Origin: Patescibacteria group bacterium
Lineage (GTDB): Bacteria > Patescibacteriota > Patescibacteriia > 2-12-FULL-60-25
Direction: 5' to 3'
NCBI GenBank assembly: GCA_029210915.1
Contig: JARGGJ010000009.1
Span: 1-61,782 of the forward strand
Length of the DNA: 61,782 bases
Shown here: one piece after another, positions 1 to 61,782 of the stretch
Position numbering within the stretch: position 1 is the first letter of the stretch
How the letters are laid out: each line of letters starts with the position of its first letter
Notes under the pieces: model-generated
The model's database searches: none
Told to the model about the DNA's origin: nothing
Seen by the model: the letters and a program-made list of their open reading frames with translations, nothing else
Made by a program: the position numbers and the translations under genes

Positions 1-1
1 A

Positions 2-361
2 GGAGCTGAAGCTACAGAAGGAGCTTTAAGGGAGCTTGTCGAAACCATGCCCGAAGACTTTGTTAAAAGCATAACGTTTGATCGAGGAAGTGAAGGAGCT
101 AATCATTGGAAACTTAGGCTTGATTATGGGATTGATACTTTTCACTGTGATCCATATAAATCATGTCAAAAAGGCGGAGTTGAAAATTTAAACGGATTAA
201 TCAGGCAATATCTTCCCAGAGGAATTAACTTAAACAATATTACTCACCTGCAAATTTATGAGATACAAGAAAAACTTAACAACCGACCGAGAAAGTTACT
301 TAATTACAAAACCCCCAATGAAGTCTACCGAGAAATCATTGGAGGAAGGGTGGTGCATTGA
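2..361 (+). CDS. IS30-like transposase, C-terminal part (cut by window edge)
   Basis: The reading frame is open from base 2, so the start lies outside the window; about 119 residues are visible. It matches the end of the DDE integrase core of IS30-family transposases: ITFDRGSE holds the second catalytic Asp, and the segment HCDPYKSCQKGGVENLNGLIR carries the final Glu in the helix typical of the family. The tail LNNRPRKLLNYKTPNEV is the standard IS30 ending. The enzyme would cut and join DNA ends of its insertion sequence. No clear terminal inverted repeat is visible downstream, so it is unclear whether the element is whole. Family call is firm; activity is unknown. Confidence 0.85.
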   Translation, partial: GAEATEGALRELVETMPEDFVKSITFDRGSEGANHWKLRLDYGIDTFHCDPYKSCQKGGVENLNGLIRQYLPRGINLNNITHLQIYEIQEKLNNRPRKLLNYKTPNEVYREIIGGRVVH

Positions 362-451
362 AAGGTTGAATTCATCATTTTTACTTTGAATTATTCATTT
401 TAGTTATTAGATTCCTGCAATAGAATCAATCAAATTACAAATCTGACAATT

Positions 452-484
452 AAAAAATTGCTTAAACTTCTAAGCAATTTTTTA
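452..484. terminator. Symmetric hairpin with A/T tails
   Basis: TTGCTTA and TAAGCAA form a stem around a short loop, flanked by A-runs on the left and T-runs on the right. It can end both the transposase transcript (plus) and the tRNA-Leu transcript (minus). Confidence 0.7.
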
Positions 485-487
485 TAT

Positions 488-572
488 GGTGCACGGAAGA
501 GGACTTGAACCTCCAAGGGATTGCTCCCACTAGCACCTCAAGCTAGCGCGTATACCATTCCGCCACCCGTGC
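488..572 (-). tRNA. tRNA-Leu(GAG)
   Basis: The minus strand folds into a class II tRNA of 85 nt. The acceptor stem is GCACGGG/TCCGTGC with discriminator A and an encoded CCA. The anticodon stem CTAGC/GCTAG holds loop TTGAGGT, which gives anticodon GAG (leucine). A long variable arm and a T-arm with GGTTCAAGTCC are present, as expected for tRNA-Leu. Confidence 0.95.
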
Positions 573-613
573 TTGTTCTTTTGTGAGCCAAACGATACCA
601 AAGAACCCAAAAC

Positions 614-642
614 TTGGCAAGATTTAGATTATGGTATAATAT
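614..642 (+). promoter_or_regulatory. Promoter of tRNA-Val
   Basis: TTGGCA at 614 is followed by overlapping -10 candidates TATAAT (635) and TAATAT (637, spacing 17). This places the transcription start just before the tRNA at 659. Confidence 0.6.
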
Positions 643-658
643 CCTCCATATCAAAGAC

Positions 659-735
659 GGACGCTTAGCTCAGCTGGTTAGAGCACCTCGTTTACACCGA
701 GGGGGTCGTAGGTTCGAATCCTACAGCGTCCACCA
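659..735 (+). tRNA. tRNA-Val(UAC)
   Basis: A 77-nt cloverleaf. The acceptor GGACGCT pairs with AGCGTCC, followed by A and an encoded CCA. The D-arm is AGCTCAGCTGGTTAGAGC, the anticodon stem CCTCG/CGAGG holds loop TTTACAC (anticodon TAC, valine), and the T-arm contains GGTTCGAATCC. Confidence 0.96.
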
Positions 736-776
736 CGTAAAAAGCCGCTTAGTTAATTGGGCGGCTTTTTACGTGT
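734..776 (+). terminator. Terminator of tRNA-Val
   Basis: CACGTAAAAAGCCGC and GCGGCTTTTTACGTG are perfect inverted repeats. The left arm starts inside the tRNA CCA end, so the stem abuts the mature 3' end. The GC core followed by a T-run fits an intrinsic terminator. Confidence 0.8.
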
Positions 777-964
777 CCCGTGGTCCGATGAACATCGGAC
801 TTTACGGGGCAAAGATTCTTTGATACCGGCTTCACGTGGCGCAGCCCAATAATAAATCGCTATAAGTAAAATTAGGCGATTTTTTATGTGCCCCTCGTAT
901 AATGACTCCGTCACACGCGGCGCAGCCGTGATCCGCTTGCGGATTTTTACGGGGCAAACTTCTT
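761..964. repeat. Degenerate tandem repeat after tRNA-Val; no gene in 736-1034
   Basis: Two diverged units share the order hairpin with T-run, then GTGTCCC/GTGCCCC, then TTTACGGGGCAAA followed by TTCTT (801-820 and 946-964), with CACGTGGCGCAG/CACGCGGCGCAG also shared. It may be debris of duplicated tRNA 3' regions. No coding potential is seen here. Confidence 0.5.
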
Positions 965-1034
965 AAGTATGCGATTTCACTTAGCATTGCCAAGTTACAA
1001 TCCTGCTAATCCTAAAATTCAAAAATCAGGATAT

Positions 1035-1061
1035 TAAAAATCCCCGAGAAGTCTCGGGGAT
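1035..1061 (-). terminator. Terminator of the ATP-grasp gene
   Basis: On the minus strand ATCCCCGAGA and TCTCGGGGAT form a strong stem, followed by TTTTT. It lies a few bases after the stop codon. Confidence 0.85.
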
Positions 1062-1065
1062 GGAA

Positions 1066-2427
1066 TTAGGCGCTTGCGCGCAAAAGAACTTTTTGGCGAA
1101 CAGAGGTTTTGGGGACGATGCTTTTCATCATCGCCTCGGCTTCGGATAGCTGGGGCGCTATGGTAAAGGCGGTGATTTTTCCTTGCTCCAAACAGCCTGC
1201 GTTAGCCAGCACAAACCCCGGCCTTGAACCGCCATCCCATGGACGGCAGTTGAGATAATTGTAGGTTAGCTCGTCAAAGCTCAGGTCTTCAGGCAAGCCA
1301 TCCAAGTTCTCCATCATAACAGCGGCTTTACCTCCGCCAAAACGGTGCATAGCCTCGTAGCAAACCGCCATGGCATAGTCTGATGCCGAGGAACGAGCGT
1401 TGTACTCCAAGAGGAAGATGTGCACATTGCCTTCATAATTTACCTTTAAGAAGTCGATGCAAGCTGTTCTCGGCATGAGCGCTCCGTAGCCATTCTCGTG
1501 AGCCGCGTTGTTAAACGGTGTTACAATCTCAACTACTTGCCGTTCAACGTGTGGGTCCAGAACTTGTTGGCCTATTGCAACCGAATTTCCATTGTGAGCA
1601 TCATTTTGAATACTCATCTTGGTAAAGTACAAGGGTGTCCAACCGTTATCATCAAAGACTATTTTTACGGAACAGATCTCCGTATCAAAACTGTCTGCCG
1701 GATATCCTGCATCCATAACCAAACTGCAACCCCGGTATTCATCCAAGAACTCCCGAAGCTCATCATCGGGTGTATCCTTGTTTAACCGCATGATGCCAAC
1801 ACCGCCATCATAATCGTGCACTTTAAGGTATACGATATCTGTTGGTACAACGGCATTAGCCTCGAGCAGAACCCTCTCCCGAGCTTGCATTACACTTTCA
1901 AATTCTGCGGACACCAACTCCCATGGCGAAAAAGCTCTCCGCATGTTCAACTCATCACCCAAACAACGAAGCCGGTACTTATCATCAAACATGTCGGCAA
2001 TGGTGGGCTGTGCAGTGCTGATTTGGTGCCAGCCGAGTCCCAGCTTTTCCACAAAGTATTCCATGTATCTGGTAAGATAAAAATCCAAAGGCATTCCGGA
2101 GTGCACGGCTTGGCGAATCATTTCCATGCAACCGAGCGCTTGATCTTGTTCGATTAGCGCTCGAGCAAGGTTATTTCCTCTAACCAAAACAAGCTCTTGC
2201 GCCCCAATGCCGGCGTGATACTTAAGAAACTTGTGGTTTGCCACAATGTTACTTCGGCTCCGTTCATCTTCATAGCCCGAAAATACAATGCCTCTTTGTA
2301 CCAGCGCACGGCTGGCATAAGATCCAAGGCCTTTGATTTTGCTAAGGAACACGCCAAACGGGCTCATATCATGAATGCGTACCCGCTCTTTTGCGATCTC
2401 CAGCCACGGATTTGTACTGCGAAGCAT
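1066..2427 (-). CDS. ATP-grasp domain protein (possible carboxylate-amine ligase)
   Basis: A 453-residue protein. The last half has the ATP-grasp pattern: a lysine strand (DIVYLKVHDYDGGVGIMRL), a hinge-like strand with conserved acids (EICSVKIVFDD), and the metal-binding strand FLLEYNAR, where Glu and Asn normally bind Mg-ATP. The N-terminal half resembles a pre-ATP-grasp domain. Such enzymes join a carboxylate to an amine through an acyl phosphate; the substrate here is unknown. The ATG at 2427 is chosen because AAGAGGT lies six bases before it; an upstream in-frame TTG has no such site. The gene stands alone, with a consensus promoter, a long leader holding a terminator-like hairpin, and its own terminator. 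Confidence 0.7.
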   Translation of the reverse strand: MLRSTNPWLEIAKERVRIHDMSPFGVFLSKIKGLGSYASRALVQRGIVFSGYEDERSRSNIVANHKFLKYHAGIGAQELVLVRGNNLARALIEQDQALGCMEMIRQAVHSGMPLDFYLTRYMEYFVEKLGLGWHQISTAQPTIADMFDDKYRLRCLGDELNMRRAFSPWELVSAEFESVMQARERVLLEANAVVPTDIVYLKVHDYDGGVGIMRLNKDTPDDELREFLDEYRGCSLVMDAGYPADSFDTEICSVKIVFDDNGWTPLYFTKMSIQNDAHNGNSVAIGQQVLDPHVERQVVEIVTPFNNAAHENGYGALMPRTACIDFLKVNYEGNVHIFLLEYNARSSASDYAMAVCYEAMHRFGGGKAAVMMENLDGLPEDLSFDELTYNYLNCRPWDGGSRPGFVLANAGCLEQGKITAFTIAPQLSEAEAMMKSIVPKTSVRQKVLLRASA

Positions 2428-2465
2428 GCTTTTACCTCTTGTCACGGTTTTGGTTGTCAAAGTCC

Positions 2466-2552
2466 AAAAAAAAAGACCTCACAATGTGGGTCATTCCTAA
2501 TTCTCCAAATTTGAAAAACTAAGAATGACGTTCATTAATAATGAGGCCTAGG
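2466..2552 (-). promoter_or_regulatory. Leader hairpin with U-tract (candidate attenuator or riboswitch)
   Basis: In the minus-strand leader CCTCA pairs with TGAGG and CATTCTTA pairs with TAGGAATG inside it. The outer stem is followed by TC and nine T. The structure lies between the promoter and the Shine-Dalgarno of the ATP-grasp gene, the position of a conditional terminator. No known riboswitch class is recognised. Confidence 0.6.
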
Positions 2553-2603
2553 CTAACAATAATTTTTGATCCGGTCAAACTGTTCATAAAGTTAACAAAA
2601 TAA

Positions 2604-2632
2604 ATTTTATAAGTTTTTTAATACGCTGTCAA
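2604..2632 (-). promoter_or_regulatory. Promoter of the ATP-grasp gene
   Basis: On the minus strand TTGACA (2632-2627), a 17-base spacer and TAAAAT (2609-2604) form a near-consensus sigma-70 promoter. The leader to the ATG at 2427 is about 170 nt. Confidence 0.75.
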
Positions 2633-2678
2633 ATCTACTGTGCTATACTATAGTCATCTTACTATTCAGTTCTTCAGG

Positions 2679-2772
2679 TTTATAAAGTTAAAAGTTTATA
2701 AAGTTCATAAAGGTGATTTATTTAGCCTCGTATAGTTTATAAACTTTACAAACTTTCAACTTTATAAACTAA
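2679..2772. repeat. TTTATAAAGTT-type intergenic repeat
   Basis: Inverted and direct copies of GTTTATAAAGTT/AACTTTATAAAC fill this spacer. Related copies occur at 3956-3985, 34801-34831, 40751-40812 and 55724-55825. The 3' part is nearly identical to the sequence just before the gene at 3995. Confidence 0.75.
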
Positions 2773-2777
2773 TTTTT

Positions 2778-3602
2778 ATGCCACTTAAAGTTATCGCACT
2801 AGGAACGGGAATTTGTTCCAATGGATGTTCCACCGGGCCTCGCCGTTTCCCTCCGGGATTTTTAATTGAATACAACAACGAGCTTTTACTTTTGGATGCC
2901 GCCGAAGGCGTTCGTTATCGCATAGAAGACGAGGGTTACGACATTGGCAATATTGCCAACATAGCCTTAACTCACGTGCATCCCGATCACGCCGCTCTCC
3001 CGCAGTTGCTTCAAGCCAAACTCTGCAGAGTGCTTTGGGGCGATCCCAAACCAAAAATGAGGCAAGCAAAAGTTTATATGCACGAGGCTTCCGCGGATGG
3101 ATTTGAGGCGGTATGGAATTGGCATCACCCGGAGGCCGGCGGTAAATTAAATCACATGCCCGATAAATTCCAGTTTTCCGTGGAGCCAATCCGCAGCGGT
3201 TGGGAGCGTGAGGTAATCCCCGGGTTAACACTAAAACCTTTTGGCGTTTATCATGGTTTTGGCCAACACCCAGCTCTAGGCTTCCGTGTCGAAACACCCG
3301 AAGCAACCATCGTCTACACCGGTGATGCCGGCATTACAGATTCACTCTTCACCTCCGTCGCAAATGCGGATCTCCTCATTGCCGATGCCAGCACGCGCAT
3401 TGGCCAAAGCTACACTGCCGGCTATGGCCACATGGCTCCAGACCAATGCGGAATGCTTGCTGCACGCTCCGGGGTTAAAGAACTTTGGCTCACGCATTAC
3501 ATGGGTATCGATGAACCTGCCGCCATGGAAGCCGAGGTTCGCAAACAGGGTTTTAACGGAGCGCTAAAGATCGCTACAGATGGATTGCAGTGGAGTAAAT
3601 AA
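2778..3602 (+). CDS. Metallo-beta-lactamase-fold hydrolase, RNase Z-like
   Basis: 274 residues. The metal-binding motif THVHPDH lies at residues 65-71. Later ligands are the Asp of YTGDAG, the His of GYGHM and the His of LTHY. The N-terminal LGTG and the overall order match the RNase Z/ElaC and arylsulfatase-like branch of the superfamily, so tRNA 3' processing or phosphodiester hydrolysis is plausible. The flexible exosite of classical RNase Z is not obvious, so the specific role is left open. The ATG at 2778 follows the AT-rich repeat and has no Shine-Dalgarno. Confidence 0.8.
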   Translation: MPLKVIALGTGICSNGCSTGPRRFPPGFLIEYNNELLLLDAAEGVRYRIEDEGYDIGNIANIALTHVHPDHAALPQLLQAKLCRVLWGDPKPKMRQAKVYMHEASADGFEAVWNWHHPEAGGKLNHMPDKFQFSVEPIRSGWEREVIPGLTLKPFGVYHGFGQHPALGFRVETPEATIVYTGDAGITDSLFTSVANADLLIADASTRIGQSYTAGYGHMAPDQCGMLAARSGVKELWLTHYMGIDEPAAMEAEVRKQGFNGALKIATDGLQWSK

Positions 3603-3660
3603 CAAATAGCAAATAGCAAGAGTAACTTAAGAAACTCTTGCTATTTGATATTTGCTATTG
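3602..3660. repeat. AGCAAGAGT-type palindrome
   Basis: AAATAGCAAGAGT and ACTCTTGCTATTT form a long inverted repeat directly after the stop codon. Related copies lie at 30081-30147 and 30965-31032. It could also act as a transcript end. Confidence 0.75.
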
Positions 3661-3702
3661 AAAATTCAGAATGAATAGAGAATATGCTATAATCAACACA
3701 TT

Positions 3703-3948
3703 ATGTTTACAAGAATTTTAATAGGTTTAATTTTGGTCGCGGTTGGTGCTCTTATGGTCATCAAAACCAATAAGTTCCAAGATTTTTTTGGCGAGATGGC
3801 CTGGACTTACAAATATCTCGGCTCTGGCGGCACTAGGTTGATGTACAAGTTTATCGGTCTTCTGATGTGCTTTGTCGGATTCATGGTCATGACCAATCTC
3901 TGGACAGCCTTTTTAAACGCCACACTCGGCTCATGGCTCATCCGCTAA
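3703..3948 (+). CDS. Small two-helix membrane protein, unknown
   Basis: 81 residues with two hydrophobic helices (about 4-20 and 48-68) around a polar loop containing WTYKYLGSGGTRLMYK. No family is recognised. A TATAAT box at 3688-3693 ends nine bases before the ATG, so the mRNA would carry almost no leader. It precedes the methyltransferase gene by 46 bases and may be cotranscribed with it. Confidence 0.7.
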   Translation: MFTRILIGLILVAVGALMVIKTNKFQDFFGEMAWTYKYLGSGGTRLMYKFIGLLMCFVGFMVMTNLWTAFLNATLGSWLIR

Positions 3949-3955
3949 AATCATC

Positions 3956-3985
3956 CAACTTTACAAACTTTCAACTTTATAAACT
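3956..3985. repeat. AACTTTATAAAC-type repeat
   Basis: A short copy of the family seen at 2679-2772. The stretch running from AACTTTACAAAC to AACTTTATAAACT is repeated almost exactly, again just before a start codon. Confidence 0.7.
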
Positions 3986-3994
3986 CTACCCCGT

Positions 3995-4573
3995 ATGAAA
4001 GGTTTTGTATTAAAAAGCGGCACCGAACTTATAAATCCATTTAAGTTATTGGAGCGAGTTGGTATCCAACCCGGTTGGCATGTTGCCGATTTGGGTTGCG
4101 GTTCCACAGGGCATTTTGTAATTCCTGCCGCTCAACTTATTGGCGCCGATGGCATCGCTTACGCTGTCGACATCCGCCGTGATGTTTTAGAACATCTGGA
4201 TAAAGTCATAAAACAAGAACAGCTATACAACATAATCACCGTCTGGTCTGACATGGATGTTTACGGCGCGACTCGTATCAAAGATGGCTCACTCGATCTT
4301 TGCCTGCTTATTAATAATCTTTTTTTATCCCAAAACAAACCCGCCTTAATCCGCGAGATGGCACGCCTCACCAAACCCGGCGGGCGAATTGTTGTTGTCG
4401 AGTGGAGAGCCGAAGAAACTCCCATAGGCCCGTCTATCGATCATCGCTTAACCATCGAGCAAAGCAAATCTATTTGTGAATCCGAATACCTGGAATTTTT
4501 AGATGAAATAGAAGTAGGTCATTCTCATTACGGATTAATGTACGAACGCACGCAGGTAAAAGTCACCGGTTGA
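3995..4573 (+). CDS. Class I SAM-dependent methyltransferase
   Basis: 192 residues. Motif I is VADLGCGSTGHF (about 30-41), followed by the acidic end of strand 2 in YAVDIRRD (about 60), DMDVYGA (motif II) and LTKPGGRIVVVEW (motif III). This is the Rossmann fold of UbiE/Methyltransf_11 enzymes, which move a methyl group from S-adenosylmethionine. The acceptor cannot be deduced. The stop is TGA, one of the cases showing that TGA is a stop in this genome. Confidence 0.8.
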   Translation: MKGFVLKSGTELINPFKLLERVGIQPGWHVADLGCGSTGHFVIPAAQLIGADGIAYAVDIRRDVLEHLDKVIKQEQLYNIITVWSDMDVYGATRIKDGSLDLCLLINNLFLSQNKPALIREMARLTKPGGRIVVVEWRAEETPIGPSIDHRLTIEQSKSICESEYLEFLDEIEVGHSHYGLMYERTQVKVTG

Positions 4574-4620
4574 CACGTTTCTTGATAATTGCTGGTTTTT
4601 AATGCAAGCTAACAATCAAT

Positions 4621-5028
4621 ATGCAAAATCTTTTAACTTTAAACTTCTGGTTCAGTCAATACCCGCCGGCTTTAACACCATGGGCCACACGCATTTTACT
4701 TGTAGTTTTTGTAGCCATCTTTTTGGTTGGTGTAATAGCAAAAATCTATTCAATCAAAACCAAACTCGAAAAATGGAATCGCCGTGCCATCGACAAATCC
4801 GCCAGCCTGTTGCTTTCCATGGGTGCGTTCGGCCTACTTTTATTTGTCTTTGCCTACGAACAAATTCCGGTTCTTTCGATGCGCGCAGGATATATTCTCT
4901 GGCTCCTAATTACAGCTGTCTGGATATACTTCCTCTACAAATTCATCGCAGTCGAGATCCCCAAACAACGCAAACTAAAACAAGAACGCGAACACGAAGA
5001 CAAGTGGCTCCCTAAGCCTAAAAAGTAG
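4621..5028 (+). CDS. Membrane protein, unknown (three predicted helices)
   Basis: 135 residues with three hydrophobic segments (about 22-44, 62-82 and 90-111) and a highly charged C-terminal tail (KQRKLKQEREHEDKWLPKPKK), probably cytoplasmic. No family is recognised. It is chosen over an overlapping frame because it has the membrane-protein pattern and a sensible ATG. It lies between the methyltransferase and YraN genes on the same strand. Confidence 0.7.
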   Translation: MQNLLTLNFWFSQYPPALTPWATRILLVVFVAIFLVGVIAKIYSIKTKLEKWNRRAIDKSASLLLSMGAFGLLLFVFAYEQIPVLSMRAGYILWLLITAVWIYFLYKFIAVEIPKQRKLKQEREHEDKWLPKPKK

Positions 5029-5088
5029 ACTTTATTTGCTTTTAGCGTTCGCCTTCCTGAACTCGTTTCAGGAACTCATCAAGTTACC

Positions 5089-5445
5089 ATGTCCCACAAC
5101 CAAATTTTAGGAAAAACCGGCGAAGATATCGCCGGATTGTTTTTCGAAGAAAAAGGCTACACAGTTGTGCATCGCAATTGGAGGTGCAGAGCGGGGGAGA
5201 TAGATCTCATCGTCAAAAAAGGCGATGAGTGGAGATTTATTGAAGTTAAAATGAGATCCGGTATCAAGTACGGATATCCCGAGGAGGCCGTCACCGAATA
5301 TAAAAGCGATAATTTTTATAATGCAATCTCCGAGTATTTATTGAAAAATCCAGAAATCAACGAGGATAAAGTCCATGCTGATATCTTAGCCATCATCCTA
5401 AATGACAAGGAATTCGATATCCGTTGGATAGAGGATGGGGTATAG
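5089..5445 (+). CDS. yraN: YraN family protein (UPF0102), endonuclease-like
   Basis: 118 residues, the usual family length. It carries the restriction-endonuclease-like core GEIDLIVKKGDEWRFIEVKMR, in which Asp, Glu and Lys form the PD-(D/E)xK-type site, plus the N-terminal GKTGEDIAGLFFEEKGYTVVHRNWR. YraN proteins are widespread; their role is poorly known and is linked to DNA processing by fold. The start follows a short spacer without a Shine-Dalgarno. Confidence 0.88.
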   Translation: MSHNQILGKTGEDIAGLFFEEKGYTVVHRNWRCRAGEIDLIVKKGDEWRFIEVKMRSGIKYGYPEEAVTEYKSDNFYNAISEYLLKNPEINEDKVHADILAIILNDKEFDIRWIEDGV

Positions 5446-5449
5446 GGGG

Positions 5450-5478
5450 TTGACAAAAACCCCGGAATCTGCTATTAT
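5450..5478 (+). promoter_or_regulatory. Strong promoter, unit A
   Basis: TTGACA, a 17-base spacer and TATTAT begin five bases after the yraN stop. This is one of the best promoters in the window. It drives a short transcript that ends at 5712. Confidence 0.8.
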
Positions 5479-5484
5479 GGTCAG

Positions 5485-5712
5485 CATCACTCTTGAGGCA
5501 GGCATGAAGCTTGTTATCAGGGGTAAAAAATTGTCACCTCCAACCCCAGAAAGGGCAACCACCAATGCGTGTGCGTACCCGACGACAATCGTAAACAACG
5601 CCGCCCCCCGACGGAAACGTCACAACAACAGCCCTAAGGGCCAGAAAGAGAGGTGCACCTTGAAGGTTTACTAAGCCCCGCAGCCAATCAGGCTCTGGGG
5701 TTTCTTTTTTTT
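5485..5712 (+). ncRNA. Candidate short transcript A (small RNA or small-peptide mRNA)
   Basis: A strong promoter and a strong terminator bracket about 228 nt. One ORF fits inside: ATG at 5504 to TAA at 5674, a 56-residue basic peptide starting MKLVIRGKKL, preceded by a weak GAGG. Its composition does not look clearly protein-like. The motif GAGGTGCACCTTGA near the end recurs, with one extra A, in transcript B. It may be a regulatory RNA, a small-protein gene or the remnant of a cassette that lost its gene. Confidence 0.45.
5675..5712 (+). terminator. Terminator of unit A
   Basis: CCCCGCAGCC and GGCTCTGGGG form the stem, followed by TTTCTTTTTTTT. The boundary motif ACCTTGATT starts at the next base. 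Confidence 0.85.
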
Positions 5713-5785
5713 ACCTTGATTCTCTGGATTCGCCACACGACTACGCTCGAGGCCTCTGACGGGATTAGCAGGATTGTTGCTAAGT
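5713..5785. repeat. ACCTTGATT boundary element following unit A
   Basis: It begins ACCTTGATT and continues with CGACTAC, CTCG, GACGGGATT and AGGATTGTTGCT. The same ordered motifs follow the terminator of candidate RNA D in reverse orientation at 52879-52800. Two promoter-terminator units 47 kb apart thus share a downstream border. Confidence 0.6.
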
Positions 5786-5804
5786 CGGGCTCAAGCTTAA
5801 AGAA

Positions 5805-5833
5805 TTGACACGTGTCTTAAAATATTTTATTCT
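5805..5833 (+). promoter_or_regulatory. Strong promoter, unit B
   Basis: TTGACA, a 17-base spacer and TATTCT. It is the second promoter of this style within 400 bases and has no clear gene downstream. Confidence 0.75.
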
Positions 5834-5839
5834 CTACTC

Positions 5840-6078
5840 ACGCCGCTTTTGAGTGTAGCACCTGCTCAAGGGCAAAACGCAGCGACATTCTAGAAAGGAA
5901 ACCCCTACCATGAATGTCCAAATCTTTTCCCGTCTCGTCCTGCGCAGCCCGTAAGCCCAATCGCGAACAAATACTCGGAGGTGCAACCTTGATTGTCGAC
6001 CGCCCTCGGTAACGGGGGCCAGCGCAAAACCGGTAACCCGGAACCCTCACCCCTCGAGCTCCACTCGAGGGTTTGTTA
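5840..6078 (+). ncRNA. Candidate short transcript B
   Basis: About 239 nt between promoter and terminator. It contains a 14-codon ORF (5910-5954, MNVQIFSRLVLRSP) with AAAGGA upstream, and a GGAGG followed by a seven-codon TTG ORF near 5990. It shares GAGGTGCAACCTTGA with transcript A. No long ORF is present. It could be a small RNA, a peptide mRNA or a decayed cassette. Confidence 0.45.
6051..6076 (+). terminator. Terminator of unit B
   Basis: CCCTCGAG and CTCGAGGG form a perfect stem around a five-base loop, followed by TTTGTTATT. Confidence 0.75.
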
Positions 6079-6109
6079 TTAATTGCAGAATTGGGATTAA
6101 CACAATTTG

Positions 6110-6150
6110 AACCTTGATTTCCGCCATAGGCGGATCTGCTTTTAGATGAA
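6110..6150. repeat. AACCTTGATT boundary element, left end only
   Basis: AACCTTGATTTCCGCC is followed by GGCGGATCTGC and a GATGAAA segment, matching the left half of the element at 38717. No matching AATCAAGGTT right end is found. The rest of the spacer to queA is AT-rich TTATTATT repeat. Confidence 0.6.
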
Positions 6151-6271
6151 AGCTTGATTACAAACTTTAATTACCTAGATTACTATTTAACAACATCTAC
6201 CTAAAATCAGTGAATTGAACTTTATTATTTATTATTTATTATTTGTACTTTATTATTTTTTTCGCCGCAGG

Positions 6272-7351
6272 CTAAAAGAGAATCATCGCATCCCCAAATG
6301 AATAAAATCTATATTCATTATTGATTGCTTCTTGGTACGCATTGAGTACAAATTTGCGCCCTTCATCATCACCACACATCTTGCTTTGAGCAAAAGCCGA
6401 TACCAACATGATAAGCGTCGACTCGGGTAAGTGAAAATTCGTAATCATAACATCCACTACCCTAAACTCATCCCCCGGCGTAATAAACAAATTCGTAAAA
6501 CCAGAGAATGACTGTATACCCCCTTTAGCAAAGGGGGACATCCCGCCATGGCGGGATTGGGGGATTTGTGCCGCAGCTTCGAGGCTGCGTACACTCGTAG
6601 TCCCCACCGCCACAACCCTCCCTCTATTCTCTTTGGTTTGATTGATCATCTGTGCCGTCTCCTCGTTTACTTCCACCCACTCCTCATGCATTTCATGATC
6701 TTCAACTTTCTCCGTCATCACCGGCCTAAAAGTACCCAGCCCCACGTGTAATGTCACATGAGCAATATTTACTCCCTTATCACGAAGCTTGTTCATCAGC
6801 TCAGGAGTAAAATGAAACCCCGCTGTCGGCGCAGCCACAGACCCCGTCTCTTTTGCGTAAACCGTTTGATAGTCATCCGCATCATCCGGAGCCTCTTTAA
6901 CATAAGGGGGCACGGGCACACTGCCATGCTTTTGTGTGTATGCAAATACCTCATCATGCGAAATCGAAAACTTAATAACCACAGTCCCATCTTCTTTTTT
7001 AGATACGACCTCGGCCGACACATCATCTTCAAAATTAATTACATCCTTGATGCTCAGCTTTTTTCCGGGTCTTGCCAGCACGATCCAATTTTCACCATCC
7101 GGTCTAAGTAGAAAGATCTCAAATTTGGTTTCATCTTTTTTTGCCGTCAGCCGGGCACGAAAAACCTTGCTATTATTCACCACCAACAAATCTCCGGGTT
7201 TCAAAAAATTAACCACATCAAAAAATTTCTTGTGCGATATTGTTTGATTTTCGCAATCCAAAACCATGAGCTTTGAATAGTCCCTGGGCTTCATTGGTAC
7301 TTGAGCTATACTCTCGGGCGGTAGGTTGTAGTAAAAATCTTTCGTTAACAT
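6272..7351 (-). CDS. queA: S-adenosylmethionine:tRNA ribosyltransferase-isomerase
   Basis: 359 residues. QueA makes epoxyqueuosine on tRNA wobble position 34 by transferring the ribosyl part of S-adenosylmethionine. Family signatures are the start MLTKDFYYNLPPESIAQ, TAGFHFTPELM, HVGLGTFRPV, VGTTSVRSLE, NFHLPESTLIMLVSAFA and the end YSFGDAM. The ATG at 7351 is preferred over an upstream TTG because the -10 box TAGTAT ends six bases before it. Between RSLEAAAQ and TNLFITPG the protein carries a segment encoded by a dispersed palindromic repeat (6516-6566), which is in frame and replaces the usual short linker. Confidence 0.95.
   Translation of the reverse strand: MLTKDFYYNLPPESIAQVPMKPRDYSKLMVLDCENQTISHKKFFDVVNFLKPGDLLVVNNSKVFRARLTAKKDETKFEIFLLRPDGENWIVLARPGKKLSIKDVINFEDDVSAEVVSKKEDGTVVIKFSISHDEVFAYTQKHGSVPVPPYVKEAPDDADDYQTVYAKETGSVAAPTAGFHFTPELMNKLRDKGVNIAHVTLHVGLGTFRPVMTEKVEDHEMHEEWVEVNEETAQMINQTKENRGRVVAVGTTSVRSLEAAAQIPQSRHGGMSPFAKGGIQSFSGFTNLFITPGDEFRVVDVMITNFHLPESTLIMLVSAFAQSKMCGDDEGRKFVLNAYQEAINNEYRFYSFGDAMILF
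6516..6566. repeat. CCCCCTTTAGCAAAGGGGG palindrome inside queA
   Basis: Two palindromes, CCCCCTTTAGCAAAGGGGG and TCCCGCCATGGCGGGA, are flanked by further inverted bases. Related sequences are intergenic at 23593, 35456 and 43510. Here the element lies within queA and keeps its frame, encoding IPQSRHGGMSPFAKGGI. Confidence 0.8.
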
Positions 7352-7357
7352 AGCCAA

Positions 7358-7386
7358 ATACTAGACTATATTTAACATCTTGCCAA
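7358..7386 (-). promoter_or_regulatory. queA promoter, sharing its -35 with rpmE
   Basis: On the minus strand TTGGCA (7386-7381), 17 bases, then TAGTAT (7363-7358). The start codon at 7351 is six bases further, so the mRNA is probably leaderless. Confidence 0.7.
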
Positions 7387-7408
7387 GTCCGGCAAGTTCT
7401 GGTATCGT
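7380..7408 (+). promoter_or_regulatory. rpmE promoter, sharing its -35 with queA
   Basis: TTGCCA (7380-7385), 17 bases, then TATCGT (7403-7408). The -35 overlaps the queA -35 on the other strand by five bases (TTGCCAA). Confidence 0.6.
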
Positions 7409-7417
7409 ACACGCGTT

Positions 7418-7723
7418 ATGAAAGCAGATATCCACCCGGTATACCACAATGACGCTAAAATCATCTGCGTCTGTGGTAACGTATTAACTGTTGGTTCTAC
7501 GGTTCCCGAAACCCATGTAGAGCTTTGTTCAAATTGCCATCCATTCTACACCGGCAAAAAAGTTCTAGTAGATACCGAGGGCCGTGTACAGAAGTACCAA
7601 AAGAAGCAAGCTGCCAAAGAAGGCAAATCAGTTCAAACCAAGAAAGAAAAGGCTGCCAAACGCGCAACCGCTCGTGCCGACAAAAAGAAAGCCAAACAAC
7701 CCGAGTTTTTACTCGAAGCTTAG
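7418..7723 (+). CDS. rpmE: 50S ribosomal protein L31
   Basis: 101 residues. L31 bridges the two ribosomal subunits. The start MKADIHPVYH and the zinc-binding cysteines (CVCG near residues 18-20 and CSNCHPFYTGKK near 37-40) are typical of the zinc form. The first 70 residues match the usual length; the remaining 30 are a lysine- and alanine-rich extension, probably binding rRNA. The -10 TATCGT ends nine bases before the ATG and there is no Shine-Dalgarno. Confidence 0.95.
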   Translation: MKADIHPVYHNDAKIICVCGNVLTVGSTVPETHVELCSNCHPFYTGKKVLVDTEGRVQKYQKKQAAKEGKSVQTKKEKAAKRATARADKKKAKQPEFLLEA

Positions 7724-7732
7724 CAATTTAAA

Positions 7733-7813
7733 GATACTCCCAAAGTCATCAGCTTTTGTCTCACGTTTCTCGTTTGACATTAAGTGATTGGCACCAAAGG
7801 GAGTATTTTTTTA
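7733..7813 (+). terminator. Long-loop terminator between rpmE and prfA
   Basis: GATACTCCC and GGGAGTAT pair across a loop of about 57 nt, followed by seven T. The long loop could hold further structure, so a regulated terminator before prfA is possible. Confidence 0.6.
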
Positions 7814-7890
7814 TACTAAAACATTTGTACTAGGTACAAGGTACTAAGTATGGAGTGTAATCGAGCAGAGCTCAACGATACAAAAAAGTT

Positions 7891-8949
7891 ATGAATTACA
7901 ATGAAGAATTAATTGAGGCCAGAGCCAAATATTCAGATCTCGAATCAAAGATGGCTGATCCGGCTGTTCTGGCCGATCAATCCAAAGTTCGAGAAATTTC
8001 GCGTGCCTTTATGACAGCTAAAGATCTGGTTCAAAAAGGTGAAGCTTATGAATCAGCTCTTAAAAATTTGCAGGAAGCTAAAGATACTCTGGAGCAAGAT
8101 GATGCGGAAATGCGCGAACTGGCCGAAGCCGAGATTCCCTTGCTCGAAGAAGCTTTGGAAAAAGCCAAAGATGATTTTGATTTGGCATTGGTTCCTCCGG
8201 GGCCATACGATCATTCTAACGCGATCATCGAAATACGTGCCGGTGTCGGCGGTGAAGAAGCTGCGATTTTTGCGGCCGATCTTTTCCGAATGTACACCCG
8301 TTTTGCCGAGATTAAAGGCTGGAAGACTTCGCTCATGTCCTCTTCCGAGGCCGAGCAAGGAGGTTATAAAGAAATTGTTTTTAATGTTACCGGAACCGGA
8401 GCTTATGGAGTTTTAAAATACGAAATGGGTGTACACCGTGTTCAACGCGTACCGGTTACCGAGAAGCAGGGCAGAGTCCACACCTCCGCCGCATCTGTTG
8501 CTGTGCTCCCGGAGCTGGAAGAAAAGGAATATGAAATCGAGCAAAAAGATTTACGTATAGATACTTTCTGCGCCGGCGGCAAAGGCGGGCAATCCGTTAA
8601 TACAACCTACTCGGCAGTTCGCATCACACACATTCCAACCAACACTATCGTTAACTGCCAAGATGAACGCTCGCAAACACAAAACCGCGAACGCGCCATG
8701 CAGATACTTCGCGCCCGCCTTTGGGAGGCAGAAGAACAAAAGCGCATGGAAGCCCTGGCTCAAGAGCGCCGTGATCAAATCGGCTCGGGCGACAGATCCG
8801 AGAAAATTCGCACCTACAACTATCCTCAAGACCGCATCACCGATCATCGCATTAAAAAATCCTGGCATAATATGGACCAAATTTTAGATGGCGACTTAGG
8901 CAAAGTCATCTCTGCGGTTAAAAGCGGTAAAATGGGAAATGACGAATAA
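7891..8949 (+). CDS. prfA: Peptide chain release factor 1
   Basis: 352 residues, normal for RF1. It releases the finished protein at UAA and UAG. The catalytic GGQ is in [19 protein letters not shown]; the codon-reading PxT motif is PVT in [19 protein letters not shown]. The N-terminal coiled coil of domain 1 is evident in the first 110 residues. Its modifying enzyme, PrmC, is encoded at the far end of the window, not next to it. No Shine-Dalgarno precedes the ATG. Confidence 0.97.
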
Positions 8950-9029
8950 AATGGCTTATAGTAAGGCTTAATAACAAAAAAGTGTTTTAGTTTAAACATT
9001 TTTCTTCTACCGGTTTTATCCTGAATGGA

Positions 9030-9058
9030 TTGACAAAAAGCTGTTTTTATGCTTTAGT
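9030..9058 (+). promoter_or_regulatory. Promoter of lipoprotein gene 1
   Basis: TTGACA, a 17-base spacer and TTTAGT. The -10 lies inside the palindrome at 9040-9074. Confidence 0.65.
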
Positions 9059-9074
9059 ATTAAGCATAAACAGC
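9040..9074. promoter_or_regulatory. Palindrome over the promoter of lipoprotein gene 1 (candidate operator)
   Basis: GCTGTTTTTATGCTT and AAGCATAAACAGC are inverted arms, with two extra T in the left arm, centred on the -10 and start region. The position suits a repressor site or a 5' RNA hairpin. Confidence 0.5.
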
Positions 9075-9129
9075 TAAAACATAAACAAAATTTAGGGCTA
9101 TATCTAGCTCCAAAACGAAAGGTGGGGAC

Positions 9130-9963
9130 ATGAACAATAAGGGTTTTGCAATATGTCTCATTTTGTTCTTTTCAATGATTTTTACGCCCGCATGTCAGCT
9201 CGATACTGATGGCGATGCTCTCTTTACTCCGAGCAGTGGCGACGCCGCTGATGCTGGTGAGGGGGATTCGTCTACTTGGCCCGAAACAGGAACTCCCGAC
9301 GCCGACGCAGCCCCGGATGTCGTTCCGGATAACCAAATCGACTCTCCGGATGATGTTGCAACCGATGTACCAAATGATGTTGCGCTCGAGGCAGACGCGG
9401 TAGAGGATTCTCCGCTGGATGCAACAGAAGAGGATGCTCCCGAAGATTCACCACTCGACGCGCCACCGGATGTCGTCGAAGCCGATGCGCCGCCGCATCC
9501 CGTTGATTGCTTCGGTGTTTCAACGGAAGCCGGCGATGTCATGATCTGTGGATCACTCCCTGGAGGAACCGCAAAAAGCCTTATGTTTAAGGCCGAGATC
9601 ATCCCCGCAGGAAGCGGGCAGAGCATCCCGTTCAAATCAGTTTGTTGGAGCGAGGCTGGTGTTGCTAATCTGGCGTGCTTCCCTTGCCCCGGCCCCAACG
9701 CTTGCTGGCCAATTCCTGATGGAGGTTTCCCTAACGCCCCGGCTCACTCTGGCGACATGATAAAATTCCAACCCGGCATAGCCGATGGCCCGGGCTTGGA
9801 CATGAAGAACACACTTTGTGAGCTCAGTAAGTGTTACCAAGGCACCTATATCGTCTACTCGGGGCACACCGAGGTCTGCCGGGTAAACACCGATGGCACG
9901 CTCGCAGGCAATGCCGTGTACGAAGGTACCGGCACTAACGTAAAGATCGTCTGCACCCTCTAA
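9130..9963 (+). CDS. Secreted lipoprotein with Asp/Ala/Pro-rich linker and Cys-rich domain
   Basis: 277 residues. The signal peptide ends in lipobox TPAC (Cys about 22), so the protein should be lipid-anchored outside the membrane. Residues about 30-120 are an acidic low-complexity linker with repeats such as DAPPDVVEADAPP and EDSPLDA. The C-terminal part has about ten cysteines and should be disulphide-bonded. The ending (CELSKCYQGTYIVYSGHTEVCRVNTDG) resembles that of the next lipoprotein. AAAGGTGGGGAC precedes the ATG. It has its own promoter and terminator. Function unknown. Confidence 0.75.
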   Translation: MNNKGFAICLILFFSMIFTPACQLDTDGDALFTPSSGDAADAGEGDSSTWPETGTPDADAAPDVVPDNQIDSPDDVATDVPNDVALEADAVEDSPLDATEEDAPEDSPLDAPPDVVEADAPPHPVDCFGVSTEAGDVMICGSLPGGTAKSLMFKAEIIPAGSGQSIPFKSVCWSEAGVANLACFPCPGPNACWPIPDGGFPNAPAHSGDMIKFQPGIADGPGLDMKNTLCELSKCYQGTYIVYSGHTEVCRVNTDGTLAGNAVYEGTGTNVKIVCTL

Positions 9964-10004
9964 TAGCTGTCAGCTAAAAATCGATTAGTTAATAGCTATA
10001 CACC

Positions 10005-10033
10005 AGACTCTGCTTCTCGCGGAGTCTTTTTTA
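10005..10033 (+). terminator. Terminator of lipoprotein gene 1
   Basis: AGACTC and GAGTCT form the stem, followed by six T. Confidence 0.75.
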
Positions 10034-10133
10034 TTGCTAATTATAGCTAATATAACTTTGGCTTAGTCTGCTATCCGCTATCAGCTCTTGACCGCCTCTG
10101 GCGGTATCCGCCAATAGTTTCAGTCATTAAGTA

Positions 10134-10169
10134 TTGACAAAACCGTTAATTTATGGTGTCATCATGACA
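10134..10169 (+). promoter_or_regulatory. Promoter of lipoprotein gene 2 with palindrome at -10
   Basis: TTGACA (10134), 17 bases, then TGTCAT (10157). The -10 is the left half of the perfect 13-base palindrome TGTCATCATGACA, which could bind a regulator. Confidence 0.55.
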
Positions 10170-10251
10170 TCGGCTTTAACCTTGTTTTTTGAGGAATAAG
10201 CCAAAACCTCGGACTTTCGATCTAGCAATAAAAGTTAGACAGGAGAATACC

Positions 10252-11151
10252 ATGAAGAGTTTCGCAATCATCTTTTCGTCGTTGTTTGTCCTCGGTTCTC
10301 TTGCCTGCGACAGCGGTGAAGACGCCGACTTCGCGAATGGCCATACTCCCGCTGATATCCCCGATGAGGGAGGTTCCGAGGCAGCCGCCGGATCAGCCGG
10401 AAGCAACACGGGAACGCCCTGCGCACCCCCCGGTTCCACCTTGGAGTGCGACGATGTATGCGCCGGTGGCGTTCAGGAGTGTCTCGAGGATAAAACCTTG
10501 GGACCCTGCGTTTGCCCGGATAGCGGCTCTGCCGGATCCTCCGGATCAGGCGGAAGCGCCGGTTCATCCGGTTTGGGTGGCTCGGCAGGCGAAGCCGGAA
10601 GCGGAGGCACGGGCGGAAGCTCGGGCCAAGCCGGTTCGGGCGGAAGCGCCGGAACCTCCGGATCAGGCGGAAGCGCCGGCGCCGGTGGTTCTGAACCGTT
10701 TTCTGTGGAATGCGACCAGCACGGCGTGCAGGGCGAGGTCATAGTCTTCATGAACGCCCCGCTACCCGCGGATCATGCACTTCTCATCTTTGGTTGGATC
10801 AATTTCCCCAACTATATGGGGCCAACTGCGGATACTACATGGGGCATTTGGTGTTTTGGTGAAAACCAAGACAATACCATGACCTGCCATCCAAAGCTGG
10901 ATGACGGAACAGATGCTGATATCGTCAACGGCACTTTGTTGGAGATGGCACCCGCCAATCACGCGTATCCATCCTCCTCACCAAACCCCAACGATGCCAA
11001 TTACTATTGTGAACAGGATGACTGCCCCGGATTCACATTAGTGGTTTGCAAGGGCAAGAAGGAGGTCTGCGGTCTCCGTGACGGCAACATGACCGGCAAC
11101 ATGGATAGCACGGGAGCCCCTTGGCCCAATCCAACCTGCCTCGTCGAGTAA
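10252..11151 (+). CDS. Secreted lipoprotein with Gly/Ser/Ala repeat linker
   Basis: 299 residues. The signal peptide ends in lipobox GSLAC (Cys 19). Residues about 40-75 hold a small Cys cluster (CAPPGSTLECDDVCAGGVQECLEDKTLGPCVCP) like those of myxobacterial lipoproteins. Residues about 77-150 are a flexible repeat of GSAGSSGSGG type. The C-terminal domain has paired cysteines and the pattern CEQDDCPGFTLVVCKGKKEVCGLRDGNMTGN, similar to the neighbouring lipoprotein at 9130. AGGAG stands six bases before the ATG at 10252, so longer upstream starts are rejected. Function unknown. Confidence 0.78.
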   Translation: MKSFAIIFSSLFVLGSLACDSGEDADFANGHTPADIPDEGGSEAAAGSAGSNTGTPCAPPGSTLECDDVCAGGVQECLEDKTLGPCVCPDSGSAGSSGSGGSAGSSGLGGSAGEAGSGGTGGSSGQAGSGGSAGTSGSGGSAGAGGSEPFSVECDQHGVQGEVIVFMNAPLPADHALLIFGWINFPNYMGPTADTTWGIWCFGENQDNTMTCHPKLDDGTDADIVNGTLLEMAPANHAYPSSSPNPNDANYYCEQDDCPGFTLVVCKGKKEVCGLRDGNMTGNMDSTGAPWPNPTCLVE

Positions 11152-11182
11152 GCAATTCCGCTTCTCGACTCACACAAAATCT

Positions 11183-11217
11183 TGAGCCTCAATCTAGAGG
11201 CTCTTTTCTTTTTTTAA
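11183..11217 (+). terminator. Terminator of lipoprotein gene 2
   Basis: GAGCCTC and GAGGCTC form a perfect stem with a six-base loop, followed by TTTTCTTTTTTT. Confidence 0.85.
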
Positions 11218-11224
11218 TTTTATC

Positions 11225-11320
11225 GCAGGGGTAAACCTAGTGTTTACCCGTTCTGACGCTGCAGGCGGAACTGATTGGCGCTGGATTGGTACGGGCGATC
11301 ACTATGATACGCCTCTACGA
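11225..11320. repeat. MITE-like element with TAGGGGCG-type ends, copy 1
   Basis: About 96 bp. The left end is GCAGGGGTAAACC, the right end GATACGCCTCTACGA; an inner hairpin GGGTAAACCTAGTGTTTACCC is present. It is about three-quarters identical by eye to the copy at 15960-16056. It has no ORF, so it would need a transposase from elsewhere. Confidence 0.7.
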
Positions 11321-11401
11321 GAAGTTATCTCAGTTTTCCGCCCAGTTAAGCCTTTTTAAAGCGAAGTTCGTTGTTCGAAGTTCGAAGTTCGATTGTCGGG
11401 G

Positions 11402-11430
11402 TTGACATTTTCGCTAAAATATGGTGAATT
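11402..11430 (+). promoter_or_regulatory. Promoter of lipoprotein gene 3
   Basis: TTGACA, 17 bases, then TGAATT. This is the same style as the promoters of the two lipoprotein genes upstream. Confidence 0.6.
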
Positions 11431-11475
11431 TGCTGTATTCGCACCGTACAAAAAACTCTTCAGGGAGGTAATCCA

Positions 11476-11997
11476 ATGTATCGTAAAAGTGTGTTTGGCA
11501 TCTTTCTCATGTGTCTTTTTTTCTTCGTCGCCTGCGACGGAGGCGAGTCCACCGAGTGCGTCTGCACCGACGGAGTCTGTGCTTGCCCGGTAGACTACGG
11601 TCTCGAAAAGACCGAGGTTTTCATCACCTATTCCTTGAAGGATGGGCAAGAAGCTCCCAAGGCTGGTATGGAGGTTGAGGGCATCTATCAGCTTATGTAT
11701 GAAAATGTGGAAGCTCAGCCAATTTCCTGTAAAACAGTATTTCAGGATACGGAGAAAAAACTTCAATGCTCGCTTGGCCGAGCGGCTGTTGGGAGCGAGA
11801 TCCGCTTCATGATCATGGTTCCGGAAGGCGACAAGATGGTTCCGGCGTGCCAAACCTCCCTTCGTGAGGATTGCCGGGGTACCCTCAAAGTCGAAATTCT
11901 ACGAGAAAATGGAAAATCCGAGTTCCCAAACGATATGCTCGTGGTTGACGGAAATTTCGAAGGCGATGTAGCCTATCGTGTCCGTATCGAAGAATAA
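11476..11997 (+). CDS. Secreted lipoprotein, unknown
   Basis: 173 residues. The signal peptide MYRKSVFGIFLMCLFFFVAC ends in a lipobox (Cys 20). A short Cys-rich stretch (ECVCTDGVCACP) follows, then a beta-rich domain of about 135 residues with three further cysteines. The Shine-Dalgarno GGGAGGT lies six bases before the ATG, one of the strongest in the window. It is the third of three consecutive monocistronic lipoprotein genes with TTGACA promoters. No family is recognised. Confidence 0.75.
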   Translation: MYRKSVFGIFLMCLFFFVACDGGESTECVCTDGVCACPVDYGLEKTEVFITYSLKDGQEAPKAGMEVEGIYQLMYENVEAQPISCKTVFQDTEKKLQCSLGRAAVGSEIRFMIMVPEGDKMVPACQTSLREDCRGTLKVEILRENGKSEFPNDMLVVDGNFEGDVAYRVRIEE

Positions 11998-12011
11998 CCA
12001 AAAAAGCTGGG

Positions 12012-12040
12012 TTGACGAAAAAATCAACCCTTGATATACT
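12012..12040 (+). promoter_or_regulatory. rpsB-tsf promoter
   Basis: TTGACG, 17 bases, TATACT. Transcription should start at about 12046. Confidence 0.8.
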
Positions 12041-12045
12041 CAATC

Positions 12046-12068
12046 GCGCCTAGTAATAGGCGCTTTTT
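12046..12068 (+). promoter_or_regulatory. Hairpin with T-run at the 5' end of the rpsB leader
   Basis: GCGCCTA and TAGGCGC pair around GTAA, followed by TTTTT. The hairpin would form at the very start of the mRNA, as at secE (41211-41234). It may be a stability element or an attenuator for the ribosomal operon; the leader continues for 140 nt. Confidence 0.6.
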
Positions 12069-12210
12069 AAATCTCAGTCTATACACGACGCCTCATCTTC
12101 TACATAAAAATCGCAAGAGCCTGTCTCGGGTTTGGCAATTCGAGATCCTTGCAGATTGTAAAAGAGCGGGTTAAGGCTAAACCAAGCAGAGCTTGGAAAT
12201 AAAACACTAT

Positions 12211-12969
12211 ATGCCAAAAACTCCAACATTAGTTGAAATGCTAGAATCCGGCGTGCACTTTGGTCATCGCACGTCCAAGTGGCATCCGAACATGAAGAAA
12301 AACATCTTCGGTGCTAAAAACGGCATTCATATTATTAATTTAGAACAAACGCAAAAAGCTTTGGAAGAAGCGATGGCTTTTTGCAAACAAACGACCATGC
12401 GCGGCGGAAGCGTGCTTTTTGTGGGCACAAAAAAACAAGCCGCTCCCATAATCGAAAAATTTGCCGGTGAAGCCAAAATGCCATATATCACAAAGCGTTG
12501 GCTTGGCGGTACTCTTACCAATTTTTCAGTTATCTCGCAGATGTTGAAAAAATTTAAAGATCTCAAGCGCAAGCACGAAAAAGGCGAGCTTGGTAAATAC
12601 ACAAAACTGGAACAGCAAAAATTTGGCGAACAAATAGAAATGCTCGAGGAAAAAGTTGGCGGTATCCAAGATATGAACCGCATTCCCGAAGCAATATTTA
12701 TTGCCGATATCCACAAAGATAATACAGCGTTGGCCGAGGCTACCCGCCGTGGAATTAAAATTGTTGCCGTTTGCGATACAAACGTAAACCCGCACAAGGT
12801 TGATTACGCTATTCCCGCTAATGATGATGCTGTTAAATCCATCGAAATGATAGTAGGTGCCATTGCAAATGCTTGCAAAGAAGGTCAAGCTGAATGGGAA
12901 TCCAATCGTTCACGTTTAGGAAGCGCACTGGTTCAAGGCGGTCCGCGAAAAAATATCAAGAAAGTCTAA
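12211..12969 (+). CDS. rpsB: 30S ribosomal protein S2
   Basis: 252 residues. S2 helps assemble the small subunit and hold S1 or the mRNA exit region. Signatures are LVEMLESGVHFGHRTSKWHPNMKKNIFG, FVGTKKQA, MPYITKRWLGGTLTNF, RIPEAIFIADIHKDNTALAEA and GIKIVAVCDTNVNP. The ATG at 12211 matches the family start, so an upstream in-frame TTG is not used. It heads an operon with tsf, the usual bacterial order. Confidence 0.97.
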   Translation: MPKTPTLVEMLESGVHFGHRTSKWHPNMKKNIFGAKNGIHIINLEQTQKALEEAMAFCKQTTMRGGSVLFVGTKKQAAPIIEKFAGEAKMPYITKRWLGGTLTNFSVISQMLKKFKDLKRKHEKGELGKYTKLEQQKFGEQIEMLEEKVGGIQDMNRIPEAIFIADIHKDNTALAEATRRGIKIVAVCDTNVNPHKVDYAIPANDDAVKSIEMIVGAIANACKEGQAEWESNRSRLGSALVQGGPRKNIKKV

Positions 12970-13061
12970 CTACAAAATGCATAATGTATAATGCATGATG
13001 AATAATATTAGGTAGTTCCGACATTATTCATTATTAATTATTAATTGTTAATTGATAAAGT

Positions 13062-13670
13062 ATGGCAGATGCAAAACTTGTGGCCGAGCTTCGCGCCAAA
13101 ACTAACGCGGGCATGATGGCCTGTAAAAAAGCCTTAGACGAAGCAGGGGATGATATGGAAAAGGCGATGGAACTATTACGTAAAAGCGGCGAGCTTAAAG
13201 CTGCGCAAAAAACCGCAGAGCGTACAACAGCGGAAGGTATCTTTGTGACATATGTTCATCATAATAAAAAGATGGCGGCCATGCTCGAGCTTCAATGTGA
13301 ATCCGACTTTGTGGCTTTGAACGAAGATTTCGTTGCGTTTGCCAACGACTTGGTGATGCAGGTAGCGGCTATGGGCCCATTATATGTATCACCCGAACAG
13401 GTTCCGGAGGCGGATTTAGCCAAGCAAAAAGAGCTTTTCGCGCAAGAAATGGCAAACGATAACAAACCCGAGGAGATCAAAGTAAAAATCATGCAAGGTA
13501 AGATCGATAAATGGTTGAACGATGTATGCCTAACAAAGCAAGATTTTTTCAAAGATGACGATAAAACAATCGAGCAGATGGTTAATGAAAAAATCGCAAC
13601 CATCGGAGAAAAGATAGTTATCGCGCGCTTTGTTCGCTGGGAGATTGGCGCCGCGCCAAAAGCTTGCTAA
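13062..13670 (+). CDS. tsf: Elongation factor Ts
   Basis: 202 residues, a short form (the E. coli protein has 283). EF-Ts exchanges GDP for GTP on EF-Tu. The signature LVAELRAKTNAGMMACKKALDEAGDDMEKAMELLRKSG covers the N-terminal UBA-like domain and the EF-Tu contact. The core has LQCESDFVALNEDFVAFANDL. The shortening reflects loss of a second core subdomain, as in many small-genome bacteria. It follows rpsB by 92 bases of AT-rich repeat. Confidence 0.96.
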   Translation: MADAKLVAELRAKTNAGMMACKKALDEAGDDMEKAMELLRKSGELKAAQKTAERTTAEGIFVTYVHHNKKMAAMLELQCESDFVALNEDFVAFANDLVMQVAAMGPLYVSPEQVPEADLAKQKELFAQEMANDNKPEEIKVKIMQGKIDKWLNDVCLTKQDFFKDDDKTIEQMVNEKIATIGEKIVIARFVRWEIGAAPKAC

Positions 13671-13694
13671 ACTGCAATAACCAATCATCAACAA

Positions 13695-13770
13695 AACAAT
13701 CACCAATCAATCATCAATAATCAATCCGGTTTAATAACCAATTGGTTAATGAGAAGGTGATTGTTTTTTT
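13695..13770 (+). terminator. Long palindrome ending in a T-run after tsf
   Basis: AACAATCACC and GGTGATTGTT pair across about 50 nt, followed by TTTTTTT. It belongs to the AACCAATCACC repeat family. Confidence 0.55.
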
Positions 13771-13774
13771 GTTT

Positions 13775-13980
13775 GAAAATACAATTTGCATCGTACAATT
13801 CAATTTCCAAATTACAATCTCCAAACAAATATCAAATTAAAAACTTAAAAACACAACAACGGACAATTTCGGATTTTCATTATTGGGGTTTTTGATTTGT
13901 TTGTAGATTATAATTTAGTGATTGGAAATTGTGTGATTGGTTATTTATTGATGATTGGAGCTTGATGATTGGTTATTGTT
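13775..13980. repeat. AATCACCAAT-type intergenic repeat
   Basis: The spacer between tsf and the next gene (13671-14050) is filled by AT-rich direct and inverted repeats: ATTACAATC, AATCATCAATAATCAATC, ATTTATTGATGATTGGAGCTTG. Related tracts lie at 24006-24137 and 26968-27112. An ORF can be read through it but looks spurious. Confidence 0.65.
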
Positions 13981-14050
13981 CTGCGTATTAGTCTGCGCTG
14001 TTTTTTTATGTTACTATACAGGTATTAAACCTATTTTTGGTAATATTTAT

Positions 14051-14908
14051 ATGCCAGTTAAAAAAACCACTAAAACCTCTAGGGCAAAATCTGATCAGGA
14101 TACCGCCCACACGAGTCATTCACCAAGAAAAGATAAACAAATGGGAATGTCCTTTATTATCTTTTTACTATTTCTAAGCCTTGCTATCGTAAGCTTTGCC
14201 CTGTATCGCGTGTATAGTGAACAAACGCGGTTATTGGGTGTAATAAATAAACTTAGCAACGAGGTAAGCATGCAACAAACTATTGTTGTTCCGGAAGATA
14301 GCAACGAAACAAAAATCTTATACAGCGATTCGGGAGTACAGGATCTAAGATTGGGCTACACATCTTGCCCCAATACTTTTACCGGCCCATGTGACGATTT
14401 AATGATTTATCGCCTGGATCAAAACGGCTCCAAAGAAGTTTTGGTTCCAAGTGTACGAAAACTTGAAGGCGCGCCACTGACAACTGAATTACTGCAACCC
14501 TTGGCAATAAACAAAGATGGTTCGCGTATTGCTTTTGGTGCTTGGGCTTATGGAAGCGAGCGCAATGCAAATGATAAGCGCATTTGGATAATGGAAACAT
14601 CCAGCGGTAAACTCATCGCACAATCCAATCTGGTTCCCACAGAATCTGTTTACTCGCCAAATATGAGCTATGCGGCATATTACAATGTAACCGAGGATGG
14701 TGAAGAGCAAATAATGGTAGTTGATCTCTTGGCTGAAAAAGAATTTTTAGCCGCGCGTGCTACGGGCGGAATTATGTATAAAGATGCAAATTCAAAAGCA
14801 ACAATAAATTGGCTAAACGATAATACAATCGCCATTATTCAGTATGAAATGGCCGAAGATGGGTCGGGTCCAACGATTGTTGGTGAAAGAGAAATCACTA
14901 TAAATTAA
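14051..14908 (+). CDS. Membrane-anchored beta-propeller-like protein, unknown
   Basis: 285 residues from ATG 14051 (MPVKKTTKTSRAK). A lysine-rich cytoplasmic N-terminus is followed by one membrane helix (about 37-58, SFIIFLLFLSLAIVSFALY) and an extracytoplasmic domain. The domain has blades such as LQPLAINKDGSRIAFGAWAY and KRIWIMETSSGKLIAQSNL, resembling TolB/WD40-like propellers. Longer starts upstream run through intergenic repeats and are rejected. It sits directly before gap, but a functional link is not evident. Confidence 0.65.
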   Translation: MPVKKTTKTSRAKSDQDTAHTSHSPRKDKQMGMSFIIFLLFLSLAIVSFALYRVYSEQTRLLGVINKLSNEVSMQQTIVVPEDSNETKILYSDSGVQDLRLGYTSCPNTFTGPCDDLMIYRLDQNGSKEVLVPSVRKLEGAPLTTELLQPLAINKDGSRIAFGAWAYGSERNANDKRIWIMETSSGKLIAQSNLVPTESVYSPNMSYAAYYNVTEDGEEQIMVVDLLAEKEFLAARATGGIMYKDANSKATINWLNDNTIAIIQYEMAEDGSGPTIVGEREITIN

Positions 14909-14937
14909 TACTATTTTACAAAATTCTAAAATTTTAT

Positions 14938-15942
14938 ATGACTCGTATTGCAATTAATGGTTTTGGCCGTATTGGCCGTAATACCTTAAAAGCCGGTTTG
15001 CATAAAGCAGGTTTTAAGGTGGTTGGAATCAACGATTTAACTGATACGGCAACTTTGGCTCACCTTTTGGAACATGACACGGCATATGGGCACTACAAAG
15101 AAAAAATTAACTTTACCAAATCATCAATAAGCGTTGCCGGCAAAAAAATTCCGGTATTTGCGGAAAAGGATCCAACCAAGTTGCCATGGAAAAAGCTAAA
15201 AGTGGATGTGGTACTTGAATGTACCGGCAGATTCCGTGATTTGGAAAGCGCAAGCATGCATCTTACGGCAGGTGCCAAATCGGTAATTATCAGTGCTCCG
15301 GCCAAAGGCGATGGTGTACCAACGCATGTAATAGGTTTAAACGAGAAACATGTAAAAAAGAATGTCCATGTTATAAATAATGCCTCTTGTACAACCAATT
15401 GCATTGCCCCGGCTATGCAGGTTTTAATGGAAGAGTTCGGCATCAAAAAAGCAGGTATGACAACCGTTCACGCCTACACCGCCGATCAAAATATTCAAGA
15501 TGGCCCGCATAAAGATCTTCGCCGTGCCCGCGCCGCCGCGCAAAACATTGTGCCAACAACAACCGGCGCCGCTGTTGCAACAACACAAGTTGTTGACGGC
15601 TTAAACAATAAATTCGACGGCATCGCCATTCGAGTTCCGGTAGTAGTCGGTTCGCTTACCGATATTACAGCACTCCTAAAACGCAGAGTCACTGTTGCGC
15701 AAGTTAATAACGCTTTTATTAAAGCCGCTAAAGAAAAACGCTGGAAAGATATTTTAACAGTTACGGATGAACCAATCGTTTCATCAGACATTATTGGCAA
15801 CCCCCACTCAAGCATTGTAGACCTCAGCATGACAAAAGTTATCGATGGAGATTTGGTAAAAGTCTTAACTTGGTATGATAATGAATGGGGTTACTCCCAC
15901 CGATTAGCCGAGATGGCACTTAAGCTGGGAAAAACCATATAA
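14938..15942 (+). CDS. gap: Glyceraldehyde-3-phosphate dehydrogenase, type I
   Basis: 334 residues, the usual length. It oxidises glyceraldehyde-3-phosphate to 1,3-bisphosphoglycerate. The Rossmann motif is INGFGRIGR (residues 6-14), Asp33 suggests NAD+ use, and the catalytic ASCTTNC places the nucleophile at Cys151 with the partner His in TTVHAYT. The end motif WYDNEWGYSHR is conserved. With pgk and eno downstream it provides lower glycolysis. No Shine-Dalgarno is present. Confidence 0.98.
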   Translation: MTRIAINGFGRIGRNTLKAGLHKAGFKVVGINDLTDTATLAHLLEHDTAYGHYKEKINFTKSSISVAGKKIPVFAEKDPTKLPWKKLKVDVVLECTGRFRDLESASMHLTAGAKSVIISAPAKGDGVPTHVIGLNEKHVKKNVHVINNASCTTNCIAPAMQVLMEEFGIKKAGMTTVHAYTADQNIQDGPHKDLRRARAAAQNIVPTTTGAAVATTQVVDGLNNKFDGIAIRVPVVVGSLTDITALLKRRVTVAQVNNAFIKAAKEKRWKDILTVTDEPIVSSDIIGNPHSSIVDLSMTKVIDGDLVKVLTWYDNEWGYSHRLAEMALKLGKTI

Positions 15943-15959
15943 GTCCTCATAAACAATGT

Positions 15960-16056
15960 GTAGGGGCGAACCTCGTGTTCGCCCGTTCTATCGCCGAAGG
16001 CGGAACTTATTAGCTTTCGATAAAGCACGGGCGATCACAAGGATACGCCCCTACGA
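15960..16056. repeat. MITE-like element with TAGGGGCG ends, copy 2
   Basis: About 97 bp with terminal inverted repeats GTAGGGGCG and CGCCCCTAC, inner hairpin GGGCGAACCTCGTGTTCGCCC, and the central CGCCGAAGGCGGAAC also seen in copy 1 as a variant. It lies between gap and the phosphoesterase gene. Confidence 0.75.
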
Positions 16057-16074
16057 AGTTTAGATTAGGTGAAT

Positions 16075-16986
16075 ATGAAGCAGCTCGATCTCCAAAAATC
16101 CATCGAAACTTTTGCGGTATTTGATATACTCATGATTTTGCTTGCACTGTTTGGGGCGCTTTTAGGTTTAGCCGGCTTCTTGCTTGGGGGCGTTTGGTTT
16201 TACTTAACCTATTTCATGATCTTGGGCGAGCTTATGCTCGCGTACGGCATTTTGGTCGCGCCACGCAGACTAAAAACGGTGGTCTATCGCGAAGCCATCG
16301 GGCAAAGCTCCAATGTTTGGCTTAAAATCGCTTTCATTTCCGATCTGCATCTGCATAAGAAAAAAGGCAAAGCTTGGGTGGAAAAAATCACAAAAAAATT
16401 ACAAGAGTCCAAACCTGATATTCTATTGGTTGGCGGTGATATGGTTGTACATGACGCAAAAGATATCGATTACGGTGAACCGTTAAAAAATGCAGAAACA
16501 ACTTACGGATCATATTACATTTTAGGCAATCATGATTACCAAGATGATCCCGCTCAATTAACAGCCAAATTATCTGCGCTGGGTTTTCATAATCTCACAA
16601 ACTCCGGCATCAGCATAAATGTCCAAGGCAAAGAACTAAGGATCTTTGGTTTGGATGACGGCTTTTATGGTTTGCCAAAACTTTCAATTAATCGCGGTGA
16701 TGATAAAGCTGCACATATCACACTTGTTCACGAGTCAGACCTAATTCACGATATAAAAGAAGAGGATACGGACTTGGTTCTTTGTGGCCACGCTCACGGT
16801 GGCCAAGTTGGTTTACCATTAGTAGGCGCATTACACGTACCGTCAGCATTCGGCTGCAAAGCCGATGGAGGCAGAAAAATAATCAAAGGTATCCCCACTA
16901 TAATCTCGCGAGGCTTGGGCGAGGTCGGAGTTCGCGCCCGCCTTTTCACCCCGCCGGAAATTGTCATTATCGAATTGGGGATCTGA
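16075..16986 (+). CDS. Membrane-anchored metallophosphoesterase
   Basis: 303 residues. Two N-terminal membrane helices (about 16-60) are followed by a calcineurin-like domain with SDLHLH, GGDMV, GNHDY, a metal His in VHESD and GHAHGGQVGLP. These motifs bind two metal ions and match the YkoQ/YaeI type, suggested to act on lipid-linked or nucleotide phosphates at the membrane. The ATG at 16075 and a GTG six bases upstream are both possible; AGGTGA lies close by. Confidence 0.85.
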   Translation: MKQLDLQKSIETFAVFDILMILLALFGALLGLAGFLLGGVWFYLTYFMILGELMLAYGILVAPRRLKTVVYREAIGQSSNVWLKIAFISDLHLHKKKGKAWVEKITKKLQESKPDILLVGGDMVVHDAKDIDYGEPLKNAETTYGSYYILGNHDYQDDPAQLTAKLSALGFHNLTNSGISINVQGKELRIFGLDDGFYGLPKLSINRGDDKAAHITLVHESDLIHDIKEEDTDLVLCGHAHGGQVGLPLVGALHVPSAFGCKADGGRKIIKGIPTIISRGLGEVGVRARLFTPPEIVIIELGI

Positions 16987-17020
16987 TCAAACGCATCGTT
17001 CATCAGGATTAAAGTAACAA

Positions 17021-17058
17021 GTTCATCAAGAGTAAACTCGGATAACTCTTGATGAACT
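17021..17058 (+). terminator. Palindrome after the phosphoesterase gene
   Basis: GTTCATCAAGAGT and ACTCTTGATGAAC form a 13-base stem, followed by TTTAATC. It is related to the GTTCATCAAGAG segment at 55748-55760. Confidence 0.55.
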
Positions 17059-17092
17059 TTAATCTTTTATCTTTATGAACTGTCTCATATGT

Positions 17093-17098
17093 TATAAT
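17093..17098 (+). promoter_or_regulatory. -10 box of pgk (leaderless)
   Basis: TATAAT ends eight bases before the pgk ATG at 17107, so transcription would start at or next to the start codon. No Shine-Dalgarno is present. Confidence 0.65.
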
Positions 17099-17106
17099 AG
17101 GCTGGT

Positions 17107-18435
17107 ATGAAATCTCTCCCATCTTTAAATAAAAAAACGTCTCTTCGCGGTAAAAGAGTCTTGCTTCGTGTTGATTGGAATATTCCACTCCACACTGTAC
17201 CTACCGAGGGTGATTTGCTCAAAATCGAACAGTCCGCGGAAACCATTAATTGGTTAAAAAAACAAGGTGCTATCACGATAGTTTTAACGCACCTTGGTCG
17301 TCCCAAAGGCCACGATGAAAAACTCTCAACTGTTCGTCTTTTACCTTTTGCTGAGGCTTATCTTTCCGATCCGGTAATGTTTTGCGGTGAGGATTTAACT
17401 ACAGAGGAGGGGATGATAGCCACCGAACAATGTTTAATGTCAACAAAAAATGGAGGGGTGGTTTTACTGGAAAATGTCCGTTTTTATGATGGAGAAGAAA
17501 TAAACGATAAAAAGCTCGCAACTCTCTATGCGTCACTCGCAGATATTTACATTAACGATGCTTTCGCCTCCTGCCACCGCAAACACACCTCGGTTTCCGC
17601 TATTACCAAGTTTTTACCTCACTACGCGGGTCAAAACATTTTAAACGAAGTACAAGCCATCTCCAAACTTATCAATAAACCAAAAAAACCTTTCGTGGCA
17701 ATAGTTGGCGGAGCTAAACTTTCTACCAAAATGCCAGTCATCTCAGCACTCGTCAAAAAAGCGGATCACGTCCTAATCGGCGGAGCTATGGCACACGCCT
17801 TCTTAAGAGCCAAACGTATCGAAATTGGCAAATCATATTTAGAAGACGGTAGCGTATCGCTCGCCACAAAACTCATCAAAAACAAGAAGATAATGATCCC
17901 CGAGGATGTGATTGTTGGTAAATCCATCAAACCCGGCGCGGTTGTCCGACGTTCAGATATCAAGGATGTAAAAAAGAGCGAAATGATTGGCGATATCGGC
18001 CCCAAAACAATGCAATCCTGGTCTGCCATTATAAAATCCGCCCAAACAATCCTTTGGAACGGCCCGGTTGGTGTTGTAGAGATTCCATCATTCATGCACG
18101 GTTCTTTGGTTTTGGGATACGCGGTAGCATCGCGAAGCCGTGGTAAAACCTACGGAGTTGTCGGCGGAGGGGATACTGTTCCCGTTGCTCTGGCCACCGG
18201 CATGGAAGAATGGTTCGATCACATCAGTACCGGCGGGGGAGCGTTACTCGAGTTTATTGCAAATAATGGCAAAATTCCCGGGTTAATATCACTTTTTGAA
18301 AAACAACCTAAGGCAAAGAAAGTTTCCAGCAAAACCAAAGCGTCAAAAGCTAAAGTCGCAAAAGCTAAAAAGCCAGCTCCCGTGAAAAACAAGGTTGTTA
18401 AGAATAAACCGGTAAAGAAATCAACTAAGAAATAA
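17107..18435 (+). CDS. pgk: Phosphoglycerate kinase with basic C-terminal tail
   Basis: 442 residues; the enzyme normally has about 395. It makes ATP from 1,3-bisphosphoglycerate. Signatures are GKRVLLRVDWNIPL, LTHLGRPKG, the substrate-binding ENVRFYDGEE, NDAFASCHRKHTS, PFVAIVGGAKLSTK, LWNGPVGV and the nucleotide loop GGGDTVPVA. The last 45 residues are an unusual tail of Lys, Ala, Ser and Val (KAKKVSSKTKASKAKVAKAKK), like the tails of histone-like proteins. It may bind RNA, DNA or a polyanion. The next gene starts at the base after the stop codon. Confidence 0.97.
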   Translation: MKSLPSLNKKTSLRGKRVLLRVDWNIPLHTVPTEGDLLKIEQSAETINWLKKQGAITIVLTHLGRPKGHDEKLSTVRLLPFAEAYLSDPVMFCGEDLTTEEGMIATEQCLMSTKNGGVVLLENVRFYDGEEINDKKLATLYASLADIYINDAFASCHRKHTSVSAITKFLPHYAGQNILNEVQAISKLINKPKKPFVAIVGGAKLSTKMPVISALVKKADHVLIGGAMAHAFLRAKRIEIGKSYLEDGSVSLATKLIKNKKIMIPEDVIVGKSIKPGAVVRRSDIKDVKKSEMIGDIGPKTMQSWSAIIKSAQTILWNGPVGVVEIPSFMHGSLVLGYAVASRSRGKTYGVVGGGDTVPVALATGMEEWFDHISTGGGALLEFIANNGKIPGLISLFEKQPKAKKVSSKTKASKAKVAKAKKPAPVKNKVVKNKPVKKSTKK

Positions 18436-19638
18436 ATGCTTATGAGCGAATTAATTCACATTCCTAATCAGCAATCAAAAGTTAAGCCTGATATTTCCAA
18501 TCCATTCGAAATCTCACCAAAGGTTTCGTCGGAGGATGTTTACGGGGAATGCGAAATAGATGCACCATGGAATAATATGGCTGAATTCAAAGAGAACTTA
18601 AATGCTCTGCCGAATTCAACTCATCAAATAATTTTTGGTACATCCCTGGAAGAAGTTGCTAAACAAACTGAGGAAGATTCTCGCTTGGCCGAAATTTTTA
18701 GCTCTTTACGTGATTTAACTCCAGCAGAAAAAGCTAATGATACTTTAAAAAATAATTCAATTGAAACTAATAAGGAGATAATATCTGCTCAATTACAAGC
18801 GTATTTAAGTAATGCTGATTTTTTTCGTCCTTGGTATGGAATGGATGTAAGGAATTATTGGATAGAGAAATTAGAACGTGGCACAACCGTTGAGGAGCTA
18901 TCTGAAGAAGTAAAGGAATGGATGAACGATTTATGGAACAATGGTAATGTACCTTTTTATAACGCCGAAGAAGCGCAAGAAATATCCGAGGGTTATCAAC
19001 AAGAATCTAAGCAGTCACTTGAAACGGTTAGAACCAATAAAATAGAAAGAGAAGCCTTACAATCTAAACATTGGGCTTTACCAAAAGGAAAACGAAAGCA
19101 AAGAGCCGATCTAGAAAGGCAAATAAATGCACTATATGCCAACCCAAGATTAAGGGAGCGCGAAGAATTAGGAGTAAGTTCAGACAGAAAGGCAAAAGCT
19201 TGGCAGCAAATTCGTGATAATGCGCAGTTTATCGAAGCTTTATTTAAGGGAATTAAGTCGAAAGTGACCCCCGAAGATTTTACAGATATATGGTTGAGGT
19301 CGGCACGATCTTTTGAAAGAAATAAATACAGACACTCTGATACAGATTCAAGGCTTGCGGAAGCTTTTTTACAGGGTATAGTAAAATGGTTAGAGGATAC
19401 CGATCAAAAAGATCGAGGTACATCAAAATATAATATCGAAGAAACTGAACGGCGTTTAACTAAAAAAATCAAATTATTAAAAGAGCAGTTCACAAAGCTA
19501 TACAATTATCTTAAAGTCACTAAACATGATGATGAATCCATGAAATCTAGTATACATCATACGCAACAAGTCCTGCGTATTTTGTTAAAAGCTATAGACG
19601 ATTTAAGTAAGCTGCAAAAATCAGCAAAAAAAAAGTAA
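18436..19638 (+). CDS. Unknown hydrophilic helical protein
   Basis: 400 residues, highly charged, mostly helical and coiled-coil-prone (about 195-240 and 320-400), without signal peptide or membrane helix. It is more AT-rich than pgk. No family is recognised. The ATG at 18436 abuts the pgk stop; an ATG two codons later is an alternative. It ends seven bases before the ABC-2 permease gene, so it may be translationally coupled to the exporter operon. Similarity of position alone does not prove a shared role. Confidence 0.65.
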   Translation: MLMSELIHIPNQQSKVKPDISNPFEISPKVSSEDVYGECEIDAPWNNMAEFKENLNALPNSTHQIIFGTSLEEVAKQTEEDSRLAEIFSSLRDLTPAEKANDTLKNNSIETNKEIISAQLQAYLSNADFFRPWYGMDVRNYWIEKLERGTTVEELSEEVKEWMNDLWNNGNVPFYNAEEAQEISEGYQQESKQSLETVRTNKIEREALQSKHWALPKGKRKQRADLERQINALYANPRLREREELGVSSDRKAKAWQQIRDNAQFIEALFKGIKSKVTPEDFTDIWLRSARSFERNKYRHSDTDSRLAEAFLQGIVKWLEDTDQKDRGTSKYNIEETERRLTKKIKLLKEQFTKLYNYLKVTKHDDESMKSSIHHTQQVLRILLKAIDDLSKLQKSAKKK

Positions 19639-19644
19639 TAAAGT

Positions 19645-20439
19645 ATGCTTCTCGCTAAGTACTTTATTGCTTTCAAAAATGTTCTGCAAAGCGAAATTGA
19701 ATTTCGCGCGAATACGTTGATCCGTTTTTTTATTTCTTTAATAACATTGGTCAGTATTTTCTACCTATGGAACGATGTCTTTAGCGCTCGGGCCGAGATA
19801 GCCGGATACACCAAAGAACAAATCATTACTTACTACATACTTATTACCTTCATTTTGGCTTCAGTAATCACTTTTTCACCCGTAGCCGACAATATTCGCA
19901 ATGGTGAACTCTCGATGTATATCACACGTCCCATTAGCTATATCTGGTATCAATACTGGCTCGCGCTTGCTCAAAGATTTATGAGGGTTCTAATAGGATT
20001 ACCCATATTAATAATTATTTTTATTATTTTTCGCGAACACGTATACATTGTCACGAATCCGCTTTCATATCTTATTCTTTTAGTTACTGTTTTCTCTGCA
20101 ATGAACCTGTTATTTTTTATCGATATATTGATCAATTTTTTGGAATTTTGGTTCACCAATTCATGGGGTATGAACATGGTTTTTGATTATATCTCCAGCA
20201 TCTTTTCCGGTGCTCTAATACCGCTCGCCTTTTTACCGAGCTGGTTAATAACCATTGGGAATTTTTTGCCATATCAATACACAGGTGCATTTTTAATAGA
20301 TGCATTTATAGGACGTATTTCATTCGATCAGACTCTTCTTGGAATATTGATCCAATTCGTTTGGATGATTATTCTATACATAATGTCTAGAATAGTTTGG
20401 CACTTAGGGTTAAAAAGATACGAAGCTTATGGCTCTTAA
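19645..20439 (+). CDS. ABC-2 type exporter, permease subunit 1
   Basis: 264 residues with six predicted membrane helices, matching the ABC-2 permease family that pairs with DrrA-like ATPases. Typical features are the start KYFIAFKNVLQSEIEFRANTLIRF, the intracellular GELSMYITRPISYIWYQ, and the C-terminal LGLKRYEAYGS. The substrate is unknown (drug, lipid or polysaccharide). Its end overlaps the next permease by 11 bases, indicating translational coupling. Both permeases share the C-terminal pattern G-L-(K/R)-R-Y-E and act together as a heterodimer. Confidence 0.88.
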   Translation: MLLAKYFIAFKNVLQSEIEFRANTLIRFFISLITLVSIFYLWNDVFSARAEIAGYTKEQIITYYILITFILASVITFSPVADNIRNGELSMYITRPISYIWYQYWLALAQRFMRVLIGLPILIIIFIIFREHVYIVTNPLSYLILLVTVFSAMNLLFFIDILINFLEFWFTNSWGMNMVFDYISSIFSGALIPLAFLPSWLITIGNFLPYQYTGAFLIDAFIGRISFDQTLLGILIQFVWMIILYIMSRIVWHLGLKRYEAYGS

Positions 20440-21229
20440 TATTAGGTTAAAAAAAGAATTCAGCTTGGCCATAATTCATCTAAAGTTAAACACCATGGTC
20501 CGGATGGAAGACAAGATAACATTTTTATTCATGAATGTGGGAATTATTATTCGAATAATTTTAGTGGTTATATTTTTTCAAGCGATATACACAAAAGTAA
20601 ATGTGATTGGTGGTTGGAGTTATGCGGAAGTTTTGGTATTGGTTGGCACTTGGGAATTGATTAATGCTATTGCTTGGGCAACGTTTTTTCGGGGAGGTTT
20701 TAGGCGGATGCCGGGTTTTATGCGCCGTGGTGAACTCGATAGCCTCCTTGTTCGCCCGGTAAACTTAAAAACTTATTTCATCTATGATAATAACGATATT
20801 TTATTCGGCTCGCTTCCCATAATATTCGCTGTTATATTGATAATGTACGGAGCTTCTATAAGCAGCATGGATATCAATCTGCCTTATTATTTATTTATTA
20901 TACTTTTTGCCTTAATAATCCAATATTTTTTTGTAATTATTTTATCTTCAATTAATTTTTGGACAATAGTGGAACAAACGATGCATCTTTTTATAAATAC
21001 AATGAGACTTGGCCGATATCCAATAACAATTTACAAAGGTATTGCTCGCACCGCTTTAACTGTTTTGGTTCCTGTCGCCTGTATTTATTCTTTTCCGGTT
21101 CAGGCACTGTTTGGTAAATTAAAAATTACTGATTTGGGTATTATGTTTGGTGTACTTATATGTTTTTATCTTCTAAGTAATTACATCTGGAACATCGGCC
21201 TCCGCCGATACGAAAGTACCGGATATTAA
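20429..21229 (+). CDS. ABC-2 type exporter, permease subunit 2
   Basis: 266 residues and six predicted helices. The segment FRRMPGFMRRGELDSLLVRPVNLKTYFI is the counterpart of the subunit 1 loop that contacts the ATPase; the end NIGLRRYESTGY mirrors subunit 1. The two genes probably arose by duplication. The start lies inside the previous gene. An 85-base gap precedes the ATPase gene. Confidence 0.88.
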   Translation: MALNIRLKKEFSLAIIHLKLNTMVRMEDKITFLFMNVGIIIRIILVVIFFQAIYTKVNVIGGWSYAEVLVLVGTWELINAIAWATFFRGGFRRMPGFMRRGELDSLLVRPVNLKTYFIYDNNDILFGSLPIIFAVILIMYGASISSMDINLPYYLFIILFALIIQYFFVIILSSINFWTIVEQTMHLFINTMRLGRYPITIYKGIARTALTVLVPVACIYSFPVQALFGKLKITDLGIMFGVLICFYLLSNYIWNIGLRRYESTGY

Positions 21230-21314
21230 ACACATAACACTAATCAAAAAAACGTAACAATCAGAAGGGGAGATGTTGTTGAATGATATATGTTACAAGC
21301 TACATGAATAATAT

Positions 21315-22292
21315 ATGAACGCCATAACAATCAAAAACGTCTCAAAAACCTTTACCTACCACAAAAAAGCGGAAGGTCTTCGTGGTTCCGTGAAAGCTCT
21401 TTTCCGGCGTGAAAAGCTAAAAAAGGAAGCCGTTAAAGATATCTCTTTTAGCTTGAAAAAAGGAGAATTCGTCGGCTTTGTTGGGCCAAATGGCGCAGGA
21501 AAAACCACAACTCTTAAGATGCTGTCAGGTATCCTTTATCCCACGCTGGGTGAGATCTCTGTTGCTGGTTTTGATCCGCGTAAACGTCAAAACGAGTTTA
21601 AAAAGCGTATCTCCATAGTCATGGGGCAAAAATCCCAGCTTTGGCCGATTCTGCCGGCAATCGAAACTTTTCGTCTTTTGCAAAAAATCTACGAAGTCCC
21701 CGAGAAAGATTATCAAAGACGATTAAAAGAACTAACAGATTTGTTCGATGTGGGGGATATTTTAAATACTCAAGTACGCAAACTCTCACTCGGCCAGCGC
21801 ATGAAGTGCGAAATAATAGCCTCGCTCTTGCATAACCCGGATGTTCTCTTTCTTGATGAACCTACAATAGGCTTGGACATAATCGCGCAAAAGAAAATCC
21901 GTGAATTTTTAAAAGATTACAATCAAAAATCCAAAACCACCATCATTCTCACGTCGCACAATATGGATGATGTACAAAATCTTTGCGAAAGGTTAATCGT
22001 TATTAACGAAGGTATTATTGGTTACGACGGATCTCTGGCGGGTATCATAGAAGAATATAGCAAAGATAAGATTATTAAGGTGCAATTCGTGCAAAAAGTT
22101 GCCAAAAAAGATTTACAACTGCTGGGCAATCTCGTATCGTGGGATGGCTATGAAGCGGAATTAAGTATCCCTAAAGAATTATCCCAAGAAGCAATTGGGA
22201 GGTTAATCTCAAAATTTCCCGTCAAAGATATTAACATCTCGAGCGTCACTCTTGAAGAAATCATAACGGATATTTTTAACGGCAAAGGATAG
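21315..22292 (+). CDS. ABC-2 type exporter, ATP-binding subunit
   Basis: 325 residues. Walker A is GPNGAGKTT (57-65), the signature is LSLGQRMKCEI, Walker B is VLFLDEPTIGLD and the switch His is in LTSHNMDD. The DrrA/CcmA-like domain is followed by a C-terminal regulatory extension of about 90 residues. It powers transport through the two permeases encoded upstream. The start MNAITIKNVSKTF is the family start. Confidence 0.93.
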   Translation: MNAITIKNVSKTFTYHKKAEGLRGSVKALFRREKLKKEAVKDISFSLKKGEFVGFVGPNGAGKTTTLKMLSGILYPTLGEISVAGFDPRKRQNEFKKRISIVMGQKSQLWPILPAIETFRLLQKIYEVPEKDYQRRLKELTDLFDVGDILNTQVRKLSLGQRMKCEIIASLLHNPDVLFLDEPTIGLDIIAQKKIREFLKDYNQKSKTTIILTSHNMDDVQNLCERLIVINEGIIGYDGSLAGIIEEYSKDKIIKVQFVQKVAKKDLQLLGNLVSWDGYEAELSIPKELSQEAIGRLISKFPVKDINISSVTLEEIITDIFNGKG

Positions 22293-22317
22293 ACCTTAAT
22301 CGCATTTTAACGTAAAC

Positions 22318-22323
22318 TATAGT
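22318..22323 (+). promoter_or_regulatory. -10 box of eno (leaderless)
   Basis: TATAGT ends four bases before the eno ATG at 22328, so any leader would be very short. Confidence 0.5.
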
Positions 22324-22327
22324 CAAT

Positions 22328-23593
22328 ATGCAAAAATCCGAATTCCTCATCAAATCCGTAATTGCCCGCGAAATCCTCGATTCCCGCGGAAACCCAACCA
22401 TCGCCTGCCGAGTAACTTTAAAATCCGGCGCCACAGCCGAGGCCAAAGTGCCATCCGGGGCCTCTACCGGTATTCACGAGGCACTGGAACTTCGTGATGG
22501 CGGTAAGCGCTACGGTGGCAAGGGCGTACAAAAAGCCGTCAACAACGTTAATAAAAAAATCGCACCAATTCTCAAAAACATCGATGTCCGCCGTCAAAAA
22601 GATATCGACTTCGTGATGTTGGAACTCGACGGAACCGCAAACAAGAAAAAGCTCGGCGCCAATGCAATCCTGGCCGTTTCACTCGCATGCGCTCAAACTC
22701 ACGCAGTTGCCATCAAAAAACCTCTCTGGCAAGTTCTCCGCAATCTCTACAACTTCCCTCATAAAGCATCTCTCCCAATTCCCACGATGAACGTGCTAAA
22801 TGGGGGTGCTCACGCCAATTGGAGCCTGGATGTCCAGGAGTGCATGATTGTTCCGCTCCGCGGAAAATTCTCGGAGCGCGTGCGCATGGGTTCCGAAGTT
22901 TTTCAATCACTTAAAGGCCTTCTCGCCAAGAAAGGTTTCGCAACAACAGTGGGGGATGAGGGTGGATTCGCTCCCAAGCTCAAAAATGTAGAAACAGCTT
23001 TTGATCTCTTAAAAGAAGCAATCAAAACCGCTGGCTACAAGCCGGGTAAAGATCTTGGCCTTGCCACAGACGTGGCTGCTTCTGAGTTCTATGATGAGAA
23101 AACAGCAGAGTACACCTTTCGCGCTGAAGGTGGTAAAAAGTTCACCTCCGAAAAACTTTTAGAGCGCTATCTAACTTGGTTAAAAAAATATCCGCTCATA
23201 AGCCTCGAAGATCCTTTTGATCAAGATGACTGGGCGGCTTGGAGCGGATCTCTTTCTCGCCTCGGCAAAAAAACTCACATTGTCGGCGACGATCTGCTTG
23301 TTACAAACATTACTCGACTCAAAAAAGCCATTAAAGAAAAATCCTGCAACGCAATTCTCATTAAAGTAAATCAAATTGGTTCACTTACAGAATCAGCCGA
23401 GGCAATCATCATGGCTCACAAAAACAATTTCGCAACCAGTATCTCGCATCGCTCGGGCGAAACCGATGACACAACAATCGCAGACCTCGCAGTCGCCTCC
23501 GGCTCCGAATACATAAAAACCGGCTCCCTATCGCGTTCCGAGAGAGTAGAGAAGTACAATAGGTTGATGGAAATCGAAGCAGGGGAACTGTAA
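22328..23593 (+). CDS. eno: Enolase
   Basis: 421 residues, near the usual 425-430. It converts 2-phosphoglycerate to phosphoenolpyruvate. Signatures are AREILDSRGNPTI, SGASTGIHEALELRDG, VGDEGGFAP, the metal ligands in LEDPFDQDDW and GDD, the catalytic Lys region ILIKVNQIGSLTE, and SHRSGETDDTTIADLAV. Enolase can also join RNA-degrading complexes in other bacteria; nothing here shows that. Confidence 0.98.
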   Translation: MQKSEFLIKSVIAREILDSRGNPTIACRVTLKSGATAEAKVPSGASTGIHEALELRDGGKRYGGKGVQKAVNNVNKKIAPILKNIDVRRQKDIDFVMLELDGTANKKKLGANAILAVSLACAQTHAVAIKKPLWQVLRNLYNFPHKASLPIPTMNVLNGGAHANWSLDVQECMIVPLRGKFSERVRMGSEVFQSLKGLLAKKGFATTVGDEGGFAPKLKNVETAFDLLKEAIKTAGYKPGKDLGLATDVAASEFYDEKTAEYTFRAEGGKKFTSEKLLERYLTWLKKYPLISLEDPFDQDDWAAWSGSLSRLGKKTHIVGDDLLVTNITRLKKAIKEKSCNAILIKVNQIGSLTESAEAIIMAHKNNFATSISHRSGETDDTTIADLAVASGSEYIKTGSLSRSERVEKYNRLMEIEAGEL

Positions 23594-23647
23594 TCCCCCA
23601 ATTTAACGTAAACGTTAAATATCCCCCTTTGCTAAAGGGGGTCTTCT
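23593..23647. repeat. CCCCCTTTGCTAAAGGGGG palindrome after eno
   Basis: AATCCCCCAATTTAACG, an inner AACGTAAACGTT and CCCCCTTTGCTAAAGGGGG. It has the same inverted core as the element inside queA. Confidence 0.75.
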
Positions 23648-23799
23648 GGGTTGCTAGGTAAGCTCACTGTTCACTGCACCCTGTCCACTCATTTAATCAC
23701 CTAAACTTCAGATTCAACCTCATCTCAGTTCAGTTCTACGGCTACGACTAATCACTTGGACTTAAGTACTAGGACTAGGACTAAGTACTAGGACTAGTA

Positions 23800-23979
23800 T
23801 TATGTATTTTCGTTTATAGTATTTTTAAGTTCCTCCATCCGCTTCGCGTCATTCTCCGCCAAAATCTGCTTCACTTTTTTATGATGCTCTTCCAAAATCC
23901 TATCCGCTTCTTCACGGTATTTTTTTAAAATCTCTTGAACTTTCTCAATCTGCTCTGGCGTCAATTTTTTATCCGACAT
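23800..23979 (-). CDS. Small charged coiled-coil protein, unknown
   Basis: 59 residues from ATG 23979 (MSDKKLTPEQIEKVQEILKKY). Almost the entire protein is one amphipathic charged helix with heptad-like spacing, suggesting a coiled coil or an assembly partner. A perfect TATAAT at 23994-23989 ends nine bases before the ATG, so the message would be leaderless. A longer reading frame upstream crosses this promoter and the intergenic repeat and is rejected. Confidence 0.65.
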   Translation of the reverse strand: MSDKKLTPEQIEKVQEILKKYREEADRILEEHHKKVKQILAENDAKRMEELKNTINENT

Positions 23980-23988
23980 AATAAACTC

Positions 23989-23994
23989 ATTATA
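23989..23994 (-). promoter_or_regulatory. -10 box of the small coiled-coil gene (leaderless)
   Basis: Minus-strand TATAAT nine bases before the ATG at 23979. The upstream TTGATTG gives a weak -35. Confidence 0.65.
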
Positions 23995-24005
23995 ACACAA
24001 CGGGA

Positions 24006-24137
24006 AATAACCAATCACCAATAAAACAATAATCAATAAATAACCAAATCACAATCACTAAACTCCAATTGGTTATTAAGTATATTGTTTCTTGATTATT
24101 TATTGGTGATTGGAGCTTGGATATTGGTTATTAAAAT
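24006..24137. repeat. AACCAATCACCAATAA-type long palindrome
   Basis: Multiple AT-rich direct repeats on the left (AATAACCAATCACCAATAA) are mirrored on the right (TTATTTATTGGTGATTGG). The whole tract can fold into one long imperfect hairpin. Confidence 0.7.
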
Positions 24138-24142
24138 CATGT

Positions 24143-24171
24143 TTGACGTAGGGCGTTGGCAATTGTAGTAT
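24143..24171 (+). promoter_or_regulatory. miaB promoter (leaderless)
   Basis: TTGACG, 17 bases, TAGTAT. The -10 ends eight bases before the ATG at 24180, which supports that start over one lying upstream of the promoter. Confidence 0.7.
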
Positions 24172-24179
24172 CTTGGGAC

Positions 24180-25520
24180 ATGGAAAAGCCCAAATATTTT
24201 ATAAAAACCTTTGGTTGCCAGATGAATACAAACGACTCCGAGCGCTTGGGAGGGCTTTTAACATCAGTTGGATTTGAAGTATCCGAAGATGAAACCAAAG
24301 CTGATTTGGTAATTCTAAATACATGTTCAATTCGTGATCACGCGGAACAACGCATTATGGGCTTCATGGAGCAGTACATAAACCGCAAAAAAAATGGCGA
24401 GCGCTTACTTGTTGCGGTTACCGGTTGCATGGCTGGGCGCGATAAAGATGGCGCTCTAAGAAAGCGGGTTAAAGTGGCGGATTTATTTTTTGCAACTGCG
24501 GAAATGGTTAATCTCCCGCGCTGGATAGCCGAGCTCCGCCCTGAGTGGATAATAGAAGGCGATGCTGTCGAAGATTATTTAAAGATTAATCCCAAGCGCG
24601 AGTCATCTATTCAGGCTTATATATCAATTCAAACCGGATGCAATCATTTTTGTACTTACTGCGTAGTTCCTTATGCCAGGGGTTTGGTGCGTAATCGACC
24701 TTTGCAAGATATCTTAGACGAAGCGAATAACTTGGTGGAAAATGGTATCAGAGAAATAACTCTATTAGGTCAAGTTGTGAATGCCTATAAAGCAACAGAT
24801 CATCACGTCTTTAAATCCTTCAATCCGTATCAAAATCATTTTGCGGCACTTTTGTGGGAGTTAAACCAAATAGATGGGTTGGAACGAATCCATTGGACAG
24901 CAGCGCACCCTGTAGATATGGACGATCAAGTTATTCACGCACTTACCCTGCCCAAACAGGTAAACTATCTCCACCTTCCTGTGCAATCAGGTTCAAACGA
25001 GATTTTGCGCAAAATGAACCGCAAGTACACACGCGAAAAATTCTTGGAAATAGTTGAAAAAATTAATCGAGCTCGTCCCGGAATCGCTTTGGGCACGGAT
25101 ATAATCGTTGGTTTTTGCGGTGAAACGGATAAAGATTTCGAGGAAACGATAGATCTTTTTAAAACATGCGATTTTGATATTTCCTACACCGCTCAATACT
25201 CTCCGCGTTCGGGTACCCTGGCTTATCGCCTTTATTCGGATGATGTTTCTTCTGAAACTAAAAAACAGCGTTGGCAAACTTTGCAAAATTTAATGGAAGA
25301 AACAACTTTGCGTAAAAATAAAACTTATCAAGACAAGGTTGTGAAAGTTTTTGTCGAGAATCGAGATGGAGATTGGCTTTTGGGTACTAATGAAGAATTA
25401 AAACGGGTTCGCATTAAAGCAAGCGAGCTACAGATTCCGCCGGGCTCCATCATTCAAGCTAAAATCACAAAACCTATGACCTGGATCCTGGAGGGGGAGA
25501 TTATACAAAATCCCGAGTAG
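24180..25520 (+). CDS. miaB: tRNA-2-methylthio-N6-isopentenyladenosine synthase
   Basis: 446 residues. MiaB adds a methylthio group to i6A37 in tRNAs reading codons that start with U. The N-terminal domain supplies three cysteines (FGCQMN, NTCSIRD, TGCMAGRD) for an auxiliary [4Fe-4S] cluster. The radical SAM motif is CNHFCTYC in QTGCNHFCTYCVVPYARG. A C-terminal TRAM domain begins near residue 375. The downstream miaA product makes its substrate, so the two enzymes act in one pathway, with a small lipoprotein gene between them. Confidence 0.95.
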   Translation: MEKPKYFIKTFGCQMNTNDSERLGGLLTSVGFEVSEDETKADLVILNTCSIRDHAEQRIMGFMEQYINRKKNGERLLVAVTGCMAGRDKDGALRKRVKVADLFFATAEMVNLPRWIAELRPEWIIEGDAVEDYLKINPKRESSIQAYISIQTGCNHFCTYCVVPYARGLVRNRPLQDILDEANNLVENGIREITLLGQVVNAYKATDHHVFKSFNPYQNHFAALLWELNQIDGLERIHWTAAHPVDMDDQVIHALTLPKQVNYLHLPVQSGSNEILRKMNRKYTREKFLEIVEKINRARPGIALGTDIIVGFCGETDKDFEETIDLFKTCDFDISYTAQYSPRSGTLAYRLYSDDVSSETKKQRWQTLQNLMEETTLRKNKTYQDKVVKVFVENRDGDWLLGTNEELKRVRIKASELQIPPGSIIQAKITKPMTWILEGEIIQNPE

Positions 25521-25538
25521 TCGTGTTATACTTAGAAT

Positions 25539-25922
25539 ATGAAATACATTGGAATCACCATACTTTTTTGCGTACTTTTTGTTGGTGCGGGGTGCGGTAA
25601 AAGTGCCAATAAAGATTTTGTGCCTGATATAAATGCGGATTGCGAAACCGCCGAATATCCATTTGCTTGTTATTTAGATAAAGCTACGGGTAAAAAAGAC
25701 CCAAATTTATGCAACAATGCCGGCTCAAAACGAATCACGTGCATAAGCGCATATGAAGAATTACTGGAAACGGAAGTTTCTTGCGACACCATCCAAGACC
25801 AAAGTTTTCAAACAGAGTGCCAACAATATAAACAAAATCAGCTAAGGCAAAATTCAGTATTTGATACAAACAACGCTACGGATACCGGGCTATATGTAGA
25901 TCCCGATTACATAAACAACTAA
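25539..25922 (+). CDS. Small secreted lipoprotein, unknown
   Basis: 127 residues. The signal peptide ends in lipobox VGAGC (Cys about 19). The mature part has seven further cysteines in a spacing that suggests disulphides (CETAEYPFACYLDKATGKKDPNLC). TATACT at 25527-25532 ends six bases before the ATG, so it probably has its own leaderless transcript. miaA starts two bases after the stop. No family is recognised. Confidence 0.7.
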   Translation: MKYIGITILFCVLFVGAGCGKSANKDFVPDINADCETAEYPFACYLDKATGKKDPNLCNNAGSKRITCISAYEELLETEVSCDTIQDQSFQTECQQYKQNQLRQNSVFDTNNATDTGLYVDPDYINN

Positions 25923-25923
25923 T

Positions 25924-26967
25924 ATGCAAACTCCAAAAATAAAAAGCGAGGCAGAAAAAAATACTGATTTGCCGCGCGTTCTTATTGTACTCGGGCCCAC
26001 ATCCTCGGGTAAGACGGGTTTAAGTTTGCGTATCGCCAGAGAGTTAAATGGAGAGATAATTAATGCCGACGCCCGCCAAATCTACAAAAAACTTACAATC
26101 GGTACCGGTAAACCCCCTGGCAGACGCGGAAAGTTTATGGGCCACGGGTCTTATCTGGTACAGGTTCCTCATCTGCGAGATTATGAAAAACTGGGCATCA
26201 ATCAAAAAGATCGCTCCGGTCAAGAATCGCCGTATCCCGAGATACCGCATTATCTAATGGATTTTATGGATCCGCAAAAGATTATCTCAGTAGCTGAATG
26301 GCGCAGAATTGCACTAAAAGCCATAAAAGGAATCACACGGCGCGGTCATCTTCCGATTATAGTTGGCGGAACAGGGCTTTACATCAAAGCGCTTGTCGAA
26401 AACTTCGCTATACCCGAAGTACCACCCAACTCCTCGCTACGTAAATCTTACGAAAAAGAACCTCTCGAAAAACTCGTAAAACTTTTATTAAAGATGGACC
26501 CGGATGCCGAAACATCCGTAGATTTAAAAAACCCCCGCCGGGTAATCCGCGCACTCGAAATTTGCACCTTCACCGGTAAGCCGGTTTCGAAACTTAAAGT
26601 AAAACGTCCGCCGGTTATCGATGCTTTTCAGGTCGGTATAAAATGGACTCGCGAACAATTGAAAGAAAGAATCAATTTATCAATAACTCGCATGATGGAA
26701 GAGGGTTGGCCCGAGGAGGTCCGCCGTTTGCACGATGGTGGTATAGGCTGGGACGCACCCGCAATGACATCCATCGGCTATCGTGAGATCGCGGGTTATA
26801 TCCGCGGCGAAATCCTTCTGGAAGAAGCTGTGGAAAAAGCCAAACATGCCACCCATCAATACGCCAAACGCCAAGAGACTTGGTTCAAAAAAGACCCAAC
26901 CATCCACTGGGCCAAAAACGAAAAACAAGCTCTGGAACTAATCAGGGCTTGGTATCACTACAACTAA
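25924..26967 (+). CDS. miaA: tRNA dimethylallyltransferase
   Basis: 347 residues; the usual length is about 300-315. MiaA puts an isopentenyl group on A37 of tRNA. The P-loop is GPTSSGKT (about residues 24-31), followed by NADARQIYKKLTIGTGKP and GGTGLYIKAL. A charged insert of about 35 residues lies between TGKP and PHYLMDFMDPQK. DARQ replaces the more common DSRQ. It works upstream of MiaB. Confidence 0.95.
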   Translation: MQTPKIKSEAEKNTDLPRVLIVLGPTSSGKTGLSLRIARELNGEIINADARQIYKKLTIGTGKPPGRRGKFMGHGSYLVQVPHLRDYEKLGINQKDRSGQESPYPEIPHYLMDFMDPQKIISVAEWRRIALKAIKGITRRGHLPIIVGGTGLYIKALVENFAIPEVPPNSSLRKSYEKEPLEKLVKLLLKMDPDAETSVDLKNPRRVIRALEICTFTGKPVSKLKVKRPPVIDAFQVGIKWTREQLKERINLSITRMMEEGWPEEVRRLHDGGIGWDAPAMTSIGYREIAGYIRGEILLEEAVEKAKHATHQYAKRQETWFKKDPTIHWAKNEKQALELIRAWYHYN

Positions 26968-27112
26968 AATAACCAATAACCAAGCTCCAATAACCAATAA
27001 ATCACCAAGAACCAATGTAAAAAAAATAACCAATTTTGCACGTTATTGGTTATTCTAAAATTGATTATTGATTATTTATTGGTGATTGTTTTGTTGGTTA
27101 TTGGTAATTACA
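26968..27112. repeat. AATAACCAATCACC-type long palindrome
   Basis: Direct AATAACCAA repeats on the left are mirrored by TTGGTTATT repeats on the right. This is the same family as 13775-13980 and 24006-24137. It separates the convergent miaA and gatB genes. Confidence 0.7.
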
Positions 27113-28655
27113 CATCAAGTTGCTTGCGTATCTCTGTCTCCACCTTCATTGGGTCAGCCTTGCCCTCGGTATCGCGCATTACAATTCCGACAAACCATTT
27201 GATAAGCGGCATTTTGCCGTTTTTTACTTCGGTTGCTTTTTCCGGATTAGCCTCGAGATTTCTTTTTACAATCATCTCCAAATCGCCGTCATCCATATTC
27301 TGACCGAGGTTATGCGTTTCCATCAAATTAGACGGATCCCCTCCGCTTTCATGCATGAGTTGCAACAATCTTTGTCCGTTCATACTGTTAACAGCCTTTT
27401 GTTCCAAAAGATGAATAAACTCCGCAAAATTTTCAGGGTTGATATTCGCGTCTTTAATGGTTAAATTTTTCTCGGCTAATAATCCGGCCAGCTTACTGGT
27501 TAGCCATCCGCCAACCAACTTGGCAAAAGTTTCTTTTTTGTTGGCCAAAGCCTCGGCTCCGCTTTCGATCTTATCGTCCGATGCCTCTATCCAACCCGCG
27601 AGTTCACTCATAATCTGCTCAACATATTCCACATAACCTTCATTTGCCACAAAGAAGCTGGCATTAGCTTTTGAGAAACCATATTCTTGCTCAAGCCTTA
27701 GCCTGGTCTGTGCGGGCAACTCGGGTAATCTGTTTTTCAGCTCTTCGCGAATCTCGCGCAAATCTTGCGGCGGTAAATCCGGCTCCGGGAAGTATCTGTA
27801 ATCGGCACTCGATTCTTTCGTGCGCTGTTCAATCGTTTTCCCCTGTGAATCATCCCAACCGCGCGTTGCCTCAACCGGTGGAGTCATACTTGCATAAAGT
27901 GCGCTCTGTCTTTGTGTCTCGTATGCAATTGCACGCTCCACGGCACGAAAAGAGTTTAAGTTTTTTACTTCTGTGCGTGGGTTTAATGTCGACTTGGTTG
28001 GAAAACCCTCGTCATCAACTTCCAGCATCGAAATATTTACGTCACAGCGCATCTGCCCCTTTTCCATATCCGCATTGGAAACTTTTATTGCGCGCATGAT
28101 TGCTCTTAGCTCTTGCAAAAAATACTTTGCCTCCGCCGGAGATCTAAAATCAGGCTCGGTCACGATTTCCAAAAGGGGAGTGCTGGAGCGATTATAATCC
28201 ACGAGTGTTGCGGGCTTACCCTCTATCCCCTCCGGAGCATGAAAATTCTTGGCCGCATCTTCCTCCAAATGAGCCCTGGTGATCCCGATTCGGGCAAATT
28301 CCCTATTGGGCAATGCGTCCTCGGGAATTTCGATGGTTAGGCTGCCGCCAAGAGCCACAGGGAGCCCAAATTGCGATATCTGATAGCCTTTTGGCAGATC
28401 AGGATAAAAGTAGTTCTTGCGGTCAAATGCGCTCGTATTGGGGATATTACAGCCCAAAGCCATACCCGCCAAAACACCCTTTTTTAAAGCTTCCGCATTA
28501 AGTGCCGGAAGCGCTCCGGGTTGGCCTGTGCAGATTGGGCATATGGCGGTATTTGGTGGAGCGCCATCATCAACATTAGCGCACGAACAAAACATTTTAC
28601 TCTTAGTGTTCAGCTGAACATGAATCTCTAATCCAATAATGGGAATCATTTTCAT
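27108..28655 (-). CDS. gatB: Aspartyl/glutamyl-tRNA amidotransferase subunit B
   Basis: 515 residues, slightly longer than usual. With GatA and GatC it converts Glu-tRNA(Gln) or Asp-tRNA(Asn) to the amide form. The start IIGLEIHVQLNTKSKMFCSC, the PNTAICPICTGQPGALP motif with zinc cysteines, KNYFYPDLPKGYQISQ, the cluster RCDVNIS and the C-terminal YqeY-like domain are all present. gatA and gatC are not in the window. The first ATG at 28655 is used; one two codons later is possible. Confidence 0.96.
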   Translation of the reverse strand: MKMIPIIGLEIHVQLNTKSKMFCSCANVDDGAPPNTAICPICTGQPGALPALNAEALKKGVLAGMALGCNIPNTSAFDRKNYFYPDLPKGYQISQFGLPVALGGSLTIEIPEDALPNREFARIGITRAHLEEDAAKNFHAPEGIEGKPATLVDYNRSSTPLLEIVTEPDFRSPAEAKYFLQELRAIMRAIKVSNADMEKGQMRCDVNISMLEVDDEGFPTKSTLNPRTEVKNLNSFRAVERAIAYETQRQSALYASMTPPVEATRGWDDSQGKTIEQRTKESSADYRYFPEPDLPPQDLREIREELKNRLPELPAQTRLRLEQEYGFSKANASFFVANEGYVEYVEQIMSELAGWIEASDDKIESGAEALANKKETFAKLVGGWLTSKLAGLLAEKNLTIKDANINPENFAEFIHLLEQKAVNSMNGQRLLQLMHESGGDPSNLMETHNLGQNMDDGDLEMIVKRNLEANPEKATEVKNGKMPLIKWFVGIVMRDTEGKADPMKVETEIRKQLDV

Positions 28656-28690
28656 AATACAAATATACTAATCTAACCTACGCATTGAGT

Positions 28691-28794
28691 CAAAAGTCAT
28701 AACGTCTTAAAGTCCTAACGTACAAACTAATTAACCCCGTTATGACGTTAAGGCGTTATGACTTTTCCCTAAACGTTATTATGACATTATGACT
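28691..28794. repeat. AACGTCATAACG-type long palindrome
   Basis: AAAGTCATAACGTCTTAA on the left and TTAAGGCGTTATGACTTTT on the right. Related copies are at 41508-41570 and 54709-54794. Confidence 0.75.
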
Positions 28795-28808
28795 AATTTT
28801 AAGTAATC

Positions 28809-28833
28809 AAAAAACCCCGGATTTCTCCGAGAT
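28809..28833 (-). terminator. Terminator of the polytopic membrane protein gene
   Basis: Minus strand CTCGGA and TCCGGG (one G-T pair) form the stem, followed by six T. Confidence 0.65.
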
Positions 28834-28859
28834 TTTTTAAAGACATTTGAAGTTAAAAA

Positions 28860-30065
28860 CTACTTTGCTGATTTTTTTAATGCTTTGTAAAATTTGATAC
28901 CAAACATCAAAGTGTACGGCATTATCACCATGTAGATTAAACCGGTTAACAGTTGATTTAATAACTCGCTGATAGAGTCCTCGTAAGCGCTGTTCTTAAA
29001 TAGAAATATGGGAATCAATAACAAAATACCGGCTATAAACATCATTACATAACTCATAATAGCGGTGACTGTGCTAAGCAGTTGATTTTTCCATAAAACT
29101 CCCCACCATCTTTGTTTAACGATACGAACAGATTCTTTAAGTGATTCCATGCTAAACTTTCCATCGATGAGTAGTGTATATAATGCCTGTGAGTATTGGA
29201 TGGATTTGTAAATCATCCAAATCCAAGAAGCTATAAACAATACGGCAAAGATAGATCCACCGCCGATTAAGACGCCTAAGTTATCCTGTAAAACCTGAAC
29301 CATGTCCGTAAGCTCAGCCCCCGTACCGCCAATAAACGGTAAGAAAGAAGCTAAAAGGAATAAGAATGCGATTACACCCAAAGCAACTAACGGCCCGGTG
29401 GAAATAAAGAAGGATAGCAACATAACCCAAATAGATGACCAAAATTTACCCGAAGCCAGTTGTTGCTCGTCACCTTTGAGGCTCTGGCCATCATCTAAAC
29501 GATTCATTACAAAAATTAACTTTATCATTACCCACGCAAAAGCCATCATTGCCGCCAGAATAACAAAGAAAGCAATTAAGCTAAGCGGGCTCCAAAGCAC
29601 ACTTAAAGCACTGTATACTCCAACCGCTAAAAATATATATAAAAAGTAAATTGATGTTTTGGTAATCGTTTTTATGTTTTTTGTAAAAAGATCCCAACTT
29701 TCCTTTAGCAGGCTCCATGTGAGCGGTAATCTTTCGCCAGCAGGTTTGTTATCTGCAATATATTTTAAGGGCTCTAAAAAAAGCATGCCAATAATAAATA
29801 TGCCCGCCATCGGTAAAAAGATCCATAAGAATGCCCATGGCGTTACACCAACCTCCGGGGCGATTTTCCACAATTTAACTACCAACCAGACAAACAATCC
29901 CAACCAAAGGATGGCAAGTGCCAAGGCTACCAACTCCAAACTCTCAAAACCGATGGCTGCCAATACACCGGCTAAGATTCCGGAAAAAAGCGGCCACGCC
30001 ACTACGATGAGCAATAACCCAAGACTGCTCATGAACGATGATTTTGCTTCTGCGGGTTTTAACAT
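28860..30065 (-). CDS. Polytopic membrane protein, unknown
   Basis: 401 residues with about nine hydrophobic helices. Motifs such as SLLKESWDLFTKNIKTITK (before a helix pair) and SVRIVKQRWWGVLWKNQLLS resemble the integral-membrane proteins of the DUF975/glycerophosphodiester-phosphodiesterase membrane-domain type, where W-x-R/K-N segments precede each helix repeat. An internal duplication is therefore likely. Function unknown. It has its own terminator and is transcribed toward gatB. Confidence 0.7.
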   Translation of the reverse strand: MLKPAEAKSSFMSSLGLLLIVVAWPLFSGILAGVLAAIGFESLELVALALAILWLGLFVWLVVKLWKIAPEVGVTPWAFLWIFLPMAGIFIIGMLFLEPLKYIADNKPAGERLPLTWSLLKESWDLFTKNIKTITKTSIYFLYIFLAVGVYSALSVLWSPLSLIAFFVILAAMMAFAWVMIKLIFVMNRLDDGQSLKGDEQQLASGKFWSSIWVMLLSFFISTGPLVALGVIAFLFLLASFLPFIGGTGAELTDMVQVLQDNLGVLIGGGSIFAVLFIASWIWMIYKSIQYSQALYTLLIDGKFSMESLKESVRIVKQRWWGVLWKNQLLSTVTAIMSYVMMFIAGILLLIPIFLFKNSAYEDSISELLNQLLTGLIYMVIMPYTLMFGIKFYKALKKSAK

Positions 30066-30080
30066 AATACTAATTCACAA

Positions 30081-30147
30081 TTACAAATAACAAATATCAA
30101 ATAGCAAGAGTAACTTTAGCTTCTCTTGCTATTTGCTATTAGCTATT
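30081..30147. repeat. AGCAAGAGT-type palindrome
   Basis: AAATAGCAAGAG and CTCTTGCTATTT, the same family as 3602-3660. Confidence 0.7.
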
Positions 30148-30152
30148 GATTA

Positions 30153-30932
30153 TTAAAAGTTCGTAGACAGTATACCAAAATTAGTGATTTTTTGCGATAG
30201 AAGCTCGCGAACAGCGGTTGACACTTCTTCGATTCCCATATTCCCATCCACAGCCCCAATTTTACTTCCGGCTCGCTCAAAAGGCCCCAAAACTTCATCC
30301 GACAAAAATCTTTGCACCAATTTTTTCTGAAAATCCTCTTCTTCAAATATCACTCCATCTTGTTTTTCCGTCCTCGCATCCAACCTTGCCATAGCCGCCG
30401 CCGCTTCAGTTCTTATCAGCAACAACATAGTTGGATAAAAAGCCAGTGTTTGCGCATTGCCCGGCAACTCAAGCAACCTTTCCGTGGACAATCTATTATC
30501 TTGTAAAGGTTGATAGGCGAGAGTCGAAGCTAAACTTCTATCTTGTATAACAATCCTCTCCGGATGATTTTGCAAAAAGGGGATAATCAACCGGCGAAAC
30601 TGCACCAACCTATCCACCGCAAAAGCATGCGCCGTTTCCCAGCCATCATATCTCGGCGTTTCCTCGCCCTCACGTTTAGCAATAATTTCATCGCGAATCG
30701 CTTTCCCGGTCCAACTAAAAGTCGGCTCGGCCGTGAGTAATCCGCTAGCATCGCCAACTTCATCAATCGTTGGCAATCTATGCTCACGTTCACAAAACTC
30801 AATTACATTAAAAAAAGAGGCGCCCCTCTCCTCGGCCCAAGCCTCGCAAGCCCTGCTCACCGTTGATTTCCCCGACCCATCTATCCCTTCAATCACAATA
30901 TGCAAACCATCATTTTGTTGTCTCATTATCAT
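30153..30932 (-). CDS. tmk: Thymidylate-kinase-like nucleoside monophosphate kinase
   Basis: About 259 residues from ATG 30932 (or 257 from 30926); upstream in-frame TTG is not supported. The P-loop is EGIDGSGKST; the DR-S-type motif QDRSLASTLAYQP is the substrate-binding DRY-like region of thymidylate kinase. It is longer and more divergent than standard Tmk (about 210 residues), with an insert around residues 55-90. It would phosphorylate dTMP to dTDP, which fits the ThyX and dUTPase genes further on. Confidence 0.72.
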   Translation of the reverse strand: MIMRQQNDGLHIVIEGIDGSGKSTVSRACEAWAEERGASFFNVIEFCEREHRLPTIDEVGDASGLLTAEPTFSWTGKAIRDEIIAKREGEETPRYDGWETAHAFAVDRLVQFRRLIIPFLQNHPERIVIQDRSLASTLAYQPLQDNRLSTERLLELPGNAQTLAFYPTMLLLIRTEAAAAMARLDARTEKQDGVIFEEEDFQKKLVQRFLSDEVLGPFERAGSKIGAVDGNMGIEEVSTAVRELLSQKITNFGILSTNF

Positions 30933-30964
30933 ATCCACAACATTTTGGCACAATACTCACCATA

Positions 30965-31032
30965 ATAGCAAATAACAAATGGCAAATAGCAAGAGTGGCT
31001 AAAGTAACTATTGCCATTTGCAATTTGATATT
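30965..31032. repeat. AGCAAGAGT-type palindrome
   Basis: AAATGGCAAATAGCAAGAGT on the left and ATTGCCATTTGCAATTTG on the right, a diverged copy of the family at 3602. Confidence 0.6.
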
Positions 31033-31049
31033 GGCGGTTGCGTCAATCC

Positions 31050-31078
31050 TTGACAAAAGGCCAAATATCTGCAATATT
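31050..31078 (+). promoter_or_regulatory. Promoter of the 655-residue protein gene
   Basis: TTGACA, 17 bases, AATATT. Same promoter style as the lipoprotein and cassette genes. Confidence 0.55.
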
Positions 31079-31114
31079 AACAGCTGTTTCACGTACCTTG
31101 AAAAGGAGTAACAA

Positions 31115-33082
31115 ATGATAGAACTCATTGCAAAATATGGCTCTATTGCAAACATTCCCGATTCAGATCTGCAAAATCACGGTCTGGAAAAAATCAAAAG
31201 AGATGGCGGATATATTCTGCGTCGTATTAACGATACGGATGCCGGTTCAACAGATTTGGTTCAGTTCATTGCCCGCTATCACGGTTTGAAGGCTGAACAA
31301 ATTCCTGATTATGTAAGCCCGACATACCTAAAACGCATGCAAACCGTAATTGATGGATTTACCAAAAGCGACAAAGAATCTGCAGAAGTAGGGTTGATTG
31401 ATGTTGGGATAGCACTAGCAACTTATTGGGGTCAACATGTTGAATACTGGGCCAATGGTTGCAGGGAAATGAAACCCGAACTGGCCGAGGTACATAACGC
31501 AGTGCGGGAAATTTTTAGAGTGTACAATTTGGATTTGCAACTTTGGCTTGATGGCATAGGCGCATGGCATGTTGATTTGAACGGTAAAAAAATCGAAGAC
31601 GAGTCAGTGCGCTTTAATCGCCTATTGCCCGAGTTTCGCCGTGCACTTAGTCAGTTCATAGGCCAAGATCTGGTTAATCCGAAGGCCTGCCTGCAAAACA
31701 TAGCTGCGAAAATTGGCGTAAAAAAAGCCGATCTTCCGTCCATCATCGCCGCCGTTGAAGCAAACCCCAAACTACTTAAAAAAGTTCTTACAATTGCCCA
31801 TGAACGAGCAGTACGCAAAGGTGCTTTGCGTCGTGGCAAAAATGAAGGGTTGTTTCATCTTAAGCGTATCAAAAAAACGCTTTCCGATAAACGCAAGGTA
31901 TCTGAAGGGCTTTTCACAATAAGTTTAGCTTCAAAGAACCCCTTCACTATTTTGGATATCGGGAATGATTCAGGCTGTTGCATTGGCATCTACGTCGAAA
32001 ATGAAAGCAAGGAATTTGGCACGGGCTTTGGCGCCGAAACTGTGCCAGTGATTGCAATTGACCCGATGGTACCAATGGTTGAGGTAAGGCACGGTAAAGA
32101 CCGTGTTGGCTCGGCTATGATGTTCCTTGCTGTAGATGAGAATCATGAATTTTTTGTAGCCGTAAACAGTATCGAGCTAAACTCCAAGCTTGCTCCGGTT
32201 GCCGAAAGTCTAAGCGATGCCATTATTGAGTGGATCATGGCTTATGCTAAAAAAGTTGGAGTGGCTTATGCGGCCATGGGCTCACATGATTACAACACGG
32301 GCATTAATGCTTATAATATGCCGGAAACAGAAGACAGCCTTTTTTCTGGCGTTGCATTGTGTGGCTTGGATTTTCCTATCCATATGGATATTAATAGTAG
32401 TAATGATGGTGATTCTATTAGGGATTACTCATTTAGTAGAAGGCTTTCGGTTTATGTTCCTAGTATAGAATCAATATACCAATTAGTGCGCCTGCCCCTA
32501 GCTAATAAACAACAGAGATTCGAGGAACAAGAAGCGGAGCTTAACTCTTGTTTCGAAGCTGGCTTTACCCGGCAGGATTTGCAGGGAATTGGCATTAAGA
32601 TGAGGAAATTAGGTTATATAGATTTTACTCCCGCGCTTGAGCTTTTGAATAAGCTAATACATGAGCTGGGTCTTGATCCTGGAAAAAAAATACCCGGCAT
32701 AGTTTTGCCGTGTTTTACAAATCGTGAAGACGGACCGGAAAAACTTACCATATCCAATCTAAGTGAATGTGAGATGTACTCGGAAGGGGATCTGGTTAAT
32801 ATAATGACCATGATTCCCATTGCCCCTGAAATAGATCCTCATAAGGCTAAGGAGTCCAAAACAGTGTTTTTTCATGAACTTGCTATAGCTTTACTGCTCA
32901 TGCATCATACTGGACTGAACACGGATGGTTATATTGGTTTTCATGTTGTCTGGGACGGTAGAGATGATGAGGAAGGTAAGTTGGCAATACATTACTTGCA
33001 GTTCACCGGCAGTGAATGCATTCTGCATCGCAAACTTCCCAAAAATACCGTTGCACAAGAGTGGTATGTAAAAATGTCTTAA
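31115..33082 (+). CDS. Large soluble protein, unknown
   Basis: 655 residues, without signal peptide or membrane helix. AAAAGGAGT lies six bases before the ATG. The N-terminal 270 residues are mostly helical; the middle (about 265-410) starts with ISLASKNPFTILDIGNDSGCCIGI and may be a separate alpha/beta domain, in which the CC pair is notable; the C-terminal part contains the segment HELAIALLLMHHTGLNTDGY. No family is recognised. It stands alone with promoter and terminator, like the accessory genes at 9130-11997 and 37388. Confidence 0.7.
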   Translation: MIELIAKYGSIANIPDSDLQNHGLEKIKRDGGYILRRINDTDAGSTDLVQFIARYHGLKAEQIPDYVSPTYLKRMQTVIDGFTKSDKESAEVGLIDVGIALATYWGQHVEYWANGCREMKPELAEVHNAVREIFRVYNLDLQLWLDGIGAWHVDLNGKKIEDESVRFNRLLPEFRRALSQFIGQDLVNPKACLQNIAAKIGVKKADLPSIIAAVEANPKLLKKVLTIAHERAVRKGALRRGKNEGLFHLKRIKKTLSDKRKVSEGLFTISLASKNPFTILDIGNDSGCCIGIYVENESKEFGTGFGAETVPVIAIDPMVPMVEVRHGKDRVGSAMMFLAVDENHEFFVAVNSIELNSKLAPVAESLSDAIIEWIMAYAKKVGVAYAAMGSHDYNTGINAYNMPETEDSLFSGVALCGLDFPIHMDINSSNDGDSIRDYSFSRRLSVYVPSIESIYQLVRLPLANKQQRFEEQEAELNSCFEAGFTRQDLQGIGIKMRKLGYIDFTPALELLNKLIHELGLDPGKKIPGIVLPCFTNREDGPEKLTISNLSECEMYSEGDLVNIMTMIPIAPEIDPHKAKESKTVFFHELAIALLLMHHTGLNTDGYIGFHVVWDGRDDEEGKLAIHYLQFTGSECILHRKLPKNTVAQEWYVKMS

Positions 33083-33088
33083 TTGAAT

Positions 33089-33116
33089 AACGTCTGATAA
33101 AACAGGCGTTTTTTTA
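33089..33116 (+). terminator. Terminator of the 655-residue protein gene
   Basis: ACGTCTG and CAGGCGT form the stem, followed by seven T. Confidence 0.8.
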
Positions 33117-33232
33117 ATTGAAAAAATGCCGAAGTCGAGCTGAGCTCTATAGAAGCCTCCGACATTCTTAATTTAGTATTCGTCTTTATTATTTGTTATT
33201 TTTTATTTGTAATTTCGCGAGCGAAGCGAGCG

Positions 33233-34789
33233 TTAGAATCCCTTCGGTTTCTCTCCCAATGTCGAGATTCCCGTCTCGCTAAGGTCAACTTTAATAAACG
33301 ATGCGATAAGCGGATGTGCTTCATTCAGACTGTGCCACAAATCCTGCGCAACTTTTCTGTAGCTCGGATGTCCTTTTTTGCCGCTTCGAAGCTCGATAAA
33401 GTGGAAAAGCTCACGCACATTCCAGCTAACAACCAAGCGTCGTCTGTAAGCCATGGGTACAACATATTCTGCTTCAGTCGCCATTCCCGCATCAAGCAAT
33501 TTGTGATTCAAATCCCGCGCCATATCCATCACGGCGGAATAATCCTTTTCTTTACCAATCTCCTCAATCTCAACCGGTACATCATAACCCAAGTCAGTGC
33601 CAAGCGGCTGATTACTTTGTGTACACATTCTATGGCGTTGGATATCTCTCCAGCCTCCGTAATCCATTACAATTTGATGCTGGAACCAAGCATGTTCAAA
33701 AGCACGCGGGGGTGGGTCGTGTGGTCCGCGCTCTTTCATGGCTTCGGCGATTATCACATCAATCAATTCCGGTTTATGCGCCAAAATATCCAAAGCTTGT
33801 GCCATATTAATTTTGCCATGCAGAGATAATATCGATGCCGCGATTCTAAGTTCCGCATTAGCATCATCATAAGTGCAAATCACTCTTTTATCAGATTTCG
33901 CATTGGAATTATTTTCATTGCCCAATATCTGCTCCGCCAACTTTGCCATTGTCTTTGGCATCTCGATTTGATACGGATTCGGGTCGGCGTATTTCAAAAG
34001 AGTGGGGAGTGGGAATTTTTGCAAAGCCTCATCCGGGTCCGTATCAATCCTACCGCGTAAACTTTCCTTGATTTGATTGCCAACATCCTGAGAGATCGAA
34101 TCATTCGTGGAAAGTAATTTTGTAATAGCAAAACCCCAATTACGCGCGTTGGCTGTCATTCCCACCATAGTCAAACTCGCCGATGGCAAAAGATATCTGA
34201 CCCTATCGCAGACAAGCGCTTTCAAAACAGCTTTATAAGCCCCATCAGATAATTCGCCTTGCGGATTTCGCTCACGCATCAAAGGCTCCAAAAGCTCATA
34301 ACACTCATCATACAAACCATATAATCTATCAAAAAGCTGATTCACCTCGCTCATGTACGGGCTTTTCTCTAGTGTAGTAGGCACTGCGACACGATCGCGG
34401 GTAAATACTTGGTAGCGCGATGATTTTTCTGTGTAAGAACAAAGTCGGCTATCTTCCACAATCTTAACCACAACCTGTGGAATATTTTCCATGGCAACCG
34501 ATGCCACAGCATGCTCCGCAACAGACCCGTGCCCATAGCCAACAACCCACTTTTCATGAAACGCGGCCGCTTTTTCCAAATCAACATCATCCACATTCTG
34601 ATCAAAAGGTGTCGAAGACCGCGAGCACTTTGCGAACGCAACAGCTAGTTGCTCCGGAGTCGGTATAAGCTCAACCGGAGACCCATCTTCGCGCTTTGTC
34701 CTCATCTTATTCATCCAGTAAATACGAGGTTTTGTAGTATCACTAGGCTGTAGTAGGGGAGCCTTTTTTGTAGGTTTATCCACAGGCAT
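33233..34789 (-). CDS. thyX: FAD-dependent thymidylate synthase-like protein, two ThyX domains
   Basis: 518 residues, about twice normal ThyX. ThyX methylates dUMP to dTMP using FAD and methylene-tetrahydrofolate. The N-terminal half has GYGHGSVAEHAVASVAMENI and a SSRYQ end, like the motif around the ThyX substrate site. The C-terminal half has the ThyX-like RHRMCTQSNQ, HQIVMDYGGWRDIQRHR and FHFIELRSGKKGHPSYRKVA. The protein therefore looks like a fused duplication in which the two halves may complete one active site. The dUTPase gene is on the same strand upstream. Confidence 0.8.
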   Translation of the reverse strand: MPVDKPTKKAPLLQPSDTTKPRIYWMNKMRTKREDGSPVELIPTPEQLAVAFAKCSRSSTPFDQNVDDVDLEKAAAFHEKWVVGYGHGSVAEHAVASVAMENIPQVVVKIVEDSRLCSYTEKSSRYQVFTRDRVAVPTTLEKSPYMSEVNQLFDRLYGLYDECYELLEPLMRERNPQGELSDGAYKAVLKALVCDRVRYLLPSASLTMVGMTANARNWGFAITKLLSTNDSISQDVGNQIKESLRGRIDTDPDEALQKFPLPTLLKYADPNPYQIEMPKTMAKLAEQILGNENNSNAKSDKRVICTYDDANAELRIAASILSLHGKINMAQALDILAHKPELIDVIIAEAMKERGPHDPPPRAFEHAWFQHQIVMDYGGWRDIQRHRMCTQSNQPLGTDLGYDVPVEIEEIGKEKDYSAVMDMARDLNHKLLDAGMATEAEYVVPMAYRRRLVVSWNVRELFHFIELRSGKKGHPSYRKVAQDLWHSLNEAHPLIASFIKVDLSETGISTLGEKPKGF

Positions 34790-34800
34790 ATCATGTATTA

Positions 34801-34831
34801 GTTTGTAAAGTTAAAAGTTTATAAAGTTGTT
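34801..34831. repeat. TTTATAAAGTT-type repeat
   Basis: GTTTGTAAAGTTAAAAG followed by TTTATAAAGTT, a short copy of the family at 2679. Confidence 0.6.
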
Positions 34832-34921
34832 CAAGTGGGTACTTTTAGCTAATAAAGGTTATTAAAAAAAACACGTGGCCTTTACTTTGGCACATGCGCA
34901 AATATCATTCAATACACAAAA

Positions 34922-35013
34922 TACGTTAATCCGTTATTCCGTTTATAACGAGATTAGTGGTTAATAAAGTATTACTGCGTAACTCGTTATAAACGTTAAA
35001 AACGTTACGAACG
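34922..35013. repeat. AACGTTATAAACG-type palindrome
   Basis: ACGTTAATCCGTTATTCCG with GTTTATAACGAG is mirrored by CTCGTTATAAACGTT and AACGTTACGAACG. A related tract is at 40093-40190. Confidence 0.65.
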
Positions 35014-35017
35014 TCGC

Positions 35018-35443
35018 CTATCCCGTCGACCCAAACCCACCCCTGGATTTTTCACTGGTTTCACCTTCCTCAAACTCAGCTCGTACAACCGGCATTATCA
35101 TTCCCTGAGCAATTCTTTCACCGGCCTCTATCTTAACCTCTATTTCAAGTTGATTATAAACAGCTAAAAAAATCTGATCATCAGGCCCTGCATAGTCGCT
35201 ATCAACAACTCCAATCCCATTAGCTAAAACTAAACCTTTTTTCTTAAACAAACTTGATCGGGAAGCCAGTATCAATACATGTCCCGGCGGAGTACCAATT
35301 ACTAAACCCGTTGGCACTAATTTCAAAGTCTTTGGCGGAACCTCAACTTCCTCGGCGCTCGCCAAATCAAAAGCCGCCGCACCATCTGTTTGATAATTGG
35401 GAATCTCCACATCATCGCGGAGTCGTGTGATTTTTATTTTCAT
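35018..35443 (-). CDS. dut: dUTP diphosphatase (dUTPase)
   Basis: 141 residues from ATG 35443 (MKIKITRL); an ATG two codons earlier is possible. It hydrolyses dUTP to dUMP, keeping uracil out of DNA and feeding ThyX. The five trimeric-dUTPase motifs are visible: AAAFDLAS, ASRSSLFKKKGL, GVVDSDYAGPDD, GERIAQGMI and SRGGFGSTG. Longer starts would read into the CCCCT palindrome and are rejected. Confidence 0.95.
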   Translation of the reverse strand: MKIKITRLRDDVEIPNYQTDGAAAFDLASAEEVEVPPKTLKLVPTGLVIGTPPGHVLILASRSSLFKKKGLVLANGIGVVDSDYAGPDDQIFLAVYNQLEIEVKIEAGERIAQGMIMPVVRAEFEEGETSEKSRGGFGSTG

Positions 35444-35455
35444 AATCATAGGGAT

Positions 35456-35548
35456 TAACCCCTCTAAATCTCCCCTTGTCATGGGAGACTTGTATTACAG
35501 CCCCCTGACAAGGCAAAGCTCAGCTTAGCTGTGGGGTTTGGGGGTTGT
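35456..35548. repeat. CCCCT/AGGGG palindrome between dut and the kinase gene
   Basis: AACCCCTCTAAATCTCCCC with CCCCCTGACAAGG and GGGGTTTGGGGGTT. A diverged member of the family inside queA. Confidence 0.6.
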
Positions 35549-35549
35549 G

Positions 35550-36098
35550 CTAAAGCGTAGCAATCAGTTCATCCAACTTTGCTTTAAAAGTCTCAAGATC
35601 CAAGTCATTTTCGATTTTATGGTTTGCTTTGGCGGCTACGCCGGCTATGGTTGCCTCGGTTTCCCTTTCGCTCATGGCTAAGAAATCCTCCCAGGTCATA
35701 TCACCCTCGCCGGCTTTTTCGTTTCTGTTTTTAAGCCGTTCGAATCTTATCTTGGGTGATGCCCAGATTTCGACTAAATGAAACTTTTCATCTTTTTGCA
35801 GATCTTCGATATCCTCCATACGGCGAATACCATCAACAATAACAATGTTCGCTGTAGATGCCTTAACTTGCGCCTCCATAACATTTGCAAGCGCATCTTG
35901 CCCAAAAGCTTGTCGGATGGCCGTAGAAGCTTTGATTAGGTTATCTCGGGATTTTTCTTTATACAATCTTTTTAAAACATCGGCCAAAATATCGCTGAAA
36001 GTAAATATTTCCGCATTTGAATTTTTAGCAAGTATATCAGCCGCCGTACCCTTACCGGCACCGGCTTGCCCAACAAAACCTATTATAATTTTCGGCAT
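35550..36098 (-). CDS. Small P-loop kinase (nucleotide or dephospho-CoA kinase-like)
   Basis: 182 residues. The P-loop is GFVGQAGAGKGTAA (7-20), followed by FTFSDIL, an Asp in IVIVDGIRRMEDIEDL and an arginine-rich lid RFERLKNRNEKAGEGDMTWEDF. This is the adenylate/dephospho-CoA kinase-like branch found in archaea and CPR. The substrate is uncertain; its place next to dut suggests a (deoxy)nucleotide. The start is the family-typical MPKIIIGFVG. Confidence 0.75.
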   Translation of the reverse strand: MPKIIIGFVGQAGAGKGTAADILAKNSNAEIFTFSDILADVLKRLYKEKSRDNLIKASTAIRQAFGQDALANVMEAQVKASTANIVIVDGIRRMEDIEDLQKDEKFHLVEIWASPKIRFERLKNRNEKAGEGDMTWEDFLAMSERETEATIAGVAAKANHKIENDLDLETFKAKLDELIATL

Positions 36099-36248
36099 AA
36101 TTCGTTAATTATCAACTAATGAAACTCAACTGTCAACAAGAGTATCTTGTATCTTGTATCTAGTATCTAGCAGTGTGATATGCAATTAATTTAGCGCAAA
36201 AAAACATCTACGCCACTGCAAAATACAAGATGCTAAATACAAAATACT

Positions 36249-36276
36249 AAAAAACAGCCCTTAGGCTGTTTTTTTG
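36249..36276 (-). terminator. Terminator of rplA
   Basis: ACAGCC and GGCTGT form the stem with A- and T-runs on both sides. Confidence 0.8.
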
Positions 36277-36277
36277 T

Positions 36278-36970
36278 CTAGAAGTTTGATGTATCCATCG
36301 GGATTCCCGGGCCCATGCTTGTTGTGAGCGTGATGCTCTTTAAGTATGCGCCTTTTGAGGATGATGGTTTTTGCTTTTTAATTGAGTCCATTAAAACCTG
36401 TAAATTTTCCTTTAAGCCGGCTGTGTCCAAACTTGTTTTACCGATAATTTGGTGCACTATACCCGTGTCATCATTTTTATAAGCAACTTTACCTTTCTTC
36501 AAATCCTCGATCATCTTAGTGACGTTTGTGCCTACGGTATCTGTCTTTGGGTTAGGCATGAGGCCTTTGGGGCCAAGAACGCGAGCAAGCTTGGCAAGTT
36601 TAGGCATCATATCAGGAGTTGCTACCGCAACATCGAATTCAATAATACCTTTTGTCGAAATTTCTGCAATTAATTCCTCACCTCCAACAATATCCGCCCC
36701 CGCAGCTTTTGCCTCCTTCTCTTTATCAGCTGCAACAAAAGCGGCAACTTTACGTGTCTTACCAATATCATTTGGGAAAACAAGAGTAGCGCGTACAATC
36801 TGGTCGCTCTTTTTAGGGTTGATACCCAAACGAACATGTACCTCTACGGATCCGGTAAACTTGGTGGTTGCTGTCTTTTTAACAAGTTCCAACGCCTCAT
36901 CGGGGTTATACAACTTGCCTGTTTCGATCAATTTCTGCGCTTCAATAAAGCGCTTGCTATGTTTTGGCAT
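36278..36970 (-). CDS. rplA: 50S ribosomal protein L1
   Basis: 230 residues, normal length. L1 forms the mobile stalk at the tRNA exit site and often represses its own operon. Signatures are the start MPKHSKRFIEA, VEVHVRLGINPKKSDQIVR, LARVLGPKGLMPNPKTDTV, KGKVAYKNDDTGIVHQIIGKTS and SITLTTSMGPGI. Normally rplK directly precedes rplA; here the two are separated by 2.5 kb with a gene on the opposite strand, and rplA has its own promoter. Confidence 0.97.
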   Translation of the reverse strand: MPKHSKRFIEAQKLIETGKLYNPDEALELVKKTATTKFTGSVEVHVRLGINPKKSDQIVRATLVFPNDIGKTRKVAAFVAADKEKEAKAAGADIVGGEELIAEISTKGIIEFDVAVATPDMMPKLAKLARVLGPKGLMPNPKTDTVGTNVTKMIEDLKKGKVAYKNDDTGIVHQIIGKTSLDTAGLKENLQVLMDSIKKQKPSSSKGAYLKSITLTTSMGPGIPMDTSNF

Positions 36971-37061
36971 AAACTTTAGAAGGCCGGCTTATTCAGCCAA
37001 TACCTCCGTGGTGCAGACGCCCCGAGCAAAGTCGATGGGCTTCCACGTTAGCTTAATAATG
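36971..37061 (-). promoter_or_regulatory. rplA leader, candidate autoregulatory RNA
   Basis: About 90 nt between the predicted transcription start and the ATG. It holds GGCTGAATAAGCC (stem-loop), ACGGAGGT and a GC-rich segment GCTCGGGGCGTC. L1 and L10 operons commonly carry autoregulatory leaders; which protein would bind here cannot be told. Confidence 0.4.
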
Positions 37062-37066
37062 GGCTT

Positions 37067-37095
37067 AATATAGACTAAAGATAAGAAACCGTCAA
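37067..37095 (-). promoter_or_regulatory. rplA promoter
   Basis: Minus strand TTGACG (37095-37090), 17 bases, TATATT (37072-37067). Confidence 0.75.
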
Positions 37096-37115
37096 GTCTA
37101 TAACTTATTGTCTTG

Positions 37116-37227
37116 AACCTTGATTTACTTGATTTTTGCTCACAATTAACATGATTATTTGATTTTACTTATCAAGTCATTAAAAACAGATAATCAAGGC
37201 AATCCTTTAATCGAGCGAATCAAGGTT
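37116..37227. repeat. AACCTTGATT/AATCAAGGTT element, left of the 37388 cassette
   Basis: 112 bp with perfect 10-base inverted ends AACCTTGATT and AATCAAGGTT. The interior contains TGCTCACAATTAACATGATTA, which is repeated within the element at 38717-38865 in the same orientation. The two therefore flank the gene at 37388 as long direct repeats with inverted ends. Confidence 0.8.
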
Positions 37228-37238
37228 CAGACAAAGGG

Positions 37239-37267
37239 TTGACAAAACCGCTAAAATATGCTAAATT
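37239..37267 (+). promoter_or_regulatory. Promoter of the 37388 cassette gene
   Basis: TTGACA, 17 bases, TAAATT, starting 12 bases after the AATCAAGGTT end. The leader to the ATG is about 115 nt. Confidence 0.75.
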
Positions 37268-37387
37268 ATCGCCATTCATCCATTTCCGGATGGAGCCGTT
37301 TCTGTGCGGATCACAGAGCTGTCTCATGGCTAAGTTCAGGCGTTGGTTTATACTGCCGCCTAACATGCCAAGGATGGAGATCGTACA

Positions 37388-38599
37388 ATGACAAGTGAGA
37401 AGAAAGATCACAGTGTAGCATCATACGCCTTTGGAACATTTCAGTTGTGGCGCGATGGCGTATTAGTCGAAGAGCGAGCCGAACCTCCGAAGCAGATTTT
37501 GCAACATTGTGAAGAAGTTCATGAGGTTGATGAGCCGGGTTGGGTATACGTGGATCCAGGACCTCTACTCATTTGCCAACCTCGCTTGTTCGTGGAGCTG
37601 GAACCAATGCCACCACTTGAGGAAAACGAAAAAGCAGAGGAGATCTATAAGTGTCGTGAGTATGGTGATGATGGATTCCTGCTCCGGCCAGACATGCCGA
37701 TTCCGGGAATCCAAATGGATCCCGACACTGGCCACGAATCCCATGAAGAGGATGATCTGCCGTACATGAACCTCGAAGTTGAGGTTTGTGATGGTGCTGA
37801 AGATGTGGGTAGTCCCGAAATTGATGAAGATTGTGGAAGTGGTCGTCAGCAAGATCCACCCAAGCCCAAGCGCAAGCAACGCGCTGCGAAGCAAGACCGC
37901 CTCACAACCGATCAGCTCGCCGAGCTGCTCGCTATCGACAAGCGTGTCGGTTTGCGTAGCCAGCTCCAACGCATGCTCCACGCGCTCAATTCCGGCGGGC
38001 TAGCTCTCGAAGCTCCTGCCGAGGATATCGCCATCAACTACCGCTGTGAGTGGTGGGAAGTGGAACGTCAGCGCCAAGCCCTTGTGCTTTGGCAAAAAGG
38101 TATCGGCCGGGCATTGGGTTACTCGAGTTACCAAAAGTATCTCGCCAGCATCCCTGGAATTCCAGGACGTCTGCGCATGAAAAACGGCAAGTTCAATCGC
38201 CTGGTGCTTGTCGATACCCGAGCAGGCCTGCAGAAGCTCTGCCATCTGGCTGGGGTTTTCTATGATAGCACCGAGCATCTAGACGCTGATTCGTCAGTGC
38301 GTTGGATGCGTTGTCAGGATGGTCGACGGTACCAGAACGACACTATGATTGCCGCCGACTGTAGTTTTCAGGATGACGAAGACGGCCTGAGTTTGTTCGA
38401 GGGAATCTGCCTTTACATGCAATTCCCTCAGGTTCTTTGTGAATGTTTTGTGATACTTTTCACCGAACCACCAAACACCAGCAGCAACTCAGCTGACGTG
38501 GCTATTCTCTCGATCACAGAACTTGGTGTCAAAGTCGGTAGGACACGCTATGTCACAAACGATAAGTACATGGGCGTAGCCTCCAAGCTGCGTCTGTAA
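37388..38599 (+). CDS. Unknown protein, 'ALGY-YLASIP' family, copy 1
   Basis: 403 residues. The N-terminal half is acidic and probably disordered (residues about 70-165), followed by a basic stretch PPKPKRKQRAAKQ. The conserved C-terminal domain has RQALVLWQKGIGRALGYSSYQKYLASIP, RLVLVDTRAGLQKLCHLAGV, SVRWMRCQDGRRYQ and LFEGICLYMQFPQVL. The gene at 53387 shares this order. The conserved Trp, Arg and Cys suggest a folded binding or catalytic domain; the function is unknown. AAGGA and GGAG lie upstream of the ATG. It lies on the strand opposite the ribosomal operon it interrupts, between two AACCTTGATT elements. Confidence 0.75.
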   Translation: MTSEKKDHSVASYAFGTFQLWRDGVLVEERAEPPKQILQHCEEVHEVDEPGWVYVDPGPLLICQPRLFVELEPMPPLEENEKAEEIYKCREYGDDGFLLRPDMPIPGIQMDPDTGHESHEEDDLPYMNLEVEVCDGAEDVGSPEIDEDCGSGRQQDPPKPKRKQRAAKQDRLTTDQLAELLAIDKRVGLRSQLQRMLHALNSGGLALEAPAEDIAINYRCEWWEVERQRQALVLWQKGIGRALGYSSYQKYLASIPGIPGRLRMKNGKFNRLVLVDTRAGLQKLCHLAGVFYDSTEHLDADSSVRWMRCQDGRRYQNDTMIAADCSFQDDEDGLSLFEGICLYMQFPQVLCECFVILFTEPPNTSSNSADVAILSITELGVKVGRTRYVTNDKYMGVASKLRL

Positions 38600-38615
38600 A
38601 CTCCAACTCAAACAC

Positions 38616-38652
38616 AAAGCGCGTGAACTCACTCTCGAGTCACGCGCTTTTC
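38616..38652 (+). terminator. Terminator of the 37388 cassette gene
   Basis: AAAGCGCGTGA and TCACGCGCTTT form an 11-base stem, followed by TTCT. Confidence 0.8.
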
Positions 38653-38716
38653 TAATTGCGAACCAGGATGTACCGGGATTATCGTTCAATGATTTACAGG
38701 ATTACTATATTGTCTG

Positions 38717-38865
38717 AACCTTGATTTCCGCCAAAGGCGGATCTGCCTATGGATGAAAACATGATTTTCGCTCACAATTAACATGATTACTGTATGAATT
38801 TAATTTATTAATACATTAAGTAATCAAGTTAAATATGGTTTTAAATCGGTTTGAAAATCAAGGTT
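38717..38865. repeat. AACCTTGATT/AATCAAGGTT element, right of the 37388 cassette
   Basis: 149 bp with the same 10-base inverted ends as 37116-37227 and the same TCGCTCACAATTAACATG core. Its left half (TTTCCGCCAAAGGCGGATCTGCC) also matches 6110-6150. Confidence 0.8.
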
Positions 38866-38878
38866 CAAGATTGATGGC

Positions 38879-39361
38879 TCAGTCTTTCTTCTGTTCCTTC
38901 CTAATTATAACCCAGTAATACAAAAATAGGGGAATACCTACGAATAAAAACGACAAGTCGCGGACTGCGGATTTTTGATTGCGGATTGCGCGCATCTCAT
39001 CTTCGCTTAATTGATTCTTTTCACACTCGGCAATTCTTGTTTGGTAATCCGCATCATCAGGTTCTTTTGGAATCATGAAAGCACAAGGCGGATCGCGATA
39101 TTCATTTAAATCAGCTTTTGGAAAAACCCAAGTCTTAAGACCAAGGTTAACCAAATCGGCTGTCGAAAAAACAACCATCATTAAAGCGATCAGTGAAACC
39201 AAGTAAAAGTATACGGTTTTAATAATCTGCGTTTTAGACATTTGCATAGATTTGAAATCATTATCATCGCGAAGCAAATAAACAAGCCCAACGATGAGCA
39301 TTATAAATATTATGAATATACTTAAAGGAAAAAACATGGATAACATATCGATTGCGTTCAT
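38879..39361 (-). CDS. Membrane protein, unknown (three helices, DUF5671-like)
   Basis: 160 residues from ATG 39361. Three membrane helices (about 7-30, 48-72, 137-156) surround an outer loop with PKADLNEYRDPPCAFMIPKEPDD and two cysteines. The segment KTVYFYLVSLIALMMVVFSTADLVN resembles CPR membrane proteins annotated DUF5671; this is a weak match from memory. TATAAT at 39373-39368 ends six bases before the ATG, so the message should be leaderless. Confidence 0.65.
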   Translation of the reverse strand: MNAIDMLSMFFPLSIFIIFIMLIVGLVYLLRDDNDFKSMQMSKTQIIKTVYFYLVSLIALMMVVFSTADLVNLGLKTWVFPKADLNEYRDPPCAFMIPKEPDDADYQTRIAECEKNQLSEDEMRAIRNQKSAVRDLSFLFVGIPLFLYYWVIIRKEQKKD

Positions 39362-39367
39362 GACATT

Positions 39368-39373
39368 ATTATA
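39368..39373 (-). promoter_or_regulatory. -10 box of the 38879 gene (leaderless)
   Basis: Minus-strand TATAAT, six bases before the ATG at 39361. Confidence 0.65.
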
Positions 39374-39480
39374 CCTCATGAACGCAAAAATTAATAAATA
39401 ACAAATAATAAATAATAAAGCGAGCAGAGGGATTAATATTTATTATTTGTTATTTGTAAATTTATTATTTGAAGTAGTAT

Positions 39481-39510
39481 AAAAAAATCGGGCACTAGCC
39501 CGATTTTTTT
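39481..39510 (-). terminator. Terminator of rplK
   Basis: ATCGGGC and GCCCGAT around ACTA, with A- and T-runs, overlapping the rplK stop codon. Confidence 0.85.
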
Positions 39511-39931
39511 ATACTACTTCCAGTCCCATCTGCCTCGCTGTACCCTCTACCATCTTACATGCCGACTCGATTGTTCGGCAGTTAAGATCGGGCATCTTCT
39601 TTTCGGCGATTTCTTTGATTTGTGCTTTGGTAACCTTGCCGATCTTTTCGGCTAAGGGTTTGCCCGAGCCTTTTTTGATACCGGCTGCTTTTTTAAGCAT
39701 TTCAGCAACAGGGGCGACTTTTAAGATAAAGTCGAAAGTTCTGTCCTCATATACTGTGAGTACACAAGGAACAACTTCGCCCATACGGTCGGCGGTAGCG
39801 GCATTAAACTTTGAGCAAAAGTCTGCAATGTTTAAGCCGTGCGGGCCGAGAGCTGTTCCAACCGGAGGAGCAGGGTTTGCCTTGCCACCTTCGATCTGCA
39901 GCTTGATAAGTGTTTTGATTGGTTTGGCCAT
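39509..39931 (-). CDS. rplK: 50S ribosomal protein L11
   Basis: 140 residues, normal. L11 forms the GTPase-associated centre with 23S rRNA. Signatures are [38 protein letters not shown], the [10 protein letters not shown] strand and the C-terminal rRNA-binding [21 protein letters not shown] end ([16 protein letters not shown]). It follows nusG and secE in the usual order but is not followed by rplA. Confidence 0.97.
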
Positions 39932-40092
39932 AAATATAACGTCCCGCGTCTATACGTCCCGCGTCCTACGTCTTTTTGATAACAACGTGGGACGATAGTA
40001 CGTGCGACGAGCGACGAATTGGTTAGTTATAAACGTTTCCAGATGTGATGAGAAGCAGCCTACCGGCCGTCACATCTGTCGCACTTACAACA

Positions 40093-40190
40093 TAATCGTT
40101 CATAACGTTAATCCGTTCATAACGAGTTAAGTGGAAAATTACCGGACAAACATCGTTAACTCGTTATAAACGTTACGAACGTTATAAACG
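40093..40190. repeat. AACGTTATAAACG-type palindrome
   Basis: CGTTCATAACGTTAATCCG and CATAACGAGTTAA are mirrored by TTAACTCGTTATAAACG and ACGAACGTTATAAACG. It separates rplK from nusG. Confidence 0.7.
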
Positions 40191-40193
40191 TAT

Positions 40194-40742
40194 TTATATC
40201 TTCTTGATTTGTGTAAAGTCTAATTCTAAAGGTGTTTCGCGGCCGAACATTGAAACCAAGATTTTTACCTTACCGCGTGCTCCATCAATCTCGATAACCT
40301 TGCCTTCGAATCCTTTAAACGGCCCATCTCCAATTTTTACCGGTGAACCTGTTTGGATATCTATTTGATATGCCGGCGCTTCCTCGGATCCTGAGCGTTT
40401 AACCAAGTAATCTACTTCTTCTTTGGAAAGAGGGGATGGCGTTGTGCCGGTGCCAATAAATCCTGTAACGCTTGGTGTGTTTCTAACAATGTACCAAGAG
40501 TCATCCGTCACAATCATCTCAACCAATACATAACCCGGGAATATCTTTTCTTCAACCAATTTACGCTTACCGTTTTTGATCTTGATCTTCTTTTCAACCG
40601 GAACCATTACATTAAAGATCTTATCTTGCATTCCAAAAGAATCGATACGGCGTTTTAAACTGTCTGTAACAGCTTCTTCGTATCCCGAATAGGTATGAAT
40701 GGCATACCAGCGGCGACCAAGGTCTAGGGTTTGTTTTGGCAT
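40194..40742 (-). CDS. nusG: Transcription termination/antitermination protein NusG
   Basis: 182 residues, normal. NusG binds RNA polymerase and couples it to ribosomes or Rho. The NGN domain has RWYAIHTYSGYEEAVTDSLKRRI and FPGYVLVEMIVTDDSWYIVRNTPSVTGFIG; the KOW domain has VKIGDGPFKGFEGKVIEIDGARGKVKILVSMFGRETPLELDF. Upstream lies secE, as in most bacteria. Confidence 0.97.
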   Translation of the reverse strand: MPKQTLDLGRRWYAIHTYSGYEEAVTDSLKRRIDSFGMQDKIFNVMVPVEKKIKIKNGKRKLVEEKIFPGYVLVEMIVTDDSWYIVRNTPSVTGFIGTGTTPSPLSKEEVDYLVKRSGSEEAPAYQIDIQTGSPVKIGDGPFKGFEGKVIEIDGARGKVKILVSMFGRETPLELDFTQIKKI

Positions 40743-40750
40743 AAAAAATT

Positions 40751-40812
40751 AGTTAAAAGTTTATAAAGTTCATCAAGTTTATAAACTTTACGAACTTTTA
40801 TCTTTATGAACT
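40751..40812. repeat. TTTATAAAGTT-type repeat
   Basis: AGTTAAAAGTTTATAAAGTTC mirrored by AAGTTTATAAACTTTACGAACTTTTA; family of 2679-2772. Confidence 0.7.
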
Positions 40813-40818
40813 ATTGCG

Positions 40819-41199
40819 TTATTGGTTGTTAGTTTCTTCGATTGGCAAAGTTTCTATATTGATATCCGCGTTCGGATCAGAGGTTTCAATATCTACTTCA
40901 CTAAAATCAAACTCAGGCTGAATGGGTTGGCCCGATGCATCGGTTGGAACGGTTGTGGGTACAACAGGGGCTTCCGGAACCGCCGCCGGCGCTGTTTGCA
41001 CTGCGCGCTCTACAAGAGTTTTGTTAACCAATTCGGTTAAACCAATATCTAAAACTCCAAAGAATGCCGCCACACTAATGCTGATTACTATTACTAAAAT
41101 GGAGTAACGAGTTGTTACATCTCTGCTTGGCCAAGTTACCTTTGTAAGCTCCTGCCTAGAGGACCTTATGTAGTTCACGAATTTTTCAATGATATTCAT
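40819..41199 (-). CDS. secE: Preprotein translocase subunit SecE with acidic tail
   Basis: 126 residues from ATG 41199 (MNIIEKFVNYIRSSRQELTKVTWPSR). SecE holds the SecY channel together. The amphipathic helix and one membrane helix (about 33-55, YSILVIVISISVAAFFGVLDIGL) match the single-helix form of about 65 residues. The remaining 60 residues are a Pro/Ala/Val-rich then acidic extension, expected outside the membrane, which is uncommon. The promoter is at 41238-41266. Confidence 0.9.
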   Translation of the reverse strand: MNIIEKFVNYIRSSRQELTKVTWPSRDVTTRYSILVIVISISVAAFFGVLDIGLTELVNKTLVERAVQTAPAAVPEAPVVPTTVPTDASGQPIQPEFDFSEVDIETSDPNADINIETLPIEETNNQ

Positions 41200-41210
41200 A
41201 AAATTTGTTC

Positions 41211-41234
41211 TTAAAAAGCCCCCTAAAGGGCAAC
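41211..41234 (-). promoter_or_regulatory. Hairpin with T-run at the 5' end of the secE leader
   Basis: Minus strand GCCC, TTTA, GGGGGC and TTTTT form a hairpin about four bases after the -10 box. It resembles the arrangement at rpsB (12046-12068). Confidence 0.5.
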
Positions 41235-41237
41235 TGG

Positions 41238-41266
41238 AATATAACACGTATTCTTTAAGATGGCAA
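41238..41266 (-). promoter_or_regulatory. secE-nusG promoter
   Basis: Minus strand TTGCCA (41266-41261), 17 bases, TATATT (41243-41238). Confidence 0.7.
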
Positions 41267-41507
41267 TAGTCTCAAACCTTGGCTCATTTCCACTGTGGAT
41301 ATCTTAAAAAATGCTATATTTACACAATATTTTTATTGAAATAGCATTTTTTAAATTACAATTAACAAATAACAAATAATAAAGATTAATCCCTCCGCTC
41401 GCTTTGGTATTTTTGCAGATAAACGCAAGATTTATCTCTAAGGTAACATTTAAACATTTTGTCCCTAAATCCCATTTGGCGTATACTTCTAAATAGTCTT
41501 AATGTAA

Positions 41508-41570
41508 AACGTCATAATGTCATAACGTCATAACGAAGCTCCGTTAAGACTTTAAGACGTTATGACTTGT
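41508..41570. repeat. AACGTCATAACG-type palindrome
   Basis: AACGTCATAATGTCATAACGTC on the left is mirrored by GACTTTAAGACGTTATGAC on the right. Same family as 28691-28794. Confidence 0.75.
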
Positions 41571-41581
41571 CCCTAAGTAAT

Positions 41582-43510
41582 ATGAAATACCCCAAACTCT
41601 TCAGCAAAGCCAAAATCGGTACGCTGAAACTCAAAAACCGATTGGTTATGCCTCCCATGGTGCGTAACTATGCCGACGAAGCCGGCAAAGCCACCGACAG
41701 ATATATCGAGCACATCAACCGTATCGCTTTTGGTGGCGCGGGTTTGCTTATTTTGGAGGCTTCTCACGTTAACCTTGAAGGCCGTGGGTTTTTAAACCAA
41801 CTTGGCATTCATTCCGACTCTTGCTTGCCCGGGCTTAAAAAACTTGTCAAAGTTGCTCACGATCACGATGCGGCCATCGCTATCCAGCTTTATCATGCCG
41901 GCCGGCAAACCCACTCTTCTGTCACAGGTAAAAAACCGGTAGCCCCATCTGCCATTCCCTGCCCGGTAATGCAAGATAAACCGCGCGCACTCACTCAAAA
42001 AGAAATTCAAAAAATCGTAAAAGATTTTGGCAAAGCCGCCGCAAGAGCACAAAAAGCCGGCTTCGACGCAGTCGAGATCCATTCCGCTCACGGCTATCTC
42101 ATTCAGCAATTCCTATCACCTTACTCCAATACCCGCACCGACAGCTACGGTGGAAGTTTTGAAAACCGCATGCGGTTTTTGCTCGAGATAATGGAATCTG
42201 TCCAAAAAAATGTTGGCGCAACTTTCCCCGTCATAGTCCGTATCTCCGGCGAAGAAATGGTTGAAGGCGGACTCGAGATCAAAGAAATGAGTAAAGTCGC
42301 GGAGCTTTTGGAATCTGCCGGCGCGGATGCCGTCCATGTCACCTCCGGCAACTACGGCTCTTACGCCGAGGGCCATCTTATCCCACCTATGGCGATAAAA
42401 GACGGCATCAACATACCGCTCGCAAAGGCCATCAAGAAAAAAGTTAAAATCCCCGTAATCGCAGTCGCCAAAATCCGTACACCCGAGCTTGCCGAAAAAA
42501 CTCTCAAAGAAGGCTCGGCGGATTTTATTGCTATCGGTCGTTCACTCCTCGCGGATCCTGACTGGCCCAAAAAAGCCAAAGCCGGGCAAGCTAAAGAAAT
42601 CAATCAATGTATCGCTTGCAATCAAGGCTGTATCTCACGCCTATTCGCGGGCCAAGATGTTTGGTGCACGGTCAATCCAAAATGCGGCCGCGAGATTGAA
42701 TTTGGCAAACAAGAACAATCGCCCAAAAAACTTTTGGTAATCGGTGGCGGGCCGGGTGGCCTCACCGCGGCAATAATAGCCGCAGAGCGCGGTCATCAAG
42801 TAACTCTCTACGAAGAATCGGATAAACTTGGCGGTCAACTTAGCGCGGCCGCGGCACCTCCGCACCGCGAAGACTGGGAAACTTTCCGCAAATCCTTAAT
42901 TCGCCAAGTCAAAGCCTTGCCTATCGAAGTAATTCTCGATCACAAATGCACACTGGAAGATGCCAAAGCCGGCAAATTCGACGCGGCCATTGTGGCCACG
43001 GGTTCCAAAACCTCTGTGCCAAAAATCTCCGGCGTAGAAAACTCCAATGTCATTCTCGCTCGCGATCTTTTTGAGGGTAAAGTGGAGGCAAAAGGCAAAG
43101 TTGTTGTGGTTGGAGGTGGTTGTATGGGAGCGCAAACAGCAGAATATTTGGCAGTCAAAAATCACGAAGTTACACTGGTTGAACTCACGGAAAACATAGC
43201 CATGGAAGCCCCAACCGACGATCGTCACCTCCTTCTGGGCCGATTGGAAAAACTCGAAGTTAAAACCATGTTAAAAACCAAGGTCCTAAAAATCCAACCC
43301 GATGGTGTTTTGGTACACACTCACGAACAGGGCAAACGTCATCTTCCCGCAGACACTGTCGTGCTTTGCTTGGGTTCTAAACCCGATGAAAGTTTTGGCT
43401 ATAAATTAAAATTCGCAATCAACAACGTCCAAATAATCGGCGATGCCAAAGACGCCAGAAGAGTTACCGATGCAGTTGCAGAGGGCGGGCTGGCAGTGCT
43501 TGGGGTGTAA
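41582..43510 (+). CDS. NADH:flavin oxidoreductase / 2,4-dienoyl-CoA reductase-like
   Basis: 642 residues. The first 340 form an old-yellow-enzyme FMN barrel (KNRLVMPPMVRNYA, IQLYHAGRQTH, HSAHGYLIQQFLSPYSNTRTDSYGGSFENR). Cysteines in CIACNQGC and VWCTVNPKCG suit a [4Fe-4S] cluster. Two dinucleotide motifs follow: LVIGGGPGGLTAAIIAAERGHQVTLYE (FAD) and VVVVGGGCMGAQTAEYLAVKNHEVTLVE (NAD(P)H). This is the FadH/BaiCD/TMADH architecture, reducing activated C=C bonds. The substrate is unknown. The ATG at 41582 matches the family start. Such a complex enzyme is unusual in a reduced genome and suggests acquisition. Confidence 0.9.
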   Translation: MKYPKLFSKAKIGTLKLKNRLVMPPMVRNYADEAGKATDRYIEHINRIAFGGAGLLILEASHVNLEGRGFLNQLGIHSDSCLPGLKKLVKVAHDHDAAIAIQLYHAGRQTHSSVTGKKPVAPSAIPCPVMQDKPRALTQKEIQKIVKDFGKAAARAQKAGFDAVEIHSAHGYLIQQFLSPYSNTRTDSYGGSFENRMRFLLEIMESVQKNVGATFPVIVRISGEEMVEGGLEIKEMSKVAELLESAGADAVHVTSGNYGSYAEGHLIPPMAIKDGINIPLAKAIKKKVKIPVIAVAKIRTPELAEKTLKEGSADFIAIGRSLLADPDWPKKAKAGQAKEINQCIACNQGCISRLFAGQDVWCTVNPKCGREIEFGKQEQSPKKLLVIGGGPGGLTAAIIAAERGHQVTLYEESDKLGGQLSAAAAPPHREDWETFRKSLIRQVKALPIEVILDHKCTLEDAKAGKFDAAIVATGSKTSVPKISGVENSNVILARDLFEGKVEAKGKVVVVGGGCMGAQTAEYLAVKNHEVTLVELTENIAMEAPTDDRHLLLGRLEKLEVKTMLKTKVLKIQPDGVLVHTHEQGKRHLPADTVVLCLGSKPDESFGYKLKFAINNVQIIGDAKDARRVTDAVAEGGLAVLGV

Positions 43511-43560
43511 TCTCCCAATCGCGTTTAACGCGATGTCCCTCTTTGCTAAGGAGAGTAACT
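43510..43560. repeat. CCCTCTTTGCTAAGGAGAG palindrome after the reductase gene
   Basis: AATCTCCCAATCGCGTTTAACGCGATGTCCCTCTTTGCTAAGGAG has nested palindromes; a diverged member of the family in queA, again at the 3' end of a gene. Confidence 0.65.
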
Positions 43561-43847
43561 AAGTAGCTTTTTCCGCCTGCTTCGCTAACATTGCGTTGCG
43601 GATAGGTAAAGATGGTTTAATCTATTATGTGTCGATTACCCGAGGCTTGTTGTGTTAGTGTGAAAGAAAATTTTTTCTATAGATGCCTCACGGGTGCTAC
43701 CTCATAATAGCTCATTGGAATTCAGATGGGTACATGATAGTGAGAAGAGCAATAATCCAAAAAATATTTCCTCAGTTAATAGATCAATTAGGTGTTGGCC
43801 ATGAGCAACACTCTAAATATTATGAATAAACTTTTAAAATAATTTTT
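43561..43847. other. Spacer with a possible gene remnant
   Basis: No convincing gene. A 31-codon ORF (43734-43829, MIVRRAIIQKIFPQLIDQLG) reads like the piece of a real protein but has no Shine-Dalgarno and no recognisable domain. It may be the end of a decayed gene. Confidence 0.3.
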
Positions 43848-44144
43848 ATGAACCTCCTCGATCGTATCACCTGGCATTGGTATGGTGATATCCTCCCTTG
43901 GCTTCGTGTCCGTGGTAAATTTTACTATTGGTGCTTGCGCTACGGCGGTAAAAAGCGTATACCCAAAGAGGTGATAGCCCGCGCCATGGAAAAATCCATC
44001 GAGCGCATGAACCGCAACCTTAAGTTGGCGCAAGATAGCATCCCACTCGAAGACATGAGCGAGGAGGAACGGTTGGCACTGCGAGATATGCGCATGCAAG
44101 CAGGGGAATTAGGCTCTGAACTCAAAAATTTGCATCACGAATAA
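43848..44144 (+). CDS. Small helical protein, unknown
   Basis: 98 residues. The N-terminus is aromatic (MNLLDRITWHWYGDILPWLRVRGKFYYWCLRYGGKKRIP), followed by two charged helices (VIARAMEKSIERMNRNLKLAQ and MSEEERLALRDMRMQAGELGSELKNL). No membrane helix is present. It could be a peripheral or nucleic-acid-binding protein; no family is recognised. No Shine-Dalgarno is seen. Confidence 0.6.
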   Translation: MNLLDRITWHWYGDILPWLRVRGKFYYWCLRYGGKKRIPKEVIARAMEKSIERMNRNLKLAQDSIPLEDMSEEERLALRDMRMQAGELGSELKNLHHE

Positions 44145-44492
44145 GAAATAACAAATTTCTCAATTTTAAAACTAAAATCAATTACTTCAGGATGACTTAA
44201 AATTTACATAGGTCCATAAGGAAACTTTACAGGCATAACCGAGCATCCGAATCCGATCTCCGACAAAGCTAAAATCTTAAAAATAGGAGGTCGCTGAAAA
44301 AACCTCACTCTAAAAAGCTCCATTGGCGTCGGTGAATCTAAAGTGGATATTTCTTTTTAAAAAGATGTTGTCCATTTCATGTAATATATAATATGTAGCA
44401 TGTAACACTCGGCAATAGTAGATAATGGATATTGTATGACAATTAGCGTGTAGCATGTAATAATTAATCTTAATATTCGTTAATATATTTAT
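44145..44492. other. Spacer without recognisable gene
   Basis: 348 bases of AT-rich sequence with ATGTAGCATGTAA-type short repeats near 44393 and 44450. Nothing else is supported. Confidence 0.5.
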
Positions 44493-45362
44493 ATGCAAAA
44501 CAATAAAACATTCTACAACATATTAATTGGCTCGGTTGTGGCACTTGCTATCATAGTTGGCACCTATACCGCGCTCAAATACATTGGCAATAATCGCAAT
44601 ATCAATGAAGCGGTAAACACTCCGGAGCAGTCCGTAAATGAATTTTACGGTTCATGGATTAATTATGAGGGTAATCCCATGGTAGATAAAATCTACCGAA
44701 ATAACCCCCTCATAACAGCCGGTCTCACCCAACAAATAGATTCCATCTTGGCATCATTTGATAAAAGCGGTTACGACCCGGTTTTATGCGCACAAGACAA
44801 ACCTCAAAACTTTAGCCTGGGTGTGGTCACCGTAGACGGTAACAATGCGAGTGTTGTGCTAACCGAAAACTTCGGCGGATCCGAAAAAAACATTATCGTC
44901 TCTCTTAAAAAAGATACCAACTGGCAGATTGATAATATAATTTGCGAAGAAGGCGAAGTGGGAGAAGGGGATTTAAACCAAAGCATTTCTCCTGCGGTTC
45001 AAAATTTGGTTAGCGAATATATTAAAAACAATATTAGCGAACTTAGCCCTGAGGAAGCGGTTTTAGGCGGCAAGTTTTATGTCACGAACATTAAATTCCA
45101 ATCTCCTACTACGGCAATCGTAGATTATGAAGATGGCCACATCGTTTTAACGGCCCGAGCTGAATTCACAATTCCTAAAGCCGGTTCGGTAGAAATAACA
45201 GATTTCGAAGTCATGCCTCCCGCGCCTCCGGTTGGCCAATCCGGCGGTAACGGCCTCTGTATCGACAAATGCGGTGATGGTATTTGCGATGAAATGGTTT
45301 GCATGGGAGAGGGTTGCCCCTGCGCAGAAACCCCGGAATCCTGCCCCAAGGATTGCCGGTAA
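44493..45362 (+). CDS. Membrane-anchored secreted protein with C-terminal Cys-rich motif
   Basis: 289 residues. One N-terminal helix (about 9-31, ILIGSVVALAIIVGTYTALKYI) anchors an outer domain whose start SVNEFYGSWINYEGNPM and internal duplication (two halves with LVSEYI/ITAGLTQQID) recall DUF3828-like proteins. The C-terminal 40 residues, CIDKCGDGICDEMVCMGEGCPCAETPESCPKDC, are the CGDGIC-type Cys motif of many surface proteins in CPR and archaea. TAATAT ends six bases before the ATG, consistent with a leaderless message. Confidence 0.7.
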   Translation: MQNNKTFYNILIGSVVALAIIVGTYTALKYIGNNRNINEAVNTPEQSVNEFYGSWINYEGNPMVDKIYRNNPLITAGLTQQIDSILASFDKSGYDPVLCAQDKPQNFSLGVVTVDGNNASVVLTENFGGSEKNIIVSLKKDTNWQIDNIICEEGEVGEGDLNQSISPAVQNLVSEYIKNNISELSPEEAVLGGKFYVTNIKFQSPTTAIVDYEDGHIVLTARAEFTIPKAGSVEITDFEVMPPAPPVGQSGGNGLCIDKCGDGICDEMVCMGEGCPCAETPESCPKDCR

Positions 45363-45511
45363 AAATACAACTTTAAATATTAAATCTAGCAGTAAAAACC
45401 GATTACAAACTGCTAGATTTTTTTATATAATATTTTATTACAGACTGAATACTGGACTTGGGTTTATGTTCAATGTACGAAGCAGTGCATACGATGTACA
45501 ATATTATTAAT

Positions 45512-45790
45512 ATGTTAAAGAAAAACGAAGGTCTATTGGACCGCTTACTCCGTGCAACTGCGGGTACGGTACTTTTGCTCGCCGGTCTATTGTGGCTAAC
45601 CGGATTATGGGCTTGGGTCGCCATCATCTTATCTGCGCTTTTATTCTTCACCGCCATCACAGGCCACTGCATGCCATACGCCTGGATAAAATTCAACACC
45701 TTAAAACTCGGCATCGGCATCCCCAAATGGGCAGTCTGGCTCTGGCTTGCAATCCTAGCCATCGGTTTTTTTTACGTTTATTTTAGATAA
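45512..45790 (+). CDS. DUF2892-like small membrane protein
   Basis: 92 residues from ATG 45512 (MLKKNEGLLDRLLRATAGTVLL). Two or three short helices, with the DUF2892 pattern of a polar N-terminus ending in LR-A-G, then a helix pair, then TGHCMPYAW in place of the usual TG-C-x-Y. The role is unknown; some relatives accompany rhodaneses. Longer upstream starts lie in AT-rich spacer. Confidence 0.7.
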   Translation: MLKKNEGLLDRLLRATAGTVLLLAGLLWLTGLWAWVAIILSALLFFTAITGHCMPYAWIKFNTLKLGIGIPKWAVWLWLAILAIGFFYVYFR

Positions 45791-45993
45791 ACTTAATCGT
45801 CAAACGTCACCAAAGCCCTCGTTGAAATAAAATTTTCAGAAAGTGCTGGTTCATAAGATCAAACGGGGTTTGGGGTGAGAGTTGAGCAGCGGGTAAATTG
45901 TAGGAAAAAGACAGAAAGAAGCGAATTCGAAACCCCAAAAGCTTTTGCTTACAAAAAGTGAGTCGCCGAAGGCAATAACTTAAACCCGAAGCT
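45791..45993. other. Spacer, no gene recognised
   Basis: Moderately GC-rich sequence with ACGGGGTTTGGGG and GAAACCCC as possible pairing arms. No ORF of note. Confidence 0.3.
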
Positions 45994-46022
45994 AAAAAAA
46001 TCGAGCACTGCTCGATTTTTTA
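45994..46022 (-). terminator. Terminator of the DUF4230 gene
   Basis: AAAAAATCGAGCA and TGCTCGATTTTTT form a stem with T-run on the minus strand; it is symmetric. Confidence 0.75.
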
Positions 46023-46039
46023 ATTCTTTCATTTTTTCA

Positions 46040-46639
46040 TTATTTAATTTCTACATTTATATTTTTCCCCTCAGCAACATACCCCAGCATCTGCCTCACT
46101 TCTTCCTTAGCCCTATCTGTCGCCCTCGCCACAAACTCTTCCTGAGTCGCCGTCTCCTCGGCTATTTTTGATAGCTCGTTCAAGGCTTCATTGTATCCAT
46201 CCTGGCTCTGCAATAATCTTTTTAAAATACCTTGTTGATTTTGCACTTCGATGGGTCCAACCAATCTGACATTAAAAAGTGTCGCACCGGGGATTTTTAT
46301 CGTAATCACATCATCCGCAATCACCACATCTTCAGCCGACACATTGGCAAGATCGATTCCCATATTAACTTCCATTGCTCCTCGTGCAGTTATCGTCTGC
46401 CCAAAGAAAAAATCTTTAAAAGCACTGCCACTGGTCTTTTCAATCGTCACCGGTTGGTCAAATATATAAGTCTGCGTCACCAAAAAACCTCTGTCGCGAA
46501 GCGCGGTTAAAATAACTTGCGCGTCAACATTACGAGTGTACTCAGCCGGCCGTGAAACAGTCCACCCCGCATAAAAACCAAAACCCGCAAGTAATATCAT
46601 TAGTAAGCCTAAAACAATGTATAAATCTCTTGTTCTCAT
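46040..46639 (-). CDS. DUF4230 family membrane-anchored protein
   Basis: 199 residues. One N-terminal helix (about 7-28, IVLGLLMILLAGFGFYAGW) is followed by an outer domain with LRDRGFLVTQTYIFDQPVTIEK, GTIxARGxxEVNMGIDLANV-like (TITARGAMEVNMGIDLANVSAEDV), and ITIKIPGATLFNVRLVGPIEV, the DUF4230 signature. The function is unknown. It has its own terminator. Confidence 0.78.
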   Translation of the reverse strand: MRTRDLYIVLGLLMILLAGFGFYAGWTVSRPAEYTRNVDAQVILTALRDRGFLVTQTYIFDQPVTIEKTSGSAFKDFFFGQTITARGAMEVNMGIDLANVSAEDVVIADDVITIKIPGATLFNVRLVGPIEVQNQQGILKRLLQSQDGYNEALNELSKIAEETATQEEFVARATDRAKEEVRQMLGYVAEGKNINVEIK

Positions 46640-46761
46640 ATGGTAAGAATGTAGCTTAAAAAGACAAAATAATCAACTGATTGTCATTCTTCGTTATTAC
46701 GAATACAATTAATGTGCTACAATTTGGTTATTATCAAGTAATCCTTAATTATAAATGAATT

Positions 46762-47628
46762 ATGTACAAACAATTTATTGTGTTCTTCTCACTTTTTGCT
46801 TTGTTAGCCGGTTTTACACCCGCACAAGCCCAAACCGCACTGCAAGCCGGCGATCTTATCAAAGGGTCGACTCAAGCTGTTTACTATTATCATACGGATG
46901 GCAAGCGCTATGTTTTTCCTACGGAAAAAACTTACTTTAGTTGGTATTCAAATTTTGATGATGTTAAAATAATCAGCGATGAGCAATTGGGAGAAATAAC
47001 AATAGGTGGAAATGTTACCTATAGTCCCAATAAAGTAATGCTAAAGATTACAACCGATCCGCGTGTTTACGTGGTCAGCTTTGGCGGAGTATTGCGCCAT
47101 ATAGATAGTGAAGCACTCGCAACAGAATTGTATGGTGATGATTGGGCAAAAAAAATTCACGATCTGCCGGATGCATTCTTTATCAATTATAATGTCGGTG
47201 AACCGCTAACTCACATCGATCAATTTATTGGCGGATCAATATACAGCATCTCGAAAGAGCTTGCTTCACGTGGTTCATCACCTTCGATCGTGATGCCTAC
47301 CGGGGATTATACTTATGATAAGGCAACAGGTGAAATAAAACGCAGCTCGGATGATTCAGTCTTCTTTATCAATCCAAAACACACACATGAGCTAGCGGCC
47401 GATTCTATAGTTTGGTACATCCAAGGAATTAAAGATAATCAATTAATTGTTTGGGAAACGGGTTATGATAATTCCCCGGGCCCTTGCTTTAATCCGTTTG
47501 CAAGTGAAGACAATACCTTTTATGCAATCGATTTAGCTGATCCAAACAATTGGGCGGGCTATTATCCAACCGATCTTGAGAAAGAAATCGGAAATTTAGA
47601 AATAGATGCCTGTACGCAATCAATTTAA
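46762..47628 (+). CDS. Secreted surface protein with 'DGKRYVFP' module
   Basis: 288 residues. The signal peptide (1-23) ends at AQAQ. Residues about 30-145 form the CPR surface module GDLIKGSTQAVYYYHTDGKRYVFPTEKTYFSWY through HIDSEALATELYGDDWAKKIHDLPDAFFINY. The rest is a less conserved beta-rich domain with two C-terminal cysteines. The protein is probably at the cell surface. It lies next to another secreted protein with similar outer repeats (47733), and has its own terminator. Confidence 0.75.
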   Translation: MYKQFIVFFSLFALLAGFTPAQAQTALQAGDLIKGSTQAVYYYHTDGKRYVFPTEKTYFSWYSNFDDVKIISDEQLGEITIGGNVTYSPNKVMLKITTDPRVYVVSFGGVLRHIDSEALATELYGDDWAKKIHDLPDAFFINYNVGEPLTHIDQFIGGSIYSISKELASRGSSPSIVMPTGDYTYDKATGEIKRSSDDSVFFINPKHTHELAADSIVWYIQGIKDNQLIVWETGYDNSPGPCFNPFASEDNTFYAIDLADPNNWAGYYPTDLEKEIGNLEIDACTQSI

Positions 47629-47649
47629 AAAATATATTAATAAAACAAG

Positions 47650-47676
47650 TAAGCCTCCTCAATGGGAGGCTTTTTG
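47650..47676 (+). terminator. Terminator after the 46762 gene
   Basis: AAGCCTCC and GGGAGGCTT form the stem, followed by TTTTT. Confidence 0.85.
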
Positions 47677-47732
47677 TTGCTTCGTACAAAACTACATGCT
47701 AACTTTAATTTAAGATTATTAGCCTCAACTTT

Positions 47733-48965
47733 ATGAAGAATATTTTTTTAACGGCACTTATGTTGCTTAGTGTCGCACTCCTTATCCCATCGGCAGTATC
47801 TGCCCACCCCGGTTCCACCGATTCCAAAGGAGGCCACTACTGCACAACAAATTGTGATTCTTACGGGCTCTATCAAAACGAGTATCACTATCACAACGCC
47901 AACGGCACATCGGTTTTTACTTACGACAACAACAAAGCGTACTACGACCAGGCTTTATCAGAACGCTTAAAAGGTCGAATCCTTTTACAAGTCGAGGATC
48001 ACGGCGAGGCCTGGTACATCCGCAAAGAGGATGGCATGCGCTACTACATGCCCGATGGTGATGCCGCCTATGAAATGATGCGCTATTTTAGTTTGGGTAT
48101 CTCAAATGCGGATTTGGATAAAATTCCCAAAGTCAGCGATTCACAAGCCATGAACAAATCAACGTCTATTTGCAAATACAACGCTCTGGCCAATCGCTTA
48201 AAAGGCGAGATACTTCTTCAGGTTGATAATCATGGCGAGGCTTATTACGTTGACCCGGTTAAATGCCGTGCAATATACATGAAAGATGGCGCGGCCGCAT
48301 ATCAAATCATGCGCTATTTGGGGTTGGGTGCTATAAACGATGATATCGAAAAAATTGTCTTAGGCATGTCTGATTCGATTTTGGAACACATACTTGCAGT
48401 TGAGGTACCCGCTCCAAAAGAGGAGCCGGCACAACCAAGCGTACCGGTGGTAAATGCATCCCGCGATCATATTTTAGGTTCCGAAAACGCAATAATAACC
48501 ATGATAGAATATTCCGATTTCGAATGTCCGTTTTGTGCCAGGCATCAAGAGACAATGGACATAATAAAAGAATTGTATCCAAACGATGTCCGTATCGTAT
48601 TCCGCCATTTTCCATTGTCATTTCACGCCCACGCGCAAAAAGCCGCAGAAGCTTCGGAGTGCGCTGCCGATCAAAATAAATTCTGGGAAATGCATGATAA
48701 GATTTTTGAGTTGAGTAAAAGCGGTAACATGAGCATAGATAATTTTAAACTCTCGGCAACTCAGTTAGGCTTAAATCGAGGCCAATTTGACCCATGTCTA
48801 GATAGCGGTATCAAAGCATCGCGTGTTACCGAAGATCAAAACCAGGGCATGGTCGCGGGTGTCCAAGGTACTCCGGCAACTTTTATAAATGGCGAGCTGG
48901 TTTCAGGGGCTCTCCCTTTGGATTCGTTCCTAGATATACTCAACCAATTAGGCGCAGAAAACTAA
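47733..48965 (+). CDS. Secreted fusion: YHYH-type domain, two surface repeats, DsbA-like thioredoxin
   Basis: 410 residues. Signal peptide 1-24. Next comes HPGSTDSKGGHYCTTNC followed by NEYHYHNANG, the YHYH-type excalibur/metal-binding pattern. Two copies of about 55 residues start RLKGRILLQVEDHGEAWYI and RLKGEILLQVDNHGEAYYV. Residues about 240-410 form a DsbA-like thioredoxin domain with EYSDFECPFCARHQE (CPFC active site), FRHFPLSFH and the cis-Pro loop VQGTPATF. It could form disulphides in Cys-rich exported proteins. The order of domains is unusual. Confidence 0.82.
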   Translation: MKNIFLTALMLLSVALLIPSAVSAHPGSTDSKGGHYCTTNCDSYGLYQNEYHYHNANGTSVFTYDNNKAYYDQALSERLKGRILLQVEDHGEAWYIRKEDGMRYYMPDGDAAYEMMRYFSLGISNADLDKIPKVSDSQAMNKSTSICKYNALANRLKGEILLQVDNHGEAYYVDPVKCRAIYMKDGAAAYQIMRYLGLGAINDDIEKIVLGMSDSILEHILAVEVPAPKEEPAQPSVPVVNASRDHILGSENAIITMIEYSDFECPFCARHQETMDIIKELYPNDVRIVFRHFPLSFHAHAQKAAEASECAADQNKFWEMHDKIFELSKSGNMSIDNFKLSATQLGLNRGQFDPCLDSGIKASRVTEDQNQGMVAGVQGTPATFINGELVSGALPLDSFLDILNQLGAEN

Positions 48966-48970
48966 GAAAT

Positions 48971-49000
48971 AAAAAAACCTCCCTCTCGGGAGGTTTTTTA
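48971..49000 (+). terminator. Terminator after the YHYH-DsbA gene
   Basis: AAAAAACCTCCC and GGGAGGTTTTTT form the stem around TCTC. Confidence 0.85.
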
Positions 49001-49109
49001 GTGCACGAATAGCGAATTAAGTTTCTAAAATCACAACCGCATAATAAGAGTATAAGGCATTTAATCGTAATCCTTGGTTCTTCGTTCGTAGCGTCGAACA
49101 TACATTTTT

Positions 49110-50057
49110 CTAAATCCAAGCTTTTTCATCTTTTTCCCATTCGGGAGAATAAGGATCTAAAAAAAAGCCACCCAGTTTTTCTTTCTTTCTTGTTTTAGGC
49201 GCAGTGGTCGTATCTTTTTTTAACTCGCGTTTTCGGGCTAGGTGCTCAAATATATATGACAAGATGTATTTATCGCTAGGCAACATTTTTAATTTTTCTA
49301 CTTCATCCATTGTGAACCATCCCCAATTTTTACCCTCTTGAAGCTTTAAACTCGCAGGATTTGTGCAATGATCAAGATATATCGATAAATTCGCCTTCGT
49401 TTTTTCGTGCTGAATGCTGGTTTTTAAAATAAGGCGGGGATTCATTGGGTGATAATCCAGCTCCTCTTTGGTTTCACGCAAGAGCGCATCATAAGAGTTT
49501 TCTTCTGGGTCTAGGCCACCGCCAAAAAAAGACCAATAACCAGGTAAAAATTGCCTTGTGTCTTCTCTTTGTTGTAATAAAATCCGATCTTCATTATTGT
49601 ACAGCATGATTGCCGAAACATCTCTTTCTCTTTGGTTCTTTAGCCATTCGTCGATATATAACACAAGCGCTCTATCATGTGTTTGCATTTTTATAGTGTC
49701 TAATTGTGAAACATTAAACCACCCCCAGTTTTCCCCGTCTTTTAACTTGATGTTGCTTTGGTGTGCGTACTCTTCAACAAAGATGTGCAAGATCGAACGA
49801 AAATCAACATGATCAAATGAGGTGGAAAGGACGTATTTGGCGTTTTTTACATCGTAATTAAGTTCGGCTATAGCTTTCCTTTTTAAAGACTCGTAAGGTG
49901 TTTCATTGTCATGCACACGTCCGCCAAAAAAGCACCAATAATGAGGTAAAAACTTTCTGCTTTTAGACCGCAACTGCAATAGGAAACGTCTTTTTTGGTC
50001 ATATAATAAATAAACACAAAAACGTTGGTTGTTGCGCATGTTTTTTGAATTATTCAT
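49110..50057 (-). CDS. Tandem Nudix hydrolase
   Basis: 315 residues from ATG 50057; starts at 50075 and 50039 are alternatives. Two Nudix domains of about 130 residues share order and motifs. Domain 2 has a complete Nudix box in FFGGGLDPEENSYDALLRETKEELDY (G, E, R-E, E-E). Domain 1 reads FFGGRVHDNETPYESLKRKAIAELNY, where the RE of REUxEE is RK and one Glu is lost, so its catalysis is doubtful. Such enzymes hydrolyse nucleoside diphosphate derivatives. It may be a duplication with one half kept for binding. Confidence 0.82.
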   Translation of the reverse strand: MNNSKNMRNNQRFCVYLLYDQKRRFLLQLRSKSRKFLPHYWCFFGGRVHDNETPYESLKRKAIAELNYDVKNAKYVLSTSFDHVDFRSILHIFVEEYAHQSNIKLKDGENWGWFNVSQLDTIKMQTHDRALVLYIDEWLKNQRERDVSAIMLYNNEDRILLQQREDTRQFLPGYWSFFGGGLDPEENSYDALLRETKEELDYHPMNPRLILKTSIQHEKTKANLSIYLDHCTNPASLKLQEGKNWGWFTMDEVEKLKMLPSDKYILSYIFEHLARKRELKKDTTTAPKTRKKEKLGGFFLDPYSPEWEKDEKAWI

Positions 50058-50118
50058 ACATTTAATAAATAGCACGCTTCAACCCAACGGTCAACATCCA
50101 AACCTCACTTTTCCACAT

Positions 50119-50147
50119 AAAAAGACCGAGCTTTAGCCCGATCTTTA
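50119..50147 (-). terminator. Terminator of gyrB
   Basis: Minus strand GATCGGGC, TAAA, GCTCGGTC, then TTTTT. Confidence 0.8.
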
Positions 50148-50180
50148 TTATTTATAATTTGTTATTTATTATTTTCGACG

Positions 50181-52286
<2,106 letters not shown>

Positions 52287-52322
52287 TCAAGCGTTATTGT
52301 CAAGTCTCCATACCAATATCTG

Positions 52323-52419
52323 AACCTTGATTCGCATGATTATTTCGATTAACTCGATTATCTATATATTTACAGAACACGCAATAAAGCCAAATCATGA
52401 TAATCTAAAAATCAAGGTC
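52323..52419. repeat. AACCTTGATT/AATCAAGGTC element next to candidate RNA C
   Basis: 97 bp; ends AACCTTGATT and AATCAAGGTC are nearly perfect inverted repeats. It contains GCATGATTATTTCGATT and AATCATGATAATC. It abuts the T-run of the RNA C terminator. Confidence 0.75.
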
Positions 52420-52445
52420 AAAAAAACCGTCGCAAGAGCAACGGA
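52420..52445 (-). terminator. Terminator of candidate RNA C
   Basis: Minus strand CCGTTGC, TCTT, GCGACGG, then TTTTTTT. Confidence 0.8.
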
Positions 52446-52800
52446 ACAGAGAATGTGCCAAACGTGATTTCCAAGACCCATCTCACATGTCCCGGCTGTG
52501 TGGACTGCGATACATGTACGTTGGCCTAAAACGAGCATGCATGTTCCGGGCTGTTTGGCACTTGTGCATCCAACAAAATCCCTGCGTTGCTCTCCGAGAA
52601 GTTGCCTTGGGTTTTATGCCTCGGAAAGAGTTACCTTTTTTGGCGCGATGTATGGATGCGGACTTTAGAGGTGTGATCACGGTTTTACTGTTTGCTTTTT
52701 GTTATCTTCCGATAAGTTTGCGTAGGCTTAATTTCTCGGAAGAGGTTACTCAAATTAACCGCGTCAGGGACCTGATAAAAGCTTAGCGCGGGATAATTTT
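52425..52800 (-). ncRNA. Candidate structured RNA C
   Basis: The minus strand folds extensively: GTGCCAAAC (52561-52553) pairs with GTTTGGCAC (52463-52455) and encloses CCCGG/CCGGG; CCGAGAA pairs with TTCTCGG and encloses the hairpin TTATC-GGAA-GATAA. A strong terminator follows, then an AACCTTGATT element. No ORF on either strand looks like a protein. The 5' end is unclear (a weak TTGCAA-type box lies near 52830). tmRNA, RNase P and SRP RNA signatures were looked for and not seen. Confidence 0.5.
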
Positions 52801-52879
52801 TAGTACAAGTAACAATCCTACAAATCGGTTTGCAATCCTGTCGGAGATTACGAGTGTAGTCGAGTAGAAAATCAAGGTA
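52800..52879. repeat. ACCTTGATT boundary element after candidate RNA D
   Basis: In minus orientation it begins ACCTTGATT and continues with CGACTACACTCG, GACAGGATT and AGGATTGTTACT, the same ordered motifs as 5713-5785. Confidence 0.6.
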
Positions 52880-52917
52880 AAAAAAAGAAAACCGCCCAAG
52901 CTTATTAGCTGGGCGGA
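52879..52917 (-). terminator. Terminator of candidate RNA D
   Basis: Minus strand CCGCCC and GGGCGG with further pairing (AGCT..AGCTT), then TTTTCTTTTTTT. Confidence 0.85.
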
Positions 52918-53259
52918 GGAGGTTCGCGCCACTGCGTTAAGTTGCGATAATTATCGCGCTTAAGCGCAGGGCGCGTCGGTTCATCCCCGAGGGCAGGGAT
53001 AACCAACTACAAGGCCATCTAACGCAGCCTCCTGCGTATCCTTACGGATTCTGGCCGAGTATCCAAGGTTCTGCGCACCGCACGAAAGGTTCCGGGCAAT
53101 CAAAGGAGCCGTTTGGCCCATAATTTCTGCCCGATCAAAATGCAGTGCGCAGGTGTGGCTCATGGGAGTCAACTGACACCCATGGACGAATGATGCAAAG
53201 CGGCCGCATCAAATAGTCTTCGCCCCCCGTAGGATGTAAATACCGCTTAACCTACGATT
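52880..53259 (-). ncRNA. Candidate structured RNA D
   Basis: About 380 nt from a TTGACA promoter to a strong terminator. Stems on the minus strand: CCTACG pairing near the 5' end; GATGC/GCATC; CATGGG/CCCATG; CTGCGCAC with GTGCGCAG enclosing ATCGGGCA/TTGCCCG and GGGCC/GGCTC; ATCCC/GGGAT; and a long hairpin with CGCGCC/GGCGCG, TTAAG/CTTAA and GCGATAATTATCGC. This density of nested stems suggests a functional RNA. A 63-codon ORF (53172-52981) is possible but has no Shine-Dalgarno. It does not match any RNA family I recognise. Confidence 0.6.
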
Positions 53260-53265
53260 GCTGAT

Positions 53266-53294
53266 AAACTAACATAAATATCATTATTTGTCAA
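53266..53294 (-). promoter_or_regulatory. Promoter of candidate RNA D
   Basis: Minus strand TTGACA (53294-53289), 17 bases, TAGTTT (53271-53266). It diverges from the promoter at 53318. Confidence 0.6.
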
Positions 53295-53317
53295 CCCCGA
53301 AAGCCCTATTTTGAAGA

Positions 53318-53346
53318 TTGACAAAATAGTATTTTTGGACTTAAGT
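53318..53346 (+). promoter_or_regulatory. Promoter of the 53387 gene
   Basis: TTGACA, 17 bases, TTAAGT. The -35 boxes of this and the divergent RNA D promoter are separated by 23 bases. Confidence 0.6.
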
Positions 53347-53386
53347 ACTAACGCAAACTCGCACATCACAAAAAAGGAACCTTAAA

Positions 53387-54031
53387 ATGTCACTCAAAGA
53401 TTTTCAAGACGCACGTTTGATGGGTAGTGATTCGGTGGTTTGGTCGGAACACTATCGTCAGGCTCGGATTCTGTGGGATAAAGGATTTGGTAAGGCTCTT
53501 GGATATGATGATTTCGAGCACTACCTGGCAAGTATACCGCCAATCGGCACTTCACTGTTTTTGCCAAACGAAGCATTCCCTCATTTGGTATTGGTAGAGG
53601 GTAGGCTAGATATTCGCAGAGCGGTTGATTTTTCAGGAGTATCTCCGATAACCTGGAATCATCCCGACGGTAGAACCGTTCATGAGTATCCCGAAGGACC
53701 CCCACGGTTTCCAAAGAAAACAAATTCCGGGGTACGATGGATGCGCTGTAGTTGTGATATTGAAACATGGGAGCTTAATTTCAGTGAATACTCAGGAGGT
53801 TTCTTTAATAGAACAATAGGACTAGATGCGGTAGAAGGGATTGCATTCTATGTCCAACATCCTCATATCTTCAAGCAAATTAGGGTTGGATTTATGAATT
53901 CAACAAGAGATCCCAGTCACTTTTACTACTTAAAAGAAGAGCAACAAAACATAATTGTTGGTTTTGATGATATTGACTTCAAGACTCTCACCAGGTTTCC
54001 TGTCCGACCCACGGGTAATTCCTGGCTCTAA
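53387..54031 (+). CDS. Unknown protein, 'ALGY-YLASIP' family, copy 2
   Basis: 214 residues, corresponding to the C-terminal half of the protein at 37388. Shared blocks: RQARILWDKGFGKALGYDDFEHYLASIP (copy 1 RQALVLWQKGIGRALGYSSYQKYLASIP), LVLVEGRLDIRRAVDFSGV, SGVRWMRC and AVEGIAFYVQHPHIF. It lacks the acidic N-terminal region. AAAAAGGA lies before the ATG. It is soluble, without signal peptide. The function is unknown. It has its own promoter and a modest terminator, and neighbours two candidate structured RNAs. Confidence 0.75.
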   Translation: MSLKDFQDARLMGSDSVVWSEHYRQARILWDKGFGKALGYDDFEHYLASIPPIGTSLFLPNEAFPHLVLVEGRLDIRRAVDFSGVSPITWNHPDGRTVHEYPEGPPRFPKKTNSGVRWMRCSCDIETWELNFSEYSGGFFNRTIGLDAVEGIAFYVQHPHIFKQIRVGFMNSTRDPSHFYYLKEEQQNIIVGFDDIDFKTLTRFPVRPTGNSWL

Positions 54032-54036
54032 TTATC

Positions 54037-54060
54037 TCCATCCCAGTGATGGATTTTTTG
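54037..54060 (+). terminator. Weak terminator of the 53387 gene
   Basis: TCCATC and GATGGA form a short stem, followed by six T. Confidence 0.55.
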
Positions 54061-54138
54061 TTTAGTGTTTTATATTTCTGCTTATTTAGAATTTGTATGT
54101 TGTACGATGTACGACGTACGATGTACGATAAAAGAATT

Positions 54139-54708
54139 ATGAAAGTCTATCTCATTCGCCACGGCGCAGTCGAAAACCCCAAAGAAATAAATTACGGCAC
54201 TCTGCCCGGTTGGCATCTTTCGGAAGAGGGGATATCTCAAATCTCAGAGCTCGGAACAAAGATTAAGGATGAAGGAATAAGTCCGTATATCATCGTTGCG
54301 TCACCACTCGAACGCGCGCAAGAGACTGCAACGATTTTATCGCAAGCATTAAACGTCGAAATCAAAACCGACGATCGACTTTTAGAATGGAAGATGGGGG
54401 AGTGGATGGGTAAGCCGCTCAAAGATTTCTATGAAAAATCAGGCTATTACTCTGAGGAGATGAAAACTGACGGGATGGAACCCCTCGAAGATCTAGCAGA
54501 TAGAGTCATTTCCGCAATAGCAGACGCAATCAAATTATGTAAAGGAGACATCATAATCTGCTCGCACCGCGAACCAATGGCCGCGGCTCTAGTCAAACTC
54601 CAAAATCCCCCATGGCCCGAGATTCACAACATAGATATGCCCACGGGAAGTGTATGGCAACTAAACTACGATCAAGGAGAATTTCAATCCGCAGGAAAAA
54701 TTTATTAA
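54139..54708 (+). CDS. Histidine phosphatase family protein (phosphoglycerate-mutase-like)
   Basis: 189 residues from ATG 54139 (MKVYLIRHGAVENP). The catalytic RHG is at residues 7-9; the second Arg and Glu are in ASPLERAQETA and LLEWKMGEWMG; the second His is in ICSHREP. This fold covers phosphatases and cofactor-dependent mutases; the length and weak conservation favour a phosphatase of unknown substrate. Longer upstream starts lie in GTACGATGTACGA repeats and are rejected. Confidence 0.85.
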   Translation: MKVYLIRHGAVENPKEINYGTLPGWHLSEEGISQISELGTKIKDEGISPYIIVASPLERAQETATILSQALNVEIKTDDRLLEWKMGEWMGKPLKDFYEKSGYYSEEMKTDGMEPLEDLADRVISAIADAIKLCKGDIIICSHREPMAAALVKLQNPPWPEIHNIDMPTGSVWQLNYDQGEFQSAGKIY

Positions 54709-54794
54709 AAAGTCTTAACGTCATAACGTCTTAAAGTTATAACGTACGATCCCACTAACCAACCCCGTTAAGACGTTAAGACGTTAAGACTCGT
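54709..54794. repeat. AACGTCATAACG-type palindrome
   Basis: AAAGTCTTAACGTCATAACG on the left is mirrored by CGTTAAGACGTTAAGAC on the right. Same family as 28691-28794 and 41508-41570. Confidence 0.75.
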
Positions 54795-54816
54795 CCCTTT
54801 TAGCATCAAGACGTGT

Positions 54817-54822
54817 TATAAT
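54817..54822 (+). promoter_or_regulatory. -10 box of the 54830 gene (leaderless)
   Basis: TATAAT ends seven bases before the ATG at 54830. An earlier in-frame ATG overlaps this box and so cannot be the start of this transcript. Confidence 0.65.
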
Positions 54823-54829
54823 GTCTAAT

Positions 54830-55720
54830 ATGTCAGAAAACACAGTTGTTGGTCGGGGCTTTACGGAAGGCGAGCTTAAAGCCGCCGGTTGGTGGGTCCG
54901 CAACCATGTTGCAATTCGCACTTGGTCGCGGATTATTTTGATTGCTCTAAATGTCATCGTTTGGGGATACGTCACATGGGGTTTGCTCGACGCTTACGCC
55001 ATCTCATACGCTCGCGAGTCCAATATCACAATGGCCATAGCTGTCAATCAACAAAATCTCGACCGCTTAATGCAAGACAGGCCGTTAAATGTTGGCACAT
55101 CCGCTGTACTAGTTTTTCCAACCACCGAGGACCGTGTGGATATTTCTGTTGATATCGAAAATCCCAATTCATCATGGTGGGCGGAATTCTCTTATAGATT
55201 CAACGTGGCCGGCGAGCAGACACCGGCGGGTCAAGGCTTTGTGCTCCCCGGTGAGCTTACAACATTAACCGCACTCGGTTTTAAAGCATCAACTCCAAGT
55301 GCTCGCACGGCACAGCTTTTAATTGATAATATTCGCTGGCACCGCGTAGATCCAAGTGAAGTGGAATTAGATTACGATAAATATATCAACAAACGCTTTG
55401 GCGGTATCAGTGTGCAAAATGTGCGCTTCGAGCCCGCATCGGTTGCAGCCGGCCGCACAGCTTCTCGCACAACATTTGATGTTGTAAATAACGGAGCTTT
55501 TGGATATTGGTCGATAGATTATGTCATTAAACTCATGCGTGGCAATACAGTCGTTGCTGTAAACAAAGTAAACCTGCGCGAGCTAAAACCCGGCGAAACC
55601 CGCAATATCGATCTTTACTGGTATGATACAATCCAATCCGTAACCAAAACCGAAATAACCCCTGTTATCAATCTTCTCGATCCAAACTCATATTTGCCTT
55701 CGAGCCGACTGACAAACTAA
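54830..55720 (+). CDS. Membrane-anchored protein, unknown
   Basis: 296 residues from ATG 54830. One membrane helix (about 34-58, WSRIILIALNVIVWGYVTWGLLDAY) is followed by two beta-rich outer domains: residues 75-165 with VNVGTSAVLVFP-like strands and VDIENPNSSWWAEFSYRF, and 185-290 with VVNNGAFGYWSIDYVIKLMRGNTVVAVNKVNL. The second resembles CARDB/FxLYD-type Ig-like folds. The function is unknown. It precedes the rodA gene by 266 bases. Confidence 0.65.
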   Translation: MSENTVVGRGFTEGELKAAGWWVRNHVAIRTWSRIILIALNVIVWGYVTWGLLDAYAISYARESNITMAIAVNQQNLDRLMQDRPLNVGTSAVLVFPTTEDRVDISVDIENPNSSWWAEFSYRFNVAGEQTPAGQGFVLPGELTTLTALGFKASTPSARTAQLLIDNIRWHRVDPSEVELDYDKYINKRFGGISVQNVRFEPASVAAGRTASRTTFDVVNNGAFGYWSIDYVIKLMRGNTVVAVNKVNLRELKPGETRNIDLYWYDTIQSVTKTEITPVINLLDPNSYLPSSRLTN

Positions 55721-55723
55721 ACC

Positions 55724-55825
55724 AGTTCATAAAGTTAAAAGATTAAAGTTCATCAAGAGTAACTTTGGCTTCTCTTCTTTAGCGTCTCTTTATAAACTTG
55801 TCACTTTATAAACTTTATAAACATT
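55724..55825. repeat. TTTATAAAGTT-type repeat
   Basis: GTTCATAAAGTTAAAAG and TTCATCAAGAGTAAC are mirrored by CACTTTATAAACTTTATAAAC. The family of 2679 and 17021. Confidence 0.65.
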
Positions 55826-55986
55826 ACAAGCTTAGTTGTTTGACGTTTGCTATCGTAGTTCGTCGAGCTGACCAGCTCAGCTGGTACCGCTCGATTCGTC
55901 CTTTATTATTTGTTATTTATTATTTGTTATTTAATTCCCGTAGTTCGACGTTTGACGTTACTCGTCCATAGTGTAAATTGTTTCTC

Positions 55987-57111
55987 ATGGTTCGCTCTTG
56001 GCTTGTATATCTGCGCAAAACCGATTGGTTCTTAATTGGTGCGTTATTTGCATTATCCGCTATTGGCTTGCTCATGATATATGGCATAGGAACCTCGTAT
56101 GAAATTTCTTCTCTTTTGCAATTCCGCAAACAAGCGATCGCTGTAATTCTTGGCATCTCCGCCATGATAGCGCTAATGGCTTGGGATTATCGCCGGTTGC
56201 GCAGTTATGGTTTGGTGGCTTACGGGGTTGGCCTATTACTTCTGGTGGGCGTTTTGATTTTTGGTACAGAGGTGCGCGGTACTCAAGGCTGGTTCCGTAT
56301 AGGAACTGTAGGCATACAACCCGTGGAAATCGCCAAAGTATTGTTTGCCTTATTTTTAGCATCCTATTTTTATAAACAAGTTCACAAGCGCTTGGATTGG
56401 ATTACTTTTTTTGGCAGTTTTATAGCCATGGTGATTTATGTTGGGCTTATCATGCTTCAGCCCGATTTTGGTTCATCTATGGTTATTGTTGGTATTTGGC
56501 TGGCGGGTATTGCTTTTGCCGGCTTACGCAAACGTACATGGCTTTTGCTTATTGGCGCCACATTGGCCGCGGTTTATATAGCCTGGAGCTTCTTTTTGGT
56601 GCCTTACCAACAACAACGCATAACTTCTTTTTTAAATCCCGAGGCCGATCCGCTTGGAGCCGGCTACAATGTTATTCAAGCGCAAACGGCTATCGGCTCG
56701 GGTGGCTGGTTTGGAAAGGGAATAGGGGAGGGCAGTCAGTCGCGCCTGCGATTTTTACCGGAAGCCTCAACCGATTTCATGTTCGCTGTTATGGGTGAAG
56801 AACTGGGTTTTGTGGGTATCGCGCTTATATTAATCCTCTTTGGGGTCATCCTGATCCGTATCCTATATATAGGCTACTCCTCGCGGGATGTATTTGTACA
56901 AACTTACACGGTTATGATTTCAGGCATGTTTGGTATGCATATTTTGGTTAACGCCGGCATGAATATGGGTATAATGCCGGTTACCGGAATCCCTCTACCT
57001 TTTGCATCGGCCGCAGCCTCGTCTCTGGTAGCCGGTTATGTTGCTATCGGTATTGTGCTTAACATGAGAATCAGCGCACGATCCGCAGACCACAGAGATT
57101 CTTTTGTTTGA
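55987..57111 (+). CDS. rodA: Rod-shape/peptidoglycan polymerase, SEDS family
   Basis: 374 residues from ATG 55987. About ten membrane helices. SEDS proteins polymerise glycan strands from lipid II at the membrane. Signatures are GTQGWFRIGTVGIQPVEIAKV, LIMLQPDFGSSMVIVGIW, PEADPLGAGYNVIQAQTAIGSGGWFGKGIGEGSQSRLRFLPEASTDFMFAVMGEELGF (with the catalytic Asp) and GIPLPFASAAASSLVAGYVAIGI. The match to RodA is closer than to FtsW by memory of the motifs. MurA further on makes a precursor of its substrate. Confidence 0.93.
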   Translation: MVRSWLVYLRKTDWFLIGALFALSAIGLLMIYGIGTSYEISSLLQFRKQAIAVILGISAMIALMAWDYRRLRSYGLVAYGVGLLLLVGVLIFGTEVRGTQGWFRIGTVGIQPVEIAKVLFALFLASYFYKQVHKRLDWITFFGSFIAMVIYVGLIMLQPDFGSSMVIVGIWLAGIAFAGLRKRTWLLLIGATLAAVYIAWSFFLVPYQQQRITSFLNPEADPLGAGYNVIQAQTAIGSGGWFGKGIGEGSQSRLRFLPEASTDFMFAVMGEELGFVGIALILILFGVILIRILYIGYSSRDVFVQTYTVMISGMFGMHILVNAGMNMGIMPVTGIPLPFASAAASSLVAGYVAIGIVLNMRISARSADHRDSFV

Positions 57112-57142
57112 CCATAAGGCTCAGAAGCGATATTCTGGTTTA

Positions 57143-57484
57143 ATGAATTTAGGTCCTATGTTACCGCTTATGACGCACTGCCCAATGTGCAAGGCTTTGT
57201 ACGCGGAAGAAGCTGTAAAGCTTGTTCGTGAGCAAGCTCATGTTAAGCTTTATCATTCCACCTGCCGTACTTGTAAGCATGGACTGTTTTACTATGTAGT
57301 TCAGTCCGAGGGCGGTATTAGCGCGGTGGGTCTTATAACGGATGCCTGCGGTTCAGATGCTATCCGGCTGGCCGAATCACCCACAATTACCGCTGATGAA
57401 TGTATTAACACTCACCGTATAATCTCGAAACAAAGCAAAGACCTGTGCCAAAACCTACTTGACATAAGGGGTAAACTCGCCTAA
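57143..57484 (+). CDS. Small zinc-ribbon protein, unknown
   Basis: 113 residues from ATG 57143 (MNLGPMLPLMTHCPMCKALY). The pairs CPMC (about 13-16) and CRTCKHG (about 41-44) form a zinc ribbon; further cysteines lie in DACGSDA and DECINTH. The start 13 codons upstream overlaps rodA and has no support. It lies between rodA and rplY on the same strand; the function is unknown. Confidence 0.68.
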   Translation: MNLGPMLPLMTHCPMCKALYAEEAVKLVREQAHVKLYHSTCRTCKHGLFYYVVQSEGGISAVGLITDACGSDAIRLAESPTITADECINTHRIISKQSKDLCQNLLDIRGKLA

Positions 57485-57571
57485 CATACGCACACTAATC
57501 AGCTTATAGCTATTAGCGGATGGCGGATGGCAAAAGCTACCGGCTATCGGCTATCGACTAAATTAAATTTT

Positions 57572-58249
57572 ATGGCTTTACTAACAGCAAAAACACGCAA
57601 ACCCGATGAGGCCGCAGAGCCCATGAACGGCCGCGAGCCAATAAAGGGAGTGGTATATGGAAATGGCATACCTTCCGTATCACTTAACATTGGCCCGTCC
57701 GATTTCCTGCACTTATTCCGCGAAGTAAAATACTCATCTTTATTTGATTTGGTAATCGATGACGCGGAGCCTGTTAAGGCGATCATTCAAGAGGTTCAGG
57801 TTCATCCTGTAACCATGAATCCCATTCATATCGATTTCCGCCAGATCCGCATGGATCAACCTATAACAGTCGAAGTTCCTTTGGTTTTCGTTGGTGAATC
57901 CGATGCTGTCAAAATGGGTGGTACTCTTATCAAGAACTTAGACGAAGTAGAGATCGAATGTTTACCGGCCAAACTCCCTAAAGAATTGGTTGTCGATCTA
58001 TCCGTGCTTAAAACATATGAAGACCGCATTGTCGTCAGCTCTCTTCAAGTACCCGAGGGTGTTGCTCTTCATCACGATGCCGAAGAACTAATTGCGGCCG
58101 TCGAAGAACCGTTATCAGAAGAAGAACAAAAGAAACTCGAGGAACAAGATATTGGTGATGTTACGGCAGTTAAATCAGAGGCTGATGAAAAGAAAGAGGG
58201 CGAAGAAGCGGCTGCAACCGATGAAGCGGGTAATGATAAGAAAGAATAA
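57572..58249 (+). CDS. rplY: 50S ribosomal protein L25/general stress protein Ctc
   Basis: 225 residues from ATG 57572 (MALLTAKTRK). L25 binds 5S rRNA. The N-terminal domain has REPIKGVVYGNGIPSVSLNI and LFREVKYSSLFDLVIDD; the C-terminal TL5/CTC domain has VQVHPVTMNPIHIDFRQI and VGESDAVKMGGTLIKNLDEVEIECLPAKLPKELVVDLS. The last 40 residues are an acidic tail rich in Glu. The start upstream (57527) lies in repeat sequence and is rejected. Confidence 0.94.
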   Translation: MALLTAKTRKPDEAAEPMNGREPIKGVVYGNGIPSVSLNIGPSDFLHLFREVKYSSLFDLVIDDAEPVKAIIQEVQVHPVTMNPIHIDFRQIRMDQPITVEVPLVFVGESDAVKMGGTLIKNLDEVEIECLPAKLPKELVVDLSVLKTYEDRIVVSSLQVPEGVALHHDAEELIAAVEEPLSEEEQKKLEEQDIGDVTAVKSEADEKKEGEEAAATDEAGNDKKE

Positions 58250-58265
58250 CATCTGAAAAAACGCC

Positions 58266-59381
58266 ATGATCAAGCGTCAGGAGGGATCAAAAAATAATAA
58301 AGAGATAGTTCTATTAGTCGCGACATGGGTAAAGCGTCACTGGCCGTATTTGGCTGGGGGCGCTTTTTTGATTTTAGCACTTAGTGTTGGATTTTTGGCG
58401 TATGCACTCTACGGCAACGATGGCGATAAATCGCAAACAAATACCGCAATGGCCGCGCCAACCAGCACCGAACCAAACGATGGTCTGGTCGCCCGTTGGC
58501 TCGATGGTATCCGTGTTCCGGAATCAGAATCGCGATTACTCCCACGTGCTGTAATGATTGAAAACCAAGTACATGCACGGCCATTAGCGGGCATCGCCGA
58601 GGCCAGTTTGGTTTTTGAAGCCTCTGTTGAGGGTGGTATCACTCGCTTAATGGCGGTCTTTAACGCCTCTACAACCGCCGAGGAAATCGGTCCTGTTCGC
58701 TCTGCTCGTCCTTATTATGTTGAATGGGCACAATCTTTAGATGCAATCTATGCTCACGTCGGTGGTAGTCCCGAAGCTTTAAACCGGATTGGAGGTTTAA
58801 CCAATTTTCGCAATCTAGATGAAATGGCGGGGGAGAGATACTTCTGGCGTTCTAAGTATCGCGCCGCCCCACACAACGTCTTCACCAGCTCTGAAAATCT
58901 AAACAAAGTCGAAGCCGATAAAGAATGGGAACCGGGCATTTTTACTCCGTGGATTTTTACAGATGAAGATAAGGATATACCACCCGGCAATATTAAAGAT
59001 GTCACGATTCCTTTTGATGGTAGTTATAAAGTTAAATGGGTTTATGATCAGGAATCCAATTCCTATGAGCGATATTTGGCGGGCTCTCGCGATAAAGATA
59101 AAAAGGGAACGCCAATTAACGCAAAAAATATTTTAGTTTTATCCACCGATCAAAAAGTTTTAGATGATAAAGGCCGATTGTATATTCGCACAACCGGCGA
59201 GGGCAAAGGTTGGTACTTTGCCGGTGCCGAAGTTAAAGAAATAGTCTGGTCTCGTACAGCCGGGGATTTTTACAAAATCAATACACCCGATGGCCGGGAC
59301 GTTGCTTTTTTACGTGGTAATACCTGGATAGAGATCGCTTCTTTGCCAAAATACGAACCAAAGTTTAAATCAGAAGAATAA
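58266..59381 (+). CDS. DUF3048 family membrane-anchored protein (YerB-like)
   Basis: 371 residues. One N-terminal helix (about 28-50) and an outer domain with PRAVMIENQVHARPLAGIAEASLVFEASVEGGITRLMAVFN and IGPVRSARPYYVEWAQSLDAIYAHVGGSPEA, which is the DUF3048 signature. YerB-like lipoproteins of Firmicutes are related; the activity is not established. It starts 16 bases after rplY, near AGGAGG in its own early codons. Confidence 0.88.
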   Translation: MIKRQEGSKNNKEIVLLVATWVKRHWPYLAGGAFLILALSVGFLAYALYGNDGDKSQTNTAMAAPTSTEPNDGLVARWLDGIRVPESESRLLPRAVMIENQVHARPLAGIAEASLVFEASVEGGITRLMAVFNASTTAEEIGPVRSARPYYVEWAQSLDAIYAHVGGSPEALNRIGGLTNFRNLDEMAGERYFWRSKYRAAPHNVFTSSENLNKVEADKEWEPGIFTPWIFTDEDKDIPPGNIKDVTIPFDGSYKVKWVYDQESNSYERYLAGSRDKDKKGTPINAKNILVLSTDQKVLDDKGRLYIRTTGEGKGWYFAGAEVKEIVWSRTAGDFYKINTPDGRDVAFLRGNTWIEIASLPKYEPKFKSEE

Positions 59382-59437
59382 TAACCGTACTAATTACGAA
59401 TCGAGCTCAGCTCGATTCGTAATTCGTAATGTAACTT

Positions 59438-60748
59438 ATGAAAAAAAATTCCAACCCTGCTTATATCGTAAACGGCGGAAAACCTTTATACGGTTCTGTA
59501 AAAATCGGTGGAGCAAAAAATGCCGCTACCAAACAGATGGTGGCATCGCTTTTAACTGACGATGAAGTTAAGCTAACCAACGTTCCGCAAATTGGTGATG
59601 TTGATGCCACTATCGAACTGTTAAAAAGTCTGGGAGTAAAAATAGCCCACAAAAATGATGAAGTCATTATTAATTCCAAATCTATTAAGAACGGCGATGT
59701 AGCTTCCGCGCTTAGTCGTAAGAATAGAATACCGATTTTACTCATTGGTCCGCTATTACATCGTTTTGGCGAGGCCCGCATACCAATGTTGGGCGGTTGT
59801 AAAATCGGAGCACGACCGGTAGATATTCACCTGGACGGTTTTAAAAAGATGGGTGCCGAAATAATTTACGAGGAAGATTGCTACACTGTTAAAGCCAAAG
59901 AACTGCAAGCCGCAATGATAGAGCTTCCGTTTCCGTCGGTTGGCGCCACGGAAAACTTAATGCTTGCCGCGGTACGTGCTAAGGGAACAACAACCATCTC
60001 AAATGCAGCCATAGAGCCTGAAATAATGGATACTGCCAAACTCTTACAATCCATGGGAGCGATAATCAATCTCGAGGCTAACCGCACTTGGGTTATCGAA
60101 GGAGTTGAGTCTCTATCGGGTGCTGAGCACAATGTAATACATGATCGCATCGAAGCAGCTTCCTTTGGTATTACGGCCGCAATAACCGGAGGTGAAGTTT
60201 TTGTTGAAGGAGCCGAGCAAGACCATCTTTTAACCTTCCTTAACGCATTACGCCGTGTTGGAGTACCATTTACCATCAAACCAAATGGCATCGTCTTTGG
60301 TTCGGCAAAAAAATACAGTCCAATCACCTTGGAAACGGATGTTCACCCGGGTTTTATGACCGATTGGCAACAACCGTTTGTAATGCTTCTAACACAGTCG
60401 GATGGAGTTTCCATTGTTCATGAAACGATCTTTGAAGATCGATTTGGGTACACGGAAGCTTTAAAAAAGATGGGAGCCACCATTCAACTGCACTCCGATT
60501 GTTTAGGTTCCAGACAATGCCGATACCAGCATCAAAACTTTAAACACTCCTGCATCATCGTGGGTGCGACTCCTCTTACAGCTGCAGAAATTACTATCCC
60601 TGATTTACGAGCCGGATTCTCATACATTCTCGCCGCTCTTATGGCCAAAGGTAAATCCACCGTCACCGGCGTAGAACATATCGAACGCGGCTACGAGAAT
60701 CTTATCGAAAAACTCAAAGGCTTAGGAGCGGATATCAAGCGTGCCTAG
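59438..60748 (+). CDS. murA: UDP-N-acetylglucosamine 1-carboxyvinyltransferase
   Basis: 436 residues (usual 419-430). MurA adds enolpyruvate to UDP-GlcNAc, the first committed step of peptidoglycan synthesis. Signatures are GSVKIGGAKNAA, the active-site Cys in LGGCKIGARPVDIHLDGF, PFPSVGATENLMLAAV, TDVHPGFMTDWQQPF and DLRAGFSYI. The presence of Cys rather than Asp at the active site predicts fosfomycin sensitivity. Its 3' end overlaps the convergent prmC by 14 bases. Confidence 0.96.
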   Translation: MKKNSNPAYIVNGGKPLYGSVKIGGAKNAATKQMVASLLTDDEVKLTNVPQIGDVDATIELLKSLGVKIAHKNDEVIINSKSIKNGDVASALSRKNRIPILLIGPLLHRFGEARIPMLGGCKIGARPVDIHLDGFKKMGAEIIYEEDCYTVKAKELQAAMIELPFPSVGATENLMLAAVRAKGTTTISNAAIEPEIMDTAKLLQSMGAIINLEANRTWVIEGVESLSGAEHNVIHDRIEAASFGITAAITGGEVFVEGAEQDHLLTFLNALRRVGVPFTIKPNGIVFGSAKKYSPITLETDVHPGFMTDWQQPFVMLLTQSDGVSIVHETIFEDRFGYTEALKKMGATIQLHSDCLGSRQCRYQHQNFKHSCIIVGATPLTAAEITIPDLRAGFSYILAALMAKGKSTVTGVEHIERGYENLIEKLKGLGADIKRA

Positions 60749-61622
60749 TTAATATCATAAACCGCACCCGTCCGCATAAATCTTTTTCAAATTTTATTTT
60801 AGCATTGGGAAGATTTTCTTTTACGAATTTTTTGAGCTCGGCAACTTGCCTCGGATCAATTTCAAAATATAAGTGCCAGCTTAATTTTGCAGTAGAGTAG
60901 GGGGTTAAGAATTTTTCCAATTGTTGAATACATTTTTTAATCAATTCCGTGCCGTTATCACCGGCAAATAGCGCATTTTTTGGTTCATAATTGATTACAT
61001 CTTTTTGCATGGTATCCATATCGGAGTGGGGGAGGTAGGGGAGATTGGCTGCCACAAAAAGCGCTACGCTCTCTTTGTTGGAAATTTTTCGAGCTATCAC
61101 AGAGCCCATTTTCTTTTCAAAAAGATTACTGTGGATAAGTTCCAAGGGTGTGGATAATTTATTAGCATTATATTTTACGACGCTAAGTGTAGCGGGGGAA
61201 TTATCGCTCGCTACTACCTCTGCCTCGGGTTGATTTTTTTTAATTGCACAAGCAATGCACCCCGAACCTGTACCAATATCAACTGCAATCAATTTTTTCT
61301 TGCGTTTCACTTCCCTATTCATGTCCGTGATAATTTTTTCAACTAAGACTTCGGTTTCCGGTCTGGGAATCAGTGTAGTGCGATTCACTTTAAAATCCAA
61401 TCCATAAAAAGGTTGATATCCAACCAAATAAGCGATTGGTTCATTTTTACGTCTGCGAGCAATTAATCTTAAAAACTTTTTTGCGTATATCTCACCAATC
61501 TGCTCATCCATATGCGCTGCAATGTATGTTCCGGATACATGGGCGGCGTAAGCTAACAACAAAATCGCCTCTCTGCGATCCAAATCATTTGCGTCACTCA
61601 AAAGTTTTTTTATTGTAGACAT
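60735..61622 (-). CDS. prmC: Peptide chain release factor N5-glutamine methyltransferase
   Basis: 295 residues. PrmC methylates the Gln of the GGQ motif in release factors such as the RF1 encoded at 7891. The N-terminal helical domain has RRRKNEPIAYLVGYQPFYGLDFKVN and TLIPRPETEVLVE; the SAM site is VDIGTGSGCIACAIK; the catalytic NPPY is NLPY in VAANLPYLPHSD. The substitution of Pro by Leu is seen in other homologues as far as I recall. Confidence 0.93.
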   Translation of the reverse strand: MSTIKKLLSDANDLDRREAILLLAYAAHVSGTYIAAHMDEQIGEIYAKKFLRLIARRRKNEPIAYLVGYQPFYGLDFKVNRTTLIPRPETEVLVEKIITDMNREVKRKKKLIAVDIGTGSGCIACAIKKNQPEAEVVASDNSPATLSVVKYNANKLSTPLELIHSNLFEKKMGSVIARKISNKESVALFVAANLPYLPHSDMDTMQKDVINYEPKNALFAGDNGTELIKKCIQQLEKFLTPYSTAKLSWHLYFEIDPRQVAELKKFVKENLPNAKIKFEKDLCGRVRFMILTRHA

Positions 61623-61782
61623 AATTCATACATAATGGAGTCTTTAACTGCATACGTCAAACAAGTGCTGGTTTATTTTTATTCTTTATAGTTTACGGTT
61701 TCACATCTGCACTTGATGAGACACATCGGTAACAACCCGAGATTCCTCAGGAACTCAGGTAAGATACCGATCTATGCCAATC
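61623..61782. other. Right edge, possible start of a gene
   Basis: An ATG at 61716 opens a frame to the window end (MRHIGNNPRFLRNSGKIPIY). It has no Shine-Dalgarno and is too short to judge. Nothing else is recognised. Confidence 0.2.

What the first reader, a model, noticed from the sequence alone, without database searches (positions are those of the whole stretch)
37116..38865. Cassette bounded by AACCTTGATT elements inserted between rplK and rplA
The gene at 37388 lies between two elements (112 and 149 bp) with identical 10-base inverted ends and a shared core of about 20 bases in the same orientation. It has its own promoter, Shine-Dalgarno and terminator and lies opposite to the L11-L1 operon. 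In most bacteria rplK and rplA are adjacent; here rplA has its own promoter next to the left element. Together this suggests a mobile or exchangeable gene unit.
Basis: partly seen in the sequence, partly recalled or inferred. Interest (0 to 1): 0.78.

Follow-up and report, generated by a model that had tools for sequence, protein, structure and literature searches.

The report
Nuclease-linked repeats flank an acquired gene
A gene of unknown function that this tiny bacterium recently gained beside its ribosomal genes sits between two short copies of a repeat found in many bacterial phyla; the repeat's longer copies usually carry one small nuclease-like gene, which suggests an overlooked kind of mobile DNA.

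Summary
Two elements (37116-37227 and 38717-38865) flank a 403-aa ORFan with its own promoter. They are not private ends of one cassette: each is a complete short copy of a dispersed inverted-repeat element (84 exact end motifs in this 1.46-Mb genome, 0 in the reversed control; 24 and 7 in two congeners, 0-1 in six). The same element (GTCTGAACC...GGTTCAGAC) occurs in at least ten phyla. Almost all long copies (about 450-500 bp) in the genus carry one GxxExxY gene (PF13366, PD-(D/E)XK), modelled as a Cas4/RecB-like nuclease. The gene was probably gained in this lineage: all eight congeners lack it. Where the site is held, three have nothing there, three a different gene, and the closest comparable one (G004) only one decayed arm of the same element. 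A membrane-protein gene conserved in the genus also lies between rplK and rplA. Distant homologues of the ORFan lack the elements. Best reading: gene insertion or recombination at a resident element of a GxxExxY-linked, MITE-like family. That the elements moved the gene is unproven. I found no description of the family in the held literature.

The parts
37116..37227 (.). Element e1: complete 112-bp short copy, hybrid of subfamily A arm (promoter side of gene 37388) and subfamily B arm (rplA side)
38717..38865 (.). Element e2: complete 149-bp short copy, subfamily B/B, with a nested TCCGCC...GGCGGA repeat
37139..37158 (+). Shared 20-base core GCTCACAATTAACATGATTA in e1 (an exact second copy lies in e2, 38770-38789); the only exact pair among 57 element sites
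37388..38599 (+). Inserted accessory gene, 403 aa, no Pfam/NCBIfam/PDB match; C-terminal domain shared with scattered Patescibacteria proteins; G+C 0.49-0.57 against 0.38-0.45 around it
37239..37267 (+). Promoter of the inserted gene (TTGACA-17-TAAATT, extended TG), starting 12 bases after the end of e1
37376..37379 (+). Shine-Dalgarno GGAG
38618..38651 (+). Terminator-like hairpin AGCGCGTGA-loop-TCACGCGCT-TTT
   Evidence: by eye; loop too long for the scan
36278..36970 (-). rplA (L1)
37067..37095 (-). rplA promoter, also present in congeners without the insert
38879..39379 (-). Membrane-protein gene conserved between rplK and rplA in the genus
39509..39931 (-). rplK (L11)
6110..6230 (.). Another, incomplete element copy (left end clear, right end not found; right boundary approximate)
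52323..52419 (.). Another element copy (right end imperfect, AATCAAGGTC), upstream of a gyrB-like gene
53387..54031 (+). Paralogue of the C-terminal domain of gene 37388 (214 aa), about 1 kb from the 52323 element; no element on its other side

Best explanation
The two AACCTTGATT elements are short, gene-less copies of a dispersed mobile inverted-repeat element. Its full form is two roughly 45-50-bp arms (GTCTGAACC plus three or four GATT boxes about 9-12 bp apart) around a single GxxExxY gene, predicted to be a Cas4/RecB-like PD-(D/E)XK nuclease. The nuclease is inferred to spread the elements by cutting and recombination. The gene at 37388 is a separate accessory gene with its own promoter and terminator. 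It entered this lineage between the conserved membrane-protein gene and rplA, where one subfamily-B element already lay (G004 keeps one arm of it). It most likely entered by recombination at that element, which left related copies on both sides. Shown: the family, its distribution, the GxxExxY cargo, subfamily matching of arms and protein, and the empty or one-arm sites. Inferred: nuclease activity, the mode of element movement, and that insertion of the gene went through the element.
For: Family: 84 exact end motifs against 0 control in this genome; 24, 7 and 0-1 in congeners; the same full pattern in at least ten phyla. Cargo: 7 of 8 ORF-sized (444-504 bp) arm-to-arm units in own, G008 and G004 carry GxxExxY, one of them as a pseudogene; a third own copy sits between related ends. 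In other phyla GFQE/GFPE-type GxxExxY genes are flanked by box arrays, 12/19 on both sides against 0/10 for other types. GxxExxY subfamilies A and B match arm types; complete short copies are A/A 6, B/B 11, hybrid 4. Structure: pLDDT 85.6; best match the Cas4-like SSO0001, E 2.9e-4, Z 9.4; conserved D73, E83-x-K85 and Q97-x3-Y101. Insertion: gene absent in 8/8 congeners; G004 has one decayed B-type arm (alignment score 45 against a shuffle maximum of 43; controls 16-20) at about the same distance from the rplA -35 box. The two flanking elements share an exact 20-mer; near pairs share such matches 3/10 against 15/1586 for distant pairs, P=1.4e-4. C2 parallel: GDPD-element-ORFan-nearly identical element-polA here; one arm plus a different small gene in G004; a 47-bp gap in G003.
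Against: No target-site duplication was found, so movement is not demonstrated directly. The elements' interiors are variable, and at one orthologous site (YchF/lipoprotein) two species hold different subfamilies, which fits replacement as well as insertion. e1 being an A/B hybrid and e2 B/B does not follow from one simple crossover. The G004 arm is decayed and one could argue for gene loss there. The gene's homologues elsewhere occur without elements. Genomes with elements but no detected GxxExxY exist (G067, G070).
Confidence: 0.5

Rival explanations
1. Coincidence: the gene inserted by an unrelated route at a tolerant spot upstream of rplA, and two mobile elements independently inserted in the two intergenic spaces.
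For: The elements are common and mostly intergenic. Near pairs are only twice the random expectation. Three congeners have a different gene at this spot without elements, and the gene's homologues elsewhere have none.
Against: The two elements share an exact 20-base core found in no other of 57 sites, and G004 has the same arm type at the site. Near pairs as a class are more alike than distant pairs (P=1.4e-4).
Confidence: 0.28
2. A true exchangeable cassette: the elements are the ends used by a recombinase or nuclease to move the enclosed gene as a unit, and cargo is swapped between units.
For: Element-ORFan-element units on C49, C2 and C1, whose genes are all absent from congeners. One 450-bp unit in G008 holds a different small ORF in place of GxxExxY (L235). 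Between GDPD and polA the gene differs between species.
Against: Both flanking elements are complete in themselves. Most elements enclose nothing or lie beside core genes. No second genome was found with gene 37388 between elements, and no circular form is known. One flanked gene (C2, 270 aa) has divergent homologues in G004 and G001 and is not strain-specific.
Confidence: 0.13
3. The elements are not mobile: they are structured regulatory or terminator repeats (REP-like) that arose in place.
For: They are partly palindromic and intergenic; in other phyla the arms within one element match each other better than shuffled arms.
Against: Patchy presence in the genus (84 against 0), identical termini across phyla, nested and hybrid copies, and gene-bearing forms. 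In this genome the two arms of one element are no more alike than random arms (z 0.5). No Rfam family at gathering level.
Confidence: 0.05
4. The ends are DNA-uptake signals, since Neisseria uptake sequences contain GTCTGAA.
For: Shared GTCTGAA core (uptake sequence recalled from memory; papers holding the string surfaced).
Against: The rest of the 12-mer (ATGCC) is absent, copies occur as long paired structures with a nuclease gene, and copy number is tens rather than thousands.
Confidence: 0.02

Closest known systems
Bacterial MITEs, e.g. Chunjie of Geobacter uraniireducens (review PMC10969869)
   Same: Short non-coding inverted-repeat elements, tens of copies, intergenic, variable length
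   Different: No target-site duplication seen; the associated long form carries a GxxExxY nuclease-like gene and no recognised transposase; conserved boxed arms; one family across at least ten phyla. I could not read the Chunjie sequence paper.
GxxExxY protein family (TIGR04256 / Pfam PF13366 PDDEXK_3)
   Same: The cargo gene is a clear member (E about 1e-37 to 1e-40)
   Different: I found no description of this family as cargo of an inverted-repeat element in the held literature; mainly the GFQE/GFPE-type members show the arms here
PD-(D/E)XK homing endonucleases (such as I-Ssp6803I, from memory)
   Same: Single small PD-(D/E)XK nuclease gene as the only cargo of a spreading element
   Different: Intergenic, inverted-repeat arms, many gene-less copies, no intron or intein host
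Integron gene cassettes (attC)
   Same: Imperfect palindromes of 60-150 bp flanking single genes
   Different: No GTTRRRY core at the ends, elements are dispersed rather than arrayed, most carry no gene

Membership tests
MITE | Short, non-coding, multicopy with terminal inverted repeats | tested here: met
MITE | Target-site duplication | tested here: not met
   151 complete copies, no excess at any offset or length tried
MITE | Related autonomous element with the same ends | tested here: inconclusive
   GxxExxY-bearing forms with the same arms exist; the gene is nuclease-like, not a known transposase, and autonomy is not shown
GxxExxY / PDDEXK_3 | Match above curated cut-off | tested here: met
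PD-(D/E)XK nuclease | Fold and D...(D/E)xK motif | tested here: met
   (Z 9.4 to SSO0001, 104 residues, rmsd 4.9)
PD-(D/E)XK nuclease | Cleavage activity | not testable with these tools
   needs protein
Integron cassette (attC) | RYYYAAC/GTTRRRY core sites | tested here: not met
   ends read GGTTCAGAC; the fourth base of GTTCAGA is C
Integron cassette (attC) | IntI integrase in the genome | not tested
   -
Composite transposon / exchangeable gene cassette | Gene and both ends gained or lost together at several sites | tested here: inconclusive
   gene absent and only one decayed arm in G004; only one genome carries the unit
Neisseria-type DNA uptake sequence | ATGCCGTCTGAA 12-mer | tested here: not met
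   ends read ATTGTCTGAACC

The most novel reading that the evidence does not exclude
A previously undescribed class of minimal mobile element, present in at least ten bacterial phyla, consists only of boxed inverted-repeat arms and one Cas4/RecB-like GxxExxY nuclease. It produces MITE-like gene-less copies and can swap its interior for other genes by recombination, so that pairs of copies turn bystander genes such as 37388 into exchangeable units.
Probability: 0.3. Interest if true: 0.85.

Novelty: new variant of a known kind. Interest (0 to 1): 0.6.

Why it matters
GxxExxY proteins are annotated in bacterial genomes with no known role. The association found here gives them a concrete testable one: the enzyme of a dispersed repeat family seen from Patescibacteria to Bacteroidota and Gammaproteobacteria. 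A mobile element that works with a lone PD-(D/E)XK nuclease and no transposase would be unusual. It would also help explain how very small Patescibacteria genomes acquire single genes next to essential operons.

Tried and rejected
Target-site duplications: none. Function of gene 37388: no Pfam, NCBIfam, PADLOC or PDB match, one weak PHROG hit only; AlphaFold without an alignment failed (pLDDT 34); no viral relatives. Viral vehicle for the elements: one contig among 2.9 million, so phages are not the usual carrier of this exact pattern. Literature by sequence string, by GxxExxY and by MITE plus Candidate Phyla Radiation: nothing relevant; subscription journals are not held, so absence is weak evidence. 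Four-helix-bundle (23S rRNA IVP) genes were considered as a second cargo; they are flanked by other repeats. Integron and uptake-sequence readings rejected on end sequence.

Full report
What is there. The two elements exist as described. Between them lies a 403-aa gene on the plus strand with a TTGACA-17-TAAATT promoter starting 12 bases after the end of the left element, a GGAG ribosome site and a hairpin terminator. Its G+C (0.49-0.57) exceeds that of its surroundings.

The site. rplK and rplA are separated in the genus by a membrane-protein gene (window 38879-39379) as well, and rplA there has its own promoter and leader. Gene 37388 is absent from all eight congeners. In G001, G003 and G007 nothing lies between the membrane gene and the rplA promoter. 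In G005, G002 and G006 a different gene (MHTLAVIKP... in two of them, a relative in the third) with its own terminator lies there, without elements. In G004, the closest relative for which the site is held (membrane protein 81% identical), there is no gene, only 'AATTGTGAGCGAAGATTAAGCTTAATTAAGGCTCAA'. This is a decayed right arm of the same element type (alignment score 45; shuffled maximum 43 of 1000; controls 16-20), ending about the same distance before the rplA -35 box as element e1 does here. In G008 the site could not be found (84% complete).

The elements. The end motif TGAACCNTGATT occurs 84 times in this genome against 0 for the reversed control, 24 times in G008, 7 in G004 and 0-1 in the other six congeners, so the family probably expanded recently and patchily. 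Each arm is GTCTGAACC followed by three or four GATT boxes about 9-12 bp apart. In other phyla the two arms of one element resemble each other more than shuffled arms (z 7.2); in this genome they do not (z 0.5). No target-site duplication was detected.

The cargo. With an arm profile, 7 of 8 ORF-sized arm-to-arm units (444-504 bp) in this genome, G008 and G004 contain a GxxExxY gene, one of them broken; the eighth holds a different 113-aa ORF. The third copy of this genome (C44) has a related end type, ACCTTGATT. In other phyla, GFQE/GFPE-type GxxExxY genes have box arrays on both sides in 12 of 19 cases and on at least one side in 17 of 19 (a few of these 19 are from this genus). Other types in the same set have both in 0 of 10 and either in 2 of 10 (P = 0.001 and 0.0004). 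Members from Chlorobi, Ignavibacteria, Bacteroidota and Desulfobacterota are 58-78% identical to the first of the set. Protein subfamilies A (71-84% within) and B (71%) match the arm types. Among complete short copies, 17 of 21 classifiable ones are homotypic and 4 are hybrids, including e1. The model of one member (pLDDT 85.6; the other four models of the run were much less confident) is a PD-(D/E)XK fold closest to the Cas4-like protein SSO0001 (Foldseek E 2.9e-4; VIA Z 9.4, rmsd 4.9 over 104 residues), with conserved D73, E83-x-K85 and Q97-x3-Y101. Activity is inferred, not shown.

Is it a cassette? Against: each flanking element is complete; most elements enclose nothing and lie beside core genes; homologues of gene 37388 in five other genomes have no elements; a congener gene uses the same site without elements. 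For: element pairs within 2.6 kb, leaving out GxxExxY units, number 10 against 5.1 expected (P = 0.02). Such near pairs share a 20-base or longer exact match in 3 of 10 cases against 15 of 1586 distant pairs (P = 1.4e-4); these include the 104-base pair on C2 and the 20-base pair here. Of four single genes between two element sites, three are absent from all eight congeners and the fourth has divergent homologues in G004 and G001. On C2 the order here is GDPD-element-283-aa ORFan-element-polA. G004 has a different 100-aa gene and one arm next to polA, and G003 has a 47-bp gap. This is consistent with recombination at resident elements, but does not show that the elements move the genes.

Interior replacement. 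Between YchF and a lipoprotein gene both this genome (L076) and G008 (L230) carry a GxxExxY element with conserved outer flanks, but of different subfamilies (B and A). This fits replacement of one element by another, or repeated insertion at one point.

Verdict. The mobile-cassette part is only weakly supported. The more interesting result is the element family and its GxxExxY gene.

Noticed in passing
L100 2350-2800, L093 670-1320, L101 100-640: Genes for the 23S rRNA-intervening-sequence four-helix-bundle protein (PF05635) in this genome are bordered by short iterated repeats that differ at each locus (CGTCCTACGTC, GGTCCTGGGTACAT, GATTAAGGATAAAT). At the rnpA-yidD site this genome has such a gene where G008 has a GxxExxY element.
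   Followed up: partly
window 5710-5770 and 52820-52881; L280 around 1200-1760: A related element type with ACCTTGATT ends lacking GTCTGA; a third GxxExxY gene of this genome (C44) sits between such ends.
   Followed up: partly
L096, L097, L090, L081 inside elements; window 38727-38745: Other repeats are nested inside the elements: a long hairpin starting GTAGGGATAGATCTTGTGTCTATCC and a TCCGCC...GGCGGA palindrome.
   Followed up: no
window 36970-37067 and L039-L067: A leader with GTGGGAG...ACCACGG precedes rplA in nearly all relatives; it looks like an L1-binding autoregulatory leader. No Rfam match reached the gathering score in 36000-40500.
   Followed up: no
window 37388-38599 and 53387-54031; L034-L037: An uncharacterised accessory protein domain (consensus LWxKGFGRALGY..YLASIP..W(I/M)R.QDG) scattered in Patescibacteria at different loci, several copies as stand-alone units with their own promoter-like sequence.
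   Followed up: partly
L079 (C11) 2229-5032: Paralogous pentapeptide-repeat-type genes alternate with elements around an hflX-like GTPase gene; an element between such genes also occurs in G004 (L242).
   Followed up: no
L140, L168, L173, L180: In Bacteroidota, Thiotrichaceae and Desulfobacteraceae the elements also occur as clusters of two or three copies close together.
   Followed up: no

Follow-up and report, generated by a model that had tools for sequence, protein, structure and literature searches.

RNA D, a candidate stand-alone structured RNA between gyrB and a histidine phosphatase gene in Uhrbacteria, with predicted tertiary contacts

RNA D, which lies between two ordinary genes, gyrB and a histidine phosphatase gene, is best read from the sequence evidence as a new, narrowly distributed orphan structured non-coding RNA without a catalogued family. 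The window, that is, the whole stretch of 61,782 nt that was analysed, is contig C49 of the 1.46-Mb genome (G000, 98% complete) of an uncultured Uhrbacteria (Patescibacteria) species. The predicted transcript of about 373 nt runs on the minus strand from 53258 to 52886, so that the position and strand proposed in the initial annotation were correct. The homology of RNA D to a sequence in a second species, the conservation of its pairing, its non-coding nature and its separate transcription signals were established computationally. It is somewhat probable that RNA D is a stand-alone, trans-acting structured RNA gene, and a folded scaffold is a likelier role for it than that of an antisense sRNA.

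The predicted promoter (53266..53294, minus strand) consists of TTGACA at 53294-53289, a spacing of 17 nt and an extended -10 element, TGTTAGTTT, at 53274-53266, which would place the start of transcription near 53258. The same layout is found before the homologue (TTGACA-17-TGATAGCTT at locus L034), with the consensus TTGACA-17-TGnTAGyTT, and the promoter that had been claimed to bracket RNA D is thus conserved. It is absent from the list of a generic promoter scan because TAGTTT fits only three of the six positions of the -10 consensus. At the other end, the strong terminator that had also been claimed corresponds to an intrinsic terminator (52886..52916, minus strand), supported by sequence and fold, with a GC-rich stem at 52916-52892 followed by a T tract. 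At the sequence level, RNA D therefore carries its own promoter and its own terminator. The terminator in the second species has another sequence, is located about 100 bases further downstream and is non-homologous to that of the window; therefore, the 3´ end of the transcript would differ between the species.

The G+C content of RNA D is 55%, versus 43% in the window. The folding energy is -166.4 kcal/mol for the minus strand and -149.5 kcal/mol for the plus strand, with z scores against dinucleotide shuffles of -7.7 and -5.5, respectively. A sliding scan of the 61.8-kb stretch found about a dozen 200-nt windows equally extreme in folding energy; low folding energy by itself does not single out RNA D, and the case for its reality rests on conservation across species. 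A cluster at 36000-41500 comprises several of the windows that fold most strongly in the whole stretch.

A homologue of RNA D, 74-75% identical, was found in a second species of the genus (Candidatus Uhrbacteria, G008, locus L034), where it is also located between gyrB and the histidine phosphatase gene. The alignment spans the region from the promoter to the last hairpin, and most of the other spacer sequence is unalignable. The consensus of the two sequences comprises 93 pairs, all of them standard in both species, with six changed on both sides. Circularity was avoided by predicting the structure from each sequence alone and then reading it on the other. The fold predicted from the window only keeps 93 of the 107 comparable pairs in the homologue, with 14 broken versus 28.8±3.2 expected from random substitutions, and shows six double (compensatory) changes versus 1.9±1.3 expected in the same way. 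Read on the minus strand, 12 one-sided changes keep the pair, versus three on the plus strand. G-U pairing predicts such an excess for the true strand, and the minus strand is favoured. Pair-preserving changes across species, as looked for in a stand-alone structured non-coding RNA, were therefore found with these two sequences, lending support to the structured RNA first proposed here. The covariation appears convincing overall and thin per helix (n = 2 sequences). The helices P3, P8 and P9 are untouched by this evidence, because only two sequences are available and these helices never vary.

The predicted structure (all coordinates on the minus strand) begins at the 5´ end with the P1 hairpin UCGUAG/CUACGG (53227..53257), which carries two compensatory changes, to UCGCGG/CCGCGG. 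It is followed by the P3 hairpin GAUGC/GCAUC (53192..53210) and by the P4 hairpin AUGGG.GUC/GAC.CCCAU (53162..53183), which at L034 is still a hairpin, with a different stem. P5 is a long hairpin, UGCGCACUGCA/UGCGGUGCGCA (53072..53151), the inner stem of which, GGGCAG/UUGCCC, shows one compensatory change. The P8/P9 domain, UAC..GGCCA/UGGCC..GUA with the inner stem CGCAG/CUGCG (53008..53061), is among the most conserved sequence, and gives no covariation information because every pair is invariant. The P10 hairpin, GUUGGUUAUCCC/GGGGAUGAACCGAC (52975..53007), precedes the long P11/P12 hairpin (52925..52974), which has the palindromic apex CGAUAAUUAUCG and three compensatory changes. Of the stems that the initial annotation had singled out for a covariation check, CGCGCC/GGCGCG shows no change between the two species, nor does the core of CTGCGCAC/GTGCGCAG, and CATGGG/CCCATG is still a hairpin, with a different stem. 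In the long hairpin that it described, the apex CGATAATTATCG is identical to the letter in the homologue, and the pair just below has changed from G-C to C-G.

Beyond what had been seen before, the comparison supports two tertiary contacts, PK1 and PK2, with one compensatory change each. PK1 is a predicted kissing loop of 7 bp between the two 5´ hairpins, in which AAGCGGU in the P1 loop (53248-53242) would pair with GCCGCUU in the P3 loop (53204-53198); a G-C pair becomes A-U in the homologue. PK2 is a predicted 6-bp pseudoknot joining the strand GGGGCG, just after P1 (53226-53221), to UGCCCU in the P10 loop (52995-52990), about 225 nt downstream. Its changes in the homologue (G-C to C-G, and two G-U to G-C) are read after moving by hand one ambiguous gap, set next to P1. 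When the test was restricted to bases that a conservative nested structure leaves unpaired, it gave three conserved helices of 6 bp or more versus 0.07 expected (P 0.0005), and two of them carry compensatory changes versus 0.03 expected; the third, GGCGAA/UUCGUC, is an alternative stem that overlaps PK2 and competes with it. Under a looser control, in which all columns were shuffled, four helices of the pseudoknot class were seen versus about 1.4 expected (P ~0.05), a borderline result, and PK1 and PK2 therefore depend on the nested structure being right. Conservation extends to an alternative helix of 11 bp, formed by UUGAUGCGGCC and GGCUGCGUUAG, that would displace P3 and P9, so that a conformational switch is conceivable.

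Under the favoured reading, RNA D would have a sigma-70-type promoter of its own that drives transcription of the minus strand, and would stop at its own terminator. Its hairpins would be drawn together by the P1–P3 kissing loop and by the long-range pseudoknot between the strand after P1 and the P10 loop, and the resulting scaffold would bind proteins encoded elsewhere or pair with its own copies. A scaffold role of this kind, proposed by analogy, is suggested by how compact the fold is, by the unpaired segments that never vary and by the palindrome at the hairpin apex. Action in trans is suggested by the compact fold, by the separate signals for transcription and by the absence of a conserved partner gene next to RNA D; the neighbouring genes gave no functional hint. 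Expression, partners and function of RNA D are inferred.

A rival reading takes RNA D for a long regulatory RNA whose main action would be to base-pair with mRNAs in trans, with its structure serving for stability. The promoter and terminator of its own fit this proposal, as does the narrow distribution, all of them typical of sRNAs. However, most of the length of RNA D is paired, and this pairing, including the tertiary contacts, is kept by compensatory changes, which makes such a role unlikely in comparison with a folded scaffold.

The distribution was explored with DNA and covariance searches over the genus, the family, the order and 380 genomes of the class. RNA D was detected in two of the nine genomes of the genus (G000 and G008), and the 41 genomes of the family and the 380 of the class added none, counts that refer to the few candidates listed per genome at the first pass and may miss very divergent relatives. 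An exact-pattern scan of genome contigs returned the G008 contig only, and an unfiltered model search at the syntenic loci of sister species found nothing. Phage and plasmid collections gave no match to RNA D, and exact-pattern scans of viral contigs gave either none or two matches to one short motif that failed the RNA D model. Literature searches brought up no work on structured RNAs in Patescibacteria, Uhrbacteria included.

The distance between gyrB and the phosphatase gene is about 100-300 bases in other species of the genus (with 116 between the matches in G002, 285 in G001 and about 300 in G007), and the spacer is enlarged in G000, G008 and G004. The spacer of G000 contains RNA D together with a second RNA-like unit, also conserved (52785-52424, minus strand), and a gene for a protein of 214 amino acids; that of G008 contains RNA D; and that of G004 contains the second unit, a gene for a protein of 266 amino acids and a further structured stretch. 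Thus, as judged from these three genomes, RNA-like units seem to be gained and lost at this spacer. The second unit, a conserved non-coding sequence between RNA D and gyrB with the terminator CCGTTGCTCTTGCGACGGTTTTTTT at its end, is 76% identical in G004 (L072:786-1109, minus strand) and gave no match in G008. Two motifs within it, with CTCTTTCCGAG and CTTCTCGGA, resemble each other; the unit folds with a z of only -1.65 and has no match in Rfam. In G004, another candidate structured RNA (L072:1150-1410, minus strand), with TTGACA before it and a terminator-like hairpin after it, sits upstream of the second unit, at the place expected for RNA D; the RNA D model does not match it. The 214-aa protein of the window is encoded on the plus strand (53387-54031), between RNA D and the phosphatase gene; it has no Pfam or PADLOC match and is absent from that place in G008.

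These differing inserts and genes, set against the short spacers of sister species, together with the pseudoknotted fold, speak for another reading, in which RNA D would be a ribozyme or else would belong, as its RNA, to a mobile or host-conflict element inserted into the gyrB–phosphatase spacer. This reading seems improbable, since no Rfam ribozyme or intron matches RNA D, the adjacent 214-aa protein belongs to no family found here and is missing beside the homologue, and RNA D is present as a single copy in its own genome.

In both species RNA D lies upstream of gyrB and shares its strand, as a cis-regulatory leader (a giant riboswitch or attenuator) would. However, terminators intervene between RNA D and gyrB, as does, in the window, the second conserved RNA-like unit with its own terminator; the sequence gives no indication of co-transcription, and RNA D is absent from most relatives that have gyrB. 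In addition, a promoter-like site separate from that of RNA D, TTGATA-17-TAATAT, lies 11 bases ahead of the gyrB ATG and is conserved in G008, and for this reason RNA D is probably not the leader of gyrB; we regard a leader as highly improbable. This promoter-like site (52250-52290, minus strand) is so near the ATG, with 11 bases from the -10 element to the start codon, that the gyrB mRNA may be nearly leaderless.

The length of tmRNA (RF00023) and RNase P RNA (RF00010) is like that of RNA D, and both have a compact pseudoknotted fold. A very divergent housekeeping RNA (tmRNA, RNase P, SRP or 6S) would thus fit the size range and the strong structure, and is nevertheless hardly credible here. 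At the gathering cut-off, Rfam 15 detected two tRNAs only in the window and none of its families at RNA D, and a permissive scan to E<=10 gave nothing overlapping the transcript. ARAGORN likewise reported two tRNAs only, and no tmRNA, in the window. The full tmRNA of the genome is on contig C10 (107 bits), and its only match to RNase P RNA is on contig C1 (90.5 bits, below the cut-off of 100 bits). The covariance check suggested by the initial annotation has thus returned no family, and its remark that RNA D shows no tmRNA or RNase P signature agrees with the blank Rfam result and with the separate loci for both RNAs elsewhere in the genome. A housekeeping RNA would also be expected in most relatives, where RNA D was not found.

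A short protein gene or a folding artefact can be dismissed as scarcely plausible: an open frame of 63 codons exists, but its region shows frameshifting gaps of 1, 1, 2, 2 and 11 bases in the alignment with the homologue, its substitutions are spread evenly over the codon positions (14/14/14), Pfam gives no match and the changes preserve pairs, so that the protein gene was rejected and the earlier impression that no convincing ORF is present was upheld.

OLE, ROOL and GOLLD RNAs are reported to form homo-oligomers without protein (PMC12286853). RNA D resembles these large bacterial non-coding RNAs, with their many hairpins and kissing loops, in style and not in membership; it has no Rfam similarity and was found in only two of the 380 class genomes. 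It is also like the orphan GC-rich intergenic RNA motifs (PMC11109978) in being GC-rich, structured, intergenic, rare and without an assigned function; RNA D fits no Rfam model. A wider proposal, which we put forward tentatively and as less than probable, is that RNA D founds a new class of tertiary-folded bacterial RNA (an RNP scaffold, an RNA-only oligomer or a ribozyme), and that several large RNAs unrelated to one another, RNA D among them, are gained and lost in the gyrB–phosphatase spacer, a hotspot of RNA genes in Uhrbacteria. If RNA D self-assembles or is catalytic on its own, the small set of ornate large bacterial RNAs would gain a member. A pseudoknotted RNA that has no catalogued relative and is apparently a recent gain, at a spacer where a sister species has other RNA-like inserts, would offer a tractable entry into the RNA biology of the reduced genomes of Patescibacteria.

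Finally, the sequence AATCAAGGT occurs in 10 copies in the window versus 0.6 expected (5713, 5986, 6111, 37117/37226, 38718/38864, 52324/52418 and 52870). Three inverted pairs, with copies about 95-150 bases apart, look like the termini of a small element bounded by inverted repeats. Next to the terminator of RNA D is a longer copy, which recurs on contig C33.
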